From Methyloversatilis sp. (GTDB lineage: Bacteria > Pseudomonadota > Gammaproteobacteria > Burkholderiales > Rhodocyclaceae), in the NCBI RefSeq assembly GCF_030696805.1, contig NZ_JAUYRO010000037.1:62001-126000 (forward strand): a stretch of 64,000 bases of DNA, written 5' to 3'. The position numbers and the translations under genes were made by a program. Every line of letters begins with the position of its first letter. The stretch's first letter is position 1. The notes beneath the pieces were generated by a model. That model saw only the letters and a list, made by a program, of their open reading frames with translations, was not told the origin of the DNA and searched no databases. Below, in pieces: positions 1 through 64,000 of this stretch.

Positions 1-1
1 C

Positions 2-466
2 ACGCGGGTCGGCAACGACAACTGGATCATGGCCTACGTGCATGTGGCGCACGACTGCCAGGTCGGCAGCCACACCATCATGGCCAACAACACGGCGCTC
101 GCCGGCCACGTGCATGTGGGTGACTGGGTCATTCTCGGTGGCTTCACCGGCGTGCACCAGTTCGTTCGCGTGGGCGCACACAGCTTCTGCGGCGTGCACT
201 CCAGCGTGCTGCAGGATGTGCCGCCCTTCGTGCTGGCCAACGGCGTGCCGGCGACGCCGCATGGCATCAACAGCGAAGGCCTGCGACGACGCGGCTACAG
301 CAGCGAAGCCATCACGGCGATCAAGCGTGCCTACAAGACTCTGTACCGCGAAGGACTGAGCCTGGACGACGCCCGGGCGGCCATCGCCGAGGCGGCGAAA
401 GCGACTCCCGAAGTCGCCGTGCTGTCCGACTTCCTCGCTTCGGGCGGTCGCGGCATCATCCGATAA
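2..466 (+). CDS. lpxA: UDP-N-acetylglucosamine O-acyltransferase, C-terminal part
   Basis: This is the last 154 residues of LpxA, which transfers a hydroxyacyl chain from acyl carrier protein to UDP-GlcNAc in the first step of lipid A synthesis in the cytoplasm. The reading frame is open from base 2, so the gene begins before the window; full-length LpxA is about 260 residues. The visible part shows hexapeptide-repeat sequence of the left-handed beta-helix (HVAHDCQVG, ANNTALAGHVHVGD) with the conserved GGFTGVHQFVRVG stretch, followed by the helical C-terminal domain. The stop TAA shares its last base with the ATG of lpxB (TAATG), so the two are translationally coupled. Identification is firm. 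Confidence 0.95.
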   Translation, partial: TRVGNDNWIMAYVHVAHDCQVGSHTIMANNTALAGHVHVGDWVILGGFTGVHQFVRVGAHSFCGVHSSVLQDVPPFVLANGVPATPHGINSEGLRRRGYSSEAITAIKRAYKTLYREGLSLDDARAAIAEAAKATPEVAVLSDFLASGGRGIIR

Positions 467-1623
467 TGTCTGCCCGCATCACGGTGGCCATGGTCGCCGG
501 CGAGGCTTCCGGTGATCAGTTGGCCGCGCACCTGATCAAGGCGCTGCGCGACGTCCGGCCGGATATCGATTTCGTCGGCATCGGCGGCCCCCGCATGGGT
601 TCCGCTGGCTTTGACGCCTGGTGGCCTGCCGAAAAGCTGTCGGTGCGCGGCTATTTCGAAGTGCTGCGGCACTACCGAGAACTGTCTGGCATCCGCCGCG
701 CGCTGCTCGCCCGCCTGCTGCAGACGCGGCCCGCCGCCTTCATTGGCGTCGATGCACCGGATTTCAATCTATGGCTCGAACGCCGCATGCGCGATGCCGG
801 TGTGCCGGCGATCCATTACGTCAGCCCGTCGATCTGGGCCTGGCGTGGCGGACGCATCAAGGGCATCGCGCGCAGCGTGTCGCGCATGTTGTGCCTGTTC
901 CCGTTCGAGCCGGCGCTGTATGAAAAAGCCGGCGTGCCGGTCAGCTATGTCGGTCACCCGTTCGCCGACGAAATTTCTCCGCTGCCACAACGCATCGATG
1001 CCCGCGAGCGCCTCGCGCTGCCACAGGACGCCCGCATCGTCGCGCTGCTGCCGGGCAGCAGGCAGTCGGAACTGCGGTATCACGCAGCCATCTGGATCGA
1101 GACCGCGCGCCTGCTGCACGAGCGCCATCCGGAGCTGCGCTTCCTTGTGCCGCTGGCAACGCGCGAGACGCGTGCCCTGTTCGAACAGGCGCTGTGGACC
1201 TGCAATGCAAGGGAGCTGCCGATCACCATCCTGTTCGGTCACGCACGCGACGCGCTGATGGCCTGCGACGTGGCGCTGGTGGCCAGTGGCACCGCGACGC
1301 TCGAAGCCGCCCTGTGTCGCGCGCCGCACGTAATGGCCTACCGCATGCATGCGCTCAGCTGGCAGATCATGAAGCGCATGGCCTATCAGCCGTGGGGCAG
1401 TCTGCCCAACATCATGGCGGGGCGCTTCGTCGTGCCGGAACGGTTGCAGGACGCCGCCACGCCACGCGAACTGGCGGACGCGCTCGATACCCTGCTGGAT
1501 GATGACGCGGCGCGCGACGCGCAGATTGCCGAATTCGAACGCATCCACAGCGTGCTGAGGCAGGACACGGCGGCGCGCGCAGCGGCAGCCATCCTGCCTC
1601 ATCTGCCGGCGGCGGTGCCGTGA
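466..1623 (+). CDS. lpxB: Lipid-A-disaccharide synthase LpxB
   Basis: LpxB condenses UDP-2,3-diacylglucosamine with lipid X to make the disaccharide core of lipid A; it is a peripheral membrane enzyme of glycosyltransferase family 19. The 385-residue product has normal length. It starts with the family signature [18 protein letters not shown] and carries FVGIGGPRM, the [11 protein letters not shown] block, the LLPGSR motif and a [12 protein letters not shown] block, all typical of LpxB. The gene lies between lpxA and rnhB, a common proteobacterial order. It overlaps lpxA by one base and its stop overlaps the GTG start of rnhB, so the three are probably one transcript. Confidence 0.96.
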
Positions 1624-2216
1624 CCGGCTTCGAATGGACGGCTGCCGGCGTGGATGAAGCCGGCCGGGGACCGCTGTGCGGGCCGGTCTATGCGGCGGCG
1701 GTCATCCTGGATCCGGCGCGGCCGATCGACGGCCTGAACGACTCCAAGAAATTGTCCGAAAAGAAGCGCGAGGCGCTGGCGCTGCTGATCCGCGAGCACG
1801 CGCTGGCTTGGGCAGTGGGCTTTGCGACGGTCGAGGAAATCGATCGCATGAACATCTTGCACGCCTCGATGCTGGCCATGCGGCGAGCCGTCGAAGGGCT
1901 GGTGGTGCAGCCGTGCGAGGTGCTGATCGACGGCAACCGCGTGCCGCCCGGGCTGGCCATCCCCGCGCGCGCCATCGTCGGCGGTGACGCCAGCGAGCCG
2001 GCGATTTCCGCCGCATCCATCCTCGCCAAGACCGGACGCGATCAAGAAATGAAGGCGCTCGCGCTGCTCTACCCGCAATACGGCATCGTGCGCCACAAGG
2101 GCTATCCCACACCGGAACACCTGGCGGCGCTGCGCGAGCATGGTCCGTCGCCCATCCATCGCCGCAGCTTTGCGCCGGTGGCGCAGTGCATACTTGACTT
2201 CGGCATGCCTGATTGA
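1620..2216 (+). CDS. rnhB: Ribonuclease HII
   Basis: RNase HII cleaves the RNA strand of RNA-DNA hybrids and starts removal of single ribonucleotides from DNA. The 198-residue protein has the expected length. It begins with the [12 protein letters not shown] motif, whose Asp12 and Glu13 are catalytic; LIDGNRVP supplies the third acidic residue and [12 protein letters not shown] the fourth. The start is GTG, overlapping the lpxB stop (GTGA); this is the only start that keeps the N-terminal strand before the DEAGRG motif. The KGYPTPEHL segment near the C-terminus is also typical. It is the last gene of the lpxA-lpxB-rnhB run. Confidence 0.96.
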
Positions 2217-2279
2217 CTCTCCTTCCGGTCTGTCCAGGCGCGTTGCTGATCGCGCACCAGGCGCGCGCGTCTCAGCAAA

Positions 2280-2805
2280 CGAGCATGCGGGTCATGCTTC
2301 TACCGTGCTTTCTCCTTCCTGATTTCGTCGCCACCGGTGGAGCTGGCGTCGGTCATCCTGCGGGTCAGCATTTTCAATCCAGCTCATGGACAGCGAGACG
2401 GGCATGCGCGAGCGCCAGCTCTTCGCGCGCGATCAGGTCATCGACATCGTCCGTCGGGTCTGGCTGCACATCCTGATCGGTGACGGCATCGGTGCTGCGA
2501 TCCACAACTGGATACCGGGCAGCCTGATCAACGGATTGCTCGGTCAGGACAAGCGGTGGTCGGTGCCGCTTGCCAAGATGCTGGGCGGTGGTTGCCGAAA
2601 GTGCATTGAACTGGCCGGCAACACGCGCAAGGCGCTAGATGCTCGGGGCCAGCAGGCGGATATCGTCAAGGTGACCGACTTCGCGGAGATCGCCGCCCAT
2701 GGCGTCATGTCGACACCGGCGCTGGTGATCGACGGGAAGCTGGTGTCGTCCGGCAAGGTGCTGAGCGAGCAGGACATCGCCGGCCTGCTGGGCAAGGCCG
2801 ACTGA
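2280..2805 (+). pseudogene. Decayed permease remnant fused to a thioredoxin-like domain
   Basis: An open frame at 2386-2805 (139 aa) joins two unrelated pieces. Residues about 17-60 (VRRVWLHILIGDGIGAAIHN, then WIPGSLINGLLG) look like an inner segment of the COG0701 permease family found in arsenic and metal loci. From residue 62 on the sequence is a small-redox thioredoxin-like domain with a GCRKC motif and the GVMSTPALVIDGK signature. Just upstream, in a different frame, 2298-2345 reads AFSFLISSPPVELASV, which also resembles a permease helix. I infer that a permease gene was disrupted by frameshift and internal deletion and its end joined to a downstream thioredoxin gene. The 139-aa frame could still be translated, so the thioredoxin part may work. 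Family assignments are by eye. Confidence 0.55.
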
Positions 2806-2810
2806 AGCTC

Positions 2811-3143
2811 TCAGTCCGGCGGGTTCAGATGCACCGCCAGCCAGACCGATGCGACGTCGGTATCGGTGCCGTCCACGCGGTGGCGGCGATGCGCCGCGAT
2901 GAGGATCCAGTCGCCCGGCTTGAGTACGCGTGGCGAGTCCTCGTCGGCAAAGCGCAGTGCCGCCGAACCACTCAGCAAGGTCACCCATTCATCGTCCGGC
3001 TGGTCGTACCAGAATCCGGGCGGGCTGCTCTGGCCGGTCGACACGATGCGCTCAATGCGCACGCCGGGCCGGGCGCACAAGGTGTTGATGCGCTCCGCTT
3101 CAAGCGCGCCTTCAGGCAGACCGTCGAACAGGTTGCCGCTCAT
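2811..3143 (-). CDS. Small cupin-domain protein
   Basis: A 110-residue single-domain cupin. The visible cupin features are the DEWVTLLSGSAALRFADED strand pair, the LKPGDWILIAAHRRHRV segment (PGD turn followed by a His-rich metal-site region) and the VWLAVHL strand. Similar stand-alone cupins have varied or unknown roles, so no substrate is named. The ATG at 3143 is preferred over an upstream one because it overlaps the stop of the neighbouring cupin gene by four bases (ATGA), showing a two-gene operon. It lies beside the arsenic cluster but on the opposite strand. Confidence 0.8.
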   Translation of the reverse strand: MSGNLFDGLPEGALEAERINTLCARPGVRIERIVSTGQSSPPGFWYDQPDDEWVTLLSGSAALRFADEDSPRVLKPGDWILIAAHRRHRVDGTDTDVASVWLAVHLNPPD

Positions 3144-3511
3144 GGCGTGCCGCCCTCCAGCAATTCGGTGTCCGCATGCGCATACGCCGGACTGCAGCAG
3201 CACAGGATGACCAGCGCCTGGCCGCCGGTGGCTTCGATGCAGTGCGGCGTGCCCGGCGCAATCAGTACGGTGTCGCCCGCCGCCACGTCGAAACGGGCGT
3301 CGCCCAAGGTCATGCTGCCTTGGCCAGCGGTCACGTGATAAAGCTCTTCGGTCATGCTGTGCCGATGCAGCAGGGTGCGCGTGCCGGCGGGTATGGTCGC
3401 TTCCGCCAGACTTTGTGCGCGCCCGCCGTGCAGCGACGGATGCATTAGTTCGCGGATCTGCGAGCCGTCCTTCGTGATGTAGGGTGAAATATCGGTGCGG
3501 ATGGTTTTCAT
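3140..3511 (-). CDS. Cupin-domain protein, cysteine-bearing C-terminus
   Basis: A 123-residue cupin_2-type protein. The first metal-binding motif is visible as LLHRHSMTEELYHVTAGQG (His-X-His then Glu) and the second as AAGDTVLIAPGTPHCIEAT with a conserved His, so it probably binds a divalent metal. The C-terminal part has a CCCSP run, which is unusual for small cupins and could bind thiophilic metals (inference). It is the first gene of a two-cupin unit; its stop overlaps the next start by four bases. It is divergent from arsR with about 150 bp between them. Confidence 0.82.
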   Translation of the reverse strand: MKTIRTDISPYITKDGSQIRELMHPSLHGGRAQSLAEATIPAGTRTLLHRHSMTEELYHVTAGQGSMTLGDARFDVAAGDTVLIAPGTPHCIEATGGQALVILCCCSPAYAHADTELLEGGTP

Positions 3512-3640
3512 CGGATTTTCATCGGCGTCGGCTGTGGTCGCGCGTCAACGTGGATTGTGCGTTCAGGCTGAACGTGATGGTACGACCGGATTCAACCGGA
3601 CGCAGCGTCTGCCTGGCACCGGCGTCTTGTTCAGTTTAAT

Positions 3641-3660
3641 AATTCAAGTATTATTGAATT
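3641..3660. promoter_or_regulatory. ArsR operator palindrome
   Basis: A perfect inverted repeat AATTCAA-N6-TTGAATT ends immediately before the ATG of arsR. It lies in an AT-rich patch inside very GC-rich DNA. ArsR-family repressors bind such imperfect or perfect palindromes in their own promoters, and the position would block initiation of arsR-arsI-arsC-acr3. The assignment as operator is inference from sequence and position. Confidence 0.7.
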
Positions 3661-3987
3661 ATGGAAGAACAGAAGGTCATCCGCTCCCTGTCGGCGCTGG
3701 CGCAGGAAATTCGCCTGCGCGTGTTTCGCGCCCTCGTCGTCGCCGGACCTGACGGCATGACGCCCGGTGCGCTGGGCGATGCGCTGGATATCGCACCGAC
3801 CACACTGTCCTTCCACCTCAAGGAACTGAGTCAAGCCGGGCTGATCGAGCCGACGCGCGAGGGCCGTCACCTGATCTATCGCGCCGATTATGCGCAGATG
3901 AACGCGCTGCTCGGCTATCTGACCGAAAACTGCTGCCGCGGCGCATCCTGTGCCGAACCGGTAGCGCCTGTCTGCAAAACCTGCTGA
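3661..3987 (+). CDS. arsR: ArsR-family arsenic-responsive repressor
   Basis: A 108-residue winged-helix repressor of the ArsR/SmtB family. The DNA-recognition helix region reads IAPTTLSFHLKELSQAGLI (residues 44-62), followed by the wing. There is no CVC motif in the helix; instead cysteines cluster at the C-terminus (Cys91, Cys92, Cys97, Cys105, Cys108). This resembles ArsR proteins that sense As(III) through a C-terminal cysteine pair plus a third cysteine. It is the first gene of the ars operon, directly after the palindrome at 3641-3660, which suggests autorepression relieved by arsenite or an organoarsenical. Confidence 0.92.
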   Translation: MEEQKVIRSLSALAQEIRLRVFRALVVAGPDGMTPGALGDALDIAPTTLSFHLKELSQAGLIEPTREGRHLIYRADYAQMNALLGYLTENCCRGASCAEPVAPVCKTC

Positions 3988-3999
3988 ACGGAGTCCGCC

Positions 4000-4491
4000 A
4001 TGAAGCGCTTTCACGTCCACCTGCACGTCGACGATCTCGATCGGAGCATCGCCTTCTACAACCGGCTTTTTTCCACGCAACCGGCGCGCCACGAGGCGGA
4101 CTACGCCAAATGGATGCTTGAAGATCCGCCGGTCAATTTCGCGATTTCCACCCGTGGCAGCCAGCCAGGCATCGATCATCTGGGCATCCAGACCGACGAT
4201 CCGGCCGAACTGGCAGCGATGAAGGCGAGCGCCGAAGCGGCCGACATGGCGCTGCTGGACGAAGGCGCTACCAGCTGCTGTTACGCGCGCAGCGAAAAGC
4301 ACTGGATCACCGACCCGCAGGGCATTGCGTGGGAACACTTTCATACGCTGGGTGACATTCCGGTGTTCAACGAAGCACCGGCTGCGGTGGGCACTGAAGC
4401 GGCGTCAGCCTGCTGTGCGCCCAAGGCGCCCGTCACGCGCGGCAAACCGTTGGCCATCGGCGTCAAATCGTCCGCTTCCGGGTGCTGCTGA
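4000..4491 (+). CDS. arsI: ArsI/CadI-family vicinal oxygen chelate protein
   Basis: A 163-residue glyoxalase-fold protein of the ArsI/CadI family. ArsI is an Fe(II)-dependent dioxygenase that breaks the carbon-arsenic bond of trivalent methyl- and aromatic arsenicals. The key ArsI features are visible: an N-terminal metal His (HVHLHV, residues 5-9), His60 in IDHLGIQ, the vicinal pair Cys93-Cys94 in GATSCCYA that binds the arsenical, and Glu112 in IAWEHF. The C-terminal tail carries further CC pairs (138-139 and 162-163). It sits between arsR and arsC, 12 bp after arsR. CadI-like cadmium-induced proteins are the alternative, but the ars context favours ArsI. Confidence 0.85.
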   Translation: MKRFHVHLHVDDLDRSIAFYNRLFSTQPARHEADYAKWMLEDPPVNFAISTRGSQPGIDHLGIQTDDPAELAAMKASAEAADMALLDEGATSCCYARSEKHWITDPQGIAWEHFHTLGDIPVFNEAPAAVGTEAASACCAPKAPVTRGKPLAIGVKSSASGCC

Positions 4492-4492
4492 A

Positions 4493-4984
4493 ATGGGTTC
4501 GCCACTGAACGTGCTGTTCCTGTGCACCCACAATTCGGCGCGCAGTGTGCTCGCCGAATGCCTGCTGAACCATCTGGGCGCCGGGCGTTTCCGCGCGTTT
4601 TCGGCCGGCAGCCAGCCGTCCGGTCGGGTGAATCCATTTGCGCTGCAGGCGCTGGCCGAAGCGGGCGTGGATACGACCGGCGTGTGCAGCAAGAACTGGG
4701 ACACATTCGCCGTACCCGGTGCGCCGGAGATGGATCTGATCATCACGGTGTGCGACAGCGCAGCCGGCGAAATCTGCCCTGTGTGGCCGGGGCATCCGGC
4801 GACCGCCCACTGGGGCTATGCCGATCCGTCCGCCACCACCGGTCCGGACGCGGCAAGGCTGATGGCCTTCCGCGACACGATGACATTGATCCGCCGCCGA
4901 CTCGAGATACTGGTCGCATTGCCGGCCGAACGTCTGGACGCGCTTCGCCTCGAACAGACCGCGCGCAGTCTGGCCGATCGCTGA
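4493..4984 (+). CDS. arsC: Arsenate reductase, low-molecular-weight phosphatase type
   Basis: A 163-residue arsenate reductase of the low-molecular-weight tyrosine phosphatase fold, reducing As(V) to As(III) for export. The phosphate-binding loop CTHNSARS starts at the catalytic Cys11 (CX5R, Arg17). Later cysteines occur in GVCSKNWD, ITVCDSAAGE and ICPVWPG, which suggests a thioredoxin- or glutaredoxin-coupled cycle. The ATG at 4493 lies one base after the arsI stop, so the longer upstream frame is not used. It is third in arsR-arsI-arsC-acr3. Confidence 0.93.
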   Translation: MGSPLNVLFLCTHNSARSVLAECLLNHLGAGRFRAFSAGSQPSGRVNPFALQALAEAGVDTTGVCSKNWDTFAVPGAPEMDLIITVCDSAAGEICPVWPGHPATAHWGYADPSATTGPDAARLMAFRDTMTLIRRRLEILVALPAERLDALRLEQTARSLADR

Positions 4985-4993
4985 GGCCACGCC

Positions 4994-6019
4994 ATGGGAT
5001 TGTTCGAACGTTGGCTGAGCGTCTGGGTGGCGTCATGCATAGCGGCGGGCGTGGGCCTCGGCCTGCTGGCGCCGGGCGCCTTCGAGGCAATTGCGGCGCT
5101 GGAATTCGCACACGTCAATCTGGTGGTCGCGGTGCTCATCTGGGTGATGATCTACCCGATGATGATCCAGATCGACTTTGCGGCGGTGCGCGACGTCGGT
5201 CGCCGGCCGCAGGGCTTGATACTGACACTGGTGATCAACTGGCTGGTCAAGCCCTTCACGATGGCGGCGCTCGGCGTGCTGTTTTTCCGCTATCTTTTTG
5301 CGCCCTGGGTCGATCCGCAATCGGCGACCGAGTACATCGCCGGCATGATCCTGCTCGGCGTCGCGCCGTGCACGGCGATGGTGTTCGTGTGGAGCCAGCT
5401 GACGAAGGGCGATCCGGCCTACACACTGGTGCAGGTGTCGGTGAATGATCTGGTCATGGTGTTCGCGTTCGCGCCCATTGCGGCCTTCCTGCTCGGTGTG
5501 ACCGATGTGGCCGTGCCCTGGGAAACGCTGCTCCTGGCCACAGTGCTCTATGTCGTGCTGCCGCTGGTGGCCGGCGTGCTGACGCGGCGCATGCTCGGTG
5601 GCGGCGAGAAGGTTGCTCATTTCGTGGCGCTGCTCAAGCCGTGGTCCATCGTCGGCCTTCTGGCAACGGTCGTGTTGCTGTTCGGCTTTCAGGCGGAAAC
5701 CATCATTGCCCAGCCTTTCGTGATCGCGCTCATTGCCGTGCCGCTCATTCTGCAGACCTACGGCATTTTTGCCATCACCTTCATCGTCGCACGCATGATC
5801 CGGCTGCCCTATCCGATCGCCGCGCCCGCCTGTCTGATCGGCACCTCGAACTTTTTCGAATTGGCGGTTGCAGTGGCCATTTCGCTGTTCGGCCTGCATT
5901 CGGGCGCCGCACTTGCGACCGTTGTGGGCGTGCTGGTTGAAGTACCGGTCATGCTGTCGCTGGTCGCGTTCACGCGACGTTCGGCACACCTGTTTCCCGA
6001 TTCCAGGGAACTTTCTTAG
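4994..6019 (+). CDS. acr3: ACR3-family arsenite efflux transporter
   Basis: A 341-residue integral membrane protein with about ten hydrophobic helices, matching the ACR3 family that exports arsenite by proton antiport. Conserved features are the cysteine in [15 protein letters not shown] (fourth helix), essential in ACR3 proteins, and the glutamate in [17 protein letters not shown] (ninth helix). It starts nine bases after the arsC stop, completing the ars operon: ArsI releases As(III) from organoarsenicals, ArsC makes it from arsenate, and Acr3 removes it. Confidence 0.95.
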
Positions 6020-6092
6020 AACAAGTCTAAACAAAGCGTCGATTTCGCAATATGATTGCGATTCCCACCCCACCACCAAAGAGGACTCCGAG

Positions 6093-6656
6093 ATGAGCAT
6101 AGTTAACACCACCGTCCAGCCCTTCAGCGCGAACGCATTCCACAACGGCAAGTTTGTTACCGTCACCGACGAAAGCCTCAAGGGCAAGTGGTCGGTCCTC
6201 GTGTTCATGCCTGCTGCATTCACCTTCAACTGCCCGACCGAAGTCGAGGACGCAGCCAACAACTACGCCGAGTTCCAGAAGGCCGGCGCCGAAATCTACA
6301 TCGTCACCACGGATACCCATTTTTCGCACCAGGTGTGGCATGAAACCTCGCCGGCTGTCGGCAAGGCCCAGTTCCCGCTGGTTGGCGATCCGACGCACCA
6401 GCTGACCCGTGCGTTCGGCGTGCATATCGATTCGGAAGGCCTCGCACTGCGCGGCACGTTCGTCATCAATCCGGACGGTGTGATCAAGACCGCTGAAATC
6501 CATGACAACGCGATCGCTCGCGACATGAACGAAACCCTGCGCAAGCTCAAGGCTGCCCAGTTCGTCGCCAGCCATCCGGGTCAGGTCTGCCCGGCCAAGT
6601 GGAAGGAAGGCGCCGAAGCGCTGACGCCGTCGCTGGACCTGGTCGGCAAGATCTGA
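6093..6656 (+). CDS. ahpC: Alkyl hydroperoxide reductase peroxidase subunit AhpC
   Basis: A 187-residue typical two-cysteine peroxiredoxin that reduces hydrogen peroxide and organic peroxides. The peroxidatic Cys47 is in FTFNCPTEVED and the resolving cysteine is in HPGQVCPAKW near residue 166. The ATG at 6093 is preceded by GAGGACTCCGAG as ribosome site; the longer frame upstream runs back into acr3. ahpF follows after an intrinsic terminator, so ahpC is probably made in excess of ahpF, with ahpF reached by read-through or its own promoter. No OxyR site could be confirmed by eye. Confidence 0.96.
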   Translation: MSIVNTTVQPFSANAFHNGKFVTVTDESLKGKWSVLVFMPAAFTFNCPTEVEDAANNYAEFQKAGAEIYIVTTDTHFSHQVWHETSPAVGKAQFPLVGDPTHQLTRAFGVHIDSEGLALRGTFVINPDGVIKTAEIHDNAIARDMNETLRKLKAAQFVASHPGQVCPAKWKEGAEALTPSLDLVGKI

Positions 6657-6675
6657 GCGCACACCACGCCGCATG

Positions 6676-6724
6676 AACGCCCGGGTCAGGTGCCTGCTGC
6701 GCCCGACCCGGGCGTTCCGTTTTT
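6676..6724 (+). terminator. Intrinsic terminator between ahpC and ahpF
   Basis: A perfect 12-bp stem, AACGCCCGGGTC (6676-6687) with GACCCGGGCGTT (6705-6716), has a 17-nt loop and is followed by CCG and five T residues. It lies 20 bases after the ahpC stop and 30 bases before the ahpF start. This layout suggests partial termination that sets the AhpC:AhpF ratio. Confidence 0.8.
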
Positions 6725-6754
6725 GCATCATCCGTTTCGAAAGCCGAGAACACC

Positions 6755-8344
6755 ATGCTTGACGACACCCTCAAGGCTCAGTTGAAGGCCTACCTCGAGA
6801 AGCTGCAATACCCGATAGAGCTGACGGCGTCGCTTGATGACAGCGCCGCCTCGCGCGAATTGCACGGCCTGCTTGCCGACATCGCGGCACTTTCAGACAA
6901 GATTGCGGTGATCGAAGATCGTGACAGCGCCGAGCGCAAGCCCTCGTTTTCGATCAATCGCAAGGGCGGCGACATGCACCTGCGCTTCGCGGCCATTCCG
7001 CTCGGCCATGAATTCACGTCGCTGGTGCTGGCACTGCTGCAGGCCGGCGGCCATCCGCCCAGGGTGGAACAAGAAGTGATCGATCAGATCAAGGCGCTCG
7101 ACGCCGACTTCCACTTTGAAGTTTTCATGAGCCTGTCCTGCCACAACTGCCCGGATGTGGTGCAGGCGCTCAACCTGATGGCGGTGCTGAACCCGCGCGT
7201 CAGCGCGGTCACGATCGACGGTGCGCTGTTCCAGAAGGAAGTCGAAGAGCGCCAGATCATGGCGGTGCCGATGATTTTCCTGAACGGCCAGCACTTCGGG
7301 CAGGGGCGGATGACGATCGAGGAAATCCTGCCGAAACTGGACACCCGGGTCGCCGAGCGCGAAGCCGAAAAGGTATCGGCCCGCGCACCGTTTGACGTGC
7401 TGGTCGTCGGCGGCGGACCGGCCGGTGCGGCGGCGGCGATCTACGCAGCGCGCAAGGGCATCCGCACCGGGCTGGTCGCCGAGCGATTCGGCGGTCAGGT
7501 GATGGACACGCTGGGCATCGAGAACTTCATTTCGGTCAAAGAAACCGAAGGTCCGAAGCTGGTCGCCGCGCTGGAAGAGCACGTGAAGGCCTACGACATT
7601 GACGTGATGAATCTGCAGCGGGTCGAAAAACTCGTGCCGGCAGCCGACTCGGGCGATGGTTACATCCATTTGACGCTGGCCAGCGGCGCCACGCTGAAGA
7701 GCCGCTCGGTCATCCTGTCGACCGGCGCGCGCTGGCGCGAAATCAATGTGCCGGGCGAACGCGAATACCGCAATCACGGCGTGGCTTACTGCCCGCACTG
7801 CGACGGCCCGCTGTTCAAGGGCAAGAACGTGGCAGTGATCGGCGGCGGCAATTCGGGCGTCGAGGCTGCCATCGATCTCGCCGGCGTGGTCGGTCATGTG
7901 ACGTTGATCGAATTCGACAAGCAACTGCGCGCCGACGCCGTGCTGCAGCGCAAGCTGCACAGCCTGCCGAACGTAAAGGTCATCACGCATGCGCAGACGA
8001 AGGACATCGTCGGCGACGGCAAGAAGGTCAATGGCCTGAATTACGTCGATCGCACGAGCGGCGAACCGAATCATGTCGATCTGGAAGGTGTATTCATCCA
8101 GATCGGTCTGGTGCCGAACACCGAATGGTTGAAGGGTTCGTCGATGACGCTGACCAAGTATGGCGAGATCGACATCGATGCGCGTTGTGAAACGTCGATT
8201 CCGGGCGTGTTCGCGGCCGGTGACGTAACCACCGTGCCATACAAGCAGATCATCATCGCCATGGGTGAAGGCTCGAAGGCAGCGATCAGCGCGTTCGATC
8301 ATCTGATCCGCCATTCGGCGCCGGAAGCGGCCGCCGCAGCCTGA
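6755..8344 (+). CDS. ahpF: Alkyl hydroperoxide reductase flavoprotein subunit AhpF
   Basis: AhpF passes electrons from NADH through FAD and two disulfides to AhpC. The 529-residue protein has full family length. The N-terminal tandem-thioredoxin domain carries the CHNC redox centre at Cys129/Cys132. The FAD site is [19 protein letters not shown] from about residue 213, and the thioredoxin reductase-like disulfide is CPHC at Cys346/Cys349. A second dinucleotide site ([15 protein letters not shown]) and the C-terminal FAD motif FAAGDVTT follow. It is directly downstream of ahpC. Confidence 0.97.
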
Positions 8345-8434
8345 CCCCCCGGCGCCACGGACCGACGGCGGTAAGATGTCGACCGGCCGACCGCGGCGCC
8401 ATGCCGCGGCGGACGGTTACCGGAATCCGCTGCC

Positions 8435-8899
8435 ATGACGCCCACACCGCTGTTGCTGTTCCTCCATATTGCCGCCGTCACCGTCTGGGTCGGCGGCATG
8501 TTCTTCGCCTATGTCTGCCTGCGCCCGGTCGCGGCGATACAGCTTGAACCGCCGGCCAGGCTGCGCTTGTGGCGCGCGGTGTTCGGACGCTTCTTCCCGT
8601 GGGTGTGGGCGGCCGTTGCAGTCATTCTGGCCAGTGGACTGATCATGATGCTGGCGGTCGGAATGAAGGACGCACCGCTGCACTGGCATCTGATGCTGGC
8701 TGCAGGCCTGATCATGATGGCGGTTTTCACGCACGTCTTTTTTGCGCCGTACAGGCGACTTTTGCGTGCGGTGGATGCAGCCGACTGGCCGGCCGGCGGC
8801 GCCGCGCTGGCGCAGATCCGCAAGCTGGTCGGCTTCAATACCGTGCTGGGCTTCGTGACCATAGCGACTGCGACGCTGGGACGCTGGCTGGTCGCCTGA
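8435..8899 (+). CDS. CopD-like integral membrane protein
   Basis: A 154-residue membrane protein with four predicted helices (about 5-25, 55-75, 83-103, 130-150). The opening LLLFLHIAAVTVWVGGMFF resembles the CopD-domain family, which includes copper-resistance membrane proteins and heme-associated oxidoreductase-like proteins. The conserved His in the first helix (FLHI) could bind heme or copper (inference). No copper genes lie nearby, so a role in copper is not claimed. The stop overlaps the start of the downstream methyltransferase (TGATG). Confidence 0.75.
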   Translation: MTPTPLLLFLHIAAVTVWVGGMFFAYVCLRPVAAIQLEPPARLRLWRAVFGRFFPWVWAAVAVILASGLIMMLAVGMKDAPLHWHLMLAAGLIMMAVFTHVFFAPYRRLLRAVDAADWPAGGAALAQIRKLVGFNTVLGFVTIATATLGRWLVA

Positions 8900-9675
8900 T
8901 GAAGCACATCCAGTCGCGCGACAACCCGCACTTCAAGCAACTGCGCAAACTCGCCACGTCGTCGCGCGAGCGTCGCGACACCGCAAGCACGCTGATTGAC
9001 GGCCTGCACCTGTTCCGCAGTGCGCTGGACGCCGGGCACCGCCCGTCGCTCGCCATCGTCGCCGAACGCGCCCTGCATCATGCCGACGTGTCGGCGCTGC
9101 TGGCCGAGCACGGCGACGCGGTGCTGTTGCTGGCGGATGGCCTGTTCGACGAACTGAGCCCCACCGACACGCCGACAGGATTGCTCGGCCTCATCGACAT
9201 TCCTGCCGACGCGGCCGGCCGCTTGACCGGTGACTGTCTGGTACTCGATGCGGTGCAGGACAGCGGCAACCTCGGCACGCTGCTGCGCGCCGCGTGGGCG
9301 ACCGGTGTCGCGGACGTGTTGCTGACCACCGGCTGCGCGCAGGCCTGGAGCCCGAAGGTGCTGCGCGCCGGGCAGGGCGCCCATTTCAGCCTGCGCATCC
9401 GGGAACACTGCGATGTGGCCGAGTCGCTCCGACATTTCACCGGCAAGGTCGTCGCCACGCGACTTGATGCGCAGACTTCACCCTATGCACTGGACCTGCG
9501 CGGACCGGTCGCATGGCTGTTCGGCAATGAAGGCGCCGGTCTGTCGCCAGCGCTCAGCGCACTGGCCACCGACGCGATACGGATTCCGATGCCGGGTGCA
9601 GCCGAATCGCTGAACGTGGCCATGGCGGCGACCGTCTGTCTGTTCGAACAGGTGCGTCAGCGCCAGACTTGTTGA
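8899..9675 (+). CDS. TrmH/SpoU-family RNA 2'-O-methyltransferase
   Basis: A 258-residue SpoU-class methyltransferase that would 2'-O-methylate a ribose in rRNA or tRNA. An N-terminal substrate-binding domain (SRDNPHFKQLRKLATSS, L30e-like) is followed by the SPOUT knot domain with VQDSGNLGTLLRAAWATG (motif 1), WLFGNEGAGLS (motif 2) and IPMPGAAESLNVAMAATVC (motif 3). The ATG at 8899 is embedded in the stop of the preceding gene. The target base cannot be told from sequence alone; RlmB-like or other TrmH enzymes are possible. Confidence 0.9.
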   Translation: MKHIQSRDNPHFKQLRKLATSSRERRDTASTLIDGLHLFRSALDAGHRPSLAIVAERALHHADVSALLAEHGDAVLLLADGLFDELSPTDTPTGLLGLIDIPADAAGRLTGDCLVLDAVQDSGNLGTLLRAAWATGVADVLLTTGCAQAWSPKVLRAGQGAHFSLRIREHCDVAESLRHFTGKVVATRLDAQTSPYALDLRGPVAWLFGNEGAGLSPALSALATDAIRIPMPGAAESLNVAMAATVCLFEQVRQRQTC

Positions 9676-9679
9676 CCCA

Positions 9680-10363
9680 TCACTGACCGAAATCGCCCGC
9701 GGCGTCCGGCCGCGCCGCCCACGGCACCAGTCCGGCGGCAGTGGCCAGGCGCACCAGTTCGACATCGCTGCGCACGTCGAGCTTCTGGCGGATTTCGCTC
9801 ATGCGGTTCGATATCGTTTTCGGGCTGAGCTTGAGCGCGTCGGCGATTTCATCGACCGACATGCCGGCCAGCAGCAGACGGCAGATTTCGAATTCACGCG
9901 GTGTCAGCACGTCGAGCCGCTTTTCGTCCGGCATCACATTGTCCAGCGCGAGCTGCTCCGCCACACGGGGGCTGAGCGTGCGCCGCCCCTGCGCCGCGGC
10001 AAGCACGGCCTGCACCAGCGCCTCGGGTTCGGTGTCCTTGGTCAGGAAGCCGATCGCGCCGGCTTCCAGCGCCTGGCGCGCAAACGCAGGTTGCGCATGC
10101 ATCGAGAACATGAGCACGCGGGCGCGGTTGTCCAGCGCCAGCATGCGGCGCGTCGCTTCGATGCCGCTGGCACCGGGTAGTGAAATGTCCATGACCACCA
10201 CATCAGGCTTGAGCATGCGGAACAGCTGATAGGCCTCGTCCGAGGTACCCGCTTCGCCGACCACCTCCATTGCCCGGTTGTGTTCAAGAAAGCGACGGTA
10301 GCCGGCGCGCACGACGGCATGGTCGTCGACGAGCAGAACGCGGATTGGGCTGTGAAGGCTCAT
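9680..10363 (-). CDS. NarL/FixJ-type response regulator
   Basis: A 227-residue response regulator. The receiver domain (residues 1-120) has the acidic pair in VLLVDDHAVV, the phosphoacceptor Asp in VVVMDISLPG, and the Lys in GFLTKDTEPEA. The C-terminal LuxR-type helix-turn-helix reads LTPREFEICRLLLAGMSVDE then IADALKLSPKTISNRMSEIR. The ATG at 10363 is chosen because it overlaps the stop of the upstream kinase gene by four bases. The pair forms a two-component system of the NarX/NarL or UvrY-like class; the signal and target genes are unknown. Confidence 0.93.
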   Translation of the reverse strand: MSLHSPIRVLLVDDHAVVRAGYRRFLEHNRAMEVVGEAGTSDEAYQLFRMLKPDVVVMDISLPGASGIEATRRMLALDNRARVLMFSMHAQPAFARQALEAGAIGFLTKDTEPEALVQAVLAAAQGRRTLSPRVAEQLALDNVMPDEKRLDVLTPREFEICRLLLAGMSVDEIADALKLSPKTISNRMSEIRQKLDVRSDVELVRLATAAGLVPWAARPDAAGDFGQ

Positions 10364-11715
10364 GTTTTTTCCTGTAGCGAAGTTTTCAGCGGCAGCCAGG
10401 CGTCGACCTGCCAGCCACCCTCGGGGCGCGGGCCGGCGCGACAATCGCCGCCCAGCGCCAGTGCGCGTTCGCGCATGCCGACCAGACCGAAACCGCTATC
10501 GGGTGTGGCGTGCGGTCGCGGCTCACCGTCATCGCGTACGCGAAGCGATACCCGGCCGGCACCGGGATCGATGTCGAGCCGGATGTCGATGCGGGTACAG
10601 CGCGCATGCTTGACGGTATTGGTCATGCACTCCTGCACGATGCGGTAAAGCGTGATGTCGTGCATCGCCGACAGCTGACCCAGGTCCTCGTGCAGATCGA
10701 AACTCACCTGAGCCGCATCGGCACAGCGGCTGCGCTGCTTGCCCAGTTCGCGCAGCGCGTGCCCCAGGCCGAGCTCTTCGATGTCGGGCGGGCGCAGGTG
10801 TTCGAGCAGATTGCGCACGAGGCGCAGCATGTGGCCGACCTGTTCCGACATCCAGTGCGCCGACTCGCGATGTTCTGCCAGTTCCGGCCGGCCATCGCAG
10901 GCGTCCGCCAGCAGTCGCGCATGCGGGTGGATCGCCACCAGATACGGGCTCAGCTCATCGTGCAGGTCACGCGCCAGCGCATGCCGGATCTCTTCTTCGT
11001 GCGTGATCAGCTTGCGCAACAGGCGCGCGCGTTCATCGACCGCCGCTTCCAGCGTGGACGCCATGCTGTTGAACGATTCGGAAAGCGGGGCCAGATCACC
11101 CGGGCCGACATTTTCCAGCCGTGCATCGAGTCGCCCTTCGCCGATCGCCGACAGCGCGCGCATCACGCTGCCCAGCGGATGCAGCGCACGGCCGACCGCC
11201 CAGAACACCATCAGGCAGGCGATCAGGCCGATCGCCGCAACCATCGATGTCTGCTTGATGTAGTCGTCCCAGATTTCGCGCAATTCATCGTCCGCATAAG
11301 GCACCAGCCAGTAGTAGCCGATGACCTGCTGGCCCACCCGAATGTCCTTGCGCAGCGGCGAGCGGCTGCGCAGGCGCTCGCCCATCCAGCCCAGCGCAAA
11401 GGGCGCCGATTGTTGCGGGCCGCTGCGCGAGCTGAGGATGAGCTGTCCGCTCGCCGCCCGCACTTCCACTGTCAGGTGGCGCAGACTGCTCAGTTCGCGG
11501 GTGAGCTGGATGCTGGCAAGGAGGGCTTCGGCGGTGACGCCGACCGGCGGCGGCGACAGTGCGCTGGGCAGTAGCGCGTGCGCAAGCCGGGCCACCGACT
11601 CCATCTCGGCGACTGCGTCATCGTGGGCGTCGTACAACCTGCGTACGCTGTCGGCAACGACCAGCAAGGTCATCAGTGACGCGATGATGAGGGTGAGTCT
11701 GATGCGCAGACTCAT
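10360..11715 (-). CDS. NarX-like sensor histidine kinase
   Basis: A 451-residue membrane sensor kinase. It has a helix near residues 7-27, a periplasmic domain to about 155, a second helix (MVAAIGLIACLMVFWAVGRA), a HAMP linker, then the HisKA_3 dimerisation helix with the phosphoacceptor His in HALARDLHDELSPYL. The ATPase domain carries VRDDGEP and GFGLVGMRERA. The ATG at 11715 starts MSLRIRLTL just before the first helix. Its stop overlaps the regulator gene by four bases. The periplasmic domain shows no recognisable ligand motif. Confidence 0.92.
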   Translation of the reverse strand: MSLRIRLTLIIASLMTLLVVADSVRRLYDAHDDAVAEMESVARLAHALLPSALSPPPVGVTAEALLASIQLTRELSSLRHLTVEVRAASGQLILSSRSGPQQSAPFALGWMGERLRSRSPLRKDIRVGQQVIGYYWLVPYADDELREIWDDYIKQTSMVAAIGLIACLMVFWAVGRALHPLGSVMRALSAIGEGRLDARLENVGPGDLAPLSESFNSMASTLEAAVDERARLLRKLITHEEEIRHALARDLHDELSPYLVAIHPHARLLADACDGRPELAEHRESAHWMSEQVGHMLRLVRNLLEHLRPPDIEELGLGHALRELGKQRSRCADAAQVSFDLHEDLGQLSAMHDITLYRIVQECMTNTVKHARCTRIDIRLDIDPGAGRVSLRVRDDGEPRPHATPDSGFGLVGMRERALALGGDCRAGPRPEGGWQVDAWLPLKTSLQEKT

Positions 11716-11817
11716 GCGGGTAATCCGGTCAGGGCAGGGCTTGCATGCTAATGCGAAGGCCACCGGGAAATGTTCCCGCTTGTTTCCCTTGCGTCAGCCC
11801 GGATTCGCGGCTCCACG

Positions 11818-12381
11818 TCAGACGAGCAGGCGCGTGTCGACGTGCTCGATCAGCCCGCCGTGCCTGCTGACCTCGGCCACCATGTGCGCCGTACCGCCCG
11901 GGCCCTCGGGACCGTCGCCATTCCACAGACAGATGAAACACAGCGCGCCGTCCGCGTGCGCGAGCGCTTGATCGATCAGCCACACATTGCATGCTTCATA
12001 CGGGTCGCGGCCATCGGCCAGCGGGCCCAGCGCCGCCGACATTTCCTGCACTGTTGCGCCGGGTGCGGCAAGTGCGCGGCGATAGCGTTCGACCCAGCGT
12101 TCGCCATGCAGCGACGGCCTGACCGAGGTCTGTTCGAAGGTGGCGGTATCGAACGGCAGCAGGATGTGGCGTCTCACGCTGCGTTCGACGCACGCTTCAA
12201 GGAACAGCAGGTCGCCACCGGACGCCGCCTGACTGAAGGCGATGTCGCCGGCAGCGGCGCCATGGCGGTCCAGCGCGGCAGCGATCGCCGCCGCCGCGCC
12301 GGGCTCCATCGCCGGTGGAAAGCGCGGCGCTTCGCGGTCGGGACGGTCCATCACGTGACCGCTGAACAGGAAAGTGGTCAT
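11818..12381 (-). CDS. SLOG-like predicted nucleotide-sensing protein
   Basis: A 187-residue soluble protein. It opens with TTFLFSGHVMDRPDREAPRF, then has an AISQAASGGDLLFLE-like segment (here AFSQAASGGDLLFLEACVER) and RRHILLPFDTATFEQ. This pattern of an opening beta-strand plus glycine loop, a GGD-type motif and a LPF strand resembles the Rossmannoid SLOG superfamily, some members of which sense nucleotide-derived signals next to TIR or CHAT effectors. The assignment is by eye and tentative. It is the last gene of the minus-strand TIR-CHAT-M15 cluster, 40 bp after the M15 gene, so it would work with those products. Confidence 0.55.
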   Translation of the reverse strand: MTTFLFSGHVMDRPDREAPRFPPAMEPGAAAAIAAALDRHGAAAGDIAFSQAASGGDLLFLEACVERSVRRHILLPFDTATFEQTSVRPSLHGERWVERYRRALAAPGATVQEMSAALGPLADGRDPYEACNVWLIDQALAHADGALCFICLWNGDGPEGPGGTAHMVAEVSRHGGLIEHVDTRLLV

Positions 12382-12421
12382 GGCGAGCGGTGCGGCAGGA
12401 AAGCAGGTTCGATCCGCCGCA

Positions 12422-12997
12422 TCATGCCGTATCGCTGGTCAGTCCCGGTACGTAACAGTAGGCGCCGGAGCGCGGATCACGCACATAGCTCAACAGTTGC
12501 CGACGGTTCGGCGCGCCGCCCGGGGCGCGGAGCGACACGTGCACCCAGCCCGAATTCGGGCCCTTGGCCGGGTCGTAGCACTCGCAGATGATCTGGTCGA
12601 ATACCTTGACGTGCTCCGCCACCCATTCGGCCAGCGCGATCGTGGCAACACCGACGATTTCGATGTCGCACGCTTCACCGCGCGCATGCTGGCTGCTGCT
12701 GACCCAGCTCGACGGCTTGCGTTTCAGGGCGCGTTCGAGGGCCTGGCTGCGGAACACGCTGTTCGGCGAAAAGCTGCCGAACTTCGCCCGCACCGGCTCG
12801 AGCACCTCGCGCGCCAGATGTACCGCGGCGCGGAATTCGGTGTCGGATGGAAAGGTGTTCGGAATGCACTGGCGCGATGCGATGTCGGAGCGGGTCAGTT
12901 CGTACAGCCGGAAATGCGGCGACACCTTGTCACGCGGCTGGCAGCCAGCGATGTGCAGCGCGCCGAGCGCCACCTTTGCCTGATCGCGGTCACTCAT
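12422..12997 (-). CDS. M15-type peptidase, no signal peptide
   Basis: A 191-residue protein with the zinc-peptidase signature of family M15 (D-Ala-D-Ala carboxypeptidase and phage endolysin type). SSQHARGEACDIE supplies His104 and Asp111, and GWVHVSL supplies His153. FRS at residues 82-84 and the opening HFRLYELTRSD are also typical of the Peptidase_M15_3 group. There is no signal peptide or membrane helix, so the enzyme is cytoplasmic unless released, as for phage endolysins. Its ATG overlaps the stop of the 1882-residue CHAT gene by four bases, showing coupled translation and a shared job. A cell-wall-cutting effector in a conflict system is the leading inference. Confidence 0.78.
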   Translation of the reverse strand: MSDRDQAKVALGALHIAGCQPRDKVSPHFRLYELTRSDIASRQCIPNTFPSDTEFRAAVHLAREVLEPVRAKFGSFSPNSVFRSQALERALKRKPSSWVSSSQHARGEACDIEIVGVATIALAEWVAEHVKVFDQIICECYDPAKGPNSGWVHVSLRAPGGAPNRRQLLSYVRDPRSGAYCYVPGLTSDTA

Positions 12998-15900
12998 GAC
13001 AGCTCCCGGAAGCGGTTGCGCATGGTGATCAGTGCCGCAATCACCGGCCTGAGTCCGCTTTCGTCACTGCGCACCGACGGCGCAGCATCCGGACCATCGA
13101 GCAGCGCGACCAGGAAATCGAAGTTCTCGGCGATCGACGCGCGTTCGCGCGGGCTGGCGCCGCGACGGAAGGCGTTCAGATACTCGCTCAGCACGCGGTC
13201 GAATCTTGCTTCGACGGCGTCATCACGGGCTGGCGTGCGCTTCGCCGGTTTGCGGGCCGGCGCCCGTGACCGCTTTCCGGCGGGCTTGTCGGGGGGCGCC
13301 GGCAGTGCTTCGGCAATCATCGACAGCAGGCGGCAATCTGCGATGCCGGTCGCCAACCACAGGCCCGGTTCGTCGCAATACTCGGCCTCGCAGGCGACGC
13401 GGATGCGTTCCGCCTCGCTGAGCAGCGCGTCGCGTGGCCACAGTGGTGTGTAATCCGGGTCGCCAGCCGTGGCAAGCAGGTCGGCCAGCGCACTGTTCAC
13501 GAACGGGTAGGCGCTGCTGCGGCCATCCATTTCGAGGGCGTCGCGGTAGTAGGTCGCCATATTGACCAGCGATTCCTGGCGCTCCTGCGCCGTGGTCACC
13601 AGCGCAAGCCGCTTGCACGCGGCACCCATCATGTTCAGGCGCTCCGGCGTTCGGGCACGCTGGATCAGCAGGTCCAGCTCCATGATTGCTGCGATGATCG
13701 AGGTGCGCAGCGACGTGCGCAGGGCTTCGTCCGGCACGCCACCGGCGAGCGATTCCGACCAGCGTCGTCCAGCCAGCCGGACGCGGAAATTGGCGCATTG
13801 CTCGACCACGCGGATCGGGCAATCGCCCTTGCTGGCAGACAGCGCCGCGTCGAGATGTTCGATCGCCCGCGCGTAGTCACCGACCTCGCCCCACAGAAAA
13901 CCGAGCGCTGCACGCACGTCGGCGCGGGCCAGCCACTTTTCGCGTGCGGCGTCGGGCACGCGGTCGAACAGGGCGTCGACGGTGCCCTGCAGCCACCCGA
14001 CGTCGGTCGCGGACGACTGCATGCGCACCGATTCGCGCAGGTTGTCGAGATTGCTCACCAGTTCGGCATGCGAATGCAGCGGACCGGCCGGTCGGGCGGT
14101 CGAACGCGAACCGCCGCCCTGCGCGCGCAGCAGGCGAAAGCCCGGGTCGCCGTAGCACTGGTAGGCGCCAAAGGTGTTCGACTGCGGATGCTGCTGAACG
14201 CAGGCGCGGCGCGCCGCCCGCACGGACTCGCCGAAGCTGTCGCCGGCCAGCATGCGCTGGTAGAACGTGGCGGCGAAGGTCTTGGCGGCATCGTCATCGA
14301 CCGCCCAGCCGGCCGCCACCACCGCCTTCACGCCCATGCGGATGAACTGCACGCCCAGATTGGCAGCCAGCGCCGGGAAGGCCTGCTTGTCCAGCGAGCG
14401 TGTCTTGCCAAGGTGACAGCAGTTGATGAACACCAGCTCCGGCACGTAACGCATCTGTTCTATGTCGCCCGGCGTCAGCAGCACGCCGCGGCCGATCACC
14501 ATGCCCGACAGCAGCTTGCCTCCGGCTGACCCTGACCGGCTCCGGTCGTCTGCGACCCGATAGTCATGTTCGCCATGACCCGCCAGATGCAGGATGCGCC
14601 AGCGACGCCGGTGCAGGCTTTCGAGAATGTCGGTATGGGTGGCGTCGATGCAGGCGTCGGTCTGGTAGCCCAGTTCGGTCAGGCATCCGGCAACGTGCTG
14701 CGCTTCGTCGCGTGCGCCCGGCAGGTCGATGAACTTGTCCCAGCCTTCCAGATCGGGATGACCAATGACCAGCGCCGACAGCTCGGTACCGTGCACCGGT
14801 TGCGCCCGGAACTCGGATGTCTTGAGGGTGCGCAGCAGGCCGCTGCGGGCGGCCGGCGGCAGCGGATTGGTCGCCCAGCGATCTTCCAGCAACTCCCATG
14901 GATAGGCAGCCGATTTTTCATCGAGCACCAGCAGCAGGTTGTTGTTGTCCGGCGCCAGCTCCTTGAGCCGGTTGGGCAGCAGCATGTCGAACAGCGTGCG
15001 TGCCGCTTCGCGATTGCGGCCCGGTTGCGTGCAGGCACGCTCGATGAACTTGCCGGCCAGCGAAAGCTGGCCCAGACCGATGGTTTCCTCGGCGCGCGCG
15101 CGGTTGGTCGACGATACGAAGCGCAGCCGCGTGTCTTCCGGGTCGGTGCTGATTTCCAGCCGGTGCCACCAGTCGCCGTCGCTGTCGAAGCTGACCCGCC
15201 GGCGACCGCCGTCGCCGGCATGCACGGTCTGTTCCGGCCAGCGCACGTCGGCGCCGAAGTCGACCGACGCCAGCACGTCATCCAGTGCATCGGCGGCATT
15301 GATGGTCACGTCCTGGAACAATTCGATCAGCTGCAGTTTCGACAGGTAGACGCGGTCACCCAGCCCCGCATCGATCAGCCGGCGGTTGGTACTCACGACC
15401 GCGCGCAGCAGCGCCTCGATCGAATCGCGCAAGGTCATGCCGCCGGCGCCGCTGCCGATCAATACGGTACTGAGCCCCATCGAACGCATGTCGGCAGCGC
15501 GCATCGGACGTTTCGCCTCCGGCATCTGCACCAGTTCGAAGCAGTAGGTCAGCAGTGCGTCCGATACCGTGGATTCGAGCCGCCCGGGCGACAGCGAGCC
15601 CAGTTCGCCCAGACCCACGATGATGGCCGCGACCGGACGCGCTTCGGGCGTGTCGTTGTAGAACAGCGCACTGCTGCCGATCTGCCCTGGATACAGGCCC
15701 AGATCCATGCGCTGTGTCAGCGGTCCGGCCTGCTCGCCGGGACGCGTGAGCTGCTTGTCGAGTGCCCGTTCGGCGCTGACGATGCTGTCGCCCAGATAGT
15801 GGCCCACCATCAGCGGATGCCTGACGTAGCTAAGGTCGCCATGGGTGAGCTGTACCTCGAGGCCTGGCAGGGCTGGTTCCCCGGAAGGCAGCGGACTGCC

Positions 15901-18642
15901 GGGGCCGAATCCCAGACGCTCGACTTCGGCTGCCGTCGGGATCGAATCGAGGACGGGGGCCGACGCGCTGTGCGAGCCGCCTGCGCCCGCCGCACGTGCA
16001 CCGCGCGCCGTGCCCATGCTGCGCGGCAGTCGCGTGGTCGAGCCCTTCAGCAGCAGATCGGTGTAGCCGGCGAAGGTCTTGCGGCCGAAGTCGTATGAAC
16101 ACAGTGCGTCGTGCGCGGTGTCCTCGGCGAAATACATCGGCACGCCGGGCAGGCGGCCGGACGCCCAGGTGACCGTGCCGTCGCCCTCCGGCGTGTGCGG
16201 AAACACCAGCTTGCGGCGGTTGAACCGGAAGGCGCCGTCGTCGTCGATCAGTTCGTGGCCGCACACGGTTTCCGGCTGCACGCCGGCGACATAGATCATG
16301 TGCTGCGCATCGACCGCGCCGGCCAGCGCGTCCCAGGTGCGGCGTGCGCCACGCAGCACACCTTCATCGGCCAGCTTCCAGCGCTCGCCGAGACCTTCAC
16401 GCAGGCCGGCCCACACGGCAGGGTCGTCATAGCGCAGCGCTGTTCCGTCGGCAGGGAAGGGCAGCAATTCGACCAGACCGGGGTAGCGCCGGACGATGTC
16501 GATGATGCCGTCGCGGCTGTTCAGCAGATCGAGCAGCATCAGCTTGAACTGCGTCGGGTTGCGACCGGTCAGCCAGCGCACCGCCTCGTGCGAGCCATGA
16601 TTGGGCGTACCCAGCATCAGCAGGCGACTGTTCGGCAACTCGCAGATGCGCCGCCAAACTTCGCCACCCTTGCGGTCGGCCATCATCGCGCGCACCACGA
16701 GACCGCCCATCGAATGCGCCACGATATGCAGCGGCTGCTGCTGCGCCTGCAGGTCTGGCAGCCACAGCGTGAGCTGTTCGGCCAGCTGCGCGGCCGCCGC
16801 CTGCACCGAATTGCGCCAGTCGTAGGCGAAGAACTCGACCCGGTGGGTCTGCGCGAGATGCATCAGCAGTGGTGCGTAGAAACTGTCGATCAGGCCATCG
16901 ACCTCGATCTGTGCCGCGTCGATGCCGATCTTTTCCAGCCCGCCGAACGCCAGCGATCTGTAGTTCAGCCAGACGCGATCGCCATCTGCCTTCAGCGAGC
17001 TGCCCATGGTGCCGGGCAGCACGACCGCCAGCGGTTTCGGCAGCCCGCCGGCACGGCTGCGGGCAATCGCGCTGCGCCAGGCCGGCGGTGTCGGCGGCCG
17101 CTCGCTGATCGGCCGAAAGCCCGCGTCCGAGCCGTCGGCGCGGGTCAGACCCTGCAGCAGCCAGTCTGTCGAGCGGGCGTTGTGGAAATAGCTGAAGTGA
17201 TCGACCGCATCGCCCTTGTCCATCTGCTGCCGGGCGCCGTGTTCCGGGCGCTTGATGCCGCCGAACATCGATCCGGTGTTCACCACGAGATCGTGTTCGC
17301 CCTTGTAGAACCAGTCGGTCACGAACACCTTCAGGGCCGACAGGATGGAGTGACCACGCTCGATGTCGCCGGCGATCACCGTCAGATCCGACTCGGTGCG
17401 GGTTTCCGGGTGGTTCAGCAGGCGCACGACGGCCGATCCGGGCATCATCGCTTCCAGCCCGGGGAGCACGCGCGGGTCGGTGCGTTCGCGCAGCACGGCG
17501 GCCATGAAGTCAAGCGCTTCGGGTACCAGCGGCACCTGCTGCAGACCGGCGATGCGGCTGGCGTTGAGCAGCAGCGAAAACCAGCGGTCCAGCCGGCCGG
17601 AGGCGAGCGTGGTGCCCATGGCCGGGCAGGCGACGCGCACGAAGCGCGTGATCCGGAGCTGCTTCGCATCCAGCACTTCGGCCAGCTTCAGCAGCGCGTC
17701 GCGGTCGGCGGCGTAGTCTTCCTTCAGCCGTTTTTCGCCGGCTTCGTCGAGCGGTTCGATGTTCAGCTGCTGGGCGATCGACACGTCTCCGACGAACAGC
17801 CGCTTCAATACTTCGGCGCGCAGCGGGTCGCTGCTGCGCACACGTTGCCCCAGACACAGCAGCTCGCCGACCAAGCCACCGCGAGAGTGGCTGACCAGAT
17901 GCAGCGTGGCGCCCTGCGGCAGCGATTCGGCAAGTTCGAGCGCGTTCTGGATCGGGCTCACAGTCAATGTACGGTGTTCGAAGGCATGGATGCCTTCGCC
18001 ATAGACACTTGCCAGCCGCGCACAGGCGATGGTGCCGCGCGGATTGTCGTCAGCCGCCAGCTTGCCGAAACTGCCATCGAAGCTCGATGCCGTGCCATGC
18101 AGGAACACCAGCAGCGGCTTGTCGTCCGTCGCCTCGACCCGGTCGATCTTCGCGCCGAGCGCAGCGTTCTCGATGTCGCAGCGATACAGCCCCGGCTCAC
18201 GCCCGAGGATTTTCCGCTCGAAGCGCGCGCCAAGCCGGCGGGCGACGAATTCCTGCGCCTTGTCCTTGATGTCGATGCCGAAGAATTCGATCACCCGGGT
18301 CGCCAGACCGAGCGCACTGCCCAGCCCGCGGCTGCCCGGGGTGTCTGCGTTCAGGTCGCCGATATCCCACAGCACTTCGCCATCGCTGCGCGTTTCGGCC
18401 TTCGATCCCGCCTCCTGCATCAGGTCGTCGGCGCGTATCCACAGCTCGAAGCCATTGTCGAGCGTGACACGGGCGATCGCATCAGCCGGTATGACGGTCG
18501 GTTCGGCCGTCGCCGCGGCGCGACTGCCGCCGGGTTGCACTGCGCCCAGCGGTGTGAACGTCACCTCCGATCCGGATGGCGGGCTGACCGCCACACCCTT
18601 GCGCGCGCGGATGCTGAAACGCTCGTATTTCGACTGTTTCAT
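12994..18642 (-). CDS. Giant hydrolase-CHAT fusion protein (1882 aa)
   Basis: An 1882-residue multidomain protein without signal peptide or membrane helices. From the N-terminus: an alpha/beta hydrolase (about 150-460) with LVFLHGT at 178-184 and the nucleophile Ser253 in VSHSRGG; a second, LCAT/lipase-like hydrolase (about 535-830) with VVLPGTMGSSL and Ser644 in VAHSMGG; a region of unknown fold (about 900-1130) with GHYLGD and VGLGELGSLSPGRL; a CHAT caspase-like protease domain (about 1160-1510) with PWELL, His1356 in HLAGHGEHD and Cys1409 in INCCHLG as the catalytic dyad; and a helical, TPR-like C-terminus to 1882 with a Lys/Arg/Pro linker near 1790-1815. AGGAGG lies eight bases before the ATG. 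It follows the TIR gene by 54 bp and overlaps the M15 gene. I infer a regulated protease/lipase effector. Confidence 0.88.
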   Translation of the reverse strand: MKQSKYERFSIRARKGVAVSPPSGSEVTFTPLGAVQPGGSRAAATAEPTVIPADAIARVTLDNGFELWIRADDLMQEAGSKAETRSDGEVLWDIGDLNADTPGSRGLGSALGLATRVIEFFGIDIKDKAQEFVARRLGARFERKILGREPGLYRCDIENAALGAKIDRVEATDDKPLLVFLHGTASSFDGSFGKLAADDNPRGTIACARLASVYGEGIHAFEHRTLTVSPIQNALELAESLPQGATLHLVSHSRGGLVGELLCLGQRVRSSDPLRAEVLKRLFVGDVSIAQQLNIEPLDEAGEKRLKEDYAADRDALLKLAEVLDAKQLRITRFVRVACPAMGTTLASGRLDRWFSLLLNASRIAGLQQVPLVPEALDFMAAVLRERTDPRVLPGLEAMMPGSAVVRLLNHPETRTESDLTVIAGDIERGHSILSALKVFVTDWFYKGEHDLVVNTGSMFGGIKRPEHGARQQMDKGDAVDHFSYFHNARSTDWLLQGLTRADGSDAGFRPISERPPTPPAWRSAIARSRAGGLPKPLAVVLPGTMGSSLKADGDRVWLNYRSLAFGGLEKIGIDAAQIEVDGLIDSFYAPLLMHLAQTHRVEFFAYDWRNSVQAAAAQLAEQLTLWLPDLQAQQQPLHIVAHSMGGLVVRAMMADRKGGEVWRRICELPNSRLLMLGTPNHGSHEAVRWLTGRNPTQFKLMLLDLLNSRDGIIDIVRRYPGLVELLPFPADGTALRYDDPAVWAGLREGLGERWKLADEGVLRGARRTWDALAGAVDAQHMIYVAGVQPETVCGHELIDDDGAFRFNRRKLVFPHTPEGDGTVTWASGRLPGVPMYFAEDTAHDALCSYDFGRKTFAGYTDLLLKGSTTRLPRSMGTARGARAAGAGGSHSASAPVLDSIPTAAEVERLGFGPGSPLPSGEPALPGLEVQLTHGDLSYVRHPLMVGHYLGDSIVSAERALDKQLTRPGEQAGPLTQRMDLGLYPGQIGSSALFYNDTPEARPVAAIIVGLGELGSLSPGRLESTVSDALLTYCFELVQMPEAKRPMRAADMRSMGLSTVLIGSGAGGMTLRDSIEALLRAVVSTNRRLIDAGLGDRVYLSKLQLIELFQDVTINAADALDDVLASVDFGADVRWPEQTVHAGDGGRRRVSFDSDGDWWHRLEISTDPEDTRLRFVSSTNRARAEETIGLGQLSLAGKFIERACTQPGRNREAARTLFDMLLPNRLKELAPDNNNLLLVLDEKSAAYPWELLEDRWATNPLPPAARSGLLRTLKTSEFRAQPVHGTELSALVIGHPDLEGWDKFIDLPGARDEAQHVAGCLTELGYQTDACIDATHTDILESLHRRRWRILHLAGHGEHDYRVADDRSRSGSAGGKLLSGMVIGRGVLLTPGDIEQMRYVPELVFINCCHLGKTRSLDKQAFPALAANLGVQFIRMGVKAVVAAGWAVDDDAAKTFAATFYQRMLAGDSFGESVRAARRACVQQHPQSNTFGAYQCYGDPGFRLLRAQGGGSRSTARPAGPLHSHAELVSNLDNLRESVRMQSSATDVGWLQGTVDALFDRVPDAAREKWLARADVRAALGFLWGEVGDYARAIEHLDAALSASKGDCPIRVVEQCANFRVRLAGRRWSESLAGGVPDEALRTSLRTSIIAAIMELDLLIQRARTPERLNMMGAACKRLALVTTAQERQESLVNMATYYRDALEMDGRSSAYPFVNSALADLLATAGDPDYTPLWPRDALLSEAERIRVACEAEYCDEPGLWLATGIADCRLLSMIAEALPAPPDKPAGKRSRAPARKPAKRTPARDDAVEARFDRVLSEYLNAFRRGASPRERASIAENFDFLVALLDGPDAAPSVRSDESGLRPVIAALITMRNRFRELS

Positions 18643-18696
18643 TGTCCTGACCTCCTGCTGTTGTTCTTGTGTCGCGCCCCAGCCGTTGCCAGGCGC

Positions 18697-19878
18697 TCAG
18701 TTCGCGGCCGCCCCGGATGACCGCGATACGGTGACGACCGACGTTTCGCCACTGTTGTAGCGCAGCGTGCCGGTCATCGTGCTGCTGTTGGCGACGCGCA
18801 GGCTGAGGCTGCCGGTGTTGATCATCACGTTGCCGTTGGCAAAGATGTTCAGCGCAAAATTCACGTCGCGCTCGTACACGTCGCCCGCACCTTCGAAATG
18901 AACATCGGTCACGCCCTGGCCGTAGGTCTGGATCAGCACGGCGTTGTACACCTGCCACACCGGATGCTGCGTGACATTGATGCGCGGGCTGCGCAAAGTC
19001 AGGTCGTTGCCCTGGCGGGTCAGCGTCAACGGAATGCGCTCGCCCTGCGCGTCGACCATGGTCCAGTTGCCGGTCAGGTCGCGCTCGGGCTCCGGCTCCG
19101 GCACTGGAGCGGCGGGTGCGGGCAGGGTGGCGACTGCAACCGGTGCCACAGGCGCTGGAGCCGGGTCATCGGCGACGAACGGGGCAGGCGCCGGTGCGGG
19201 TTGGGGAGTCGTTTCCTCCTCGCCGACGAATACCGCGACGACGAGGATGAAGGTGAAAAAAATCCCGACCCCCCAGACGAACTTGCGCGCGGCACCGATG
19301 ACACGGCCGACCGGCTTCCTGAAGCTTTCCGGCAGCGGCAGGTCGTCGTCTCCGGTGGCGCTCCGGTCCGAGGTGGAGTGGGTCGCGCTGTCCGTCGCCG
19401 TGCTGCGCATCGGCATGCCGGGCAGCTTTTCGAGCACGCCGCACAGTTCGCCGAAGTCGTACTGCCAGCGCTTGTCGGTCATTTCGTGCGCGTTGCGCCG
19501 GCCCAGCGCCGACAGCTCGTCCGGCAGTTCAGCCGCGTCGGGCATGGTCGCGCCGCCAACCAGCACGGGTATGACGCGCACGCCGCGCCGCGTCAGTGCG
19601 CGGGCAATTTCCATGCGTACCGGGTCATTCGGATTGTCGAGCCGGCGCTTGCCCTGGGCGTCGGTCATCGACAGCCAGTGCGGTCCGACCAGCACGAGCA
19701 CGACGTTGCAGCGGTCGAGTTCGCGCTCGATGGCGTCGACGAAGTCCTCACCGGCGGCGATGCTTTCGAGGTCGCGAAAAACCTCCATTCCGGGAAAGGC
19801 CTGCAGCACGTCTTCGTGCAGCGTCTGCGCGTAGCCGCTGCTGTCCTTGCGTCGATACGAAATGAAAAGACGTGCCAT
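18697..19878 (-). CDS. Membrane-anchored TIR-domain protein
   Basis: A 393-residue protein. An N-terminal TIR domain (residues 1-150) opens with ARLFISYRRKDSSGYAQTL. Glu90 in NDPVRMEIARAL sits where bacterial TIR enzymes have their NAD-cleaving glutamate. One helix at 199-219 (FVWGVGIFFTFILVVAVFVG) is followed by a Pro/Ala-rich linker (222-266) and a beta-rich C-terminal domain (267-393, beginning LTGNWTMVDAQGERIPLTLT) that resembles small lipocalin-like or lipid-binding beta barrels. The topology implies a cytoplasmic TIR with the beta domain outside the inner membrane, as if sensing an envelope signal. It is upstream of the CHAT fusion gene in the same orientation. Confidence 0.85.
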   Translation of the reverse strand: MARLFISYRRKDSSGYAQTLHEDVLQAFPGMEVFRDLESIAAGEDFVDAIERELDRCNVVLVLVGPHWLSMTDAQGKRRLDNPNDPVRMEIARALTRRGVRVIPVLVGGATMPDAAELPDELSALGRRNAHEMTDKRWQYDFGELCGVLEKLPGMPMRSTATDSATHSTSDRSATGDDDLPLPESFRKPVGRVIGAARKFVWGVGIFFTFILVVAVFVGEEETTPQPAPAPAPFVADDPAPAPVAPVAVATLPAPAAPVPEPEPERDLTGNWTMVDAQGERIPLTLTRQGNDLTLRSPRINVTQHPVWQVYNAVLIQTYGQGVTDVHFEGAGDVYERDVNFALNIFANGNVMINTGSLSLRVANSSTMTGTLRYNSGETSVVTVSRSSGAAAN

Positions 19879-20238
19879 GGGATGGGCTCAATTCGCAGCG
19901 CGGGATATGAAGACGATGCAGCGCACATTCACGGCGCCGGCACACCTGCAGGCGCGAGGGGCCACGCCGGTGACCGGACCGTCATTGATGCCGATGCACG
20001 AGGCGACGTTGCTCATGGTGTGCTCCACGGGGCCTGCGCGGCATCACGAACGTCCGTGCAGGAAAGGCTTTCGGGCGACGTCGGCAGTCTAGGCGCTTGC
20101 AAACGCCTTGAACACCCGCAAACCGGATGCGCAGCGTGTCGTAGGTCATGAGGACGATACTTGCCGCTATCATCCGGGCTGTTTCCATATTCCTGCCGGT
20201 CGTGGCCTTGAAACGGGCCGCACGCCGCTCCCTGCTGC
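19879..20238. other. Intergenic region between TIR cluster and deacetylase gene
   Basis: These 360 bases separate two divergent units, so they should hold both promoters. Apart from the possible short peptide frame at 19888-20016 I see no recognisable operator, repeat or RNA gene. No frame on either strand looks like a known protein. Confidence 0.5.
19888..20016 (-). CDS. Possible 42-residue cysteine-containing peptide
   Basis: A short frame runs from ATG at 20016 to TGA at 19888, nine bases before the TIR start on the same strand. A GTGGAG ribosome site lies six bases before its ATG. The product has four cysteines (Cys7, Cys23, Cys25, Cys33), including a CRC motif, and a hydrophobic CIVFI end. 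I do not recognise it. Short frames are frequent by chance in GC-rich DNA, so this is a weak call supported only by position and ribosome site; it could be a leader peptide of the TIR-CHAT cluster. Confidence 0.25.
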   Translation of the reverse strand: MSNVASCIGINDGPVTGVAPRACRCAGAVNVRCIVFISRAAN

Positions 20239-21165
20239 ATGGACTGCGTACTGCTGACCCACGCCGATTGTCTCGGCCATCAACCCGGCGAGCGTCACCC
20301 GGAAGCGCCGGCGCGGCTGACCGCGGTGCTCGATGGCATCGCCGCTGCCGGCTTGCTGCGCACGTGGCAGCGCATCGATGCGCCCCGGGTCACCCGCGAA
20401 CAGCTTGAACGGGTGCATCACCCGGTCTATCTGGATGAGGTGGAGAAGGTCGCGCCCGCGTCCGGCCTGCACAGACTCGATGCCGATACGGTCATGTCGT
20501 CCGGTTCGCTCGCGGCGGCGTCACGCGCGGCCGGCGCCGTGGTGCATGCGGTCGATCTCGTGATGGGGGGCCGCACGCGCAGCGTATTCTGCGCCACGCG
20601 CCCGCCCGGCCACCACGCGCGTGCCGGCGATGCGATGGGTTTCTGCCTCTACGGCAATGTGGCGGTCGGCATGGCGCACGCGCTCGCTGCACACGGCATC
20701 GAGCGCGTCGCGGTGGCCGATTTCGACGTCCACCGCGGCAATGGCACCGAAAGCATGTTCCGGCGCGAGCCGCGCGTGCTGATGGCCGACAGCTTCCAGC
20801 ATCCGTATTTCCCGCAGGGCAATTTTCCGGAACGCGCCGGTTATTTGCCCATGCGTCTGGCGGCAGGTGACGGCAGCGATGTTTTTCGCCGACACTGGAC
20901 ACAGACCGCGTTGCCCGCGCTGCGCGCCTTCAAGCCGCAGATCGTGTTCATTTCCGCAGGGTTCGACGCTCACCGCGACGATCCGCTGGCCAACATCCAG
21001 CTCGAAGCCGCCGATTACCGCTGGCTCACGCACGCGTTGCGCGATGTTGCGGAAGCGTCGGGCAAGGGGCGCATCATTTCGACGCTGGAAGGCGGCTACG
21101 GTCTGGGCAATATCGGTGCAGCCGTGGCCGCACATCTCATGGCGCTGGGTGATTGCAGTCGCTGA
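20239..21165 (+). CDS. Histone deacetylase/acetoin utilisation family hydrolase
   Basis: A 308-residue zinc-dependent amidohydrolase of the arginase-deacetylase fold. The typical motifs are all present: ATRPPGHHARAGDAMGFCLY with the catalytic His pair, VAVADFDVHRGNGTE with metal-binding Asp and His, FISAGFDAHRDDPL with the second metal Asp, and STLEGGYGLG. Bacterial members remove acetyl groups from proteins, polyamines or small amides; the substrate is not predictable here. The ATG at 20239 starts MDCVLLTHADCLGH, as in relatives. It is followed 40 bp later by the NfeD/SPFH pair. Confidence 0.9.
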   Translation: MDCVLLTHADCLGHQPGERHPEAPARLTAVLDGIAAAGLLRTWQRIDAPRVTREQLERVHHPVYLDEVEKVAPASGLHRLDADTVMSSGSLAAASRAAGAVVHAVDLVMGGRTRSVFCATRPPGHHARAGDAMGFCLYGNVAVGMAHALAAHGIERVAVADFDVHRGNGTESMFRREPRVLMADSFQHPYFPQGNFPERAGYLPMRLAAGDGSDVFRRHWTQTALPALRAFKPQIVFISAGFDAHRDDPLANIQLEAADYRWLTHALRDVAEASGKGRIISTLEGGYGLGNIGAAVAAHLMALGDCSR

Positions 21166-21205
21166 GCCGCTACACTGGCCGCAGCAATGGAGACGGACTG
21201 ACGGC

Positions 21206-21667
21206 ATGAATATCGAATGGTGGCACTGGCTGGTCGCAGGTCTGGCGCTGATCCTGCTCGAACTTGCGGTGCCGGGCATGGTGCTGGTGTGGTTCGGCGT
21301 GGCGGCGGTGGCGATCGGTCTGCTCGTGGCGGCCTCGCCTGCGCTGTCCCTGACACTGCTGCTCGGCTTGTGGACGGCGCTCTCATGCGTGCTGGTGTTC
21401 GTCTGGTTCAAGGTGTTCCGCACCGATCAGCACAAGACGCACGCCGGCATGTCGGATGGCGAACAGATCGGCGAGGTCGGTCTGCTGGTCGGTGAGGTAA
21501 CGCCCTTCGGTCGCGGCAAGGTGCGCTTCCAGAAGCCGCTGCTCGGCAGCGACGTGTGGGAGTGCATTGCCGACGACACCATCGCGGCCGGCGAACGGGT
21601 GAAAGTGCTGTCGGTGGAAGGGTCGCTGCTCAAGGTCGGGCTGATCAACAAGGGAGTTTCCGCATGA
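21206..21667 (+). CDS. NfeD-family membrane protein
   Basis: A 153-residue short NfeD protein. It has N-terminal hydrophobic helices (about 5-70) with the LILLELAVPGM start typical of the family, and a C-terminal OB-fold domain containing IGEVGLLVGEVTPFGRGKV and ERVKVLSVEGSLLKV. Short NfeD proteins partner SPFH/stomatin proteins encoded next to them and influence membrane organisation. Its stop overlaps the ATG of the SPFH gene by four bases, which fits that partnership. Confidence 0.88.
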   Translation: MNIEWWHWLVAGLALILLELAVPGMVLVWFGVAAVAIGLLVAASPALSLTLLLGLWTALSCVLVFVWFKVFRTDQHKTHAGMSDGEQIGEVGLLVGEVTPFGRGKVRFQKPLLGSDVWECIADDTIAAGERVKVLSVEGSLLKVGLINKGVSA

Positions 21668-22524
21668 CTTCGGGCATCGTCGTCGCCATCGCAATACTGG
21701 TTTTCGCTTTCGTCACGCTGGCAAAGGGCCTGCGCATCGTGCCGCAGGGCGAGGAGTGGATCGTGCAGCGGCTCGGCAAGTACCAGAGCACGCTTTTGCC
21801 GGGCCTGAACATCATCATTCCCTACCTCGATGACGTGGCCTACAAGGTGATCACCAAGGACATCATTCTGGACGTGCAGGAGCAGGAGGTGATCACGCGC
21901 GACAACGCAGTGATCCGCACCAATGCCGTCGCGTTCATCAAGGTGACCGACCCGGTCAAGGCGGTCTATGGCGTGACCGACTTTTCCGAAGCCATCCGCA
22001 ATCTCATCATGACCACGCTGCGCTCCATCGTCGGCGAAATGGATCTCGACCAGGCGCTGTCGAGCCGCGACAAGATCAAGATCCGGCTGCGCGAAAGCAT
22101 TGCCGACGAAGCGATCGACTGGGGCCTGACGGTCAAGTCGGTGGAAATACAGGACATCAGCCCGTCGGAGTCGATGCAGCGCGCGATGGAACAGCAAGCC
22201 AGTGCGGAGCGCGAACGCAAGGCCATGGTGACCCGCTCGGAAGGACAGAAACAGTCGATGATTCTTGAAGCCGAAGCGCGGCTGGAATCGGCCAAGCGGG
22301 ATGCAGCGGCGCAGGTGACGCTGGCCGAGGCCAGTGCCGAATCGATCCGTCGCGTCACGGCGTCGCTTGGCGAACAGCAGTTGCCCATGATGTATCTGCT
22401 GGGCGAAAAATACGTGGCCGCGCTGGGCAAGCTGGGCGAGTCGCCGAATGCGAAGATCGTCGTGCTGCCGGCCGACCTGCAGGACGCGGTGGCCGGCATC
22501 TTCGCGCGGTCGCAGGGTAAATGA
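21664..22524 (+). CDS. SPFH/stomatin-family protein (QmcA-like)
   Basis: A 286-residue band-7 protein with one N-terminal helix (GIVVAIAILVFAFVTLAKGL). The signature IVPQGEEWIVQRLGKYQSTL, LPGLNIIIPYLD and RTNAVAFIKVTDPVKAVYGV is of the stomatin/paraslipin type. An alpha-helical coiled segment rich in Glu, Arg and Ala (about 185-240) follows. Such proteins form large membrane-bound oligomers in lipid microdomains. The ATG at 21664 overlaps the nfeD stop. It is 42% shorter than flotillins and matches QmcA-like proteins in length. Confidence 0.9.
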   Translation: MTSGIVVAIAILVFAFVTLAKGLRIVPQGEEWIVQRLGKYQSTLLPGLNIIIPYLDDVAYKVITKDIILDVQEQEVITRDNAVIRTNAVAFIKVTDPVKAVYGVTDFSEAIRNLIMTTLRSIVGEMDLDQALSSRDKIKIRLRESIADEAIDWGLTVKSVEIQDISPSESMQRAMEQQASAERERKAMVTRSEGQKQSMILEAEARLESAKRDAAAQVTLAEASAESIRRVTASLGEQQLPMMYLLGEKYVAALGKLGESPNAKIVVLPADLQDAVAGIFARSQGK

Positions 22525-22645
22525 TCATCTGACGCGCGTGGACGCCGCAAGCGCGGAGACGCACGGCCAGGGGCGATTCATTGCTTCGCACTGACCGGCA
22601 TGTTCCGCATCGGTCTGCAGCGCGGCTTTCTGGAAGCAAGCACAT

Positions 22646-24292
22646 ATGTCCGACATCGAACGCGAGTCCATGGACTTCGACCTGCTGGTCGTCGGTGCCG
22701 GTCCGGCCGGGCTGGCAGCGGCGATCCGCGCGAAGCAGAAGGCGACCGAGGCGGGCCACGAGCTGTCGGTCTGCGTCATCGAAAAGGGCGCCGAGGTGGG
22801 CGCGCACATCCTGTCCGGCGCCGTCATGGACCCGCGTGCGCTGACCGAACTGCTGCCCGACTGGCAGGCGCGGGGCGCACCGCTCCACACTCGCGTCACG
22901 CAGGACCGGATGTACTTCCTGTCCGAAACCGGCGCGCGCGCCGTGCCCGGCGCGCTGCTGCCGCAAAGCTTTCACAACGACGGCAATTACATCGTGCGGC
23001 TGGGTCATGTCGTGAAGTGGCTGGGCGAACAGGCCGGGGCGTTGGGTGTCGACATCTTCCCCGGCTTTGCCGGCAGTGCGCTGCTGTTCGATGACGACAA
23101 CCGCGTGGCCGGCGTCGTCACCGGCGACATGGGTGTGGGGCGGGACGGCACGCCGGGCGGCGCCTACCAGCCCGGCATGGCGCTGCGCGCGAAATACACG
23201 CTGTTCGCCGAAGGCTGCCGCGGCCATCTGGGCAAGCAACTGGAGGCACGCTACAACCTGCGTGACAGTGTCGATCCGCAGACCTACGGCCTGGGCATCA
23301 AGGAACTGTGGGAAGTGCCGGCGGGGCAGAGCCAGCCCGGGCTGGTCGTCCACACCGCCGGCTGGCCGCTTGACAACAACACCTACGGCGGCGGCTTCAT
23401 CTATCACCTGAAAGACAATCTGGTCGCCATCGGCTACGTGGTCGGGCTCAATTACAGCAACCCGTGGCTGTCGCCGTACGAGGAGTTCCAGCGCTACAAG
23501 ACCCACCCGACGATCCGCAGTCACATCGAAGGTGGCACGCGGCTGGCGTACGGTGCGCGTGCCATCACGGCGGGCGGCCTGCAGAGCCTGCCGAAGCTGG
23601 TGTTCCCGGGCGGCGCGCTGATCGGCGATGACGCCGGGTTCCTGAACGCAGCACGCATCAAGGGCAGCCACGCAGCAATCAAGAGCGGCATGCTGGCGGC
23701 AGATGCCGCGGTCGAGGCGCTGGCAGCCGGCCGCGCGCAGGACGCACTCGATGCCTACCCGGCTGCCTTCCGCATCAGCTGGTTGAGGGATGAGCTGCAC
23801 CAGACGCGAAACTTCAAGCCGTACATGAAGAAGGGGCTGTGGTTCGGGTCCTTCCTTTTCGGCGCCGAGCAACTGCTGTTCAAGGGCAATGTGCCGTGGA
23901 CGCTGCGTAATGAGGCCGATCACACCACGCTGGCGCCAGCGGCGACCCGCACGCCGATCGACTACCCGAAACCCGATGGTGTGCTGACCTTCGACCGCCT
24001 TTCGTCGGTCTTCCTGTCGAGCACCAACCACGAAGAAGATCAGCCCTGTCATCTGCTGCTGAAGGATGCCGGCGTGGCCATCACGGTCAATCTGGCGGCC
24101 TACGAGTCACCAGAGCAGCGCTATTGCCCGGCCGGCGTCTATGAAATCGTGCGCGAAGCCAGCGGGCCGCGGCTGCAGATCAATGCGCAGAACTGCGTGC
24201 ACTGCAAGAGCTGCGACATCAAGGATCCGACGCAGAACATTCACTGGGTGACGCCCCAGGGCGGCGAGGGCCCGATCTACAACGGCCTGTGA
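22646..24292 (+). CDS. Electron transfer flavoprotein-ubiquinone oxidoreductase
   Basis: A 548-residue ETF-QO, which takes electrons from electron transfer flavoprotein and reduces ubiquinone at the membrane during fatty-acid and amino-acid oxidation. The FAD motif is VVGAGPAGLAAAIRAKQ near residue 17. The body contains YQPGMALRAKYTLFAEGCRG and GGLQSLPKLVFPGGALIGDD, typical of the family. The C-terminal 4Fe-4S ferredoxin-like motif is NCVHCKSCDIKDPTQNI, followed by the usual WVTPQGGEGPIYNGL end. No etfAB genes lie in the window. Confidence 0.96.
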   Translation: MSDIERESMDFDLLVVGAGPAGLAAAIRAKQKATEAGHELSVCVIEKGAEVGAHILSGAVMDPRALTELLPDWQARGAPLHTRVTQDRMYFLSETGARAVPGALLPQSFHNDGNYIVRLGHVVKWLGEQAGALGVDIFPGFAGSALLFDDDNRVAGVVTGDMGVGRDGTPGGAYQPGMALRAKYTLFAEGCRGHLGKQLEARYNLRDSVDPQTYGLGIKELWEVPAGQSQPGLVVHTAGWPLDNNTYGGGFIYHLKDNLVAIGYVVGLNYSNPWLSPYEEFQRYKTHPTIRSHIEGGTRLAYGARAITAGGLQSLPKLVFPGGALIGDDAGFLNAARIKGSHAAIKSGMLAADAAVEALAAGRAQDALDAYPAAFRISWLRDELHQTRNFKPYMKKGLWFGSFLFGAEQLLFKGNVPWTLRNEADHTTLAPAATRTPIDYPKPDGVLTFDRLSSVFLSSTNHEEDQPCHLLLKDAGVAITVNLAAYESPEQRYCPAGVYEIVREASGPRLQINAQNCVHCKSCDIKDPTQNIHWVTPQGGEGPIYNGL

Positions 24293-24308
24293 GTTGATTG
24301 AGCCTGTC

Positions 24309-24339
24309 GTTGGGCATCGCTGCGCTCACCCCAACCTAC
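24309..24339 (-). repeat. Short palindromic intergenic repeat, copy 1
   Basis: This 31-bp unit is the reverse complement of the units at 24363 and 24419 (consensus AGGTTGGGGTGAGCGCAGCG followed by ATGCCCAAC). The ends GTTGGG and CCCAAC are complementary, so each unit can form a hairpin, as in REP-like elements. It lies just after the ETF-QO stop. Confidence 0.8.
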
Positions 24340-24362
24340 TTCGGCCATCGCGCCATGGAGCG

Positions 24363-24395
24363 CAGGTTGGGGTGAGCGCAGCGATGCCCAACACC
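24363..24395 (+). repeat. Short palindromic intergenic repeat, copy 2
   Basis: Second copy, in the opposite orientation to copy 1, so copies 1 and 2 can pair into a larger stem. The core AGGTTGGGGTGAGCGCAGCG is identical to copy 3. Reading frames through this array give peptides such as CWASLRSPQPT that are artefacts of the repeat. Confidence 0.8.
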
Positions 24396-24418
24396 GGAAC
24401 ATCAACCACGAGAAGAAC

Positions 24419-24452
24419 GTAGGTTGGGGTGAGCGCAGCGATGCCCAACACC
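24419..24452 (+). repeat. Short palindromic intergenic repeat, copy 3
   Basis: Third copy, in the same orientation as copy 2 and 56 bp downstream of it. The unit ends in GATGCCCAACACC. The three copies fill most of the 249-bp gap between the ETF-QO and nitronate monooxygenase genes. Confidence 0.8.
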
Positions 24453-24538
24453 CCAGGCATCCACCTCGCTTCAGACTCCCTGAACACACCCCTCGCAGGC
24501 ATCATTCGGGCTCGTGGGCCACGACCCCGGGAGCTTGA

Positions 24539-25519
<981 letters not shown>

Positions 25520-25530
25520 AAAGGGAGACG

Positions 25531-25546
25531 GACCCCGGCCGGGGTC
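25531..25546. terminator. Palindrome between convergent genes, possible terminator
   Basis: GACCCCGGCCGGGGTC is a perfect 16-bp palindrome located 12 bases after the nitronate monooxygenase stop and 47 bases after the end of the convergent aminotransferase gene. On the minus strand it is followed by CCGTCTCCCTTTT, a weak T-run. A bidirectional terminator is plausible but not certain. Confidence 0.4.
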
Positions 25547-25592
25547 GCGTCGCAACGGGCGCCGGTCCGCTCTTTCGAACGGGCGGCGGCGC

Positions 25593-26798
25593 TTACTTCA
25601 GGATGGTTGCCAGCGAATCGGCGACGTAATCGATGTTCTTCGAATTCAGCGCGGCCAGGCAGATGCGGCCGGTGCCGACGGCGTAGATGCCGAATTCGTC
25701 GCGCAGGCGATCAACCTGAGCTGAGGTCAGGCCGGTGTAGCTGAACATGCCGCGCTGGCGCACGACGAAGGAGAAGTCGCGTGCCACGCCGCGCGCGGCG
25801 AGCTTGTCGACCAGGCCGGTGCGCATCGCACGGATGCGGTCGCGCATTTCGCCCAGCTCCTGTTCCCACATGGCACGCAGTTCCGGCGTCGACAATACGG
25901 CAGCGACCACCGCGCCACCGTGCGTCGGCGGGTTGGAGTAGTTGGTGCGGATGGTCCGCTTCAACTGGCTCAGTACGCGGGCGGCTTCGTCCTTGCTCGC
26001 GGTCACGATGGACAGCGCGCCGACGCGCTCGCCATAGAGCGAGAACGACTTCGAGAACGAGCTGGAAATGACGAAGCTCAGACCCGACTGCACGAACAGG
26101 CGCACCGCCACGGCGTCCTGTTCGATGTCGTCGGCAAAGCCTTGATAGGCCATGTCGAGGAAGGGCACCAGATTGCGTGACTTGCACACTTCAACCACTT
26201 CGCCCCACTGTGCATCGGTCAGGTCGGCACCGGTCGGATTGTGGCAGCAGGCGTGCAGCAGCACGATGGCGTGTGCCGGCAGCGCCTTCAGGTGGGCGAT
26301 CATTGCGTCGAACCGCACGCCGCGCGTGTCGGCGTCGAAGTACGGGTAGGTGTCGACCTCGAAACCGGCGGCTTCGAACAGCGCGCGATGGTTTTCCCAG
26401 CTCGGATCGCTGATGTACACCCTGGCCTGCGGCAGCAGACGCTTGAGGAAGTCGGCGCCGATCTTCAGCGCACCGGTACCGCCCAGCGCCTGGGCCGTGA
26501 CCACGCGACCATCGCCCGTCAGTGCAGCGCCGACGCCGAACAGCAGATCCTGTACCGCCTTGTTGTAGGCGGGCGAACCTTCGATCGGCTGGTAGCCGCG
26601 CGGCGGCGCATTCTTCATGCGCGCCTCTTCGGCTGTACGCACTGCGCGCAGCAGTGGCAGCTTGCCTGCGTCGTCGTAGTACACGCCGACGCCCAGATTG
26701 ACCTTGGTCGTACGGGTGTCGGTGTTGAAAGCTTCGGTCAGACCCAGAATGGGGTCGCGCGGTGCCATGTCGACGGACGAGAAGACAGACGGGTTCAT
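25593..26798 (-). CDS. Aspartate/aromatic amino acid aminotransferase
   Basis: A 401-residue class I aminotransferase of the AspC/TyrB type, exchanging amino groups between aspartate or aromatic amino acids and 2-oxoglutarate. The start region DPILGLTEAFNTDTRTTKVN, GVGVYYDD and GYQPIEGSPAYNKAVQDLL are characteristic. The PLP-binding Lys is in SSSFSKSFSLYGERVGAL, and the substrate-carboxylate Arg lies near RGMFSYTGL. The ATG at 26798 (MNPSVFSSVD) matches family starts; the longer frame runs back over the divergent uvrB promoter. AspC and TyrB specificity cannot be separated by eye. Confidence 0.94.
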   Translation of the reverse strand: MNPSVFSSVDMAPRDPILGLTEAFNTDTRTTKVNLGVGVYYDDAGKLPLLRAVRTAEEARMKNAPPRGYQPIEGSPAYNKAVQDLLFGVGAALTGDGRVVTAQALGGTGALKIGADFLKRLLPQARVYISDPSWENHRALFEAAGFEVDTYPYFDADTRGVRFDAMIAHLKALPAHAIVLLHACCHNPTGADLTDAQWGEVVEVCKSRNLVPFLDMAYQGFADDIEQDAVAVRLFVQSGLSFVISSSFSKSFSLYGERVGALSIVTASKDEAARVLSQLKRTIRTNYSNPPTHGGAVVAAVLSTPELRAMWEQELGEMRDRIRAMRTGLVDKLAARGVARDFSFVVRQRGMFSYTGLTSAQVDRLRDEFGIYAVGTGRICLAALNSKNIDYVADSLATILK

Positions 26799-26961
26799 GC
26801 GTGGTGCTCCGGAGTGCGTGAGGTGAATGCCTCGGACTGAGGCGGGTGCGTCATGTGCTTGAAAGATAGGTGTAGAACGGCGTGCTGTCTGCAAACGTGC
26901 GAACTCGAGCGGCGCTTCTGCAGTCCTTGTCAGTACGTCTTGTGCAACGCAAAATTCTAAC

Positions 26962-29001
26962 ATGTCAGAAATCGCCGTCGCACCCGCCCTGTTAACGTTT
27001 GACAACAGCCCCTACAGGCTTCATCAGCCGTTTCCGCCTGCCGGTGATCAGCCGACCGCCATCGTCAAGCTGGTCGAGGGCATCGAAGACGGCTTGATGT
27101 TCCAGACCCTGCTTGGCGTGACCGGCTCGGGCAAGACCTACACGATGGCCAACGTCATCGCGCAGCTCGGCCGCCCGGCGCTGGTCATGGCGCCGAACAA
27201 GACGCTGGCCGCCCAGCTGTACTCGGAATTCCGCGAGTTCTTCCCGGAAAACGCAGTCGAATACTTCGTCAGCTACTACGACTACTACCAGCCGGAAGCC
27301 TACGTGCCGTCGAAAGACCTGTTCATCGAAAAGGACAGTGCGATCAACGAGCACATCGAACAGATGCGGCTGTCGGCGACCAAAAGCCTGCTTGAGCGGC
27401 GCGATGTGGTGATCGTGGCGACCGTGTCGGCCATCTACGGCATCGGCGACCCGGTCGACTATCACGCGATGATCCTCCACCTGCGCGAAGGTGGCACGCT
27501 GCACCAGCGGGACATCATCGCGCGCCTGGTGCAGATGCAGTACCAGCGCAATGACATGGATTTCCGGCGCGGCGTGTTCCGGGTGCGCGGCGACGTGATC
27601 GACATCTTCCCGGCCGAACAGGCGGAAAACGCATTGCGCGTGTCGCTGTTTGACGACCAGATCGAGGAACTGTCGCTGTTCGATCCGCTGACCGGTCAGG
27701 TGAAGCAGAAGATCGGCCGCTTCACCGTCTACCCGTCGAGCCACTATGTGACGCCGCGCGCCACCGTGCTGCGTGCGATTGACGCGATCAAGATCGAGCT
27801 GGAACTGCGGTCGAAGGAATTCGTCAGCCAGGGCAAGCTGGTCGAGGCGCAGCGGATAGAGCAGCGCACCCGCTTCGATCTCGAAATGCTCAACGAACTG
27901 GGTTTCTGCAAGGGCATCGAAAACTACTCGCGCCACATGTCCGGCCGCCAGCCGGGCGATGCGCCGCCGACGCTGATCGACTATCTGCCGCCGGACGCGC
28001 TGATGTTCATCGACGAGTCGCACGTGACCATCCCGCAGATCGGCGGCATGTTCAAGGGTGACCTCGCGCGCAAGACCAACCTGGTCGATTTCGGCTTCCG
28101 CCTGCCGTCGGCGCTCGACAACCGGCCGCTGAAGTTCGACGAATTCGAAAAGCTGATGCCGCAGACCGTGTTCGTGTCGGCCACACCATCCGCCTACGAG
28201 GCGGCCAATCAGGGGCAGGTGGTGGAACAGCTGGTGAGGCCGACCGGGCTGATCGACCCGATGATAGAAATCCGCCCGGCCACGACGCAGGTCGATGACC
28301 TGCTGGGCGAAATCCGCAAGCGGGTGGCGGTGCAGGAACGCATCCTGGTCACCGTGCTCACCAAGCGGCTGGCCGAGGATCTGACCGACTACCTCACCGA
28401 CAACGGCGTGAAGGTGCGCTACCTGCACAGCGATGTGGACACGGTCGAGCGCGTGGAGATCATTCGTGACCTGCGCCTGGGCGCGTTTGATGTGCTGGTG
28501 GGTATCAATCTGCTGCGCGAAGGGCTCGACATTCCCGAGGTGTCGCTGGTGGCCATCCTCGATGCGGACAAGGAAGGCTTCCTGCGCTCGGAGCGCAGCC
28601 TGATCCAGACCATAGGCCGCGCGGCCCGCCACCTCCACGGCACCGCCATCCTGTACGCCGACCAGATGACCGAGTCGATGAAGCGCGCCATTGGCGAAAC
28701 CGAGCGCCGCCGCACCCGTCAGATCGCACACAACCTCGCGCAGGGCATCACGCCGCGCTCGGTGGTCAAGCGCATCAAGGACATCATCGATGGCGTGTAC
28801 GACCAGGACGAGGTCGCGCGCGAACTGAAGGTGGCCGAGGAGCACGCCCGCTTCGAGTCGATGAGCGAAAAGGATCTGTCGCGCGAGATCAAGAAGCTGG
28901 AGAAGGAAATGATCGAACACGCCAAGAATCTCGAATTCGAGAAGGCCGCCGCGGCGCGCGACCGGCTGTTCAAGCTGCGCAGCGGCGCCTTCGGAGCGTG
29001 A
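26962..29001 (+). CDS. uvrB: Excinuclease ABC subunit B
   Basis: UvrB verifies DNA damage and loads UvrC in nucleotide excision repair. The 679-residue protein has full length. Walker A is [10 protein letters not shown] near residue 54, the damage-probing beta-hairpin region is [13 protein letters not shown], and helicase motifs include FIDESHVT (DEAD-like) and [20 protein letters not shown]. Motif VI is QTIGRAARH. The C-terminal UVR domain (about 635-670) reads [20 protein letters not shown]. It is divergent from the aminotransferase gene with 163 bp between; no SOS box was seen there. Confidence 0.98.
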
Positions 29002-29065
29002 TGCAGACGCATCCGATGGTCGTCGGCGCGTGTGGCGGGCATATCGGACCGACTGCGCCCACCAC

Positions 29066-29929
29066 ATGAAAAGACGTTCCCTGCTTGGCCTGCTGGCCGG
29101 CCTGCCGCTGCTCGCCGGCTGTTCTGCCACCGGCCTGCTGAATATGCTGGCGCCGTCGGCGCATCGGCGCGAAGCCGGTATCGCCTACGGCCCGCATGCG
29201 CGCATGAAACTGGATGTCTATCGTCCGCTCGATACACCGGGCCTGGCGCCGGTTGTCGTATTTTTCTACGGTGGCAGCTGGAACGCAGGTCGGCGCGAGG
29301 ACTACCTGTTCGTCGGCGCCGCACTGGCTGAGCGCGGCATCGTCACGGTGATTCCGGATTACCGGCTGTACCCCGAGGTGGTGTATCCGACCTTTCTCGA
29401 TGACTGTGCCGCAGCCGTTGCCTGGGTGATGGACAACGCGGCGGCGCATGGCGCCGATCCCGGTCGGCTGCATGTCGCCGGACACAGCGCCGGCGCCTAC
29501 AACGCCGCCATGCTGGCGCTGGACGGACGCTGGCTGGGCAAGGTCGGTCGCCGCACCGACCGGCTCGCCGGGCTGGTCGGTCTCGCCGGGCCCTACGATT
29601 TCCTGCCCATCGTCAATCCGGATGTGAAACCGGTTTTCAATCGCCCGGGTATCGAAGATCCGGCGCCCGCGGACTCACAACCGCTCCGACATGTGACGGC
29701 CGCCGCGCCGCGCAGCCTGCTGATTGCCGCGCGGGATGACGATCTGGTCAATCCACGGCGCAACACCGGCGGTCTGGCGCAGGCCCTGCGCGATTCAGGT
29801 GTCGCGGTCGATGAACGCTATTACGAAAGGGTGAATCACCTGACCCTGGTCGGTGCCTTCGGTCGCCCGCTGCGCGGACTGGCGCCGGTCATCGACGACG
29901 TGGCCGCTTTTGTCGGAAAGGCAACGTGA
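29066..29929 (+). CDS. Lipoprotein alpha/beta hydrolase (carboxylesterase-like)
   Basis: A 287-residue esterase-type hydrolase with a lipoprotein signal peptide (LLGLLAGLPLLAGC, lipobox Cys19), so it is probably attached to the outer membrane or periplasmic face. The oxyanion segment reads VFFYGGSWNAGRREDY and the nucleophile elbow is AGHSAGAYNAA. Late Asp and His candidates are in ARDDDLVNP and VNHLTLVG. It resembles BD-FAE/isoprenylcysteine methylesterase-like hydrolases. The ATG at 29066 is set by the signal peptide. It follows uvrB by 64 bp; a functional link is not evident. Confidence 0.87.
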   Translation: MKRRSLLGLLAGLPLLAGCSATGLLNMLAPSAHRREAGIAYGPHARMKLDVYRPLDTPGLAPVVVFFYGGSWNAGRREDYLFVGAALAERGIVTVIPDYRLYPEVVYPTFLDDCAAAVAWVMDNAAAHGADPGRLHVAGHSAGAYNAAMLALDGRWLGKVGRRTDRLAGLVGLAGPYDFLPIVNPDVKPVFNRPGIEDPAPADSQPLRHVTAAAPRSLLIAARDDDLVNPRRNTGGLAQALRDSGVAVDERYYERVNHLTLVGAFGRPLRGLAPVIDDVAAFVGKAT

Positions 29930-29951
29930 TCGTCGCGTTCCTGAAATCGCA

Positions 29952-31442
29952 TCAGCTGTCCAGCGGTAGCGCCAGACACAGGCGGGTGCCCCCGTTTAGG
30001 GTCGGCAACGGCCGCAGGCTGCCGCCATGCAGATCGGCCACGCGCTGCGCGATCGCCAGGCCCAGTCCGCCGATGCCGCCACTTTTTCGTTGCAGTGGCG
30101 GATCGCGCAGAGACCGTCCGTGTTCAAGTCGTTCAATCAGATCCCGAGGCAGCCCGGGACCGGCATCTTCGACGACGATCTGCGCCAGCACACCGTTGCG
30201 ACTCAGGCTTACGCGCACCGGTTCTGCGCCCGGCGCGTGGCGCATGGCGTTGTCGATCAGATTGGACAGCGCGCGTTCGATCAACTGCAAGTCGCCGTCA
30301 AGTTCAAGTTTGCCAGGTGGCGGACCCTGAAGCATGACGGGCGGTCGGGTGCTGTCGTTCAGCTCGAATTTCTGCACGGCATCCGCCACCAGCTCGTCAA
30401 GGCGGAACCGCTCGCGGTGAAGCGCCTGACCGCTCGACTGCAGCGCACACAGCTCGAACAATTGCTGCGAAAGCCGCCTTACCTTGTCGCTTTGCGCCAG
30501 CGCAGCCGACAGGATGCGATCAAACGATGCGTGCGGCGCCGATCGCCTTCCGGCAAGTGCCTCAAGCTGACCGTGAAGTGCGGTGAGGGGCGAGCGCAGA
30601 TCATGCGCCACGCCGGCCATCATTTCCCGATGTGCGTCGCTTTGTTGTTGTTCCCGCGCGGCCTGTGCTTTCAGTCTTTCCGTCATGTCCTCGAAAGCGC
30701 GCCTGATCGCCTGCACTTCGTCACCCTCCTGCGTCGCCACGATCTCGCCGAAGACAGCGGCATCGCTTTCGTCCTTGCTGAAGCTGCGCATTCGGTGCGC
30801 GATACGGTGCAACGGTCGCGTAAGGCGATGGAATGCAATGACTCCGCTCGCCACCGCGAGCAGCAGACCCAGCATGGCCGCGACTGCTGCACCCTGCCAG
30901 ACACGCTGCAGGCTTGATTGCCCCGCGACCAGTGTCCGCGCCTGCCCGTCCAGCACGATGTACAGGTAGCCGGGCGGCTTCGTGTCCCCGTCTCGCGGCG
31001 CAAACATCGCAACGCTGAAGATGCGGGAAGCATTGACGTTCATCGGATCGCTGCCGAACAGCGGCAGGGTCGCGCCGTCGAGAAACTGCCTTACCGGAAC
31101 CAGGTCGACCTGCGGCTGCCGCACCATGCCGGGCTCGCCTATGTAGCTGTCGACGCGCCCGTCAGCGTCGAGCAGATAGACCTGAACGCCCGGATTGACC
31201 ACCATCAGCATCGACAGCAGCGTCTCGCGAGCTGACCGGTCGGCGGCGTCTATGTCCGCCTGGGCGATCTGTGGCCAATGTTCGATGATGTGACGGGCCA
31301 GCCCGTGCGACAGGCGTTGCAACGACTCTTTTTCATGTTGTGCCGCAACGTACCGACCGAGCAGGCCGACAAATGCGCCATAAGCGAGCATGAGCACGGC
31401 CATGGTGACGATGAGACGCGTCGCGAAAGAGGGCGAGCGCAT
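29952..31442 (-). CDS. HAMP sensor histidine kinase
   Basis: A sensor kinase of about 496 residues. It has an N-terminal helix (LIVTMAVLMLAYGAFVGLLG), a periplasmic domain with DADGRVDSYIGEPG (a CpxA/EnvZ-like sensing region), a second helix near 180-200, a HAMP domain, and a HisKA domain with the phosphoacceptor in GVAHDLRSPLTALHGQL. The ATPase domain carries LSNLIDNAMRHAPG, VEDAGPGLP and GIGGLGLAIAQRVADLHGG. The start codon ATG at 31442 overlaps the stop of the regulator gene (TGATG). The signal is unknown. Confidence 0.93.
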   Translation of the reverse strand: MRSPSFATRLIVTMAVLMLAYGAFVGLLGRYVAAQHEKESLQRLSHGLARHIIEHWPQIAQADIDAADRSARETLLSMLMVVNPGVQVYLLDADGRVDSYIGEPGMVRQPQVDLVPVRQFLDGATLPLFGSDPMNVNASRIFSVAMFAPRDGDTKPPGYLYIVLDGQARTLVAGQSSLQRVWQGAAVAAMLGLLLAVASGVIAFHRLTRPLHRIAHRMRSFSKDESDAAVFGEIVATQEGDEVQAIRRAFEDMTERLKAQAAREQQQSDAHREMMAGVAHDLRSPLTALHGQLEALAGRRSAPHASFDRILSAALAQSDKVRRLSQQLFELCALQSSGQALHRERFRLDELVADAVQKFELNDSTRPPVMLQGPPPGKLELDGDLQLIERALSNLIDNAMRHAPGAEPVRVSLSRNGVLAQIVVEDAGPGLPRDLIERLEHGRSLRDPPLQRKSGGIGGLGLAIAQRVADLHGGSLRPLPTLNGGTRLCLALPLDS

Positions 31443-32143
31443 CACGGCAAGTTGTCCTCGAATCGATAGCCCACGCCCCAGACCGTGACGATGCGCTGCG
31501 GATTTCTCGGGTCGTCCTCGATCTTGTTGCGCAGTCGGTTGATGTGCGAATTGACGGTGTGTTCATACCCGTCGAACCCGGCGCCCCAGACGCGCTGCAA
31601 CAGACTGCCGCGGCTGAAGGCCTGTCGCGGATGGCGCACCAGAAAGTGCAGCAGATCGAATTCGCGCAAGGTCAGCGGAATCGGCTGGCTATCGCGCGTC
31701 AGTTCGCGTCGCAGCGTATCAAGTCGAAACGATCCGAAGCGCAAGTCGATGGCGACAGAAGGCGAGTTGCGCAGTTGTTCGACCCGGCGCAGCAGCGCGC
31801 GTATCCGGGCGACCAGTTCGAGCATGGAGAAAGGTTTGGCGAGGTAGTCGTCGGCACCGAGTTCCAGCCCGAGCACCCGGTGTGCCTCCGTTGAGCGGGC
31901 ACTCAACATGATGACGGGAATGTCTGCGTGTCGCGCCTTGAGGTGGCGACACACATCCCAGCCATCCGCACCCGGCAACATCAGGTCGAGCAACACCAGA
32001 TCCCAGCGCTTGCGGTCGATGGCGGCGATCGCCTGCAGACCGTCGGATTCCCGGTGCAGACGGTACCCTGCATCTTCCAGATGGAGACGCAGGGCACCTG
32101 CGATGGCGTTGTCGTCCTCGACAAGCAACACATGCTCATTCAT
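31442..32143 (-). CDS. OmpR/PhoB-type response regulator
   Basis: A 233-residue response regulator. The receiver domain has the acidic VLLVEDDNAIA start, phosphoacceptor Asp in LVLLDLMLPGADGWDV, Thr/Ser in IMLSARS and Lys in YLAKPFSMLELVARI. The C-terminal winged helix reads LTLREFDLLHFLVRHPRQAF, then GYEHTVNSHINRLRNKIEDD and ETVWGVGYRF-like VTVWGVGYRFEDN. It is first in a two-gene unit with the kinase. A PEP-CTERM protein gene lies just upstream on the same strand. Confidence 0.94.
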   Translation of the reverse strand: MNEHVLLVEDDNAIAGALRLHLEDAGYRLHRESDGLQAIAAIDRKRWDLVLLDLMLPGADGWDVCRHLKARHADIPVIMLSARSTEAHRVLGLELGADDYLAKPFSMLELVARIRALLRRVEQLRNSPSVAIDLRFGSFRLDTLRRELTRDSQPIPLTLREFDLLHFLVRHPRQAFSRGSLLQRVWGAGFDGYEHTVNSHINRLRNKIEDDPRNPQRIVTVWGVGYRFEDNLP

Positions 32144-32231
32144 CGGTTTGCCGCGCGTCAGGCCGAAAAATCGAGATTAGCAGGTCTGCCGACGCCTGAC
32201 TTCACGTCGCCGTGAAGCTTGCAGACGGTGT

Positions 32232-33017
32232 TCAGCCGAGACGACGGCGCGCAATGCTTCCCACCATGAGCAAGCCGGCCAGCATCATCGCGTAGGTTTC
32301 CGGCTCGGGAATCGGCGCGACGGCAAACGAGATGCGATACACGCTGGTGTCGGCAGCAAGCGTGCTGTCGAGTGTGTAGCCGGTCGCTGTCGTGAGGCCG
32401 TTGTAGGCAAAGAGTTCGGCAAAATTGAACGCCACGACCGAGTTTTGCGGTGCGCGCAGGTCGTTGTTGCCAACAAAGGCTGACGCCGCCGGATCGAACA
32501 CTTCCGAGCCGGCATCCCAGATCTGCCGTGCAGACTGGTTGATCGAGTTGATCACCAGATTGCCCGCTGCGTCGAACAGCTCGTAGCGCATCGGCGAATC
32601 GTTGCCGATGAAGAAATCGTTGCTCGGCACGACCATTGCTGCGAAGGTGAAAAAACGATTCAGCGAGGTGTCAACGGTGAAGGTGGCGCTGCTCATGCCA
32701 CCCGGCTGCAACAACCCGCCCAGCGTGCCGCGGGTCGCCATCGGATCGGCTGCGGCGAAGGCCGCCTGCCATGCGCCACCCGCACCACCCTCGGCCACGG
32801 AGATGATGGCGTCGGTCGCGACGCTGCCCAGATTGAAGGCGTCGAAGCTGCCGTTGTTGAATCCGAAGTGCAGCGGGGCGAAGCTGATGCCATTGGCAGG
32901 TACGAGGTTTTCCACGGTGACCGTGATGTCGACGAGGGCCGCCTGGGCCGACGAACCGAGAGCGAACAGGGTCATGGCCGCAGCCAGACGGGACGTGCGC
33001 AACAGTGAAGGAAACAT
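32232..33017 (-). CDS. Spondin-domain PEP-CTERM protein
   Basis: A 261-residue secreted protein. A signal peptide (about 1-26, ending GSSAQA) precedes a domain with VDITVTVENLVPANGISFAP, ISVAEGGAGGAW and FTFAAMVVPSNDFFIGND, which fits the spondin N-terminal domain seen in bacterial surface proteins. The C-terminus is a PEP-CTERM sorting signal: PEPETYAMMLAGLLMVGSIA plus RRRLG. Such proteins are cut by an exosortase and exported with exopolysaccharide; no exosortase gene lies in the window. It is upstream of a two-component pair on the same strand. Confidence 0.88.
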   Translation of the reverse strand: MFPSLLRTSRLAAAMTLFALGSSAQAALVDITVTVENLVPANGISFAPLHFGFNNGSFDAFNLGSVATDAIISVAEGGAGGAWQAAFAAADPMATRGTLGGLLQPGGMSSATFTVDTSLNRFFTFAAMVVPSNDFFIGNDSPMRYELFDAAGNLVINSINQSARQIWDAGSEVFDPAASAFVGNNDLRAPQNSVVAFNFAELFAYNGLTTATGYTLDSTLAADTSVYRISFAVAPIPEPETYAMMLAGLLMVGSIARRRLG

Positions 33018-33219
33018 GAAGACTCTCCGGAGTATGTAAGGTGAGCCGGACGACGAGATGCTGTCCGGTGCCCGGATGCTAAGTAGCCCGTGTCACCGAG
33101 TCCTCACGCAAACCTCACCGCTACGGGATGCATGCCTTTTTCCGGCGGTGAGCGCTTTTACCCTTGGCCGGGCACTGGTTCAGGAACCGAAGCGTCGGAA
33201 AACGATCCCTTGTCTGGTC

Positions 33220-35331
33220 ATGAGTACAACCTTCATCCGTCTGGTCCTTTTCTTCGCCGTGCTCGTCCACTCGCCTGCATCGGCGCTGGAAGGCGGGACC
33301 GTCGTCAGCCCGCGCGCCAGCGTTACGATGGTGTCGGTTCAGGATGCCGCGCGCGCCGGCGATACGGTCGATCTTGGCCTGTATCTGCGTCTGGCCGAAG
33401 GCTGGCACATCTACTGGATGAACCCGGGCGACGCCGGACAGCCGCCGCGCATCGAGCTGTTTGCGCCAGCCGGCAGCACTGTGACCGATCTTCGCTGGCC
33501 GGTGCCGAAGCGCCATGTTGACGGTCCGGTGACCACTTTCATTCACGAAGGTGAAGTGCTGCTGCCCTTCAGCGTGACACTGCCGGCCGGCCTCGAAGGT
33601 CCGCAGACGCTGACTGCGAAAGCCGGCTGGCTGGTGTGCAAGGACATCTGCATTCCGGAAGAGGGCGTGTTCAGGTTGACGCTGCCAGCGGGTGAGTCGA
33701 CCCGCAGCGCCGAGGCCCTGCTGTTCGATACGGCACGCGACGCATTACCCGTGCAGGGCGGCTTGCAGGCGGCGGTCGGCGCGGATGGCGTGCTCTCGCT
33801 GAGCGGACCGGGCGCCGATGCGATCGTCGAGGCTGACTTCCTGCCTGCAGACTGGGGCCAGGTCGAACATGGCGCAGCGCAGACGCTGACGCTTGCCGAC
33901 GGCCGCGCATCGATCGCGTTCAAGCCGGGCGCGGCATTCGACCCGGCGCGTTCGCTGTCCGGCGTGCTGCACGTGCGCGACCGCGACGGCGTTGCGCAGG
34001 CGCTCTGGGTGGCTACACCTGGAACGGCCACCGAGCGCGCTTCTGCCGTGTTGCTGGCGGCCGGCGACGCGCCATTGCCTGCGCAGGCTGCGCTTGCGCC
34101 TGGCACAGCGTCCGATGGCTTCGGCCTCGCGTGGGCCGTGCTGTTCGCGCTGGCAGGCGGCCTTCTGCTCAACCTGATGCCCTGCGTGTTCCCGGTGCTG
34201 GCGATCAAGGCGCTGTCGTTCGCCCGCCTGGGCGGCCATGCGCAGCGCACGGTGCGTGCGCAGTCGCTTGCCTACTGCGCTGGCGTCGTGCTGACTTTCG
34301 TGCTGCTGGCCGGCGGATTGCTCGCGCTGCGCGCAGCGGGGCTGCAGGCGGGTTGGGGCTTCCAGTTCCAGTCACCGGTGTTCGTGACCGCCATGGCGGC
34401 ACTGTTGTTCGTCATCGGGCTGAATCTGTCCGGCGTGTTCGGTTTCGGCAGCGGGTTCGCGTCCGCCGGGGACGCGCTGACATCGCGACCGGGTCTGGCC
34501 GGCAGTTTTTTCACCGGCGCACTGGCGGTCGTCGTCGCCACACCGTGCACCGCGCCCTTCATGGGCGGTGCGCTGGCGTTTGCGCTCGCGGCGCCCGCGG
34601 TACAGACGGTCGCGGTATTCGTTGCCATGGGCGTCGGGCTGGCACTGCCGTATGCACTGCTCGCATTCGTGCCGGGTCTGGCGCGCCGCATGCCTCGACC
34701 CGGTCCGTGGATGGACCGCCTGAAGCAGGCGCTGGCCTTCCCGATGTATGCCGCGGCCGCTTGGCTGGTATGGGTGCTGAGCCAGCAGTCCGGCGCGGAC
34801 GGTGTGCTGATGGCACTGGTCGTGCTGTTGTTGCTGGCGCTTGCGGGATGGTTGCTGGGGGTTGCGCAGGGAGGGGCGTCAAGCGCTGGCGCGTGGCGTA
34901 CCGGCGCATTGGTGGTGGCACTGGTTGCCGCCGTCGGCATCGCCCGCGCGCCCGAGCCCGCCGGCAGCGAGCCGTCGTCCGGCGCCGCATCGGCCGGGGT
35001 CGAAGCTTACGCGCCAGCGCGCCTGAGCGAACTGCGCGCAGCCGGCAGGCCGGTATTCATCAACATGACTGCGGCCTGGTGCGTCACCTGCCTGGTGAAT
35101 GAAAAGGTGGCGTTGTCGACGACCGGCGTACAGCAGGCTTTCGCGACGCGCGGCATCACCTACATGAAAGGTGACTGGACGAGAAGCGACCCGCTGATCA
35201 CCGATTTTCTGCGCCAGCACGGCCGCGATGGCGTGCCGCTCTATGTTTACTTCCCGCCGGATGGCGCACCGCCGACGGTACTTCCACAGATCCTGACCGA
35301 GCAGATCGTGCTCGACCGGATCGGTTCCTGA
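33220..35331 (+). CDS. DsbD-like thiol:disulfide interchange protein
   Basis: A 703-residue membrane protein. A signal peptide (RLVLFFAVLVHSPASA) precedes a periplasmic DsbC-like domain with GWHIYWMNPGDAG and GWLVCKDICIPEEG, typical of the ScsB/DsbD-like group. About eight membrane helices follow, with cysteines in LNLMPCVFPVLAIK and VATPCTAPFMGG. The C-terminal thioredoxin domain has WCVTC in AAWCVTCLVNEKVAL. Such proteins carry reducing power across the inner membrane. The ATG at 33220 is set by the signal peptide. A redoxin gene follows 15 bp later, probably a periplasmic partner. Confidence 0.92.
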   Translation: MSTTFIRLVLFFAVLVHSPASALEGGTVVSPRASVTMVSVQDAARAGDTVDLGLYLRLAEGWHIYWMNPGDAGQPPRIELFAPAGSTVTDLRWPVPKRHVDGPVTTFIHEGEVLLPFSVTLPAGLEGPQTLTAKAGWLVCKDICIPEEGVFRLTLPAGESTRSAEALLFDTARDALPVQGGLQAAVGADGVLSLSGPGADAIVEADFLPADWGQVEHGAAQTLTLADGRASIAFKPGAAFDPARSLSGVLHVRDRDGVAQALWVATPGTATERASAVLLAAGDAPLPAQAALAPGTASDGFGLAWAVLFALAGGLLLNLMPCVFPVLAIKALSFARLGGHAQRTVRAQSLAYCAGVVLTFVLLAGGLLALRAAGLQAGWGFQFQSPVFVTAMAALLFVIGLNLSGVFGFGSGFASAGDALTSRPGLAGSFFTGALAVVVATPCTAPFMGGALAFALAAPAVQTVAVFVAMGVGLALPYALLAFVPGLARRMPRPGPWMDRLKQALAFPMYAAAAWLVWVLSQQSGADGVLMALVVLLLLALAGWLLGVAQGGASSAGAWRTGALVVALVAAVGIARAPEPAGSEPSSGAASAGVEAYAPARLSELRAAGRPVFINMTAAWCVTCLVNEKVALSTTGVQQAFATRGITYMKGDWTRSDPLITDFLRQHGRDGVPLYVYFPPDGAPPTVLPQILTEQIVLDRIGS

Positions 35332-35352
35332 TCCCTTCAAGGAGGAATGACC

Positions 35353-35976
35353 ATGCTTTTCCGTCCCCGCACATCCCGCCTCTTACTGTCCGCGGCGGTC
35401 GCATTGATGCCGGCGGCGGCGGCGCTCGCCGCGCCGAAGATCGGTGAACCGGCGCCGGCCTTCACCGGAGTGGATGCTCACGGAAAGACCGTCACGCTGT
35501 CCGGACTGACCGGCAAGACGGTGGTGCTGGAATGGATGAACGACGGCTGCCCGTATGTCGTCAAGTGGTACAAGAGCGGCGAAATGCAGAAGCTGCAGCG
35601 TGATGCGACCACGAAGGGTGCCATATGGCTGACCGTGGCGAGTTCGGCGCCAGGCGAGCAGGGCCATGTGAATGGCGAAACGGCGCTCAGGCAGACCGTG
35701 GAACGAAATGCTTCACCGAGCCATTTCGTGCTTGATCCCAAGGGCGTTATCGGGCGAGCCTATGGCGCGCAGGTCACGCCGCACATGTACGTGATTGCAC
35801 CGGACGGCAGGCTGGCCTACATGGGTGGCATCGACAGCATTGCATCGACCGACCCGGCCGACATTCCGAACGCCGAGCCGCTGGCTCGACTGGCCATCAA
35901 TCAGGTGCTGGAAGGCAAGCCGGTCACCAAGCCGGTGACCCGCGCCTATGGATGCTCGGTGAAATACGCGAACTGA
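35353..35976 (+). CDS. Periplasmic thioredoxin-fold redoxin
   Basis: A 207-residue exported AhpC/TSA-type protein. The signal peptide ends at AAALAAP. The body reads KIGEPAPAFTGVDAHGKTVT, VVLEWMNDGCPYVVKWYKSG and YGAQVTPHMYVIAPDGRLAY. The active-site region has one Cys (NDGCPYV) in place of CxxC, as in the family of redoxins with this signature; a second Cys is at AYGCSVKY near the C-terminus. AGGAGGA lies directly before an ATG at 35347, so the ATG at 35353 has better spacing and is chosen. It is 21 bp after the DsbD-like gene and probably receives electrons from it. Confidence 0.87.
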   Translation: MLFRPRTSRLLLSAAVALMPAAAALAAPKIGEPAPAFTGVDAHGKTVTLSGLTGKTVVLEWMNDGCPYVVKWYKSGEMQKLQRDATTKGAIWLTVASSAPGEQGHVNGETALRQTVERNASPSHFVLDPKGVIGRAYGAQVTPHMYVIAPDGRLAYMGGIDSIASTDPADIPNAEPLARLAINQVLEGKPVTKPVTRAYGCSVKYAN

Positions 35977-36038
35977 GTTTGACGACGCCGCTGTCACCGA
36001 CTCGCCGGTTCGGTGCGGTACAGCGTCAATGACGACAG

Positions 36039-36060
36039 CCGGGGCACCCGTGTGCCCCGG
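36039..36060. terminator. Hairpin between convergent genes
   Basis: CCGGGGCAC (36039-36047) and GTGCCCCGG (36052-36060) form a perfect 9-bp stem with a four-base loop. It lies between the stops of the convergent redoxin gene and rpfF-like gene. There is no T-run on either side, so termination by this hairpin alone is uncertain. Confidence 0.45.
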
Positions 36061-36070
36061 TGATCAAGCG

Positions 36071-37102
36071 TCAGGCGCTGACGATTTCCGGACCGGCGTG
36101 CAGTCGGTTCTGCGCCTTGACCAAGCGTTCCATCGTGCGCAGGTCACGCCGGTCGAGCTTCATCGCACCACGCACCCATTCGCGCACCACATCCTCCAGT
36201 TCCTGGTAAGTCAGGCGGATGAAGGCGTGCATCTTGGCGCGCTGGAAGGCACGGAAACCCTTGAGCTGCGAGCTCATGGAGCGCATCACGTTGCGTGCCA
36301 CCTGCTCTCCCGAGCCGGGCTCGGCCAGATGATCGACCAGGCCGAGCGCGTGCATCTCTTCGGCACTCATGATGCGGGCGTTGAGGATCAGATCTTCGGC
36401 GATCCGCGGTCCGGCCTTGCGCGCCACGAGGCTGTAGGCGCCCATTCCCGGGAACAGGTTGAACATCATTTCCGGAAAACCCAGCTTGCTGCCGCGCTCC
36501 GCAATCACCACATGGCAGGACAGCGCCGCCTCGAAACCTCCACCGAGCGCGTCACCCTGGATCACCGCCATCGACACCGCATCGGCATGCAGACCGGATA
36601 CATTGTTGTTGATGGCACGGATGCAGGCCTGGGCGTAGCGCATCAACGCCTGCTGGTCACCTGCTTCGACCAGCCTGCGGAACAGGTCGAGGTCGCCCCC
36701 CAGGTTATAGACGCCGGGCACGGATGAGCAATTCAGGAAGAAATCCACCGTGCCGGGTGCCAGTTCCACTTCCTGCTGCTGGGCAACGACGTCGGCCAGC
36801 AGTTCAGGCGTGAAGCAGGGGCGGCCGACCGGATGTGCGTACATCCACAGCGCGCGGGTGTCGGCGTCATAGCGTGAGGTGACAAGCGGTGTCGACAGCA
36901 GGCGAGGGCCGCGTGGGGTCGCACCGAATGGCACGACGTTATCGACGTGCACACGCTTTTCCTGCGATTGCAATGGTGCTTCTGCCTTGGTGATGCAGAC
37001 AGGCAGAGAATGCGTGACGGTAGAGTCTGCGGTGTTCGGAATCGAAGCATCAGACGGCGCGCACGACGAGCGCACCGTATTGCACGGGGTCAACAGATCC
37101 AT
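36071..37102 (-). CDS. rpfF: RpfF-like DSF synthase (crotonase family)
   Basis: A 343-residue enzyme of the crotonase fold that matches RpfF, which makes the cis-2-unsaturated fatty-acid quorum signal DSF from acyl-ACP. Family features are FFLNCSSVPGVYNLGGDLDL, then QGDALGGGFEAALSCHVVIAE and LGFPEMMFNLFPGMGAYS. Glu191 and Glu211 lie 20 residues apart in the same motifs as the two catalytic glutamates of RpfF. The ATG at 37102 has GGAGG five bases upstream and beats the longer frame. An N-terminal extension of about 50 residues is polar and unconserved. No RpfC/RpfG sensor genes are adjacent. Confidence 0.87.
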   Translation of the reverse strand: MDLLTPCNTVRSSCAPSDASIPNTADSTVTHSLPVCITKAEAPLQSQEKRVHVDNVVPFGATPRGPRLLSTPLVTSRYDADTRALWMYAHPVGRPCFTPELLADVVAQQQEVELAPGTVDFFLNCSSVPGVYNLGGDLDLFRRLVEAGDQQALMRYAQACIRAINNNVSGLHADAVSMAVIQGDALGGGFEAALSCHVVIAERGSKLGFPEMMFNLFPGMGAYSLVARKAGPRIAEDLILNARIMSAEEMHALGLVDHLAEPGSGEQVARNVMRSMSSQLKGFRAFQRAKMHAFIRLTYQELEDVVREWVRGAMKLDRRDLRTMERLVKAQNRLHAGPEIVSA

Positions 37103-37340
37103 TTCAGCCTCCGTCGGTATAGCCGACAAAAAAGCATGCTGAAAAACGTCGCCAATCAGGCGAACTGGAGAGGCATTTATTTGCCTTTTATTCCTGCTGT
37201 CTGGTGCACGATTCCAGACAGAGTCTGACCCTGTAAGCACATGTTACGACAACACGAGAATTTTTTGCTTGAAATTTTGATTGCACCTGCCGGGGATCGA
37301 TCTGCTGCTCGGCTATAGTCGGACGCAACAGGAGGAATCG

Positions 37341-39131
37341 ATGACAGCAGCCGCATCCGGCACCGAGCAGCGCGAACACAAACTGACCCTGCAGGAGCTC
37401 GTCGACGCCATGGTGGGCGATGGCCTGCTGGGCGATGCGGTGGCGCGTACCTTTATGCACGACCGCCGCTACTGGCGCGGCGGAGAGCATCCGCTCGTCG
37501 TGCTGGCACAGCAGAAATGGCGCTCGCTGCATCCGCCGCACCGCCCGCTCAATCTGGATGCACTGACTGAATGGATGGCTGGTTGGAGTGGTCACGAGTA
37601 CTACCACATCGACCCGCTGAAGGTTGATTTCGCAGCCGTGACCGAGGTGGTGTCAAGCGCCTACGCCAATCGTTTTCGCATCCTGCCGGTCCAGGCATCG
37701 GCGCGCGAGGTGGTGATCGCGACCGCCGAGCCCTTCATGAACGAGTGGGAAAAGGAACTGGCGCCGATACTGCGCCGGCCGATCCGCCGCGTCATTGCCA
37801 ACCCGGACGACATTGCCCGTTACGTGGTCGAGTTCTACAGTCTGGCCAAGTCGGTCAAGGGCGCGGCCAAGCGGGGTGACGTCAGCGGTGTCGGCGCGTC
37901 AAACTTCGAACAGCTGGTCGAACTGGGCCGCAGCAACCGGCCGCTCGATGCCAATGACCAGCACATCGTCACCATCGTCGACTGGCTGTGGCAATACGCT
38001 TTCGAGCAGCGCGCCAGCGACATCCACATCGAGCCGCGGCGCGACTTCGGCGTCGTGCGCTTTCGCATCGACGGCGTGCTGCATCAGGTTTACCAGATTC
38101 CGATGCCGGTACTGGGCGCGATGACCTCGCGCATAAAGATATTGGGACGCATGGACGTGGTCGAGAAACGCCGGCCGCAGGACGGCCGCATCAAGACGCG
38201 CGCACCCGACGGCCAGGAAATCGAGCTGCGCCTGTCCACGCTGCCGACCGCCTTCGGCGAAAAGCTGGTGATGCGGGTGTTCGACCCGGAAGTACTGGTG
38301 CGCGATTTCCGCGACCTGGGCTTTTCCGACGAGGACGCGCGGCGCTGGAAGAACATGACGACGCAGCCGAACGGCATCGTGCTGGTGACCGGCCCGACCG
38401 GCTCGGGCAAGACCACCACGCTGTACTCGACACTGAAGAACCTCGCCACGCCCGAAGTCAATGTGTGCACGCTCGAGGATCCGATCGAAATGATCGAGCC
38501 TTCGTTCAATCAGGTGCAGGTATCGGCCGACATCGGCGTGACCTTCTCGGCCGGCATCCGGTCGCTGATGCGGCAGGACCCGGACATCATCATGGTGGGC
38601 GAGATACGCGACCTGGAAACCGCCGAAATGGCCATCCAGGCAGCGCTGACCGGTCACCTCGTGCTGTCGACGCTGCACACCAACGATGCGCCGTCGGCGA
38701 TTACCCGCCTGATGGATCTGGGCGTACCCAGCTATCTGCTGAACGCCACCGTGCTCGGCGTGATGGCGCAGCGGCTGGTACGCACGCTGTGTCCGCACTG
38801 CCGCAAGCCGGCCACGCCGCAGGAAACCGATCCGCAAGCCTGGAACGAACTGGTGTCGCCGTGGAAGGCGAGCCGCCCGGATCGTTTCATGCAGTCGGTC
38901 GGTTGCCTGGAATGCCGCATGACCGGCTACTCGGGCCGCATCGGCATCTACGAAATCCTGCTGATGTCGCCGGAAATCAAGAATCTGATTTCGGCCAGCG
39001 CCGACATGGCCGCGCTGCGCGAACAGGCTTATCGCGAAGGCATGTACCCGCTGCGGGTGTCCGGTGCGCTGAAGATTGCCCAGGGTGTGACCACACTGGG
39101 CGAAGTGATGAAGGTGGCGCCACCGGCCTGA
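37341..39131 (+). CDS. GspE/PilB-type secretion ATPase
   Basis: A 596-residue ATPase of the type II secretion/type IV pilus assembly class. An N-terminal MshEN-like domain (about 50-170) precedes the ATPase core with LVTGPTGSGKTTTLYSTL (Walker A), ITLEDP-like CTLEDPIEM, LRQDPDIIMVGEIRDLETAE (Walker B) and a LVLSTLHTND His box. A zinc-binding set CPHC...CLEC is near 490-525. AGGAGG lies five bases before the ATG at 37341. It is not next to other secretion genes; pseudopilin-like genes occur 8 kb downstream. It drives assembly of a pilus-like fibre, but the system is not identified. Confidence 0.9.
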   Translation: MTAAASGTEQREHKLTLQELVDAMVGDGLLGDAVARTFMHDRRYWRGGEHPLVVLAQQKWRSLHPPHRPLNLDALTEWMAGWSGHEYYHIDPLKVDFAAVTEVVSSAYANRFRILPVQASAREVVIATAEPFMNEWEKELAPILRRPIRRVIANPDDIARYVVEFYSLAKSVKGAAKRGDVSGVGASNFEQLVELGRSNRPLDANDQHIVTIVDWLWQYAFEQRASDIHIEPRRDFGVVRFRIDGVLHQVYQIPMPVLGAMTSRIKILGRMDVVEKRRPQDGRIKTRAPDGQEIELRLSTLPTAFGEKLVMRVFDPEVLVRDFRDLGFSDEDARRWKNMTTQPNGIVLVTGPTGSGKTTTLYSTLKNLATPEVNVCTLEDPIEMIEPSFNQVQVSADIGVTFSAGIRSLMRQDPDIIMVGEIRDLETAEMAIQAALTGHLVLSTLHTNDAPSAITRLMDLGVPSYLLNATVLGVMAQRLVRTLCPHCRKPATPQETDPQAWNELVSPWKASRPDRFMQSVGCLECRMTGYSGRIGIYEILLMSPEIKNLISASADMAALREQAYREGMYPLRVSGALKIAQGVTTLGEVMKVAPPA

Positions 39132-39153
39132 GGCCGGTGCCGTGCTCCGGTGC

Positions 39154-39816
39154 TCAGTACCCTCCGCCCGGTGGCCAGCCGACACCGACGAAGGGCGGCT
39201 TGCGGCCGACCAATCCTTCGAGCAGCGTCAGCTCCGCGTCCGTGTGGTTGATCAGTCCAGCGGCCGACATCATGCCGCCGCCCGGTTTGTCGCGCAGCCA
39301 CATCGGCTTGTCGTGATGGCGGGTCTGGAGGGTTTCGGTCTGGCCTGGATCACCGTTGCGCGCGATGACGGCTTCGCCGTAGCACAGACAGAAATAGGTC
39401 TGTTCCTCGGCAGCTTCGATGTAGCAGCCGGTACCCCGGATGCCTATCGTGGCAGCCGGTGTGGCGATGCGCCGCTGGCCACGGTCGAACACAGACAGAA
39501 GGCGGCCGGTGATGACGCGCATCAGGTCTGCCGCAACGCCGCTGCCGAATGCGACATGCGAGTCGCCGCGTTGCATGAATGCGTCGCGGCCTATCACATA
39601 GATCGCTTCCGACCCTGCACCGGTGCGCACCGTGTCGCCCGGATGCACCGGCATGCCGAATTTCGCCGGCACGCCGTTGATCGTCACGTTGCCGCGGAAA
39701 CCGCGCAGTCCGGGGCGGTCGTCGCGGGCCAGTGCCTCTCGCACCAGCGCGTCCAGTGCCAGCGGTGCGGCGCTGCCTGCCACCAGCAAGCGCGTGAGCA
39801 TGCGTCGTCTGTCCAT
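39154..39816 (-). CDS. FecR-domain protein with twin-Arg-like signal
   Basis: A 220-residue exported protein. The N-terminus MDRRRMLTRLLVAGSAAPLA resembles a Tat signal (RRRMLTRL) followed by a hydrophobic stretch. The body has GNVTINGVPAKFGMPVHPGD, TVRTGAGSEAIYVIGRDAFM and IGIRGTGCYIEA, the pattern of the FecR/DUF4880-like beta domain found in many exported proteins. A CLC motif and a Pro/Gly-rich tail (PPFVGVGWPPGGGY) follow. Function is unknown. The ATG at 39816 is preferred over an upstream one because it begins the signal peptide. Confidence 0.75.
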   Translation of the reverse strand: MDRRRMLTRLLVAGSAAPLALDALVREALARDDRPGLRGFRGNVTINGVPAKFGMPVHPGDTVRTGAGSEAIYVIGRDAFMQRGDSHVAFGSGVAADLMRVITGRLLSVFDRGQRRIATPAATIGIRGTGCYIEAAEEQTYFCLCYGEAVIARNGDPGQTETLQTRHHDKPMWLRDKPGGGMMSAAGLINHTDAELTLLEGLVGRKPPFVGVGWPPGGGY

Positions 39817-39876
39817 CCGGCTTCTCCCTGTTGTGTTGAGCGAATTATGGCCTGTGCGGCAGACTGCCGGACGCAT

Positions 39877-40095
39877 TCATCCTGAAAACCTTGGCTGACC
39901 GCTTGCCATATTCTTGAGAGCCTTGGCCGTCGCTACGGTTGTCGTTCTCCGGAGCTTCATCCTGCGGATCAAACATCGAGGTCCGTGTGCAGGCGCCGAC
40001 TGCGTTGCTCGTTCTTGCAGGAGCCATCCTGCCGTGTCGTCGCGCCTTGTCGACCATCCCGCCAACCATGTCCGCGGCGCCGACGGCTTGGGTTT
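39877..40095. other. Gap between FecR-domain and MOSC genes
   Basis: About 220 bases without a clear gene. A 74-codon minus-strand frame (39845-40069) covers part of it and has a polar, Asp/Asn-rich middle (DPQDEAPENDNRSD), but overlaps the upstream end of the FecR-domain gene region and has no recognisable relative. I do not call it a gene. Confidence 0.4.
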
Positions 40096-40584
40096 TCAGG
40101 ATCGTTCGTCGCCGGCAAGTACTGCGTCGCCCAGACCGACGCGACCGCTGCGCAGCACCCGCGCGGTGATGCCGCCATGCCCGCGCATCGCGTTGTAGCC
40201 GCCACGGCCCAGATTGCTTTCCATGCGTGAGCAGGGGGCGCAGATGCCGGTGTATTCCAGCAGCGCTTCGCCCAGTTGGAAACGTTGGCCCTTGAGCGCC
40301 AGAAGATTGATGCCACTGACCACGATGTTGCGCCGAACGTGTTCCGGGCTGATCGCGTCCGTGCCAAGCAGGCCGGCAACCGTCGGCAGGTGTTCGGCCT
40401 GTATCAGCGTGACCTGCCGTTTGCCGCCGGGGCTGGCGTAGTGGTCACCTTCCAGCCCGAGTGCTTCGATCACCTGTACTGATTCGACCGGCTGCAGCGG
40501 CTTCAATCGTGCCGGCCGCACGCCGATCCAGGTCACGCAGCCCGGCTGGGCGAAGGTGGATGTCAATGTTTTCAGGCTGTCCAT
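40096..40584 (-). CDS. MOSC-domain protein
   Basis: A 162-residue MOSC-domain protein. MOSC domains (from molybdenum cofactor sulfurase C-terminus) carry a conserved Cys that handles sulfur or binds the molybdenum cofactor. Here it is in YTGICAPCSRME, with GLEGDHYASPGGKRQVTLIQ and RRNIVVSGINLLALKGQRF also typical. YiiM-like small MOSC proteins, which reduce N-hydroxylated bases, are the nearest small relatives. The in-frame GTG at 40590 is an alternative start. It lies 40 bp after imuB on the same strand, at the position where dnaE2 is often found. Confidence 0.87.
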   Translation of the reverse strand: MDSLKTLTSTFAQPGCVTWIGVRPARLKPLQPVESVQVIEALGLEGDHYASPGGKRQVTLIQAEHLPTVAGLLGTDAISPEHVRRNIVVSGINLLALKGQRFQLGEALLEYTGICAPCSRMESNLGRGGYNAMRGHGGITARVLRSGRVGLGDAVLAGDERS

Positions 40585-40624
40585 GGGCACTCGCAGATAT
40601 CGGTCAGAACGGGCGGATGCTACT

Positions 40625-42082
40625 TCACGCGAACAGCCCGTGCAGATACCAGCGGTGCGGCGGCAGGTGTTCGCGGTAGATCCACAATTGAGCGTGATCG
40701 ACGCTCAACGCGACGAAATAGTCGCGCAGAGCGTCGCCCGGACTGGCTTCCCCGTCGCTGTCCCACCAGCCGGATTCGATGCGTTCGGGGCCGCTGACCA
40801 GCTTGAGCGGGCCGGCGCGCCAGGGTTGGTTGCGGATGGTCTGCAGCAATCGGGGTTCGGGCAGCAGCCAGAGCGGGCGCCTGCCGCCCTGCACAGCGGC
40901 GGTCGTGCCCGGACCGGGTTCGACCTGCTGCTGCGATCTTTCTGGCCGGTGGTCGGCGCAGGCGGACAGCGCGTACACCCTGTCCGGCCCGAGCCGGGCG
41001 CGCAGATGCTCGATCAGCAGCCTGCCGGCTTCCTGCCGCCGGGCGGGCGAGGGTGCCTGCGGGCCGAACAGGTCTTCGCTGCGTCCGGCCAGTTCGATCC
41101 AGTGCGCAGCCTTCAGGCGCAGCGCGCCAACGGCTTCGGGCAAGGCGAGCCGCGCCAGATGTTCGCGCGTCAGCAGCGCCATGCGACGGGCGTCGCGCGA
41201 TGGCGTGCCCAGCGTCAGCGTCAGTACGGTGGGCGGATGGTGTTCGTGTTCCAGCTCGAGCCGGCAGCTTTCGATGCCGGCATGCACGGCGGCCAGTTGC
41301 GTGCAGCAGGCGTTGAACAGCCGGTTGGCTGCGAACAGCAGCACATCGCTGTCGTGTCGCGGTACCGGCAGTTCGAGCCGGCTGTCGATCTGCGGGGGCG
41401 CATCGAAATACGGCCGCGGGTCAGGTCGCTGGCCGAGTGCCTGGTCGAGCAGGCGACGCAGTCCGGCAGCGTCGCGTCGCGCCAGGGCGTCGCGCGGCAG
41501 TTTCATCACCTCCCCCACGGTACGCAGGCCGCTGTCGGCAAGCAGGGCGAGCAGGGATGTATCGGCTTCCATCGCACGCAGCGGCAAGGCGGCCAGTGCT
41601 TCGGCCAGAGCGTGATCGTCGTCTGCCACGCATTGACCGGGCGTGGCGCGCGCCAGCCAGCGTGCCGCGCGTGGGGTGGGTGCGCAGGCGCTCAGCGCCT
41701 GGAAACCGGCCGCAGCCAGATCGCTGCGCAGATGGCGGAGCAGGGCATCCAGCCCGCCGAACAGTCGCGTGCTGCCGGCGATGTCGAGCAGCAGGCCATC
41801 GCTTTCCAGTACCACCCGCGGCGTGTAGCGCAGCGCGCAGCCGGCGGCTTCACGCAGTGCAGAGTGTTCGGCCTCGGGAGATTTCGGCCGTACGAGCAGG
41901 TCCGGGGCTATTGCCAGTGCGTCGGCCACACCCTGTCCGGTGCGCACGCCCTGTGCCAGTGCCGTCGCGTCCAGCGCGCACACGCGCTGCCGGTACGCCA
42001 CAGCCAGCGGACGGGTATGTGAAGGGTTGCGGAACAGGGCCTGCATGGGCCAGTCGGGAAAGACGAGTGCCAACCAGCGCAT
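40625..42082 (-). CDS. imuB: ImuB-like Y-family polymerase homologue
   Basis: A 485-residue protein of the ImuB family, a catalytically inactive Y-family relative that organises the ImuA-ImuB-DnaE2 mutasome in damage-induced mutagenesis. It opens RWLALVFPDWPMQAL and has VDLSPE-type palm residues replaced: the segment near residue 110 reads VVLESDGLLLDIAGSTRLFG, and a GLGPRPDPRP-like finger region QRPDPRPYFDAPP follows. It is the third gene of lexA-imuA-imuB, 31 bp after imuA, under the SOS box at 43441. The start is ATG at 42082. Confidence 0.88.
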   Translation of the reverse strand: MRWLALVFPDWPMQALFRNPSHTRPLAVAYRQRVCALDATALAQGVRTGQGVADALAIAPDLLVRPKSPEAEHSALREAAGCALRYTPRVVLESDGLLLDIAGSTRLFGGLDALLRHLRSDLAAAGFQALSACAPTPRAARWLARATPGQCVADDDHALAEALAALPLRAMEADTSLLALLADSGLRTVGEVMKLPRDALARRDAAGLRRLLDQALGQRPDPRPYFDAPPQIDSRLELPVPRHDSDVLLFAANRLFNACCTQLAAVHAGIESCRLELEHEHHPPTVLTLTLGTPSRDARRMALLTREHLARLALPEAVGALRLKAAHWIELAGRSEDLFGPQAPSPARRQEAGRLLIEHLRARLGPDRVYALSACADHRPERSQQQVEPGPGTTAAVQGGRRPLWLLPEPRLLQTIRNQPWRAGPLKLVSGPERIESGWWDSDGEASPGDALRDYFVALSVDHAQLWIYREHLPPHRWYLHGLFA

Positions 42083-42113
42083 GATTTGTCGACGTTCATT
42101 TGCGGCAAGGGCT

Positions 42114-42803
42114 TCATGCGATCAGCGCCAGCGCGGGCGGGGCGGCGCAGCGCGTCGCTACCGTGGCCGATGGCGCATTGAAACGTGTGCCCTGCAGGTA
42201 GAGCGGCTGGTTCGCCGGGGCGCCCCGCCGCTTCAGGATGTCGATGCGCAGCACGCCGGCTGCACGGGCCGAAAGCTGCAGCCGCAGCGCTGCGGGCGAG
42301 GCCTGCTGTGCCTGCTGCAACGGACGGAACAGGATCAGCGGGATCGCCGCTTCGCGTACCGCCAGTTGCAGCCGTCGCAGCAATGCATTGTCGACGCGGT
42401 CGAGCCAGCCGACGACAACCGAACAGACGCCTGAACGCAGTGCCTGGCGGATTGCCCACACCCGCTCGCCCACCGTGTCTGCCCGGACCACGATCAGTTG
42501 CCGGGTCCGTACGCCGGCCGCCGTCAGCGCAGACACGCCGGGCCGATGGGGCGGCGCTACCCAGATACGCCAGTCGCCACCCGCTTCGGCTCCGGCCAGT
42601 AAAGGCATCAACAGCGACAGTTCGCCCTGGCCGCTGCAATCGGTCAGCAATTCGGTCATTTCGCCGATCGGCCAGCCCTGGCCGGGCAGGGCGGCATCCA
42701 GCGTGGCGTGACCGGTCGGGATACCGTTCGGCACGACCGGTGACACGTCGCCGGCCCGCCAGAGTGACGGATGCCGGAAAAGGCTCTGCGCTTGCGGGGT
42801 CAT
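42114..42803 (-). CDS. imuA: Translesion synthesis-associated protein ImuA
   Basis: A 229-residue RecA-like protein of the ImuA/SulA-like family. It reads FRHPSLWRAGDVSPVVPNGI, then HATLDAALPGQGWPIGEMTELLTD, typical of ImuA, with an incomplete Walker motif. ImuA interacts with RecA and ImuB in the mutasome. The gene starts three bases before the end of the lexA unit's intergenic space (three bases after the lexA stop), and imuB follows 31 bp later. Regulation by LexA through the SOS box upstream of lexA is expected for all three genes. Confidence 0.87.
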   Translation of the reverse strand: MTPQAQSLFRHPSLWRAGDVSPVVPNGIPTGHATLDAALPGQGWPIGEMTELLTDCSGQGELSLLMPLLAGAEAGGDWRIWVAPPHRPGVSALTAAGVRTRQLIVVRADTVGERVWAIRQALRSGVCSVVVGWLDRVDNALLRRLQLAVREAAIPLILFRPLQQAQQASPAALRLQLSARAAGVLRIDILKRRGAPANQPLYLQGTRFNAPSATVATRCAAPPALALIA

Positions 42804-42806
42804 GCG

Positions 42807-43415
42807 TCAGACCGGACTGCCGTTGCGGATCAGGCCGACCACTACGCCCTCGATCACCAGCGGATCGCGCTGCGTATCGATCACGATGGGCTGGAACTCC
42901 GGATTTTCGGGCAGCAGTTCGACGCGTGAGCCGAGCCGTTTCAAACGCTTCACGGTCACTTCTTCGCTCAGGCGGGCGACGATGATCTGGCCATTCACCG
43001 CTTCATTCGTGGCGTGGATGGCGAGCAGGTCTCCATCGAGGATGCCGGCGTCGCGCATGCTCTGGCCGCGCACGCGCAACAGGTAGTCGGCGCGCGGTGA
43101 AAACATCGCCGGATCAAGCTGGTAACGACCCTGCACATGGGCATCGGCCAGTATCGGGCTGCCTGCCGCCACCCGGCCGATCAGCGGGATGCCGGGAGAT
43201 TCGGTCAGCCGGATGCCGCGTGCACGACCTTCGTCCAGACTGATGACACCCTTGCGCGCCAGTGCCCGCAGATGGCTTTCTGCGGCATTGGGGGAACGGA
43301 AGCCGAATGCCTGCGCGATTTCCGCCCGGGTGGGCGGGCTGCCACGTTCGCTGACGGCATCGCGTATCAGTTGCAGGATCTGTTGCTGGCGGGCTGTCAG
43401 GACGCTTGAGACCAT
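42807..43415 (-). CDS. lexA: SOS repressor LexA
   Basis: A 202-residue LexA. The N-terminal winged helix (1-70) has [20 protein letters not shown] as recognition region. The autocleavage site is Ala84-Gly85 in GRVAAGSPI, and the serine-lysine dyad is Ser119 (RGQSMRDAG) and Lys156 (VTVKRLKR). Length and motifs are normal. It is the first gene of a lexA-imuA-imuB cassette and has a perfect SOS box 26 bases upstream of its ATG, so it represses itself. Confidence 0.97.
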
Positions 43416-43440
43416 GATGGGGTACGGGGATGTTCGTTGA

Positions 43441-43456
43441 CTGTATTTTTATACAG
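43441..43456. promoter_or_regulatory. LexA-binding SOS box
   Basis: CTGTATTTTTATACAG fits the CTGT-N8-ACAG consensus and is fully palindromic except for its central T-run. It lies 26 bases upstream of the lexA start on the minus strand, where it would control lexA-imuA-imuB. Confidence 0.9.
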
Positions 43457-43724
43457 TTACCGATCGCCCTGCAAGCGCTTTGCACTGCGGAAAACGAAAT
43501 GTCGAGATTTGTTACACGTCAAAATCGAGGCGAAGGTACCCGGAAAGGATTTGTTTTGAAGCGAATTTTATTTCAAGGCCATGAATAAAATAGACTTTAT
43601 TTTAAATTCGGATGGTTTCAGCACTTTGTGACTGTCTGTGCCCTACGACTTAGGTCATGCATCCAGGCGTCGAAGTTTCTGACAGTGCTGCATTGCAGCG
43701 AACTTTCCGGGATCACCTGGACAA
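43457..43724. other. AT-rich gap between lexA and PEP-CTERM gene
   Basis: A 268-base stretch with no gene. Part of it (about 43555-43610) is strongly AT-rich, with AAAATA-N4-TATTTT and repeated TTTTATTT, in contrast to the GC-rich flanks. It may hold the upstream promoter elements of lexA or a horizontally acquired spacer. No known operator is recognisable apart from the SOS box. Confidence 0.4.
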
Positions 43725-43725
43725 C

Positions 43726-43750
43726 AAAAAAGCACCCGAAGGTGCTTTCT
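43726..43750 (-). terminator. Intrinsic terminator of the PEP-CTERM gene
   Basis: On the minus strand AAAGCACC-TTCG-GGTGCTTT forms a perfect 8-bp stem with a UUCG-type loop, followed by a T-run (TTTTTTG). It lies 21 bases after the stop of the PEP-CTERM gene at 43771. Confidence 0.85.
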
Positions 43751-43770
43751 TGTTGAACGGCTGACGCCGA

Positions 43771-44454
43771 TCAGCTCATGCGACGCTTTGCCATCAGACC
43801 GATCATGCCCAGACCGGCCAGCATCATCAGGTAGGTGTCCGCTTCCGGCACTACGCTGATTGCCAAATCAATATTTTTCTTTTCGATGAATGCAGCTGTC
43901 GGGAAAGAGTTGGGCGGGTTGTAAGCAGCCAGGATGTTCTGAATAATGAACGTGGCCGACTTCGACGACTCGTCCAATGTCACGAGCGCTGTCGCGGTCC
44001 AGTCGGTGGTGGAAAAATCAAACAACGCATTGGGCGTGAAGCTGCCAGCCACGATTGATGTTGTCGCGATCGGTGATCCGGCCATGTCCATGCCGCGGCC
44101 ACGCAATTGACCCGTCGCGCTGACGCCTGACCCATCTCCGAAGTAGAAGTAATCGCCGCTTTCCCACAGGGAAGCGCCGTTGATAAGGTAATTGTCTTTT
44201 GCGGTAACGGTTACGGCAAACGTCGAATTGGTGACCTTGATGCCTTCACCATAGCTGGCGGCAGAAAAACCGGGGCTGCCGGACGGCGTCCAGGAAAGCG
44301 TGTTGTCCACCAGCGTTGGCGTACCGAACAAACCGGTCAGTGCGTCATCGTAGGTGACATCGAAAAACGAACCACTCAACGTGACACTGGCCGCCTGAGC
44401 GCTACTCAGGGCGAACACGCTACCCAGTGCTACTACCAATAAAGATTTCTTCAT
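43771..44454 (-). CDS. PEP-CTERM exported protein
   Basis: A 227-residue exported protein. The signal peptide (MKKSLLVVALGSVFALSSAQA) precedes a low-cysteine, Ser/Thr/Gly-rich beta domain (VTLSGSFFDVTYDDAL, WESGDYFYFGDGSG, FDFSTTDWTATALVTLDE). The C-terminus is a sorting signal: VPEADTYLMMLAGLGMIGLM plus AKRRMS, with PEAD in place of PEP. The ATG at 44454 is set by the signal peptide. It has its own terminator and stands alone. The function of the mature domain is unknown. Confidence 0.85.
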   Translation of the reverse strand: MKKSLLVVALGSVFALSSAQAASVTLSGSFFDVTYDDALTGLFGTPTLVDNTLSWTPSGSPGFSAASYGEGIKVTNSTFAVTVTAKDNYLINGASLWESGDYFYFGDGSGVSATGQLRGRGMDMAGSPIATTSIVAGSFTPNALFDFSTTDWTATALVTLDESSKSATFIIQNILAAYNPPNSFPTAAFIEKKNIDLAISVVPEADTYLMMLAGLGMIGLMAKRRMS

Positions 44455-44875
44455 TTCCGTGCCTTTCGAGAAAGTGACAGATCGCAAAACAAATTTTTGC
44501 AAGAACGACTGTCTGACACAACCATTGAAGCCGTTTTCAATTGCAACTGCATGAAACCGGACTTCTGTGATTGCCTCGGGTGACAGGCGGTCGATCCCGA
44601 TGGTTGATAAGCAAGCAGCGTGCCGCCAAGTTCCATTCAGAGCCAGGACTCAGGATTATTTCCCAAGATCATGAAATAAAACGGTTCTCGTTTGTTTCGT
44701 CTGAATCGGCCCTCGTGTCGCCACGTACTTGATCCGTGCTTCAAGCCCTTTTTTGTGCAGAGCAGCGTCAGCATTTCTTACAGCGCCTTCATGTCTTGTC
44801 GGCAGGCAGCGCTGGTAGAATCCGCCGCATCATCCGGGAGCCGTTATGCGCGCCGTGCGCGGCTGGGAGGTGTGC
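44455..44875. other. Divergent intergenic region
   Basis: These 421 bases separate the PEP-CTERM gene and the peroxiredoxin gene. A candidate -10 box TAGAAT lies at about 44815-44820 upstream of the peroxiredoxin. No RNA gene or repeat was recognised. The stretch is less GC-rich than its neighbours. Confidence 0.4.
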
Positions 44876-45391
44876 ATGCTGAATGCAGGACAACCCGCTC
44901 CGCTGTTCGAGCTGCCGGACGCCGATTTCGAACTGTTCGATCTGCGCGAACAGATGGCGCGGCATCTGACAGTGCTCTACTTCTATATCAAGGACGATAC
45001 GCCGGGATGCACGGCCGAGGCGATCGAATTCAGCGATCTCGAAGAACATTTCCGCAACTGCGACTGCACCATCGTGGGGATCAGTCGCGATGAGTTGTTC
45101 ACTCACGCAGAATTCCGCGACAAGCACGGACTGGCTTTCAGGCTGCTGTCCGATGTCGACGCCGAGGTCAGCCGGCGCTATGGTGCGTGGCGCGAACGCG
45201 AGGTCGACGGCCGGTCACGTTTCTGCATGACCCGCTCGACCTTCATCATCGACCGGAAAGGTGTCATACGTTACGCGCAATACGGCGTGAATCCGCGCGG
45301 GCACGCACGGGAAATCCTCGAATGCGTGCGCGCACTCCATACGAAAGGAATCAGGAATGCTCATCACCAAGGACTCGGTCGTCACTCTTAA
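44876..45391 (+). CDS. Peroxiredoxin, Bcp/AhpC-TSA type
   Basis: A 171-residue peroxiredoxin of the Bcp class. The peroxidatic Cys is in FYIKDDTPGCTAEAIEFSDL; a further CDC motif (FRNCDCTIVGIS) and a late Cys follow. GKHGLAF-like RDKHGLAFRLLSDVD and RSTFIIDRKGVIRYAQYGV are typical. Thioredoxin would reduce it. The ATG at 44876 has GGGAGG seven bases upstream, better than the earlier in-frame ATG at 44846. Its 3' end overlaps the start of slyD by 35 bases in another frame, so the two are probably co-transcribed. Confidence 0.88.
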   Translation: MLNAGQPAPLFELPDADFELFDLREQMARHLTVLYFYIKDDTPGCTAEAIEFSDLEEHFRNCDCTIVGISRDELFTHAEFRDKHGLAFRLLSDVDAEVSRRYGAWREREVDGRSRFCMTRSTFIIDRKGVIRYAQYGVNPRGHAREILECVRALHTKGIRNAHHQGLGRHS

Positions 45392-45836
45392 ATACAGCGT
45401 GACCGATCCGGACGGAAATCTGGTCGACTCGGGTGCTGCGCCGCTCGCCTATCTGCATGGCGGTTATGGCGGCATCTTCCAGCCGATCGAGGAAGCGCTC
45501 GAAGGCCAGGCTGTCGGCTACGAAGTGGTCGTCAAGCTGCAGCCGGAAGATGCGTTCGGCGAATACGACGAAGAACTGGTGGAGATCGAGTCGCGCTCGA
45601 ACTTCCCGGAAAACATCGAAGTCGGCATGCAGTTCGAGCGCGTCAGTCCGGATGGCGAGGAAGAAGGTCTGTATACCGTCACCGACATCACCGATGACCG
45701 CATCGTGATCGATGGCAATCACCCGCTGGCCGGCACCGCGCTGGTGTTTTCCTGCACTGTGGCCGAGATCCGGAAGGCTTCGGCGGAAGAGCTGACGCAC
45801 GGTCACGTGCACGGCGAGCACGGTCACCAGCACTGA
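45357..45836 (+). CDS. slyD: FKBP-type peptidyl-prolyl isomerase SlyD
   Basis: A 159-residue FKBP-type isomerase. It opens LITKDSVVTLKYSVTDPDGN, has LAYLHGGYGGIFQPIEEALE at the FKBP active site, and a long IF-domain insertion (KLQPEDAFGEYDEELVEIES) as in SlyD. The C-terminal tail ends with THGHVHGEHGHQH, a His-rich metal-binding tail typical of SlyD. It helps fold proline-containing proteins and can supply nickel. It overlaps the peroxiredoxin gene. Confidence 0.93.
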   Translation: MLITKDSVVTLKYSVTDPDGNLVDSGAAPLAYLHGGYGGIFQPIEEALEGQAVGYEVVVKLQPEDAFGEYDEELVEIESRSNFPENIEVGMQFERVSPDGEEEGLYTVTDITDDRIVIDGNHPLAGTALVFSCTVAEIRKASAEELTHGHVHGEHGHQH

Positions 45837-45845
45837 TCCTTCCCC

Positions 45846-45871
45846 GACGGGCGGCCGTTGCGCGGCCCGTC
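45846..45871 (+). terminator. Hairpin after slyD
   Basis: GACGGGC (45846-45852) and GCCCGTC (45865-45871) form a 7-bp stem with a 12-base loop, ten bases after the slyD stop. There is no T-run, so this is only a possible terminator. Confidence 0.35.
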
Positions 45872-45920
45872 GTCTCCGACTCCATTGCAGAGTTCCAGTT
45901 TTTCCTTTCCGGGAGCATCC

Positions 45921-46937
45921 ATGTCGCGCGTGCTGGTTACCGGGGGTGCGGGCTACATCGGCTCGCACACCTGTATCGAACTCATGTCGGCCGGCCACGA
46001 TGTGGTCGTGGTCGACAACCTGTGCAACAGCAAGTACGAGTCGCTGCGGCGCGTCGGACAGATCGCCGGTCGCCCGGTCGAGGCGTTCGTGCAGGCCGAT
46101 GTACGCGATCGCGCTGCGCTGCGGGCGGTGTTCTCGGCACACGCCATCGACGCGGTCATCCATTTCGCAGGCTTGAAGGCGGTCGGTGAGTCGGTCGTCA
46201 AACCGCTCGAGTACTACGACAACAATGTCAGCGGCACCGTCGCGCTGTGCGAGGTGATGACCGAAGCGGGCGTGAAGACGCTGGCCTTTTCGTCCTCGGC
46301 CACCGTTTATGGCGATCCGGCGTCGGTGCCGATCCGCGAGGACTTTCCGACCGGCCCGACCAACCCCTACGGATGTTCCAAGTGGATGGTCGAACACGTG
46401 CTGCGCGACCTCGTCGTGGCCGATCCGTCGTGGCGCATTGCGCTGCTGCGCTACTTCAATCCGGTTGGCGCACATGAATCCGGCCTGATCGGCGAAGACC
46501 CGAACGGCCTGCCCAACAACCTGATGCCGTACGTGAGTCAGGTCGCTGTAGGCAAGCTGGCGCGGCTGCGCGTGTTCGGCGGCGACTGGCCGACACCCGA
46601 CGGCACCGGTGTGCGCGACTACATCCACGTGCTTGATCTGGCGCAAGGTCATGTGCGGGCCATTGACTATCTTCAGAAGCAGCCCGGCCTGCTGACGGTG
46701 AATCTGGGTACCGGGCGCGGCTACAGCGTACTGGATGTCGTGCGCGCCTTCGAAACAGCCAGCGGTCGGCCGGTGCCGTACGACATCGTCGAGCGCAGAC
46801 CGGGCGACATCGCCCAGTGCTACGCCGAACCCGGCCTCGCAAACCGGCTTCTGGGCTGGGTTGCAGCGCGGGACCTGGCGCAGATGTGCGCCGACGCCTG
46901 GAACTGGCAGCACAACAACCCCGAGGGCTACGCCTGA
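45921..46937 (+). CDS. galE: UDP-glucose 4-epimerase
   Basis: A 338-residue NAD-dependent epimerase interconverting UDP-glucose and UDP-galactose, feeding lipopolysaccharide and exopolysaccharide synthesis. The NAD motif is [16 protein letters not shown] at the N-terminus. The catalytic tyrosine is in [12 protein letters not shown], and the Ser in [18 protein letters not shown]-like [19 protein letters not shown] and [18 protein letters not shown] are family-specific. The ATG at 45921 (MSRVLVTGG) is chosen from the NAD motif position. It stands between slyD and a small hypothetical gene. Confidence 0.96.
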
Positions 46938-46946
46938 CAAGGCTTT

Positions 46947-46977
46947 GCCGGAACCGGGTCAAAAACGGGGTTCCGGC
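46947..46977 (+). terminator. Hairpin after galE
   Basis: GCCGGAACC (46947-46955) and GGTTCCGGC (46969-46977) form a perfect 9-bp stem, ten bases after the galE stop. The loop contains CAAAAAC. No T-run follows, so this is a probable but weak terminator. Confidence 0.45.
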
Positions 46978-47061
46978 GCGATAGATGGCGGCAGAAATTT
47001 CGTGTTAGATCGCGCTGTAACCATCTTGACATCTTCACTCAATCGACCCGGGAGAGCGTTC

Positions 47062-47304
47062 ATGCACCTGCAAGCCGTGTTTGAAAAAGCCCACGCCACA
47101 GCCAACGAATCCAGCGCAGAAATCTTCCGCCAGTTGCTCGACGCACTCGAACACGACGCGCCTTTCGACCTGCAGCAGCTGTACCGGCTTTCGTACGGCG
47201 ACTTCGACATCGCCCTCAATGCGCTGCGCGAGTGGCGTTCCCAGCGCTATGTATGGCTGCTCGAACATGAGGGCGTCCAGCCCTGGCGCAGCCACCTGAG
47301 CTGA
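47062..47304 (+). CDS. Small helical hypothetical protein
   Basis: An 80-residue protein I do not recognise. It is probably all alpha-helical: MHLQAVFEKAHATANESSAE, then a second amphipathic part with FDLQQLYRLSYGDFDIALNA and EWRSQRYVWLLEH. There is no signal peptide or cysteine. GGGAGAGCG lies before the ATG at 47062; the larger open frame upstream overlaps galE in another frame and is not used. It stands alone upstream of the pseudopilin genes. Confidence 0.65.
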   Translation: MHLQAVFEKAHATANESSAEIFRQLLDALEHDAPFDLQQLYRLSYGDFDIALNALREWRSQRYVWLLEHEGVQPWRSHLS

Positions 47305-47362
47305 ACCCTGCCTGTGCGGGGCCTGTCACGGCATCGTGATGGGGCTGTGTTAACCTCGGCCC

Positions 47363-47848
47363 ATGCTTCGCAGTTCACGTCTTTCCCGCGGTTTTACATT
47401 GATCGAGCTGATGGTGGTGATCGCCATCGTCGGCGTGCTCGCCACCATGGCCATGCCGATGGTGGAACTGGCACGCGTGCGTGCCGATGAATCCGAACTG
47501 CGGACCGCGCTGCGGCAGATCCGCACGGCGCTCGACGACTACCGCAAGGCCTGGGATGAAGGCCGGATCGAGAAGAAGGTCGGCGCCAGCGGCTACCCGC
47601 CCAGCCTCGATGTGCTGGTCAACGGCGTGAAGGACGTCAAGCAGCCGAACGACGTCAAGATCTACTTCCTGCGCCGCCTGCCGCGCGACCCTTTCCACGC
47701 CGACAAGAGCACGCCGGCGGAACAGACCTGGGGGCTGCGCAGCTATGCCAGCCCGCCGGACGAGCCGACGCCGGGTGCCGACGTGTTCGATGTCCATTCG
47801 CTGTCCGGCCGCACTGGCCTGAACGGCATCGCCTACCGGAACTGGTAA
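47363..47848 (+). CDS. GspG-like pseudopilin
   Basis: A 161-residue type IV pilin-like protein. The prepilin motif RGFTLIELMVVIAIVGVLAT has the Gly cleavage residue and Glu at +5 of the mature chain. The long N-terminal helix and the C-terminal RRLPRDPFHADKSTPAEQTW are typical of GspG-like major pseudopilins. The stop overlaps the start of the next gene (TAATG), and three such genes form one operon. It would form a pilus-like fibre together with a secretion ATPase. Confidence 0.88.
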   Translation: MLRSSRLSRGFTLIELMVVIAIVGVLATMAMPMVELARVRADESELRTALRQIRTALDDYRKAWDEGRIEKKVGASGYPPSLDVLVNGVKDVKQPNDVKIYFLRRLPRDPFHADKSTPAEQTWGLRSYASPPDEPTPGADVFDVHSLSGRTGLNGIAYRNW

Positions 47849-48234
47849 TGCGCAAGTCCTTGTTTATACGCGGCTTCACGCTGATCGAACTGCTGGTCGT
47901 CATGGCCATCATCGCGGTGCTGCTGACGCTGGCCGCGCCGCGCTACTTCGAACATCTCGACCGCTCGCGCGAAGCGACGCTGAAGCAGACGCTGGCGGTC
48001 ACGCGCGACGCGATCGACAAGTTCCGCGGCGATCGCGGTGCGTATCCGCAAAGCCTGCAGGAACTGGTCGAACGCCAGTACCTGCGCAAGCTGCCGTTCG
48101 ATCCGGTGACCGACAGCGCCGACACCTGGATCGTCGTGCCGCCGCGTGACACGGCGACCGACAGCGGTGTGGCCGATCTGAAGAGCGGTGCCGAAGGCAC
48201 GTCGCGCGACGGCACGGCCTTTTCCGAGCTGTGA
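47848..48234 (+). CDS. Second GspG-like pseudopilin
   Basis: A 128-residue pseudopilin with prepilin motif RGFTLIELLVVMAIIAVLLT (Glu+5 present). The globular part reads LKQTLAVTRDAIDKFRGDRG and LRKLPFDPVTDSADTWIVV, similar to GspG/type II pseudopilins with the LPxDPWG-like segment. It is coupled to the upstream pseudopilin by TAATG and followed five bases after its stop by a third prepilin-like gene. Confidence 0.87.
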   Translation: MRKSLFIRGFTLIELLVVMAIIAVLLTLAAPRYFEHLDRSREATLKQTLAVTRDAIDKFRGDRGAYPQSLQELVERQYLRKLPFDPVTDSADTWIVVPPRDTATDSGVADLKSGAEGTSRDGTAFSEL

Positions 48235-48238
48235 GCCG

Positions 48239-48982
48239 ATGAGTTCCTGCGTGCGCCGGTCGACGCCGCAGCGGGGGTTTTCCTACCTGCTGCTGCTGTT
48301 TGCCGTTGCCGCCCTCGGTATCGCCAGCGCCGGCAGTGCGCTGATGTGGAGCACGCTGGCGCAGACCGAACGCGAGCGCGAACTGCTGTTCATCGGTGGC
48401 GAGTTTTCGCGTGCGCTGCAGCGCTACTTCGACGCCTCGCCTGCGGAGCCCAAGCGCTATCCGGCCACCCTGCAGGATCTGCTGGAAGACAAGCGCCAGC
48501 CAACGCCGCTGCGCCATCTGCGCAAGCTCTATTTCGATCCGATGACGCGCAGTCAGGACTGGGGCCTGGTCCTCAGCGGCGGGCAGATCCGCGCTGTGTA
48601 CAGCAAGTCGGAACAGCCGGCCCGCATCACCGTGTTGCCGGCCTGGGTCGATGCCACGGGCGACAAGGTCGCCAGCTCGCTGAAAAATGCCGCACCGGCA
48701 GCGGGTGCCGCCGCGCCGCCGACCGCGCTGAGTGCTACGCCGGTGGCGCGCGGCAAGCCCGGTGAGCGCCGCCATGCCGACTGGTTGTTCGTGCCGATGC
48801 CCAGCAGCGGCGCGGCAGCGAATGTGGCGGCAGGCGGATCCGGAGCGGGTGGGCCCGCCGGCGGATCGTCTGACGCAGGATCGCCGACCGACCCGGCCCG
48901 TCCTTCGGCGACGCCCGGCCGATCGCTGCAGGAAATCTATACCAACGGAAGCAGTGCTCCTGCTGGCGACGGGCTGCAGTGA
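48239..48982 (+). CDS. Prepilin-like protein with altered motif
   Basis: A 247-residue protein. The N-terminal region QRGFSYLLLLFAVAALGIAS resembles a prepilin cleavage site but lacks the conserved Glu at +5. A long helix, then LQDLLEDKRQPTPLRHLRKL and YFDPMTRSQDWGLVL follow, as in the pseudopilins upstream. The C-terminal third (about 150-247) is Ala/Gly/Pro-rich and of low complexity. It is third in the pseudopilin operon and could be a minor or capping subunit. Loss of Glu5 suggests it may not be incorporated like the others. Confidence 0.75.
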   Translation: MSSCVRRSTPQRGFSYLLLLFAVAALGIASAGSALMWSTLAQTERERELLFIGGEFSRALQRYFDASPAEPKRYPATLQDLLEDKRQPTPLRHLRKLYFDPMTRSQDWGLVLSGGQIRAVYSKSEQPARITVLPAWVDATGDKVASSLKNAAPAAGAAAPPTALSATPVARGKPGERRHADWLFVPMPSSGAAANVAAGGSGAGGPAGGSSDAGSPTDPARPSATPGRSLQEIYTNGSSAPAGDGLQ

Positions 48983-49010
48983 TCCGTCCGCATCCGCCGA
49001 CGCCGGGCCG

Positions 49011-49499
49011 TCAGAACAGCCAGGCGGCCAGCGCAATGCCCAGCATCATGAAGGCGATGGCAACCTTGGCGACTGCGGCCAGCAGCATGCCCAGCCAGGT
49101 CGCCAGCCCGACGCGCGCCGCCTGAAGCGCATCGCGGCGGGCGATGAATTCGCCGATCGCTGCGCCCGCCAGCGGCGCGAACAGCAGACCGATCAATCCG
49201 CCGAACAGCCCGACCACGGTGCCGATGGCTGCGCCGACCAGTGCAAGCGGACTGGCGCCGACCCGCTGGGCGCCGATCACGCTTGCCGCGAAGTCGATCA
49301 GCCAGGCCAGCACGGCGAGTGCGCCGAGCACCGCCAGCGTCACACCGCCGATGCGCTGGAAATCGTCCAGCCAGGCCACCATCAGCAGGCCGCCGAACAC
49401 CAGCGGAATGCCGGGCAGGGCGGGCAATATGACGCCGGCCAGCCCGACCAGCACGAGCAGGCCGGCGATCAGCCACAGCAGAAGGTCGGCCGCGCTCAT
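49011..49499 (-). CDS. DUF456-family membrane protein
   Basis: A 162-residue membrane protein rich in Gly, Ala and Leu, with about four to five helices (residues 5-25, 27-48, 55-75, 80-105, 130-160). The segments [20 protein letters not shown] and GAIIG-like [20 protein letters not shown] match the DUF456 family, whose role is unknown. The ATG at 49499 overlaps the stop of the upstream ligase gene by four bases, so the long N-terminal extension of the open frame is not used. It is the last gene of a minus-strand run. Confidence 0.85.
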
Positions 49500-50614
49500 T
49501 GCGCGAAGGCCGAGACGGCGTCGTCGACCACGGCCAGCAGGTTGCGCGATCGGGCATGGACCGCGCGCAGGCGGGTGGCGTCGTTGCCGCAACCCTTGAC
49601 CATGCGGCGCAGCGATTCAAGCGCTGCGCCACTGCCGAGTGCGTCGGCCTCCGGGGCAAGGCGTTCCAGCGTGAGCGCAATGTCCTCCCGCAGCGGCAGT
49701 GCAGCGTGGCTGCGCGGATGCACGATCAATCCATCCAGCCCGAAGCGGCAGGCCTGGAAGCGGTTGTAGGTATACACGAGGTAGTCGTCCTCCATTGGAT
49801 CGGGTTCGTCGCCGGCCAGGATGCTGCAGCACAGCGCCTGCAGATAGACCGCGATCGCGGCGGCGCGCTCCACGGTCAGCGGCGTGTCGCACACGCGCAG
49901 CTCGATCGTGCCGTATTCCGGCTTGGGCCGGATATCCCAGTAGAAGTCCTTCATGCTGCGCACGATTCCGGTGTCTTCCATCTTCGAGAAATAGTCGCGC
50001 TCGAAGCGTGCCCAGTCGAGCACGAAGGGCGCGCGGCCGCTGAGCGGGAAGGCAAACACCGAATTGAGGCGGGCCGAATCGAACAGCGTGTCGCTGCCCT
50101 GCGAAAACGGCGACGACGCCGACAGCGCGATGAAGTGCGGCACATATCGGTTCAACGCGTGCAGCACACGCAGCGCGCTGTCGGCGTCGGGCATGCCGAT
50201 ATGGACATGCTGGCCGAACACGGTGAATTGTTTCGCCAGATAGCCATACAGCCCCGACAGGTGCTGGAAGCGCGGCGTCGAAAAGATGCGCCGCTCGGTC
50301 CAGTGCTGGAACGGGTGTGTGCCGCCACCGCACAGCGACACATTCAGTCGCGACGACGCGGCAAGCAGCACGTCGCGCATCGCTTCGAGCTGCTTCAGCA
50401 GGCCGGCGTGATGATCATGGATGTCGGTTGCCACTTCGATCATGCAGTCGGTCATTTCCGGCTTGATGTCGCCCGGGAAGCGGGTGCGCTGCGCCAGTTC
50501 GAGCAGATCGGTGGCTGCCGAGGCAAGGTCGCGATCGTGTTCGCCGACCAGCTGCAGCTCCAGTTCGACGCCCATGCTGAGCGCCGACGAGGCGTGGAAG
50601 GTTTCGAGTGGCAT
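49496..50614 (-). CDS. YbdK-type carboxylate-amine ligase
   Basis: A 372-residue ATP-dependent ligase of the GCS2 family (weak gamma-glutamyl-cysteine ligase relatives, YbdK type). It opens [20 protein letters not shown], with the ATP/metal region [25 protein letters not shown] and [20 protein letters not shown]. These motifs bind ATP and Mg. The natural substrate is unknown. The gene overlaps the DUF456 gene at its end and touches the antiporter gene at its start, so the three are a likely operon. Confidence 0.9.
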
Positions 50615-51807
50615 CAGGCGCGCTCCTCATGCTGCGTTTCGCCGGCCAGCATCAACGCCCACTGGGCGAACAGCGGGCCGACGAATTCCATCACGATCAC
50701 CATGCCGGCAATCGCCGACAACGCACCATCGGCAAGACCGAAGCCGGCGCTGCGACTGTATTCGAGCAGCAGCAGCGCGAAGGTCGACAGCGGCGCCAGC
50801 GCGAATCCGGTCAGCGCCCCCTTGCGCGTGCTGGTGCCGCTGATATGGGCGAACGCAGCGGTCGCCGCCACCTTGGCGGCAATGCGCCCGGCGGACATCA
50901 GCACCGCCAGCGCCAGCGCGGCTGCGGTGGTGGGCCAGGTCGCCATGCCGGCAACGAACACAAAGAGGAACACCGTCAGCAGGTCGCCCAGCACACCGAA
51001 ATTGCGCTGCGCCGGCGTCAGCAGGAGCTTGCGGCGGCGCATCAGCACGCCCAGCGTCAGTGCGGCGAGCAGCGGCGATACATTGACGCCCTGGGTCAGC
51101 AAGGTCACCAGCATGACGGCCAGCGCGAACACCGTCGTCACACCGCGTTCGTCGGCGCGCAGCCGGCGCAGCAGCCAGGGCAGCGGAATGCCGATCAGGA
51201 TGCCGCAGCCGACCGACACCGCGAGGATGGCCGCACTGTTCCACAGGGCATTGACCAGGCTGCCCGACGCCAGCAGTTGCCAGTAGCCGATGGCGCCCTT
51301 CATCAGCAGCACCGAAAGCAGGCAGTTGATCGCGCAAAGATGCAGTGCGCGCTCGGTCACCTGACCGGAGCAGCGCAGGTCATTCACCACCCGCACCAGC
51401 GCGGCCGGCGACGTCGCGACCGACAGCGCGCCCAGAACCATGGCGATATCGTCCGGCTGACCCATGGCGAGTGCGATGCCGCGCACCACAAAGAAGGTCA
51501 GCAGCGATTCCGCGATGCCGCTGATCAGCAGCCACGGGTTATTGACCAGCCAGCGCAGATTGATGCGGTGACCGAGCTCGAACAGGAACAGGCCGAGCGC
51601 GAAATTCGCCAGGAAGGACAGGGCGGCAGTGGTTTGCGCATCAGCCTGAACGGTATTGAGCGCGCTGCTGACGATGCCGGCCAGCGAGTAGGCGCACACC
51701 CGTGGCACGGCCAGACCGCGATGCGCCAGTTCGCCCGCCAGCCACGCGATCAGCAGCACCGCCGGCCAGCCGACCAGTTCGAAAATGCGTCCGGCTTCGA
51801 ATATCAA
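50614..51807 (-). CDS. Cation:proton antiporter (CPA2-type)
   Basis: A 397-residue membrane protein with about 12 helices, of the monovalent cation:proton antiporter-2 family. [18 protein letters not shown] and [19 protein letters not shown] are typical core segments. Start choice: a TTG at 51807 has AGGAGG six bases upstream, whereas the ATG at 51840 has none, so TTG is preferred. It is the first gene of the antiporter-YbdK-DUF456 run. Sodium or potassium specificity is unknown. Confidence 0.82.
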
Positions 51808-52047
51808 GGCTTTCCTCCTGCCTGCCGCAAGGGCATACAAGTGAAAGGATCCGCACCTCGCAGGGCACGGCGGCGGGCTTGCAGCGCCCGTTCAGGCCTG
51901 ATCGCGGATCACGACCAGGCCTGAACAGACCCCGGGGAGGAAGTGCGGGCCGCGTCAGTCGCGGCCTTTCGTACGATTCGGCTCAACATCTGACCGGCAG
52001 GCGCCGGTCAGTCATGCACTGGAGGAATCACCGGATGGGCCACCGTA

Positions 52048-53583
52048 TCACTTCGTGGCGACCGGGATCTTGCCGATCCGCGCCTGCCATTCTTTCGGCC
52101 CGGTGTCGTGCACCGACGTACCGCCTGCATCCACGGCCACGGTCACCGGCATGTCGACCACATCGAATTCGTAGATCGCTTCCATGCCCATGTCTTCGAA
52201 ACCGAGCACGCGCGCGCCCTTGATCGCCTTCGACACCAGATAGGCCGCGCCGCCGACCGCCATCAGGTAAGCGCTCTTGTGCTTGCGGATGGCCTCGATC
52301 GCGACCGGGCCGCGTTCGGCCTTGCCCACCATCGCGATCAGACCGGTCTGCGCCAGCATCATTTCGGTGAACTTGTCCATGCGGGTTGCCGTGGTCGGGC
52401 CGGCCGGTCCGACCACTTCGTCGCGCACCGGATCGACCGGGCCGACGTAGTAGATGACGCGGTTGGCGAAATCGACCGGCAGCTTTTCGCCCTTCGCCAG
52501 CATGTCGGCAATGCGCTTGTGCGCCGCATCGCGGCCGGTCAACATCTTGCCGTTCAGCAACAGTGTCTGGCCCGGCTTCCACGACGCGACTTCAGCCGGC
52601 GTCAGCGTGTTCAGGTCGACCCGCTTCGAATTCTTGGTGTCCGGCTGCCAGGTCACGTCCGGCCAGTCTTCGAGGCGCGGCGCTTCGAGCACGGCCGGGC
52701 CGGAGCCATCGAGATGGAAATGCACATGCCGGGTGGCGGCACAATTCGGAATCATCGCCACCGGCAGCGACGCGGCATGTGTCGGGTAGTCGAGAATCTT
52801 CACGTCGAGCACGGTGGCCAGACCGCCCAGCCCCTGGGCGCCGATGCCCAGCGCGTTCACTTTCTCCATCAGTTCGAGTCGCAGCTCTTCGACTCGCGTG
52901 AGCTTCTCGCCGCGCGCCGCCTTTTCGACCAGGAACTGGATATTGATCGGCTCCATCAGCGATTCCTTGGCCAGCAGCATGGCCTTTTCCGGCGTGCCGC
53001 CGATGCCGATGCCCAGCATGCCGGGCGGGCACCAGCCGGCGCCCATGGTCGGCACGGTCTTGAGTACCCAATCCACGATGGAATCGGACGGGTTCAGCAT
53101 GACCATCTTCGACTTGTTTTCCGAGCCACCGCCCTTGGCGGCACAGATCACCTCGACGTGGTCACCCGGCACGATTTCGTAATGGATGACCGCCGGCGTG
53201 TTGTCTTTCGAATTCTTCCGTGCGCCCGCCGGGTCGAGCAGCACCGAGGCGCGCAGCGTGTTGTCCGGGTGCAGGTAGGCGCGTCGCACCCCTTCGTTGA
53301 CCATGTCGGTCACGCTCATCGTGGCGTCCCAGCGCACATTCATGCCCACCTTCAGGAAGACCACGGCGATACCCGTGTCCTGGCAGATCGGGCGACGGCC
53401 TTCGGCGCACATGCGCGAATTGGTCAGGATCTGCGCGATCGCGTCCTTCGCCGCCGGCGACTGTTCCCGCTCGTACGCCGCACCCAGCGCCTGGATGTAG
53501 TCCAGCGGGTGGTAACAGGAAATGAACTGGAAAGCGTCGGCGATCGACTGGATGAAATCGTCCTGACGGATGGGCTGGCTCAT
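52048..53583 (-). CDS. Class I fumarate hydratase
   Basis: A 511-residue iron-sulfur fumarase that hydrates fumarate to malate in the TCA cycle. Cluster-ligand cysteines lie in GRRPICQDTGIAVV, MGAGWCPPGMLGIGIGGTPE and MIPNCAATRHVHFHLDGSG. The C-terminal domain has YYVGPVDPVRDEVVGPAGPT, then ATRMDKFTEMMLAQTGL and IGKAERG-like MVGKAERGPVAIEAI. The length fits fused class I enzymes rather than the two-subunit form. The gene stands alone on the minus strand with a YqhA-family gene upstream. Confidence 0.95.
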   Translation of the reverse strand: MSQPIRQDDFIQSIADAFQFISCYHPLDYIQALGAAYEREQSPAAKDAIAQILTNSRMCAEGRRPICQDTGIAVVFLKVGMNVRWDATMSVTDMVNEGVRRAYLHPDNTLRASVLLDPAGARKNSKDNTPAVIHYEIVPGDHVEVICAAKGGGSENKSKMVMLNPSDSIVDWVLKTVPTMGAGWCPPGMLGIGIGGTPEKAMLLAKESLMEPINIQFLVEKAARGEKLTRVEELRLELMEKVNALGIGAQGLGGLATVLDVKILDYPTHAASLPVAMIPNCAATRHVHFHLDGSGPAVLEAPRLEDWPDVTWQPDTKNSKRVDLNTLTPAEVASWKPGQTLLLNGKMLTGRDAAHKRIADMLAKGEKLPVDFANRVIYYVGPVDPVRDEVVGPAGPTTATRMDKFTEMMLAQTGLIAMVGKAERGPVAIEAIRKHKSAYLMAVGGAAYLVSKAIKGARVLGFEDMGMEAIYEFDVVDMPVTVAVDAGGTSVHDTGPKEWQARIGKIPVATK

Positions 53584-53631
53584 GGGAAAGGTCCTGTTGA
53601 AGCGGCCGCCAACGGCGGCCAGTCACGACGC

Positions 53632-54156
53632 TCAGTGATGCTGCTTGTTCAGCAGCAGCGTCTGCGTCATCAGCTTGTCGGTATAGGCCATGGCGAGTGC
53701 CGACAAGACGAACACCATGTGAATCACCACCTGCCACAGCACGACGCGGTCGGTCAGCTGATCAGCGTTGATGAAGGTTTTCAGCAGGTGGATGGCCGAA
53801 ATGCCGATCAGGGCGGTGGCCAGCTTCACCTTGAGCACGCCGGCGTTCACGTGCGACAGCCATTCCGGCTGGTCCGGGTGGTCGTCGAGGTTGAGCCGCG
53901 ACACGAAGGTTTCGTAGCCGCCGACAATGACCATGATCAGCAGGTTGGCGATCATCACCACGTCGATCAGGCCCAGCACGATGAGCATGATGTCGTTTTC
54001 GCTCAGCGCACCGATCTTGTGGACCAGGTGCCACAACTCGACCATGAACAGGTAGACATACACACCCTGTGCGACGATGAGGCCGAAGTAGAGTGGCGCC
54101 TGCAACCAGCGGCTGGCGAAGATCATGCTTTGAAGAACGCGTCCGAGATTGAGCAT
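53632..54156 (-). CDS. YqhA/TIGR00645-family membrane protein
   Basis: A 174-residue membrane protein with four helices, matching the YqhA family: [20 protein letters not shown], then [20 protein letters not shown], and [20 protein letters not shown]. The family is widespread and of unknown function. It precedes fumarase on the same strand with 48 bp between, so they may be co-transcribed. No cysteines are present. Confidence 0.9.
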
Positions 54157-54373
54157 ATTTGAGGCAAGTCAGGCAAAAGATCGAGCGCGATATTACCATC
54201 CGCACCTGACGGTCCCGGCGGGCAGCCCTGCAGTAAGGGCGTTGTAAGCCCTCCGGGCTGTAATAAATGGAATTCGAGCGCACCCATGCGCCTGACGTCG
54301 GCCCACAAGGCTGTACTTGCATTGCTGCGTGAGCCCGCAAGCGTGCAGATTTTGATTCGATGGAGGAGGTCGT

Positions 54374-56344
54374 ATGTCCGAAGTATCCGAAGTTCACGTG
54401 TATCAACCCCCGCAGGCGCTGGTCGACGGCGCCGCTGTGTCCGGCATGGACGCCTACCGCGCGCTGTGTGCCGAAGCCGAGCGCGACTATGAAGGTTACT
54501 GGGCACGCCTTGCGCGCGAGCACGTGAGCTGGCAGACGCCGTTTACCCGCACGCTGAATGAAGACAACCGCCCGTTCTTCAAGTGGTTCGAAGACGGCAA
54601 GCTGAACGTGTCCTACAACTGTCTCGACCGCAACGTCGAAGCCGGTCTGGGTGACAAGACAGCCATCATTTTCGAAGCTGACGGCGGCGCCGTCACCCGT
54701 GTCACCTACAGCGACCTGCTGGAGCGCGTGTGCAGGCTGGCCAATGCGCTGCGCGCCAAGGGCGTGAAGAAGGGTGACCGGGTCGTCATCTACATGCCGA
54801 TGTCGATCGAAGGCATCGTTGCCATGCAGGCCTGCGCCCGCATCGGCGCCACGCACTCCGTGGTGTTCGGCGGCTTTTCGGCGCAGTCGCTGCGCGACCG
54901 CATCAGCGACGCCGGTGCGGTCATGCTGATCACCGCCGACGAACAGTGCCGCGGCGGCAAGAACATTCCGCTCAAGCCCATCGTCGACGAAGCTTTCGGC
55001 ATGGGCGGCTGCGAAGCCTGCTCGACCGTCATCGTCTACAAGCGCACCGGTGGCACCTGCAACATGGTCGCGGGCCGCGACGAGTGGCTGCACGAAATCA
55101 CCGAAGGCCAGGCCGCGACCTGCGATCCGGAATGGGTCGATGCCGAACACCCGCTGTTCCTGCTCTACACCTCCGGTTCCACCGGCAAGCCCAAGGGCGT
55201 GCAGCACTCGTCAGGCGGCTATCTGCTGCACGCCATCCTGACGATGCGCTGGACCTTCGACATCAAGCCTTCCGATGTCTTCTGGTGTACCGCTGACATC
55301 GGTTGGGTTACCGGCCACACCTACATCACCTACGGCCCGCTGGCCTGCGGTGCGACCGAAGTCGTGTTCGAAGGCGTGCCCACCTACCCGGACGCCGGCC
55401 GCTTCTGGAAGATGATCCAGGACCACAAGGTGAGCGTGTTCTACACCGCGCCGACCGCCATCCGTTCGCTGATCAAGTCTGCCGACGCGAACGTGGCCGT
55501 GCATCCGAAGAGCTACGACCTTTCCAGCCTGCGCATCCTGGGTTCAGTCGGCGAGCCGATCAATCCGGCCGCCTGGGAGTGGTACTACGAAAACGTCGGC
55601 GGCAGCCGCTGCCCCATCGTCGATACCTTCTGGCAGACCGAAACCGGCGGCCACATGATTACGCCGATGCCGGGCGCCACGCCGATGGTGCCGGGCTCGT
55701 GCACGTTGCCTTTCCCGGGCATCCAGGCGGCCGTCGTCGATGAAACCGGCAACGACGTACCCTGGGGGCAGGGTGGCATCCTGGTGGTCAAGAAACCGTG
55801 GCCGTCGATGATCCGCACGATCTTCGGCGACCCGGATCGCTTCGTGAAGAGCTACTACCCGGCCGACTTCCAGGGGCGCTACTACCTGGCCGGCGACGGT
55901 GCGATCCGTGACGCCAAGACCGGCTACTTCACGATTACCGGCCGCATCGACGATGTGCTGAACGTGTCGGGCCATCGCATGGGCACGATGGAAATCGAGT
56001 CCGCTCTGGTGTCGCATCCGATGGTGGCGGAAGCCGCCGTGGTGGGGCGGCCGGACGATCTGACCGGCGAGGCCATCTGCGCTTTCGTCGTGCTGAAGCG
56101 TTCGCGTCCGACCGGCGACGAGGCCAAGCAGATCGCCACCGAACTGCGCAACTGGGTGGGCAAGGAGATCGGCCCGATCGCCAAGCCGAAGGACCTGCGT
56201 TTCGGTGACAACCTGCCGAAGACCCGCTCGGGCAAGATCATGCGCCGCCTGCTGCGCTCGATCGCCAAGGGCGAGCAGATCACGCAGGACACCTCGACGC
56301 TGGAAAACCCGGCCATCCTCGAACAGCTGGCGCAAGCCCTCTGA
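54374..56344 (+). CDS. acs: Acetyl-CoA synthetase
   Basis: A 656-residue AMP-forming acetyl-CoA synthetase activating acetate to acetyl-CoA. The adenylate motif is [20 protein letters not shown], with [20 protein letters not shown] and [15 protein letters not shown]. The C-terminal domain has [20 protein letters not shown] and the acetylatable Lys in [14 protein letters not shown], whose modification shuts the enzyme off in many bacteria. GGAGGTCGT lies upstream of the ATG. It is followed by a two-gene acetate-type symporter, so the three genes probably serve acetate uptake and use. Confidence 0.98.
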
Positions 56345-56535
56345 TCGAAAGCCGGGGGTCGGCGCATGCGCGCCGGCTCCCGGTTGCCGGGCGCCCGGCG
56401 AGCGACGAGTGGCCGGGCGTGCATCACCCCGATAACAACACGGGCAGGCGACGAGCGACTGCGCCTGCAGCAACACCCAGAAGCCCGTCGTCCCGACTAC
56501 CGCGGCCTGATTTCACCGAACATGCTGCCGAGCAC

Positions 56536-56802
56536 ATGCTGATGCAGTTGTCCGAACGCCACCGCGAATACTGGCGCAGGAACCTTCGCGTCACGCTGGT
56601 GCTGCTCGTCATCTGGTTCACGGTCACCTTCGTACCGATATTTTTCGCCCGCGAGCTCAACGAATGGTCGTTTCTCGGCTGGCCGCTCGCCTTCTACATG
56701 GGCGCCCAGGGCTCGCTCATCGTCTACGTACTGATCATCGGTTACTACGCGCGGGTGATGAACCGCTTTGACCGCGAGTACGGCGTGAACGAGGACGTCT
56801 GA
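56536..56802 (+). CDS. Small subunit of sodium/solute symporter (DUF4212)
   Basis: An 88-residue membrane protein with two helices (LVLLVIWFTVTFVPIFFA and WPLAFYMGAQGSLIVYVLII). It matches the DUF4212/putative solute symporter small subunit family, always encoded just before a large SSS-family symporter. The stop lies two bases before the start of the symporter ATG. The start is uncertain: ATG at 56536 or 56542 is preferred to the far upstream one at 56419, which has a low-complexity basic extension. Confidence 0.85.
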   Translation: MLMQLSERHREYWRRNLRVTLVLLVIWFTVTFVPIFFARELNEWSFLGWPLAFYMGAQGSLIVYVLIIGYYARVMNRFDREYGVNEDV

Positions 56803-56804
56803 CC

Positions 56805-58874
56805 ATGCCGCAGCGGCAGTCGGCGTTTTACCGGCAGCTCAAGAAGATGTACGCCTGGTACGCCGGCGGCTTCGCGATATTCGTCGTGCTGCTGTCGCTG
56901 GCCGAAGGCATGGGCATGTCGTCGCGCTGGATCGGCTACGTGTTCATGTTTGCCACGATCGCGCTCTATGCCGGCATCGGCGTCATGAGCCGCACCGCCG
57001 ACGTGTCCGAGTACTACGTCGCCGGCCGGCGTGTGCCAGCCATGTTCAACGGCATGGCGACCGGGGCCGACTGGATGTCGGCAGCGTCCTTCATCGGCCT
57101 GGCCGGCACGCTGTACTTCGGCGGCTATCAGGGGCTGGCCTTCGTCATGGGCTGGACCGGCGGCTACTGCCTGGTCGCACTGCTGCTCGCCCCCTATCTG
57201 CGCAAGTTCGGCGAATTCACGATTCCGGACTTCCTCGGCGCGCGCTACGGCGGCAACGCGGCGCGCATGATCGGTGTGTTCGCCACCATCCTGGCGTCGT
57301 TCACCTATGTGGTGGCGCAGATCTACGGCGTCGGCCTGATCACCAGCCGTTTCGTCGGGCTGGAATTCGAAGTTGGCGTATTCGTCGGCCTGGCCGGCAT
57401 CCTGGTGTGCTCCTTCCTCGGCGGCATGCGCGCCGTCACCTGGACCCAGGTCGCCCAGTACATCATCCTCATCGTGGCCTATCTGCTGCCGGTGGTCATC
57501 CTGTCCACCAAGGTGACCGGCGTGCCGGTGCCGCAGGCGGTGTATGGCAGCGTGCTGCAGAAGCTCACGATGACCGAGCAGACGCTGTTCGCGTCGCCGC
57601 GCGAAATCGAGGTGAACGCGATGTACAAGGCGCGCGCCGAAGCCTTCGACGAAAAGATCAGAGGTTTGCCGGCTTCGCTCGAAGGCGAGCGCGCCGCACT
57701 GACCATCCGGCTTGACGAACTGAAGCACGAAAATGCCTCGGCAAAGGACATTTCGTCGGCCGAAAAGGCACTCAAGTACATGCCCAGGGACGAGGCCGAC
57801 GCACTCAAACGCTGGACGGAGGCGCGCGCCGCCGCCGCCGCCAAGTCGGCGCCGCCGCTGCCGCATACCGCCGCCCACGCCGGTCGCGATGAGGCCGAAT
57901 CGAGCCGCAAGCGCCTCAATTTCATCGCGCTGGTGATCTGCCTGATGATAGGCACCGCCTCGTTGCCGCACATCCTGATGCGCTACTACACGACGCCCAG
58001 CGTCAAGGAAGCGCGCGAATCGGTGTTCTGGTCGCTGTTCTTCATCTTCCTGCTGTACGTCACCGCACCGGCCTACGCGGTGTTCGCCAAGTTCGAGATC
58101 TATACCAATCTGGTGGGTTCGACCATTTCGACCTTGCCCGGCTGGGTCGCCTCGTGGGGCAAGGTCGGGTTGGTGAAGATCGAGGACATCAACGGTGACG
58201 GCATCCTGCAATTGGCCGAACTGACATTGAACACCGACGTGATCGTGCTCGCCACGCCGGAAATCGCGGGTCTGCCCTACGTGATATCCGGTCTGGTCGC
58301 CGCCGGCGGTCTGGCCGCTGCGCTGTCCACCGCCGACGGCCTGCTGCTGACCATCGCCAACGCCATGTCGCACGACGTCTATTACAAGGTGATCGACCCG
58401 AACGCCTCGACCCAGCGCCGTCTGGTCATTTCCAAGGCGCTGCTGCTGGTGGTCGCGCTGGTCGCCGCCTACACCGCGTCGCTGAAGCCGGACAACATCC
58501 TGTTCATGGTCGGCCTGGCGTTTTCGATCGCCTCGTCCGCCTTCTTCCCTGCGCTGGTGTGCGGCGTGTTCTGGAAGCGTGCCAACAAGGCCGGCGCGGT
58601 CAGCGGCATGGTGGCCGGACTCGGCATGTGTCTCTACTATGCATCGCTGACCCATCCGTTCTTCGGCGGCAGCATCGCCAACGCCTGGCTGGGTATCGAA
58701 CCGATCTCCTGCGGCTTCTTCGGCATCCCGTTCGGCTTCATCGTGCTGGTCATCGTCAGCCTGCTGACCCCGCCGCCAGACACCGCCACGCAGGAGCTGA
58801 TCGAACACCTGCGCTACCCGCGCCTGCCGAATGACCGCGTCGACCCACCCCCTGCGCGCAATCCGGCCCCGTGA
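56805..58874 (+). CDS. Sodium:solute symporter, large subunit (acetate type)
   Basis: A 689-residue SSS-family symporter with about 13-14 helices, similar to VC_2705-type and ActP acetate permeases. The signature SRTADVSEYYVAGRRVPAMF, then NGMATGADWMSAASFIGLAG is at about 70-110. A polar, helical insertion (about 260-370, rich in Glu, Arg, Ala) interrupts the membrane region. A second soluble loop near 461-472 reads DINGDGILQLAE, a perfect EF-hand-like calcium loop. LPYVISGLVAAGGLAAALST follows. With acs upstream, acetate or another short-chain acid is the likely substrate (inference). Confidence 0.92.
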   Translation: MPQRQSAFYRQLKKMYAWYAGGFAIFVVLLSLAEGMGMSSRWIGYVFMFATIALYAGIGVMSRTADVSEYYVAGRRVPAMFNGMATGADWMSAASFIGLAGTLYFGGYQGLAFVMGWTGGYCLVALLLAPYLRKFGEFTIPDFLGARYGGNAARMIGVFATILASFTYVVAQIYGVGLITSRFVGLEFEVGVFVGLAGILVCSFLGGMRAVTWTQVAQYIILIVAYLLPVVILSTKVTGVPVPQAVYGSVLQKLTMTEQTLFASPREIEVNAMYKARAEAFDEKIRGLPASLEGERAALTIRLDELKHENASAKDISSAEKALKYMPRDEADALKRWTEARAAAAAKSAPPLPHTAAHAGRDEAESSRKRLNFIALVICLMIGTASLPHILMRYYTTPSVKEARESVFWSLFFIFLLYVTAPAYAVFAKFEIYTNLVGSTISTLPGWVASWGKVGLVKIEDINGDGILQLAELTLNTDVIVLATPEIAGLPYVISGLVAAGGLAAALSTADGLLLTIANAMSHDVYYKVIDPNASTQRRLVISKALLLVVALVAAYTASLKPDNILFMVGLAFSIASSAFFPALVCGVFWKRANKAGAVSGMVAGLGMCLYYASLTHPFFGGSIANAWLGIEPISCGFFGIPFGFIVLVIVSLLTPPPDTATQELIEHLRYPRLPNDRVDPPPARNPAP

Positions 58875-58916
58875 CGGCCGCGCCCGGGCGCTTTCTGCTA
58901 TAGTCGCGCGCTTCGC

Positions 58917-59006
58917 GGTGAGGTGGATGTGTGGGTTAAGTCGCACGCCTGGAAAGCGTGTTTAGGTGAAAACCTAACGCGGGTTCGAATCCCGCCCTCT
59001 CCGCCA
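58917..59006 (+). tRNA. tRNA-Ser(GGA)
   Basis: A 90-nt type II tRNA with encoded CCA. The anticodon stem CACGC/GCGTG (58944-58948 with 58956-58960) encloses loop CTGGAAA, anticodon GGA at 58951-58953. The variable arm is TTAGGTGAAAACCTAA, and the T arm GCGGG-TTCGAAT-CCCGC. The acceptor pairs GGTGAGG with CCTCTCC, leaving a U3-U70 mismatch. The D loop reads GTGTGGGTTAA, with T at the position where nearly all tRNAs have A14. Its 3' end and terminator are duplicated at 60799. Confidence 0.85.
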
Positions 59007-59099
59007 CAATAAATCGCAGAGCGCTCCAGAACGCCTCGCAAGACACCCCGAAAGCCCCGGTTGACCACGTGTTCCGGGGCTTTTTTGTGTCCGGACGTC
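58987..59099 (+). repeat. Direct repeat, left copy (tRNA-Ser 3' end plus terminator)
   Basis: This 113-bp block covers the last 20 nt of tRNA-Ser and the following transcription terminator. A copy with roughly 90% identity lies at 60799-60911. The pattern fits a left attachment site for an element integrated at the tRNA 3' end. Spacer sequence between the tRNA and terminator differs by small insertions. Confidence 0.8.
59051..59086 (+). terminator. Intrinsic terminator of tRNA-Ser
   Basis: AAAGCCCCGG (59051-59060) and CCGGGGCTTT (59074-59083) form a 10-bp stem followed by a T-run (TTTTTT to 59086). It is 45 bases after the tRNA and is part of the duplicated block. Confidence 0.9.
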
Positions 59100-59217
59100 T
59101 GTGATTTGGATCGATCTCTAGCTGCGCTGGCCGGTTCACATACCCACCAGCGAGCCGGCCGCTACTGCACAAGCAAAAAAAAGGCGTGCAAGTCATTTTC
59201 AGAGTTTGTTTCTTTAC

Positions 59218-59243
59218 CTAGTCAATTATTGACAAGTAACTAG
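59218..59243. promoter_or_regulatory. Palindromic operator/promoter of the AbiE pair
   Basis: GTCAATTATTGAC (59221-59233) is a perfect inverted repeat with a 3-base centre, nested between CTAGT and ACTAG, which are themselves complementary. A TTGACA -35-like hexamer (59229-59234) overlaps it. It lies 22 bases before the antitoxin start, in an AT-rich patch. AbiEi antitoxins repress their own promoters by binding inverted repeats, so this is the likely operator. Confidence 0.6.
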
Positions 59244-59264
59244 ATTTTGCAACAAACTGCATGA

Positions 59265-59882
59265 ATGGTCCGTGCCCAAGACTCAACGCAGGAACAAGCC
59301 GTGCTCGCACTCGCAGAGCGCCAGCCTCTTCTGCGCGCACGCGATCTGAGCGCGCAGGCGCTGCCGACCGTTGTGCTCAGCCGGCTGGTCGCTGCGGGCA
59401 AGCTTGAACGCGTTGCCCGCGGCATCTACAGCCTGCCGGGGCGTGCGCTCAGTGAACACCGGTCCCTGGCCGAAGTTGCACTGCGTGTGCCGCGCGGTGT
59501 CGTGTGCCTGCTGTCGGCACTGCGCGTGCATGGCATCGGCACCCAGGCGCCGTTCGAGGTCTGGCTGGCGATCCCTCCGCATACGCCCACACCCCGACTG
59601 GACCAGCCGGCGCTGCGTGTCGTCCGCATGTCGGGCCCGGCACTGACCGATGGTATCGAGCCGATCGAAATCGATGGCGTGCAAGTTCCGGTGTTCAACG
59701 CGGCCAAGACCGTGGCCGACTGCTTCAAGTACCGCAACAAGATCGGCCTGGACGTGGCACTGGAGGCGCTGCGCGACGGCTGGGCACAGCGCAGGCTGAC
59801 CATGGATGCGCTCTGGCACTACGCCGCTGTCAACCGCGTGGCCAATGTGATGCGGCCCTACCTGGAAAGCGTCACGGCATGA
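59265..59882 (+). CDS. AbiEi-family antitoxin
   Basis: A 205-residue type IV antitoxin of the AbiEi family. An N-terminal winged helix (about 10-65) has LRARDLSAQALPTVVLSRLV and GKLERVARGIYSLPGR, followed by the C-terminal antitoxin domain (VCLLSALRVHGIGTQAPFEV, VFNAAKTVADCFKYRNKIGL). It should neutralise the toxin and bind the operator at 59218-59243. The ATG at 59265 is in frame with the winged helix; another ATG four bases earlier is out of frame. Its end overlaps the toxin start by four bases. Confidence 0.87.
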   Translation: MVRAQDSTQEQAVLALAERQPLLRARDLSAQALPTVVLSRLVAAGKLERVARGIYSLPGRALSEHRSLAEVALRVPRGVVCLLSALRVHGIGTQAPFEVWLAIPPHTPTPRLDQPALRVVRMSGPALTDGIEPIEIDGVQVPVFNAAKTVADCFKYRNKIGLDVALEALRDGWAQRRLTMDALWHYAAVNRVANVMRPYLESVTA

Positions 59883-60727
59883 GCCGCAACCTGGCCGCCT
59901 CCATCCGCACCCGCTTGAAGCAACGCGCCGATGCCAAGAGGCAGGACTTCAATCTGACGCTGACCCACTACGGGCTGGAGCGCTTGCTGTATCGCTTGTC
60001 GATCTCACCCCATGCCGGAAACTACCTGCTCAAGGGTGCGCTGCTGTTTTCACTGTGGTACGACCAGCCGTATCGGCCGACACGCGATGCGGATCTGCTG
60101 GGGTTTGGCCCGGATGACATCGACTCCGCTGTTGCGGCATTCCGTGAAATCTGCGCGATTGAGGTGGAAGACGGCATCGCGTTCGATCCCGCGTCGGTCA
60201 AGGGATCGGAGATCCGCAAGGAAGCGGGCTATGGCGGTGTGCGGATCGATCTGCTGGCGAAGCTGGACGGTGCTCGCATCACGCTGCAGGTGGATATCGG
60301 TTTTGGCGATGCAGTCACACCCGCGCCAGAATCGGTGAGCTACCCGGTGCTGCTTGATGACCTGCCCGCACCGCAATTGCGCTCGTACCCGAAATACACG
60401 GTGGTGGCAGAGAAATTCCATGCGGTGTGCCTGCTCGGCATGGCCAATACCCGGATGAAGGACTACTTCGACCTGTGGGTGCTGCTCACCGAGGGGGTTC
60501 TGCAATCGTCAGAACTGTGCAGCGCAGTCGAGGCGACGTTCGCACGGCGGCAATTGCCGGTGCCAAACGCTGTCCCCTCCGGCTTGAGCGATACCTTCGC
60601 GCTGGATGCCGTGAAACGGGCACAGTGGGCCGCGTTCCTGAAAAAGAATCGGCTGGTCGTACTGGACCTGGTCGAGGTGGTCACCCTGCTGCGCGATGAG
60701 TTTCAGAAACTGCAAAAGCAAGGCTGA
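59879..60727 (+). CDS. AbiEii-family nucleotidyltransferase toxin
   Basis: A 282-residue nucleotidyltransferase-like toxin. The NTase core motif is YLLKGALLFSLWY, followed by PTRDADLLGFG with the acidic pair; a third acidic residue is in GGVRIDLLAKLD. A KYTVVAEKFHAVCLLGMANT segment and RMKDYFDLWVLL follow, typical of AbiEii. Type IV toxins of this family block growth by modifying tRNA or other nucleotides. The ATG at 59879 overlaps the antitoxin stop (ATGA), showing coupled translation. Confidence 0.87.
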   Translation: MSRNLAASIRTRLKQRADAKRQDFNLTLTHYGLERLLYRLSISPHAGNYLLKGALLFSLWYDQPYRPTRDADLLGFGPDDIDSAVAAFREICAIEVEDGIAFDPASVKGSEIRKEAGYGGVRIDLLAKLDGARITLQVDIGFGDAVTPAPESVSYPVLLDDLPAPQLRSYPKYTVVAEKFHAVCLLGMANTRMKDYFDLWVLLTEGVLQSSELCSAVEATFARRQLPVPNAVPSGLSDTFALDAVKRAQWAAFLKKNRLVVLDLVEVVTLLRDEFQKLQKQG

Positions 60728-60798
60728 AAGGCCTGGTGGTATCCCGAAATTCAGATCGAGGAAAACTGAGATTTCATGGGGCTACTGGGCGCTGATGT

Positions 60799-60911
60799 GA
60801 ATCCCGCCCCCTCCGCCAAAAATGAGTCGCAGAGCGTCCAGAACGCCTCGCAAGACACCCTGAAAGCCCCGGTCGACCAAGTTTTCCGGGGCTTTTTTGT
60901 GTCCGGACGTC
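60799..60911 (+). repeat. Direct repeat, right copy
   Basis: This 113-bp block repeats the tRNA-Ser 3' end (GAATCCCGCC...CTCCGCCA), the spacer and the terminator at 58987-59099. It begins abruptly inside the T arm, so no complete tRNA is present. It marks the right end of the AbiE interval. Confidence 0.8.
60863..60898 (+). terminator. Duplicated terminator in right repeat
   Basis: AAAGCCCCGG (60863-60872) and CCGGGGC (60886-60892) plus T-run form the same hairpin as the tRNA terminator, with a slightly changed loop. It could end the AbiE transcript. Confidence 0.85.
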
Positions 60912-61488
60912 CCGTACGCTTCATGCCATCCCTGGGTTTCTGGGGGTGTCTCTGGCGGGCCGTACCCCACCACTTCTGGGGTACCGAGGCCGGTCGAGCG
61001 TCCGCTGACTGATTTCTCCAGAAGGCACTGCCGACCTTGAAGAGACATTCACTGTCCCGACCTGGTCGCCACAAAGCAGTCGCTTGAGCAGCCATTCGCC
61101 GGGGCCATGCAGCGCCCTGTGCATGGCGACTGGTTAGAGGAGAGCTGCCGGGTCTGTGGGCACTCCGGTCCTGTTTGCCATGTACCGCCCCTCGGGGCTG
61201 AAGCGTGTAGCGGCAGGGGCGAACCCGAACACTACCCCAAGGGCTCCGGGCCACCGCTATGTACGGTAACGCACAGAGCGACCAACGCCACGCTACCGAG
61301 AATATGTGAGATTGTGTCGGCCAAAGTGTGGTTCCGGGCGCCGGGCGCAGTTTGCGCCTCAGTTCCCGCGCCATCAAACGGGCTTCCGGTCTGGTGGGTT
61401 GATGCCGCGGCTGATGTTCACAACCTCTGCACGCAGAGGGTACAGACGTTGTCACAGCGCTCTGCAGACCTCAGAAGTTCAAACCGGT
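60912..61488. other. Unassigned DNA between AbiE island and kaiC
   Basis: A 577-base stretch without a supported gene. A perfect hairpin GTACCCCA-N7-TGGGGTAC lies near 60960-60984. Frames in all directions give Cys/Pro/Arg-rich peptides without recognisable similarity. The base composition is similar to that of the island. It may hold a decayed gene or the kaiC promoter. Confidence 0.4.
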
Positions 61489-63243
61489 TTGACCACGGAA
61501 CCAACGACATTGAAGACCAATACGCTGTCCAGGGGCGGGAACTTGCCCAAGTGCCCCACCGGCATCGTTGGCCTTGACGAAATCACAGACGGCGGACTGC
61601 CTGCGGGACGGCCGACCCTCATCTGTGGCAGCGCAGGCTCCGGAAAAACCATGCTCGCGATGGAATTCCTCGTGCGCGGCGCGACGCAGTATGGCGAGCC
61701 CGGCGTGTTCATGATGTTCGAGGAGAACGTGGCCGAGCTGACGGCCAATGTCCGATCGCTCGGTTTCGATCTGGAGAAACTCGTCGCGCAGAAGAAGCTT
61801 GTCCTCGATCACGTCCACATCGAGCGCAGCGAGATCGAAGAGACCGGCGAGTACGATCTGGAAGGACTGTTCATCCGGCTGGACCACGCCGTCAAGTCCA
61901 TTGGCGCGAAACGCGTGGTCCTCGATACCGTCGAAGCCCTGTTTTCCGGCCTGCCCAATCACGCCATTCTCCGCGCGGAGTTGCGCCGTCTCTTCCGCTG
62001 GCTGAAGGATCACGGTCTGACGGCCGTCATTACCGGCGAGCGCGGCGAACAATCGCTGACACGCTACGGGCTGGAGGAATACGTCGCCGATTGCGTGATC
62101 ATCCTCGATCAGCGCATTCACGAGCAGATTTCCACCCGGCGGCTGCGCGTACTGAAGTATCGCGGCTCGGCTCACGGCACGAACGAGTATCCCTTCCTCA
62201 TCGGCGAACGCGGCCTTTCGGTGCTGCCGATCACTTCGTTGCGGCTCGACCATGAGGTCTCGGCGAAGCGCATCCCCACGGGCATTGCCCGGCTTGACGA
62301 GATGCTTGGCGGGCACGGCGTCTTTCGCGGCAGCAGCGTATTGGTTTCGGGTTCTTCGGGCACCGGCAAAAGCAGTGTCGGCGCCCGGTTCGCCGAAGCC
62401 GCGTGCCGCCGCGGCGAGCGGGTGTTGCTGTTCGCCTACGAGGAATCAAGCGCCCAGATCGTCCGCAACATGGGTTCCATCGGCATCGACCTCGGACTGT
62501 GGGTGAAAAAGGGCCTGCTTCAGATTCACTCGTCACGCCCGACGCTGCAGGGTCTGGAGCAGCATCTGCTGATGATGCACGACGCCGTGAGGAGTTTTCA
62601 CCCGAGCGTTGTGGTGGTCGACCCGATCAGCAATCTCACGCTCGACCGCGACGCGTCGGCAGTGAAGCCGACGCTGATGCGCCTCATTGACTTCCTCAAG
62701 CAGCAGCAGATCACCACGTTATTCACGAGCCTCACGGCAGGTGGTGGGGAGACAACGGAGAATTCGCAGCTCGGGGTCTCTTCGCTCATGGACACGTGGT
62801 TGCTGCTGCGCAACGTCGAATTCAATGGCGAACGCAACCGCACGATCTACGTGCTGAAGTCGCGCGGCATGGCACATTCGAATCAGGTCCGCGAGTTCGT
62901 GCTCAGTGACAAGGGGATTGAACTGGTGGATGTCTACCTCGGTGCCGATCGTGTGCTGACAGGGACGGCGCGCGTTGCGCAGGAAGAGCTGGAGCGCACC
63001 GCCGCCGCACGGCGCGAAGAGGATCATCAACGCAAGCTGAGTCAGCTTGCGAGCAGGCAAAAGGCGATCGAAGCACAGATCGCCGCGCTGCGCTGCGAGG
63101 CGGAAGTTGAATCCGCCGAGGTGGCCTTCAGCCTTTCGCGCGAGACGCTGCATCAAAGGACGGCGCAGCAAAGCACCGACGTCATGGCATACCTGCGCGG
63201 CGCCGACAAGACCGGCAGCGGCGGGAAGAAAGGAAAGCGATGA
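61489..63243 (+). CDS. kaiC: KaiC-like double-domain ATPase
   Basis: A 584-residue KaiC homologue with two RecA-like domains. The first has the P-loop [15 protein letters not shown] with [20 protein letters not shown] before it; the second has [20 protein letters not shown]. The CII segment aligned with the cyanobacterial phosphorylation pair reads [11 protein letters not shown], giving Ser431-Ser432 with a serine in the threonine place. Arg/Lys-rich helices at the C-terminus (about 500-584) form a likely coiled coil. The TTG at 61489 is preferred by comparison with KaiC N-termini; another in-frame TTG is at 61510, and the longer frame from 61306 looks like untranslated DNA. It overlaps kaiB by four bases. 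Confidence 0.82.
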
Positions 63244-63524
63244 GCAAAACCGTCGCCTTCGAGCTGCGGCTGTATGTCGCCGGTCAGACCGCAAAGTCGA
63301 TTGCGGCCTGTGCCAATCTGCAGCGCATCTGCGAAACACACCTTGCCGGGCAGTACCGGATCGAAATCATCGACCTCATCAAGAACCCGAAGCTCGCAGC
63401 CGGCGACCAGATCCTCGCCGTGCCCACGCTTGTGCGCCGCCTGCCCAAGCCGATCACGAAGATCATCGGCGATTTGTCCGACGAAGAGCGTGTGCTCGTC
63501 GGTCTCGATGTGCGGCCGATATAG
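63240..63524 (+). CDS. kaiB: KaiB-family protein
   Basis: A 94-residue KaiB-like thioredoxin-fold protein. It reads [20 protein letters not shown], then [20 protein letters not shown] and [20 protein letters not shown], which are the family's core segments. KaiB binds KaiC and modulates its phosphorylation. The ATG overlaps the kaiC stop (ATGA). A second, longer KaiB-like gene follows 12 bp later. Confidence 0.88.
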
Positions 63525-63536
63525 CGCTGACTGCTC

Positions 63537-63908
63537 ATGAGAAAGCAACCCTCGACCCTGCGCATGCCGCTCGGCTTTGAAGCTGCCGCTGCAAAGCTCG
63601 ACAGCGCGCGTTACGTCCTGCGGCTTTACGTCACCGGCACGACACGCAACTCCGAACGCGCCATCGTGAACATCCGCAGGATTTGCGAGGCGCATCTGCA
63701 AGGACGCTACGACCTGCAAGTCGTGGATATCTCTCAGCACCCTGCGCTGGCCGAAGGCGAGCAGATCATCGCCGCACCCACCTTGATCAAGAAGCTGCCG
63801 CTGCCGCTGCGGCGTTTCATCGGCGACATGTCGCAAACGGAACGCATCCTGCTGGGGCTCGATCTGCGCAAGGCAGGCGATCGGCTCACTACCGACGAAG
63901 GCCACTGA
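63537..63908 (+). CDS. Second KaiB-family protein
   Basis: A 123-residue KaiB-like protein with an N-terminal extension of about 22 residues (MRKQPSTLRMPLGFEAAAAK). The KaiB core reads YVLRLYVTGTTRNSERAIVN, then LQVVDISQHPALAEGEQIIA and APTLIKKLPLPLRRFIGDMS. It differs from the first KaiB at most positions, so this is an old duplication, not a recent copy. It is followed six bases later by a kinase-like gene. Confidence 0.85.
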   Translation: MRKQPSTLRMPLGFEAAAAKLDSARYVLRLYVTGTTRNSERAIVNIRRICEAHLQGRYDLQVVDISQHPALAEGEQIIAAPTLIKKLPLPLRRFIGDMSQTERILLGLDLRKAGDRLTTDEGH

Positions 63909-63914
63909 CCCGCC

Positions 63915-64000
63915 GTGCGCGCCAAAGCTGCCAGCGCCGCCACGCTCCTCGCGCAGAATGCCGAATTGCACGCCCGACTGGAGGCGGCGGAGGAAACGCT
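63915..64000 (+). CDS. Partial PAS-type sensor kinase, N-terminus
   Basis: The frame opens at a GTG six bases after the second kaiB stop and runs to the window end. The visible 28 residues (RAKAASAATLLAQNAELHAR, then LEAAEET) form a helix resembling the leader of PAS-domain sensor histidine kinases that often accompany non-cyanobacterial kaiBC sets. The rest lies outside the window, so the domain is not seen. Confidence 0.5.
   Translation, partial: MRAKAASAATLLAQNAELHARLEAAEET

Follow-up and report, generated by a model that had tools for sequence, protein, structure and literature searches.

Which task might be shared by four closely spaced genes for a TIR enzyme, a giant multidomain protein, a wall peptidase and a SLOG protein is the question raised by a window of 64,000 nucleotides from a Methyloversatilis genome. 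As delineated by ORF calling, the four genes all lie on the minus strand and form one compact unit at positions 11818-19878 of the window, with a 54-bp gap between the TIR and fusion genes, a 4-bp overlap between the fusion and M15 genes and a 40-bp gap between the M15 and SLOG genes, exactly the spacing given in the original prediction of a conflict system. The end of the cluster, which had been placed at 20016, was revised: the in-frame ATG at that position runs into an in-frame TGA, and the start of the TIR gene is therefore assigned to 19878. The predicted domains were recovered, TIR_2, CHAT, LCAT and Peptidase_M15_3 by profile searches and SLOG by a fold search. A promoter scan returned 0 hits against 0.7 expected. 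The defence-island neighbours that had been proposed as a check did not appear: when 10 ORFs flanking the cluster in the window were scanned with PADLOC, just two weak match sets came back, due to a helicase region and to a helix-turn-helix region of LuxR type, and neither is a convincing defence gene. PADLOC also gave no match to the fusion, M15 or SLOG protein at E <= 1. The four-gene operon has the appearance of an immune or suicide system not described before, with a logic akin to that of Thoeris, and no description of it was found in the open-access literature searched, which is no proof of absence.

The TIR protein and its membrane relatives

The TIR gene (18697-19878, minus strand) encodes 393 aa. 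Its TIR domain (19462-19866, minus strand; aa 5-139) scored 47.8 bits against Pfam TIR_2 (cut-off 28; E 2.5e-12), and a profile constructed from eight homologues matched the SARM1 TIR with an E of 1.7e-11. Glu90 is invariant in 8/8 aligned homologues and aligns with the SARM1 glutamate in DWVHKEI, which we take to be the catalytic residue. As far as sequence can tell, both features of a TIR NADase, the fold and the catalytic glutamate, are present, and NAD+ cleavage itself is predicted. A predicted transmembrane helix (19225-19281, minus strand; aa 200-218; mean hydropathy 2.71) separates the TIR domain from a C-terminal domain (18715-19092, minus strand; aa 263-388), which appears beta-rich by eye, matched no Pfam family and probably lies on the periplasmic side.

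A membrane helix is likewise predicted in all 15 single-domain TIRs adjoining fusions. Beyond this helix, the fusion-adjacent TIR of genome G401 bears five PASTA stretches (E 6.6e-59), and the genome of the window also encodes a TIR-CHAT-TM-LysM protein (L090), in which TIR and CHAT share one chain. The predicted membrane-anchored TIR enzyme was borne out in TIR homology, glutamate and predicted helix, while the PASTA and LysM outer parts of its relatives had been missed.

These outer parts, along with the wall hydrolases belonging to the same gene units, would suit a response to envelope stress or competitor attack in place of an anti-phage system, in which the outer domain of the TIR reads the wall and a breach causes the cell to be killed or remodelled. 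This reading is regarded as unlikely, because the outer domain of the window TIR lacks a family match, PASTA occurs at one locus, a TIR-NB-ARC-TPR protein stands beside the fusion at L046, and four loci (L018, L019, L029 and L053) possess a caspase but no TIR. Phage lysin, T6SS amidase, antibiotic and predator were named as possible causes of such a breach.

Domain organisation of the giant fusion

The fusion gene (12994-18642, minus strand), defined by ORF call, Pfam and homologues, encodes 1882 aa. Its first alpha/beta hydrolase (17143-18135, minus strand) is a DUF7379 region of 115.2 bits (cut-off 33), in which Ser253 of the SHSRGG motif, presumably the nucleophile as assigned by motif, is kept in 26/27 aligned fusions and replaced by Gly in L050. 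The second, LCAT-like hydrolase (16003-17055, minus strand; LCAT 23.7 bits, cut-off 21) retains Ser644 of AHSMGG in 25/27 fusions, with Gly in L029 and L046, and Asp821 and His844 in 27/27; its PDB profile matches are palmitoyl-protein thioesterase 2 and group XV phospholipase A2. The CHAT caspase-like protease (14125-15078, minus strand; about aa 1189-1506) reached 106.3 bits (cut-off 24) and has the features of such a protease, with His1356 and Cys1409, which we assume from their motifs to be the catalytic dyad, invariant in 27/27 fusions. The C-terminal helical region (13006-14070, minus strand; aa 1525-1879) belongs to TPR-S (PF20308; Pfam match at aa 1589-1718, 47 bits against a cut-off of 27.6). 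No transmembrane helix was found in the fusion, whose highest hydropathy is 1.29.

Between the second hydrolase and CHAT lies a macro-fold domain (15211-15858, minus strand; aa 929-1144). A search with the model of the window fusion (mean pLDDT 80.4) matched TTHA0132, macroH2A1.1, MacroD and PepA, with a TMt of 0.64-0.69 to macroH2A1.1/1.2 and TTHA0132 at E of about 1e-4 to 8e-4. In sequence, the domain is closest to the N-terminal domain of leucyl aminopeptidase (3jru, profile E 5.9e-6), and its profile matched no ThsA chain in the PDB at E <= 1. The region is present in 27/27 aligned fusions, the fold having been modelled for the window fusion only; the IG(S/T)G loop is partly conserved, and its glycines, which vary in distant members, are kept at position 1065 in 20/27, at 1067 in 16/27 and at 1068 in 19/27. 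On the modelled fold, this domain is a candidate reader of an ADP-ribose-type signal. The original prediction was right about two hydrolases and a CHAT protease in one chain, and had overlooked the macro fold before CHAT and the C-terminal TPR-S.

The M15 peptidase and the SLOG protein

The M15 gene (12422-12997, minus strand) encodes a 191-aa protein that belongs to Peptidase_M15_3 by a marginal score of 24.3 bits against a cut-off of 23.2. Its His104, Asp111 and His153, presumably the zinc ligands, are invariant in 7/7 aligned homologues and its N-terminus is not hydrophobic, in agreement with the cytoplasmic wall peptidase that had been predicted. The protein matches the PHROG 894 endolysin (E 7.6e-24), is up to 43% identical to phage M15/endolysin proteins, and has relatives in 7/18 genomes searched, in one copy each and every time adjoining the fusion. 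A 381-aa gene in the M15 position of six type B loci resembles a second wall hydrolase by eye and was not counted as a lysin; Pfam returned nothing useful, nor did the PDB (best E 0.64), and PHROGs gave a family of unknown function.

The SLOG gene (11818-12381, minus strand) encodes 187 aa, for which no Pfam match was obtained and a PDB profile search gave nothing (best E 0.57). Its model (pLDDT 93) resembles YpsA (E 6.8e-6, prob 1.00), ShosA (5.0e-5), MoCo carrier and DprA in Foldseek, and since the fold search succeeded where the profile search had not, the protein is assigned by its modelled YpsA/DprA-like fold to the SLOG superfamily.

Effector cargo often includes lipases, proteases and wall hydrolases, which would fit an antibacterial or anti-host cluster of secreted or injected effectors. 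Such a cluster is nevertheless very unlikely, given that the fusion, M15 and SLOG proteins have no hydrophobic stretch above 1.53, the TIR protein has a membrane helix, and no secretion-effector gene was noticed by eye beside the loci.

The preferred reading, held to have about an even chance of being correct, is that the cluster is a TIR-signalled self-destruction module of the abortive-infection type which works like Thoeris. The TIR protein would be situated in the inner membrane, with the enzyme inside and, according to the predicted topology, the C-terminal domain in the periplasm. Upon a trigger, possibly at the envelope, the TIR domains would cluster and cut NAD+ to ADP-ribose or a derivative, a step proposed because the TIR is SARM1-like with a conserved glutamate. 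The 1882-aa effector would read this signal through the modelled macro fold adjacent to CHAT, perhaps with TPR-S. Judging from the active-site residues, CHAT, once released, may then attack proteins and the membrane together with both lipase-like hydrolases. The cytoplasmic, lysin-like M15 protein would gain access to the wall after membrane failure and complete lysis, while the SLOG protein may bind or trim the nucleotide signal and set the threshold.

It is also conceivable, if improbable, that the signal is received not by the macro fold but by SLOG or by TPR-S, a view near to the original prediction, with SLOG relaying or destroying the TIR product. SLOG and TPR-S occur in one chain adjoining the fusion at L019 and L046, and again at L058 together with a nucleotide cyclase (TPR-S there 24.6 bits, under the 27.6 cut-off); furthermore, SIR2-SLOG ThsA responds to cADPR isomers, according to PMC11204291. 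Against this, SLOG is missing from 18/28 fusion loci, among them six TIR-bearing type B loci, whereas every aligned fusion has the macro region.

Distribution of the loci and comparison with known systems

All four genes occur in the same order in 6/13 genomes of the genus, namely the window and five others with 62-96% protein identity, and thereby the conserved order that had been sought in other genomes was confirmed. The HDAC and HK flanking genes closely adjoin without the cluster in 5/7 other genus genomes tested; in the remaining 2/7, the 1.5 kb examined did not contain the HDAC gene. Close relatives differ at a single site in whether they carry the cluster. As a system, the quartet stands within the genus and not as a wide core, the exact set being found at 6/28 fusion loci of a single genus. 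Two findings had been named in advance as counting against the prediction, a lack of conserved co-occurrence and the absence of TIR and CHAT catalytic residues in homologues; neither was encountered, since the co-occurrence is conserved and the active-site residues of TIR, CHAT, hydrolases and M15 are kept, consistent with the predicted conflict-type module.

A TIR or caspase (C14) neighbour was found at 20/28 fusion loci and in 10/18 lineages, against 0/20 control regions (lineage counts for Fisher's test were taken by hand from the 28-locus neighbour table). The background density of TIR_2 in 18 whole genomes is 65 Pfam matches in about 72.5 Mb, or 0.018 per 20 kb, and G001, G007 and G010 each have a single TIR_2 match at E <= 1e-6, which adjoins the fusion. 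Scanning genome contigs with the raw fusion protein retrieved four close relatives, all from Methyloversatilis. The 28-locus count leaves out L051 (G223, a 3963-base contig), L052 (G335, partial architecture), fusion fragments in G256 and G077, plasmid homologues, and weak matches in G018, G019, G025, G034, G041 and G058 as well as second matches.

Partners are exchanged between loci, yet the same kinds return, namely TIR, caspase, SLOG and wall hydrolase. A point missed in the original prediction is that TIR can be replaced or joined by a C14 caspase. At 8/28 loci none of eight partner profiles was matched in the sequence examined, which mostly spanned about 7 kb on either side and was shorter at L028 and L043; the fusion may therefore be able to act by itself. 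These observations, together with a gltX-linked orphan TIR devoid of a fusion in G000 and G002, would accord with parallel effectors that need no second messenger, the TIR depleting NAD+ and the fusion being self-activated via TPR-S or its N-terminal domain, as a co-inherited set of several weapons. That explanation is considered unlikely, because the position of the macro fold next to CHAT, and the union of TIR with CHAT in the L090 protein, point to direct coupling.

PMC11204291 and PMC12847820 describe Thoeris signals and their receivers: ADPR and IAD are bound by TM-macro ThsA, type II uses His-ADPR, and in type IV a caspase-like protease is switched on by N7-cADPR (Rousset 2025, via PMC12847820). 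As in type II (TIR ThsB with TM-macro ThsA; PMC11204291), a TIR enzyme gene adjoins a macro-fold effector. Here, by contrast, the transmembrane helix resides in the TIR protein, so that the effector has the macro fold but not the transmembrane helices of the type II effector; it additionally carries CHAT, two hydrolases and TPR-S, and its macro domain is aminopeptidase-N-like in sequence. The likeness to type IV, as that type is described in PMC12847820, consists in a TIR adjoining a caspase-superfamily protease, C14 genes also being found at fusion loci; no type IV family appeared among the profile matches, and CHAT is here embedded in a 1882-aa chain with lipase-like domains and accompanied by M15 and SLOG. 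The TIR scored 43.8 bits against the best Thoeris equivalog (NCBIfam ThcB4, type III), far under its cut-off of 220. Judged by sequence and predicted structure, the operon would work like a Thoeris-type pathway, yet it lacks the membership features of the Thoeris types that can be assessed in this way.

Other systems share single traits. Craspase Csx29 (type III-E TPR-CHAT), which ranks 23 among the Foldseek matches of the fusion model, likewise joins a CHAT protease to a helical TPR region, but none of the four genes encodes Cas7-11, and the fusion chain runs from the hydrolases and macro fold through CHAT to TPR-S. The VMAP/MoxR-vWA ternary systems (PMC7159879) pair a caspase with an alpha/beta-hydrolase and use TIR or SLOG-fold signal enzymes, whereas here hydrolases and protease share one chain, and Pfam detected no MoxR ATPase, vWA or VMAP in the four window proteins.

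The signalling from TIR to a macro-domain effector and from TIR to a caspase-like protease is known from separate Thoeris types; here a single chain encoded next to a TIR holds a macro fold, CHAT and two lipase-like domains, and the same operon includes a phage-type lysin. If the preferred reading is true, known legs of Thoeris are united in one effector, a bacterial TIR protein looks towards the envelope much as the Toll receptors of animals look out of the cell, and the question whether bacteria perceive wall damage through TIR becomes directly testable. A bolder version, possible though still improbable, is a bacterial Toll-like receptor pathway watching the cell wall, in which a wall-binding membrane TIR would send an ADP-ribose signal that activates the macro-CHAT-lipase protein as executioner, and the cell's own endolysin of phage type would complete the killing, partners being swapped between species and the logic kept. 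The wall-binding part was envisaged as PASTA, as LysM or as a new beta domain.

In weighing the module, quartet order in six genomes, TIR/C14 enrichment, attachment of M15 to the fusion, kept catalytic residues, the macro fold beside CHAT, Thoeris precedents, the TIR-CHAT-TM-LysM chain, rhizobial SLOG neighbourhoods and site presence or absence were counted in its favour. Counted against it were the partnerless loci, a macro domain nearer to aminopeptidase than to ADPR readers, varying loop glycines, the low Thoeris equivalog score, PADLOC silence, the missing defence island and the Ser253/Ser644 losses.

Burroughs and Aravind reportedly predicted TPR-S and DRHyd as immune components in 2020, and the operon resembles these in its Pfam TPR-S and in the TPR-S-SLOG proteins beside the fusion at L019 and L046. 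The latter proteins, of which that of L019 has no Pfam match there, resemble DRHyd by eye in their N-terminal part. On rhizobial plasmids, SLOG relatives are located beside TIR-nSTAND1 giants, a CHAT protein and a GH108 endolysin-type gene, and others beside TIR-TPR, GH108, an alpha/beta-hydrolase-like gene (just under the Pfam cut-off) and TPR-S-trypsin.

The four-gene unit

The four-gene cluster is a real, conserved conflict-type module, the site and partners of which vary among close relatives. Its open reading frames all lie on the minus strand, namely the TIR gene (18697-19878), the gene of the 1882-aa giant fusion FUS (12994-18642), the M15 gene (12422-12997) and the SLOG gene (11818-12381), and are spaced by a 54 bp gap, a 4-bp overlap and a 40 bp gap. 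The original prediction had extended the cluster to 20016, an end that has to be withdrawn, since an in-frame stop intervenes downstream of 20016. Pfam identified a histidine kinase (HK) and a LuxR-type regulator downstream of the quartet, and upstream, on the opposite strand, is a deacetylase-like gene, which we take to be HDAC. PADLOC scanning of ten flanking window ORFs returned weak matches only, from one helicase-type ORF (best 47 bits) and the LuxR-type regulator.

FUS carries the Pfam domains DUF7379, LCAT, CHAT and TPR-S, and its residues were followed through an alignment of 27 fusions, comprising that of the window, 23 from genomes and three from plasmids. The CHAT residues His1356 and Cys1409 are invariant (27/27); Asp451, His482, Asp821 and His844 are likewise each kept in 27/27, Ser253 and Cys1408 in 26/27, and Ser644 and Asp426 in 25/27. 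In a structure model of residues 890-1882 (24 sequences, mean pLDDT 80.4, pTM 0.62), the stretch linking LCAT to CHAT folds into a further domain. Foldseek placed macro domains (TTHA0132, macroH2A1.1, PARP14, MacroD1/2) together with leucyl aminopeptidases at the head of the matches to the model, at E ~1e-4 to 1e-3, with TMt of 0.64-0.69 for TTHA0132 and macroH2A1 and 0.50-0.56 for MacroD1/2; the TPR proteins interspersed among them were taken to correspond to the C-terminal region of FUS, and the CRISPR type III-E protein Csx29 ranked 23. The nearest solved sequence relative of the macro-fold domain is the aminopeptidase 3jru (E 5.9e-6), and the macro chain of ThsA was absent from the sequence-profile matches of this region at E <= 1. 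The region also harbors a glycine-rich stretch IG(S/T)G (Gly1063 kept in 26/27, Gly1065 in 20/27), which resembles the macro-domain phosphate-binding loop.

By its sequence, the M15 protein is related to lysins, matching the PHROG 894 endolysin (E 7.6e-24) and 105 phage records; the ten listed are 34-43% identical and annotated as endolysin, peptidase M15 or hypothetical. His104, Asp111 and His153 are invariant in 7/7 aligned sequences, and no hydrophobic N-terminus was found in the M15 sequence. For the SLOG protein, Pfam gave no match, and at E <= 0.001 its model (pLDDT 93) hit YpsA (E 6.8e-6) and ShosA (5.0e-5) alone, ahead of other SLOG folds and unrelated chains. In other Pseudomonadota, this SLOG family also occurs within a SLOG-guanylate cyclase protein that has a weak TPR-S match as well (L058 9132-11021) and within a vWA-SLOG-cyclase protein (L055 4038-7793). 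Directly after the SLOG gene of another locus, PLSDB predicts a 102-base 'GIM-2 beta-lactamase' (L040 10566-10667), which looks spurious, being so short.

Association of FUS with its partners

Eight home-made partner profiles were run over 28 FUS loci (the window, 17 other loci and 10 of 20 further regions) and, as controls, over 20 stretches, each 20 kb long, drawn from 20 of these genomes. A TIR or C14 caspase was found in 20/28 FUS loci vs 0/20 controls (Fisher 1.9e-7), a control scan that can miss remote members because the profiles were partly built from FUS loci; by lineage, the figure is 10/18 collapsed FUS lineages (Fisher 9.3e-5). SLOG was present in 10/28 loci vs 0/20 controls, and M15 in 7/28 vs one weak match (1e-7) in 20 controls, while eight loci (L026, L027, L028, L043, L044, L047, L049 and L050) were free of partners by these eight profiles. 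As a baseline independent of the home-made profiles, Pfam TIR_2 was scored over 18 whole genomes, where 65 matches reached E <= 1e-6, approximately 0.018 per 20 kb. Genomes G001, G002, G007 and G010 hold exactly one such match, which adjoins FUS in G001, G007 and G010 and not in G002. M15 relatives occur in 7/18 genomes, one apiece, every one adjoining FUS.

Of the 61 genomes in the relatives set, 18 carry a near-full-length FUS, among them all 13 from the window's own genus, Methyloversatilis, and 24 give any match at E <= 0.001. With only 14/369 genomes in the class draw (E <= 1e-30) and 4/398 in the phylum draw (1e-60), FUS is rare and patchily distributed beyond the genus; SLOG relatives are found in 18/398 genomes at 1e-8, and the window's genome is included in the FUS and SLOG counts. 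Twelve plasmid records match FUS, two of these over at least 80% of its length, and an Azotobacter plasmid match adjoins a type I restriction system.

Exchange of parts between loci

In six genomes of the genus, the window quartet lies between HDAC and HK (type A), while six others carry TIR, FUS and a 381-aa gene (type B) beside a gene that we take to be gltX, with 28-34% (TIR) and 46-48% (FUS) identity to the window; in G002, the thirteenth, a C14 gene accompanies FUS. Only a short distance separates HDAC from HK in 5/7 non-type-A genomes, approximately 124 bp in G005 and 0.9 kb in G001, G002, G003 and G010, and HDAC was absent from the examined stretch in G004 and G007. In G001 (L062), the type A site between HK and HDAC holds two small ORFs, EF-hand-like by eye. 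A type B-like TIR stands beside gltX, with FUS absent from the examined stretch, in the window's own type A genome G000 and in G002, as orphan TIR-TM-ectodomain genes (L089 3463-4449, contig C20, minus strand; L092 3996-5018, respectively). The G000 orphan is 53-59% identical to type B locus TIRs, and the G002 copy 50% to that of G000. In type B loci, the 381-aa protein (L020 12709-13851, equivalents in L021-L025) sits where type A has M15; one part of it matches PHROG 30036, a family to which no function is assigned, and by eye it looks like a lysozyme-type hydrolase.

The same part types recur across classes, fused or as separate genes. A C14 caspase precedes FUS in L018, L019, L029, L042, L046 and L053 and lies about 1 kb off in L048; L019 and L046 hold additional proteins with TPR-S and SLOG, plus a DRHyd-like part by eye, together with a patatin-like gene (by eye) in L019 and a TIR-NB-ARC-TPR protein in L046. 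In Rhizobium leguminosarum, a SLOG relative is near two TIR-nSTAND1-WD40 giants, a protein annotated as CHAT and an endolysin-type GH108 gene, and in Sinorhizobium near TIR-TPR, GH108, TPR-S-trypsin and an alpha/beta-hydrolase-like gene (25.8 bits vs a Pfam cut-off of 26.3). An uncharacterised 286-aa protein beside FUS (L019 12625-13485) is related to one of about 250 aa beside the R. leguminosarum GH108 gene (L039 17464-18240).

The TIR protein and a putative pathway

TIR_2 (Pfam) covers residues 5-139 of the window TIR protein, and SARM1 TIR chains are the best match of an eight-homologue profile (E 1.7e-11). Glu90, invariant in 8/8 aligned homologues, aligns with the glutamate of SARM1 DWVHKEI, which we assume to be catalytic. 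From the observed domains, conserved active-site residues and co-occurrence, we infer the signal, reader, trigger, targets and order of events of the pathway that we favour. The TIR would produce an ADP-ribose-type signal, which FUS would read through its macro fold and TPR-S, whereupon CHAT and the two hydrolases would act; the lysin would finish the job, and SLOG may tune the response. Although the cluster would thus function like a TIR-signalled Thoeris-type pathway, it lacked the membership features of those types that could be tested. As precedents, published work describes binding of ADPR and IAD by the macro-domain ThsA (PMC11204291), His-ADPR and N7-cADPR as signals to TM-macro and caspase-like effectors (PMC12847820), pairing of caspase with alpha/beta-hydrolase in VMAP systems (PMC7159879), and the presence of CHAT in both Borvo and type III-E (PMC10952713).

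After the TIR domain come a hydrophobic helix (residues 200-218), a Pro/Ala linker and some 125 C-terminal residues forming a domain that probably sits in the periplasm. All 15 single-domain TIR genes adjoining FUS in the 28 loci encode a candidate helix and then a C-terminal part, the weakest helices scoring 1.52 in L024 and 1.69 in L042, the latter below the 1.73 of a PASTA stretch in that protein. The L042 protein (12872-14938, plus strand, genome G401), directly 3' of FUS, has PASTA in five stretches (E 6.6e-59) besides TIR and a predicted helix, and its PASTA part also matches a PknB-type kinase family (160.8 bits, under its 450 cut-off) and PADLOC PD-T4-6 models (135.4 bits). On a different contig (C47) of the window's own genome, an 888-aa chain (L090 3793-6456, minus strand) unites TIR, CHAT, a hydrophobic helix and a wall-binding-type end with LysM, one copy scored by Pfam and a second by eye. 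The single PASTA locus, the LysM protein, of which there is one, and the lysin genes raise the possibility that the module comprises a wall-reading TIR, a lytic macro-CHAT-lipase effector and a resident lysin. Among the TIR pairs compared, identity is lower in the outer domain than in the TIR domain (74 vs 87%, 59 vs 78%, 64 vs 84% and 52 vs 75%), with 32 vs 35% and 32 vs 33% in type A vs type B pairs.
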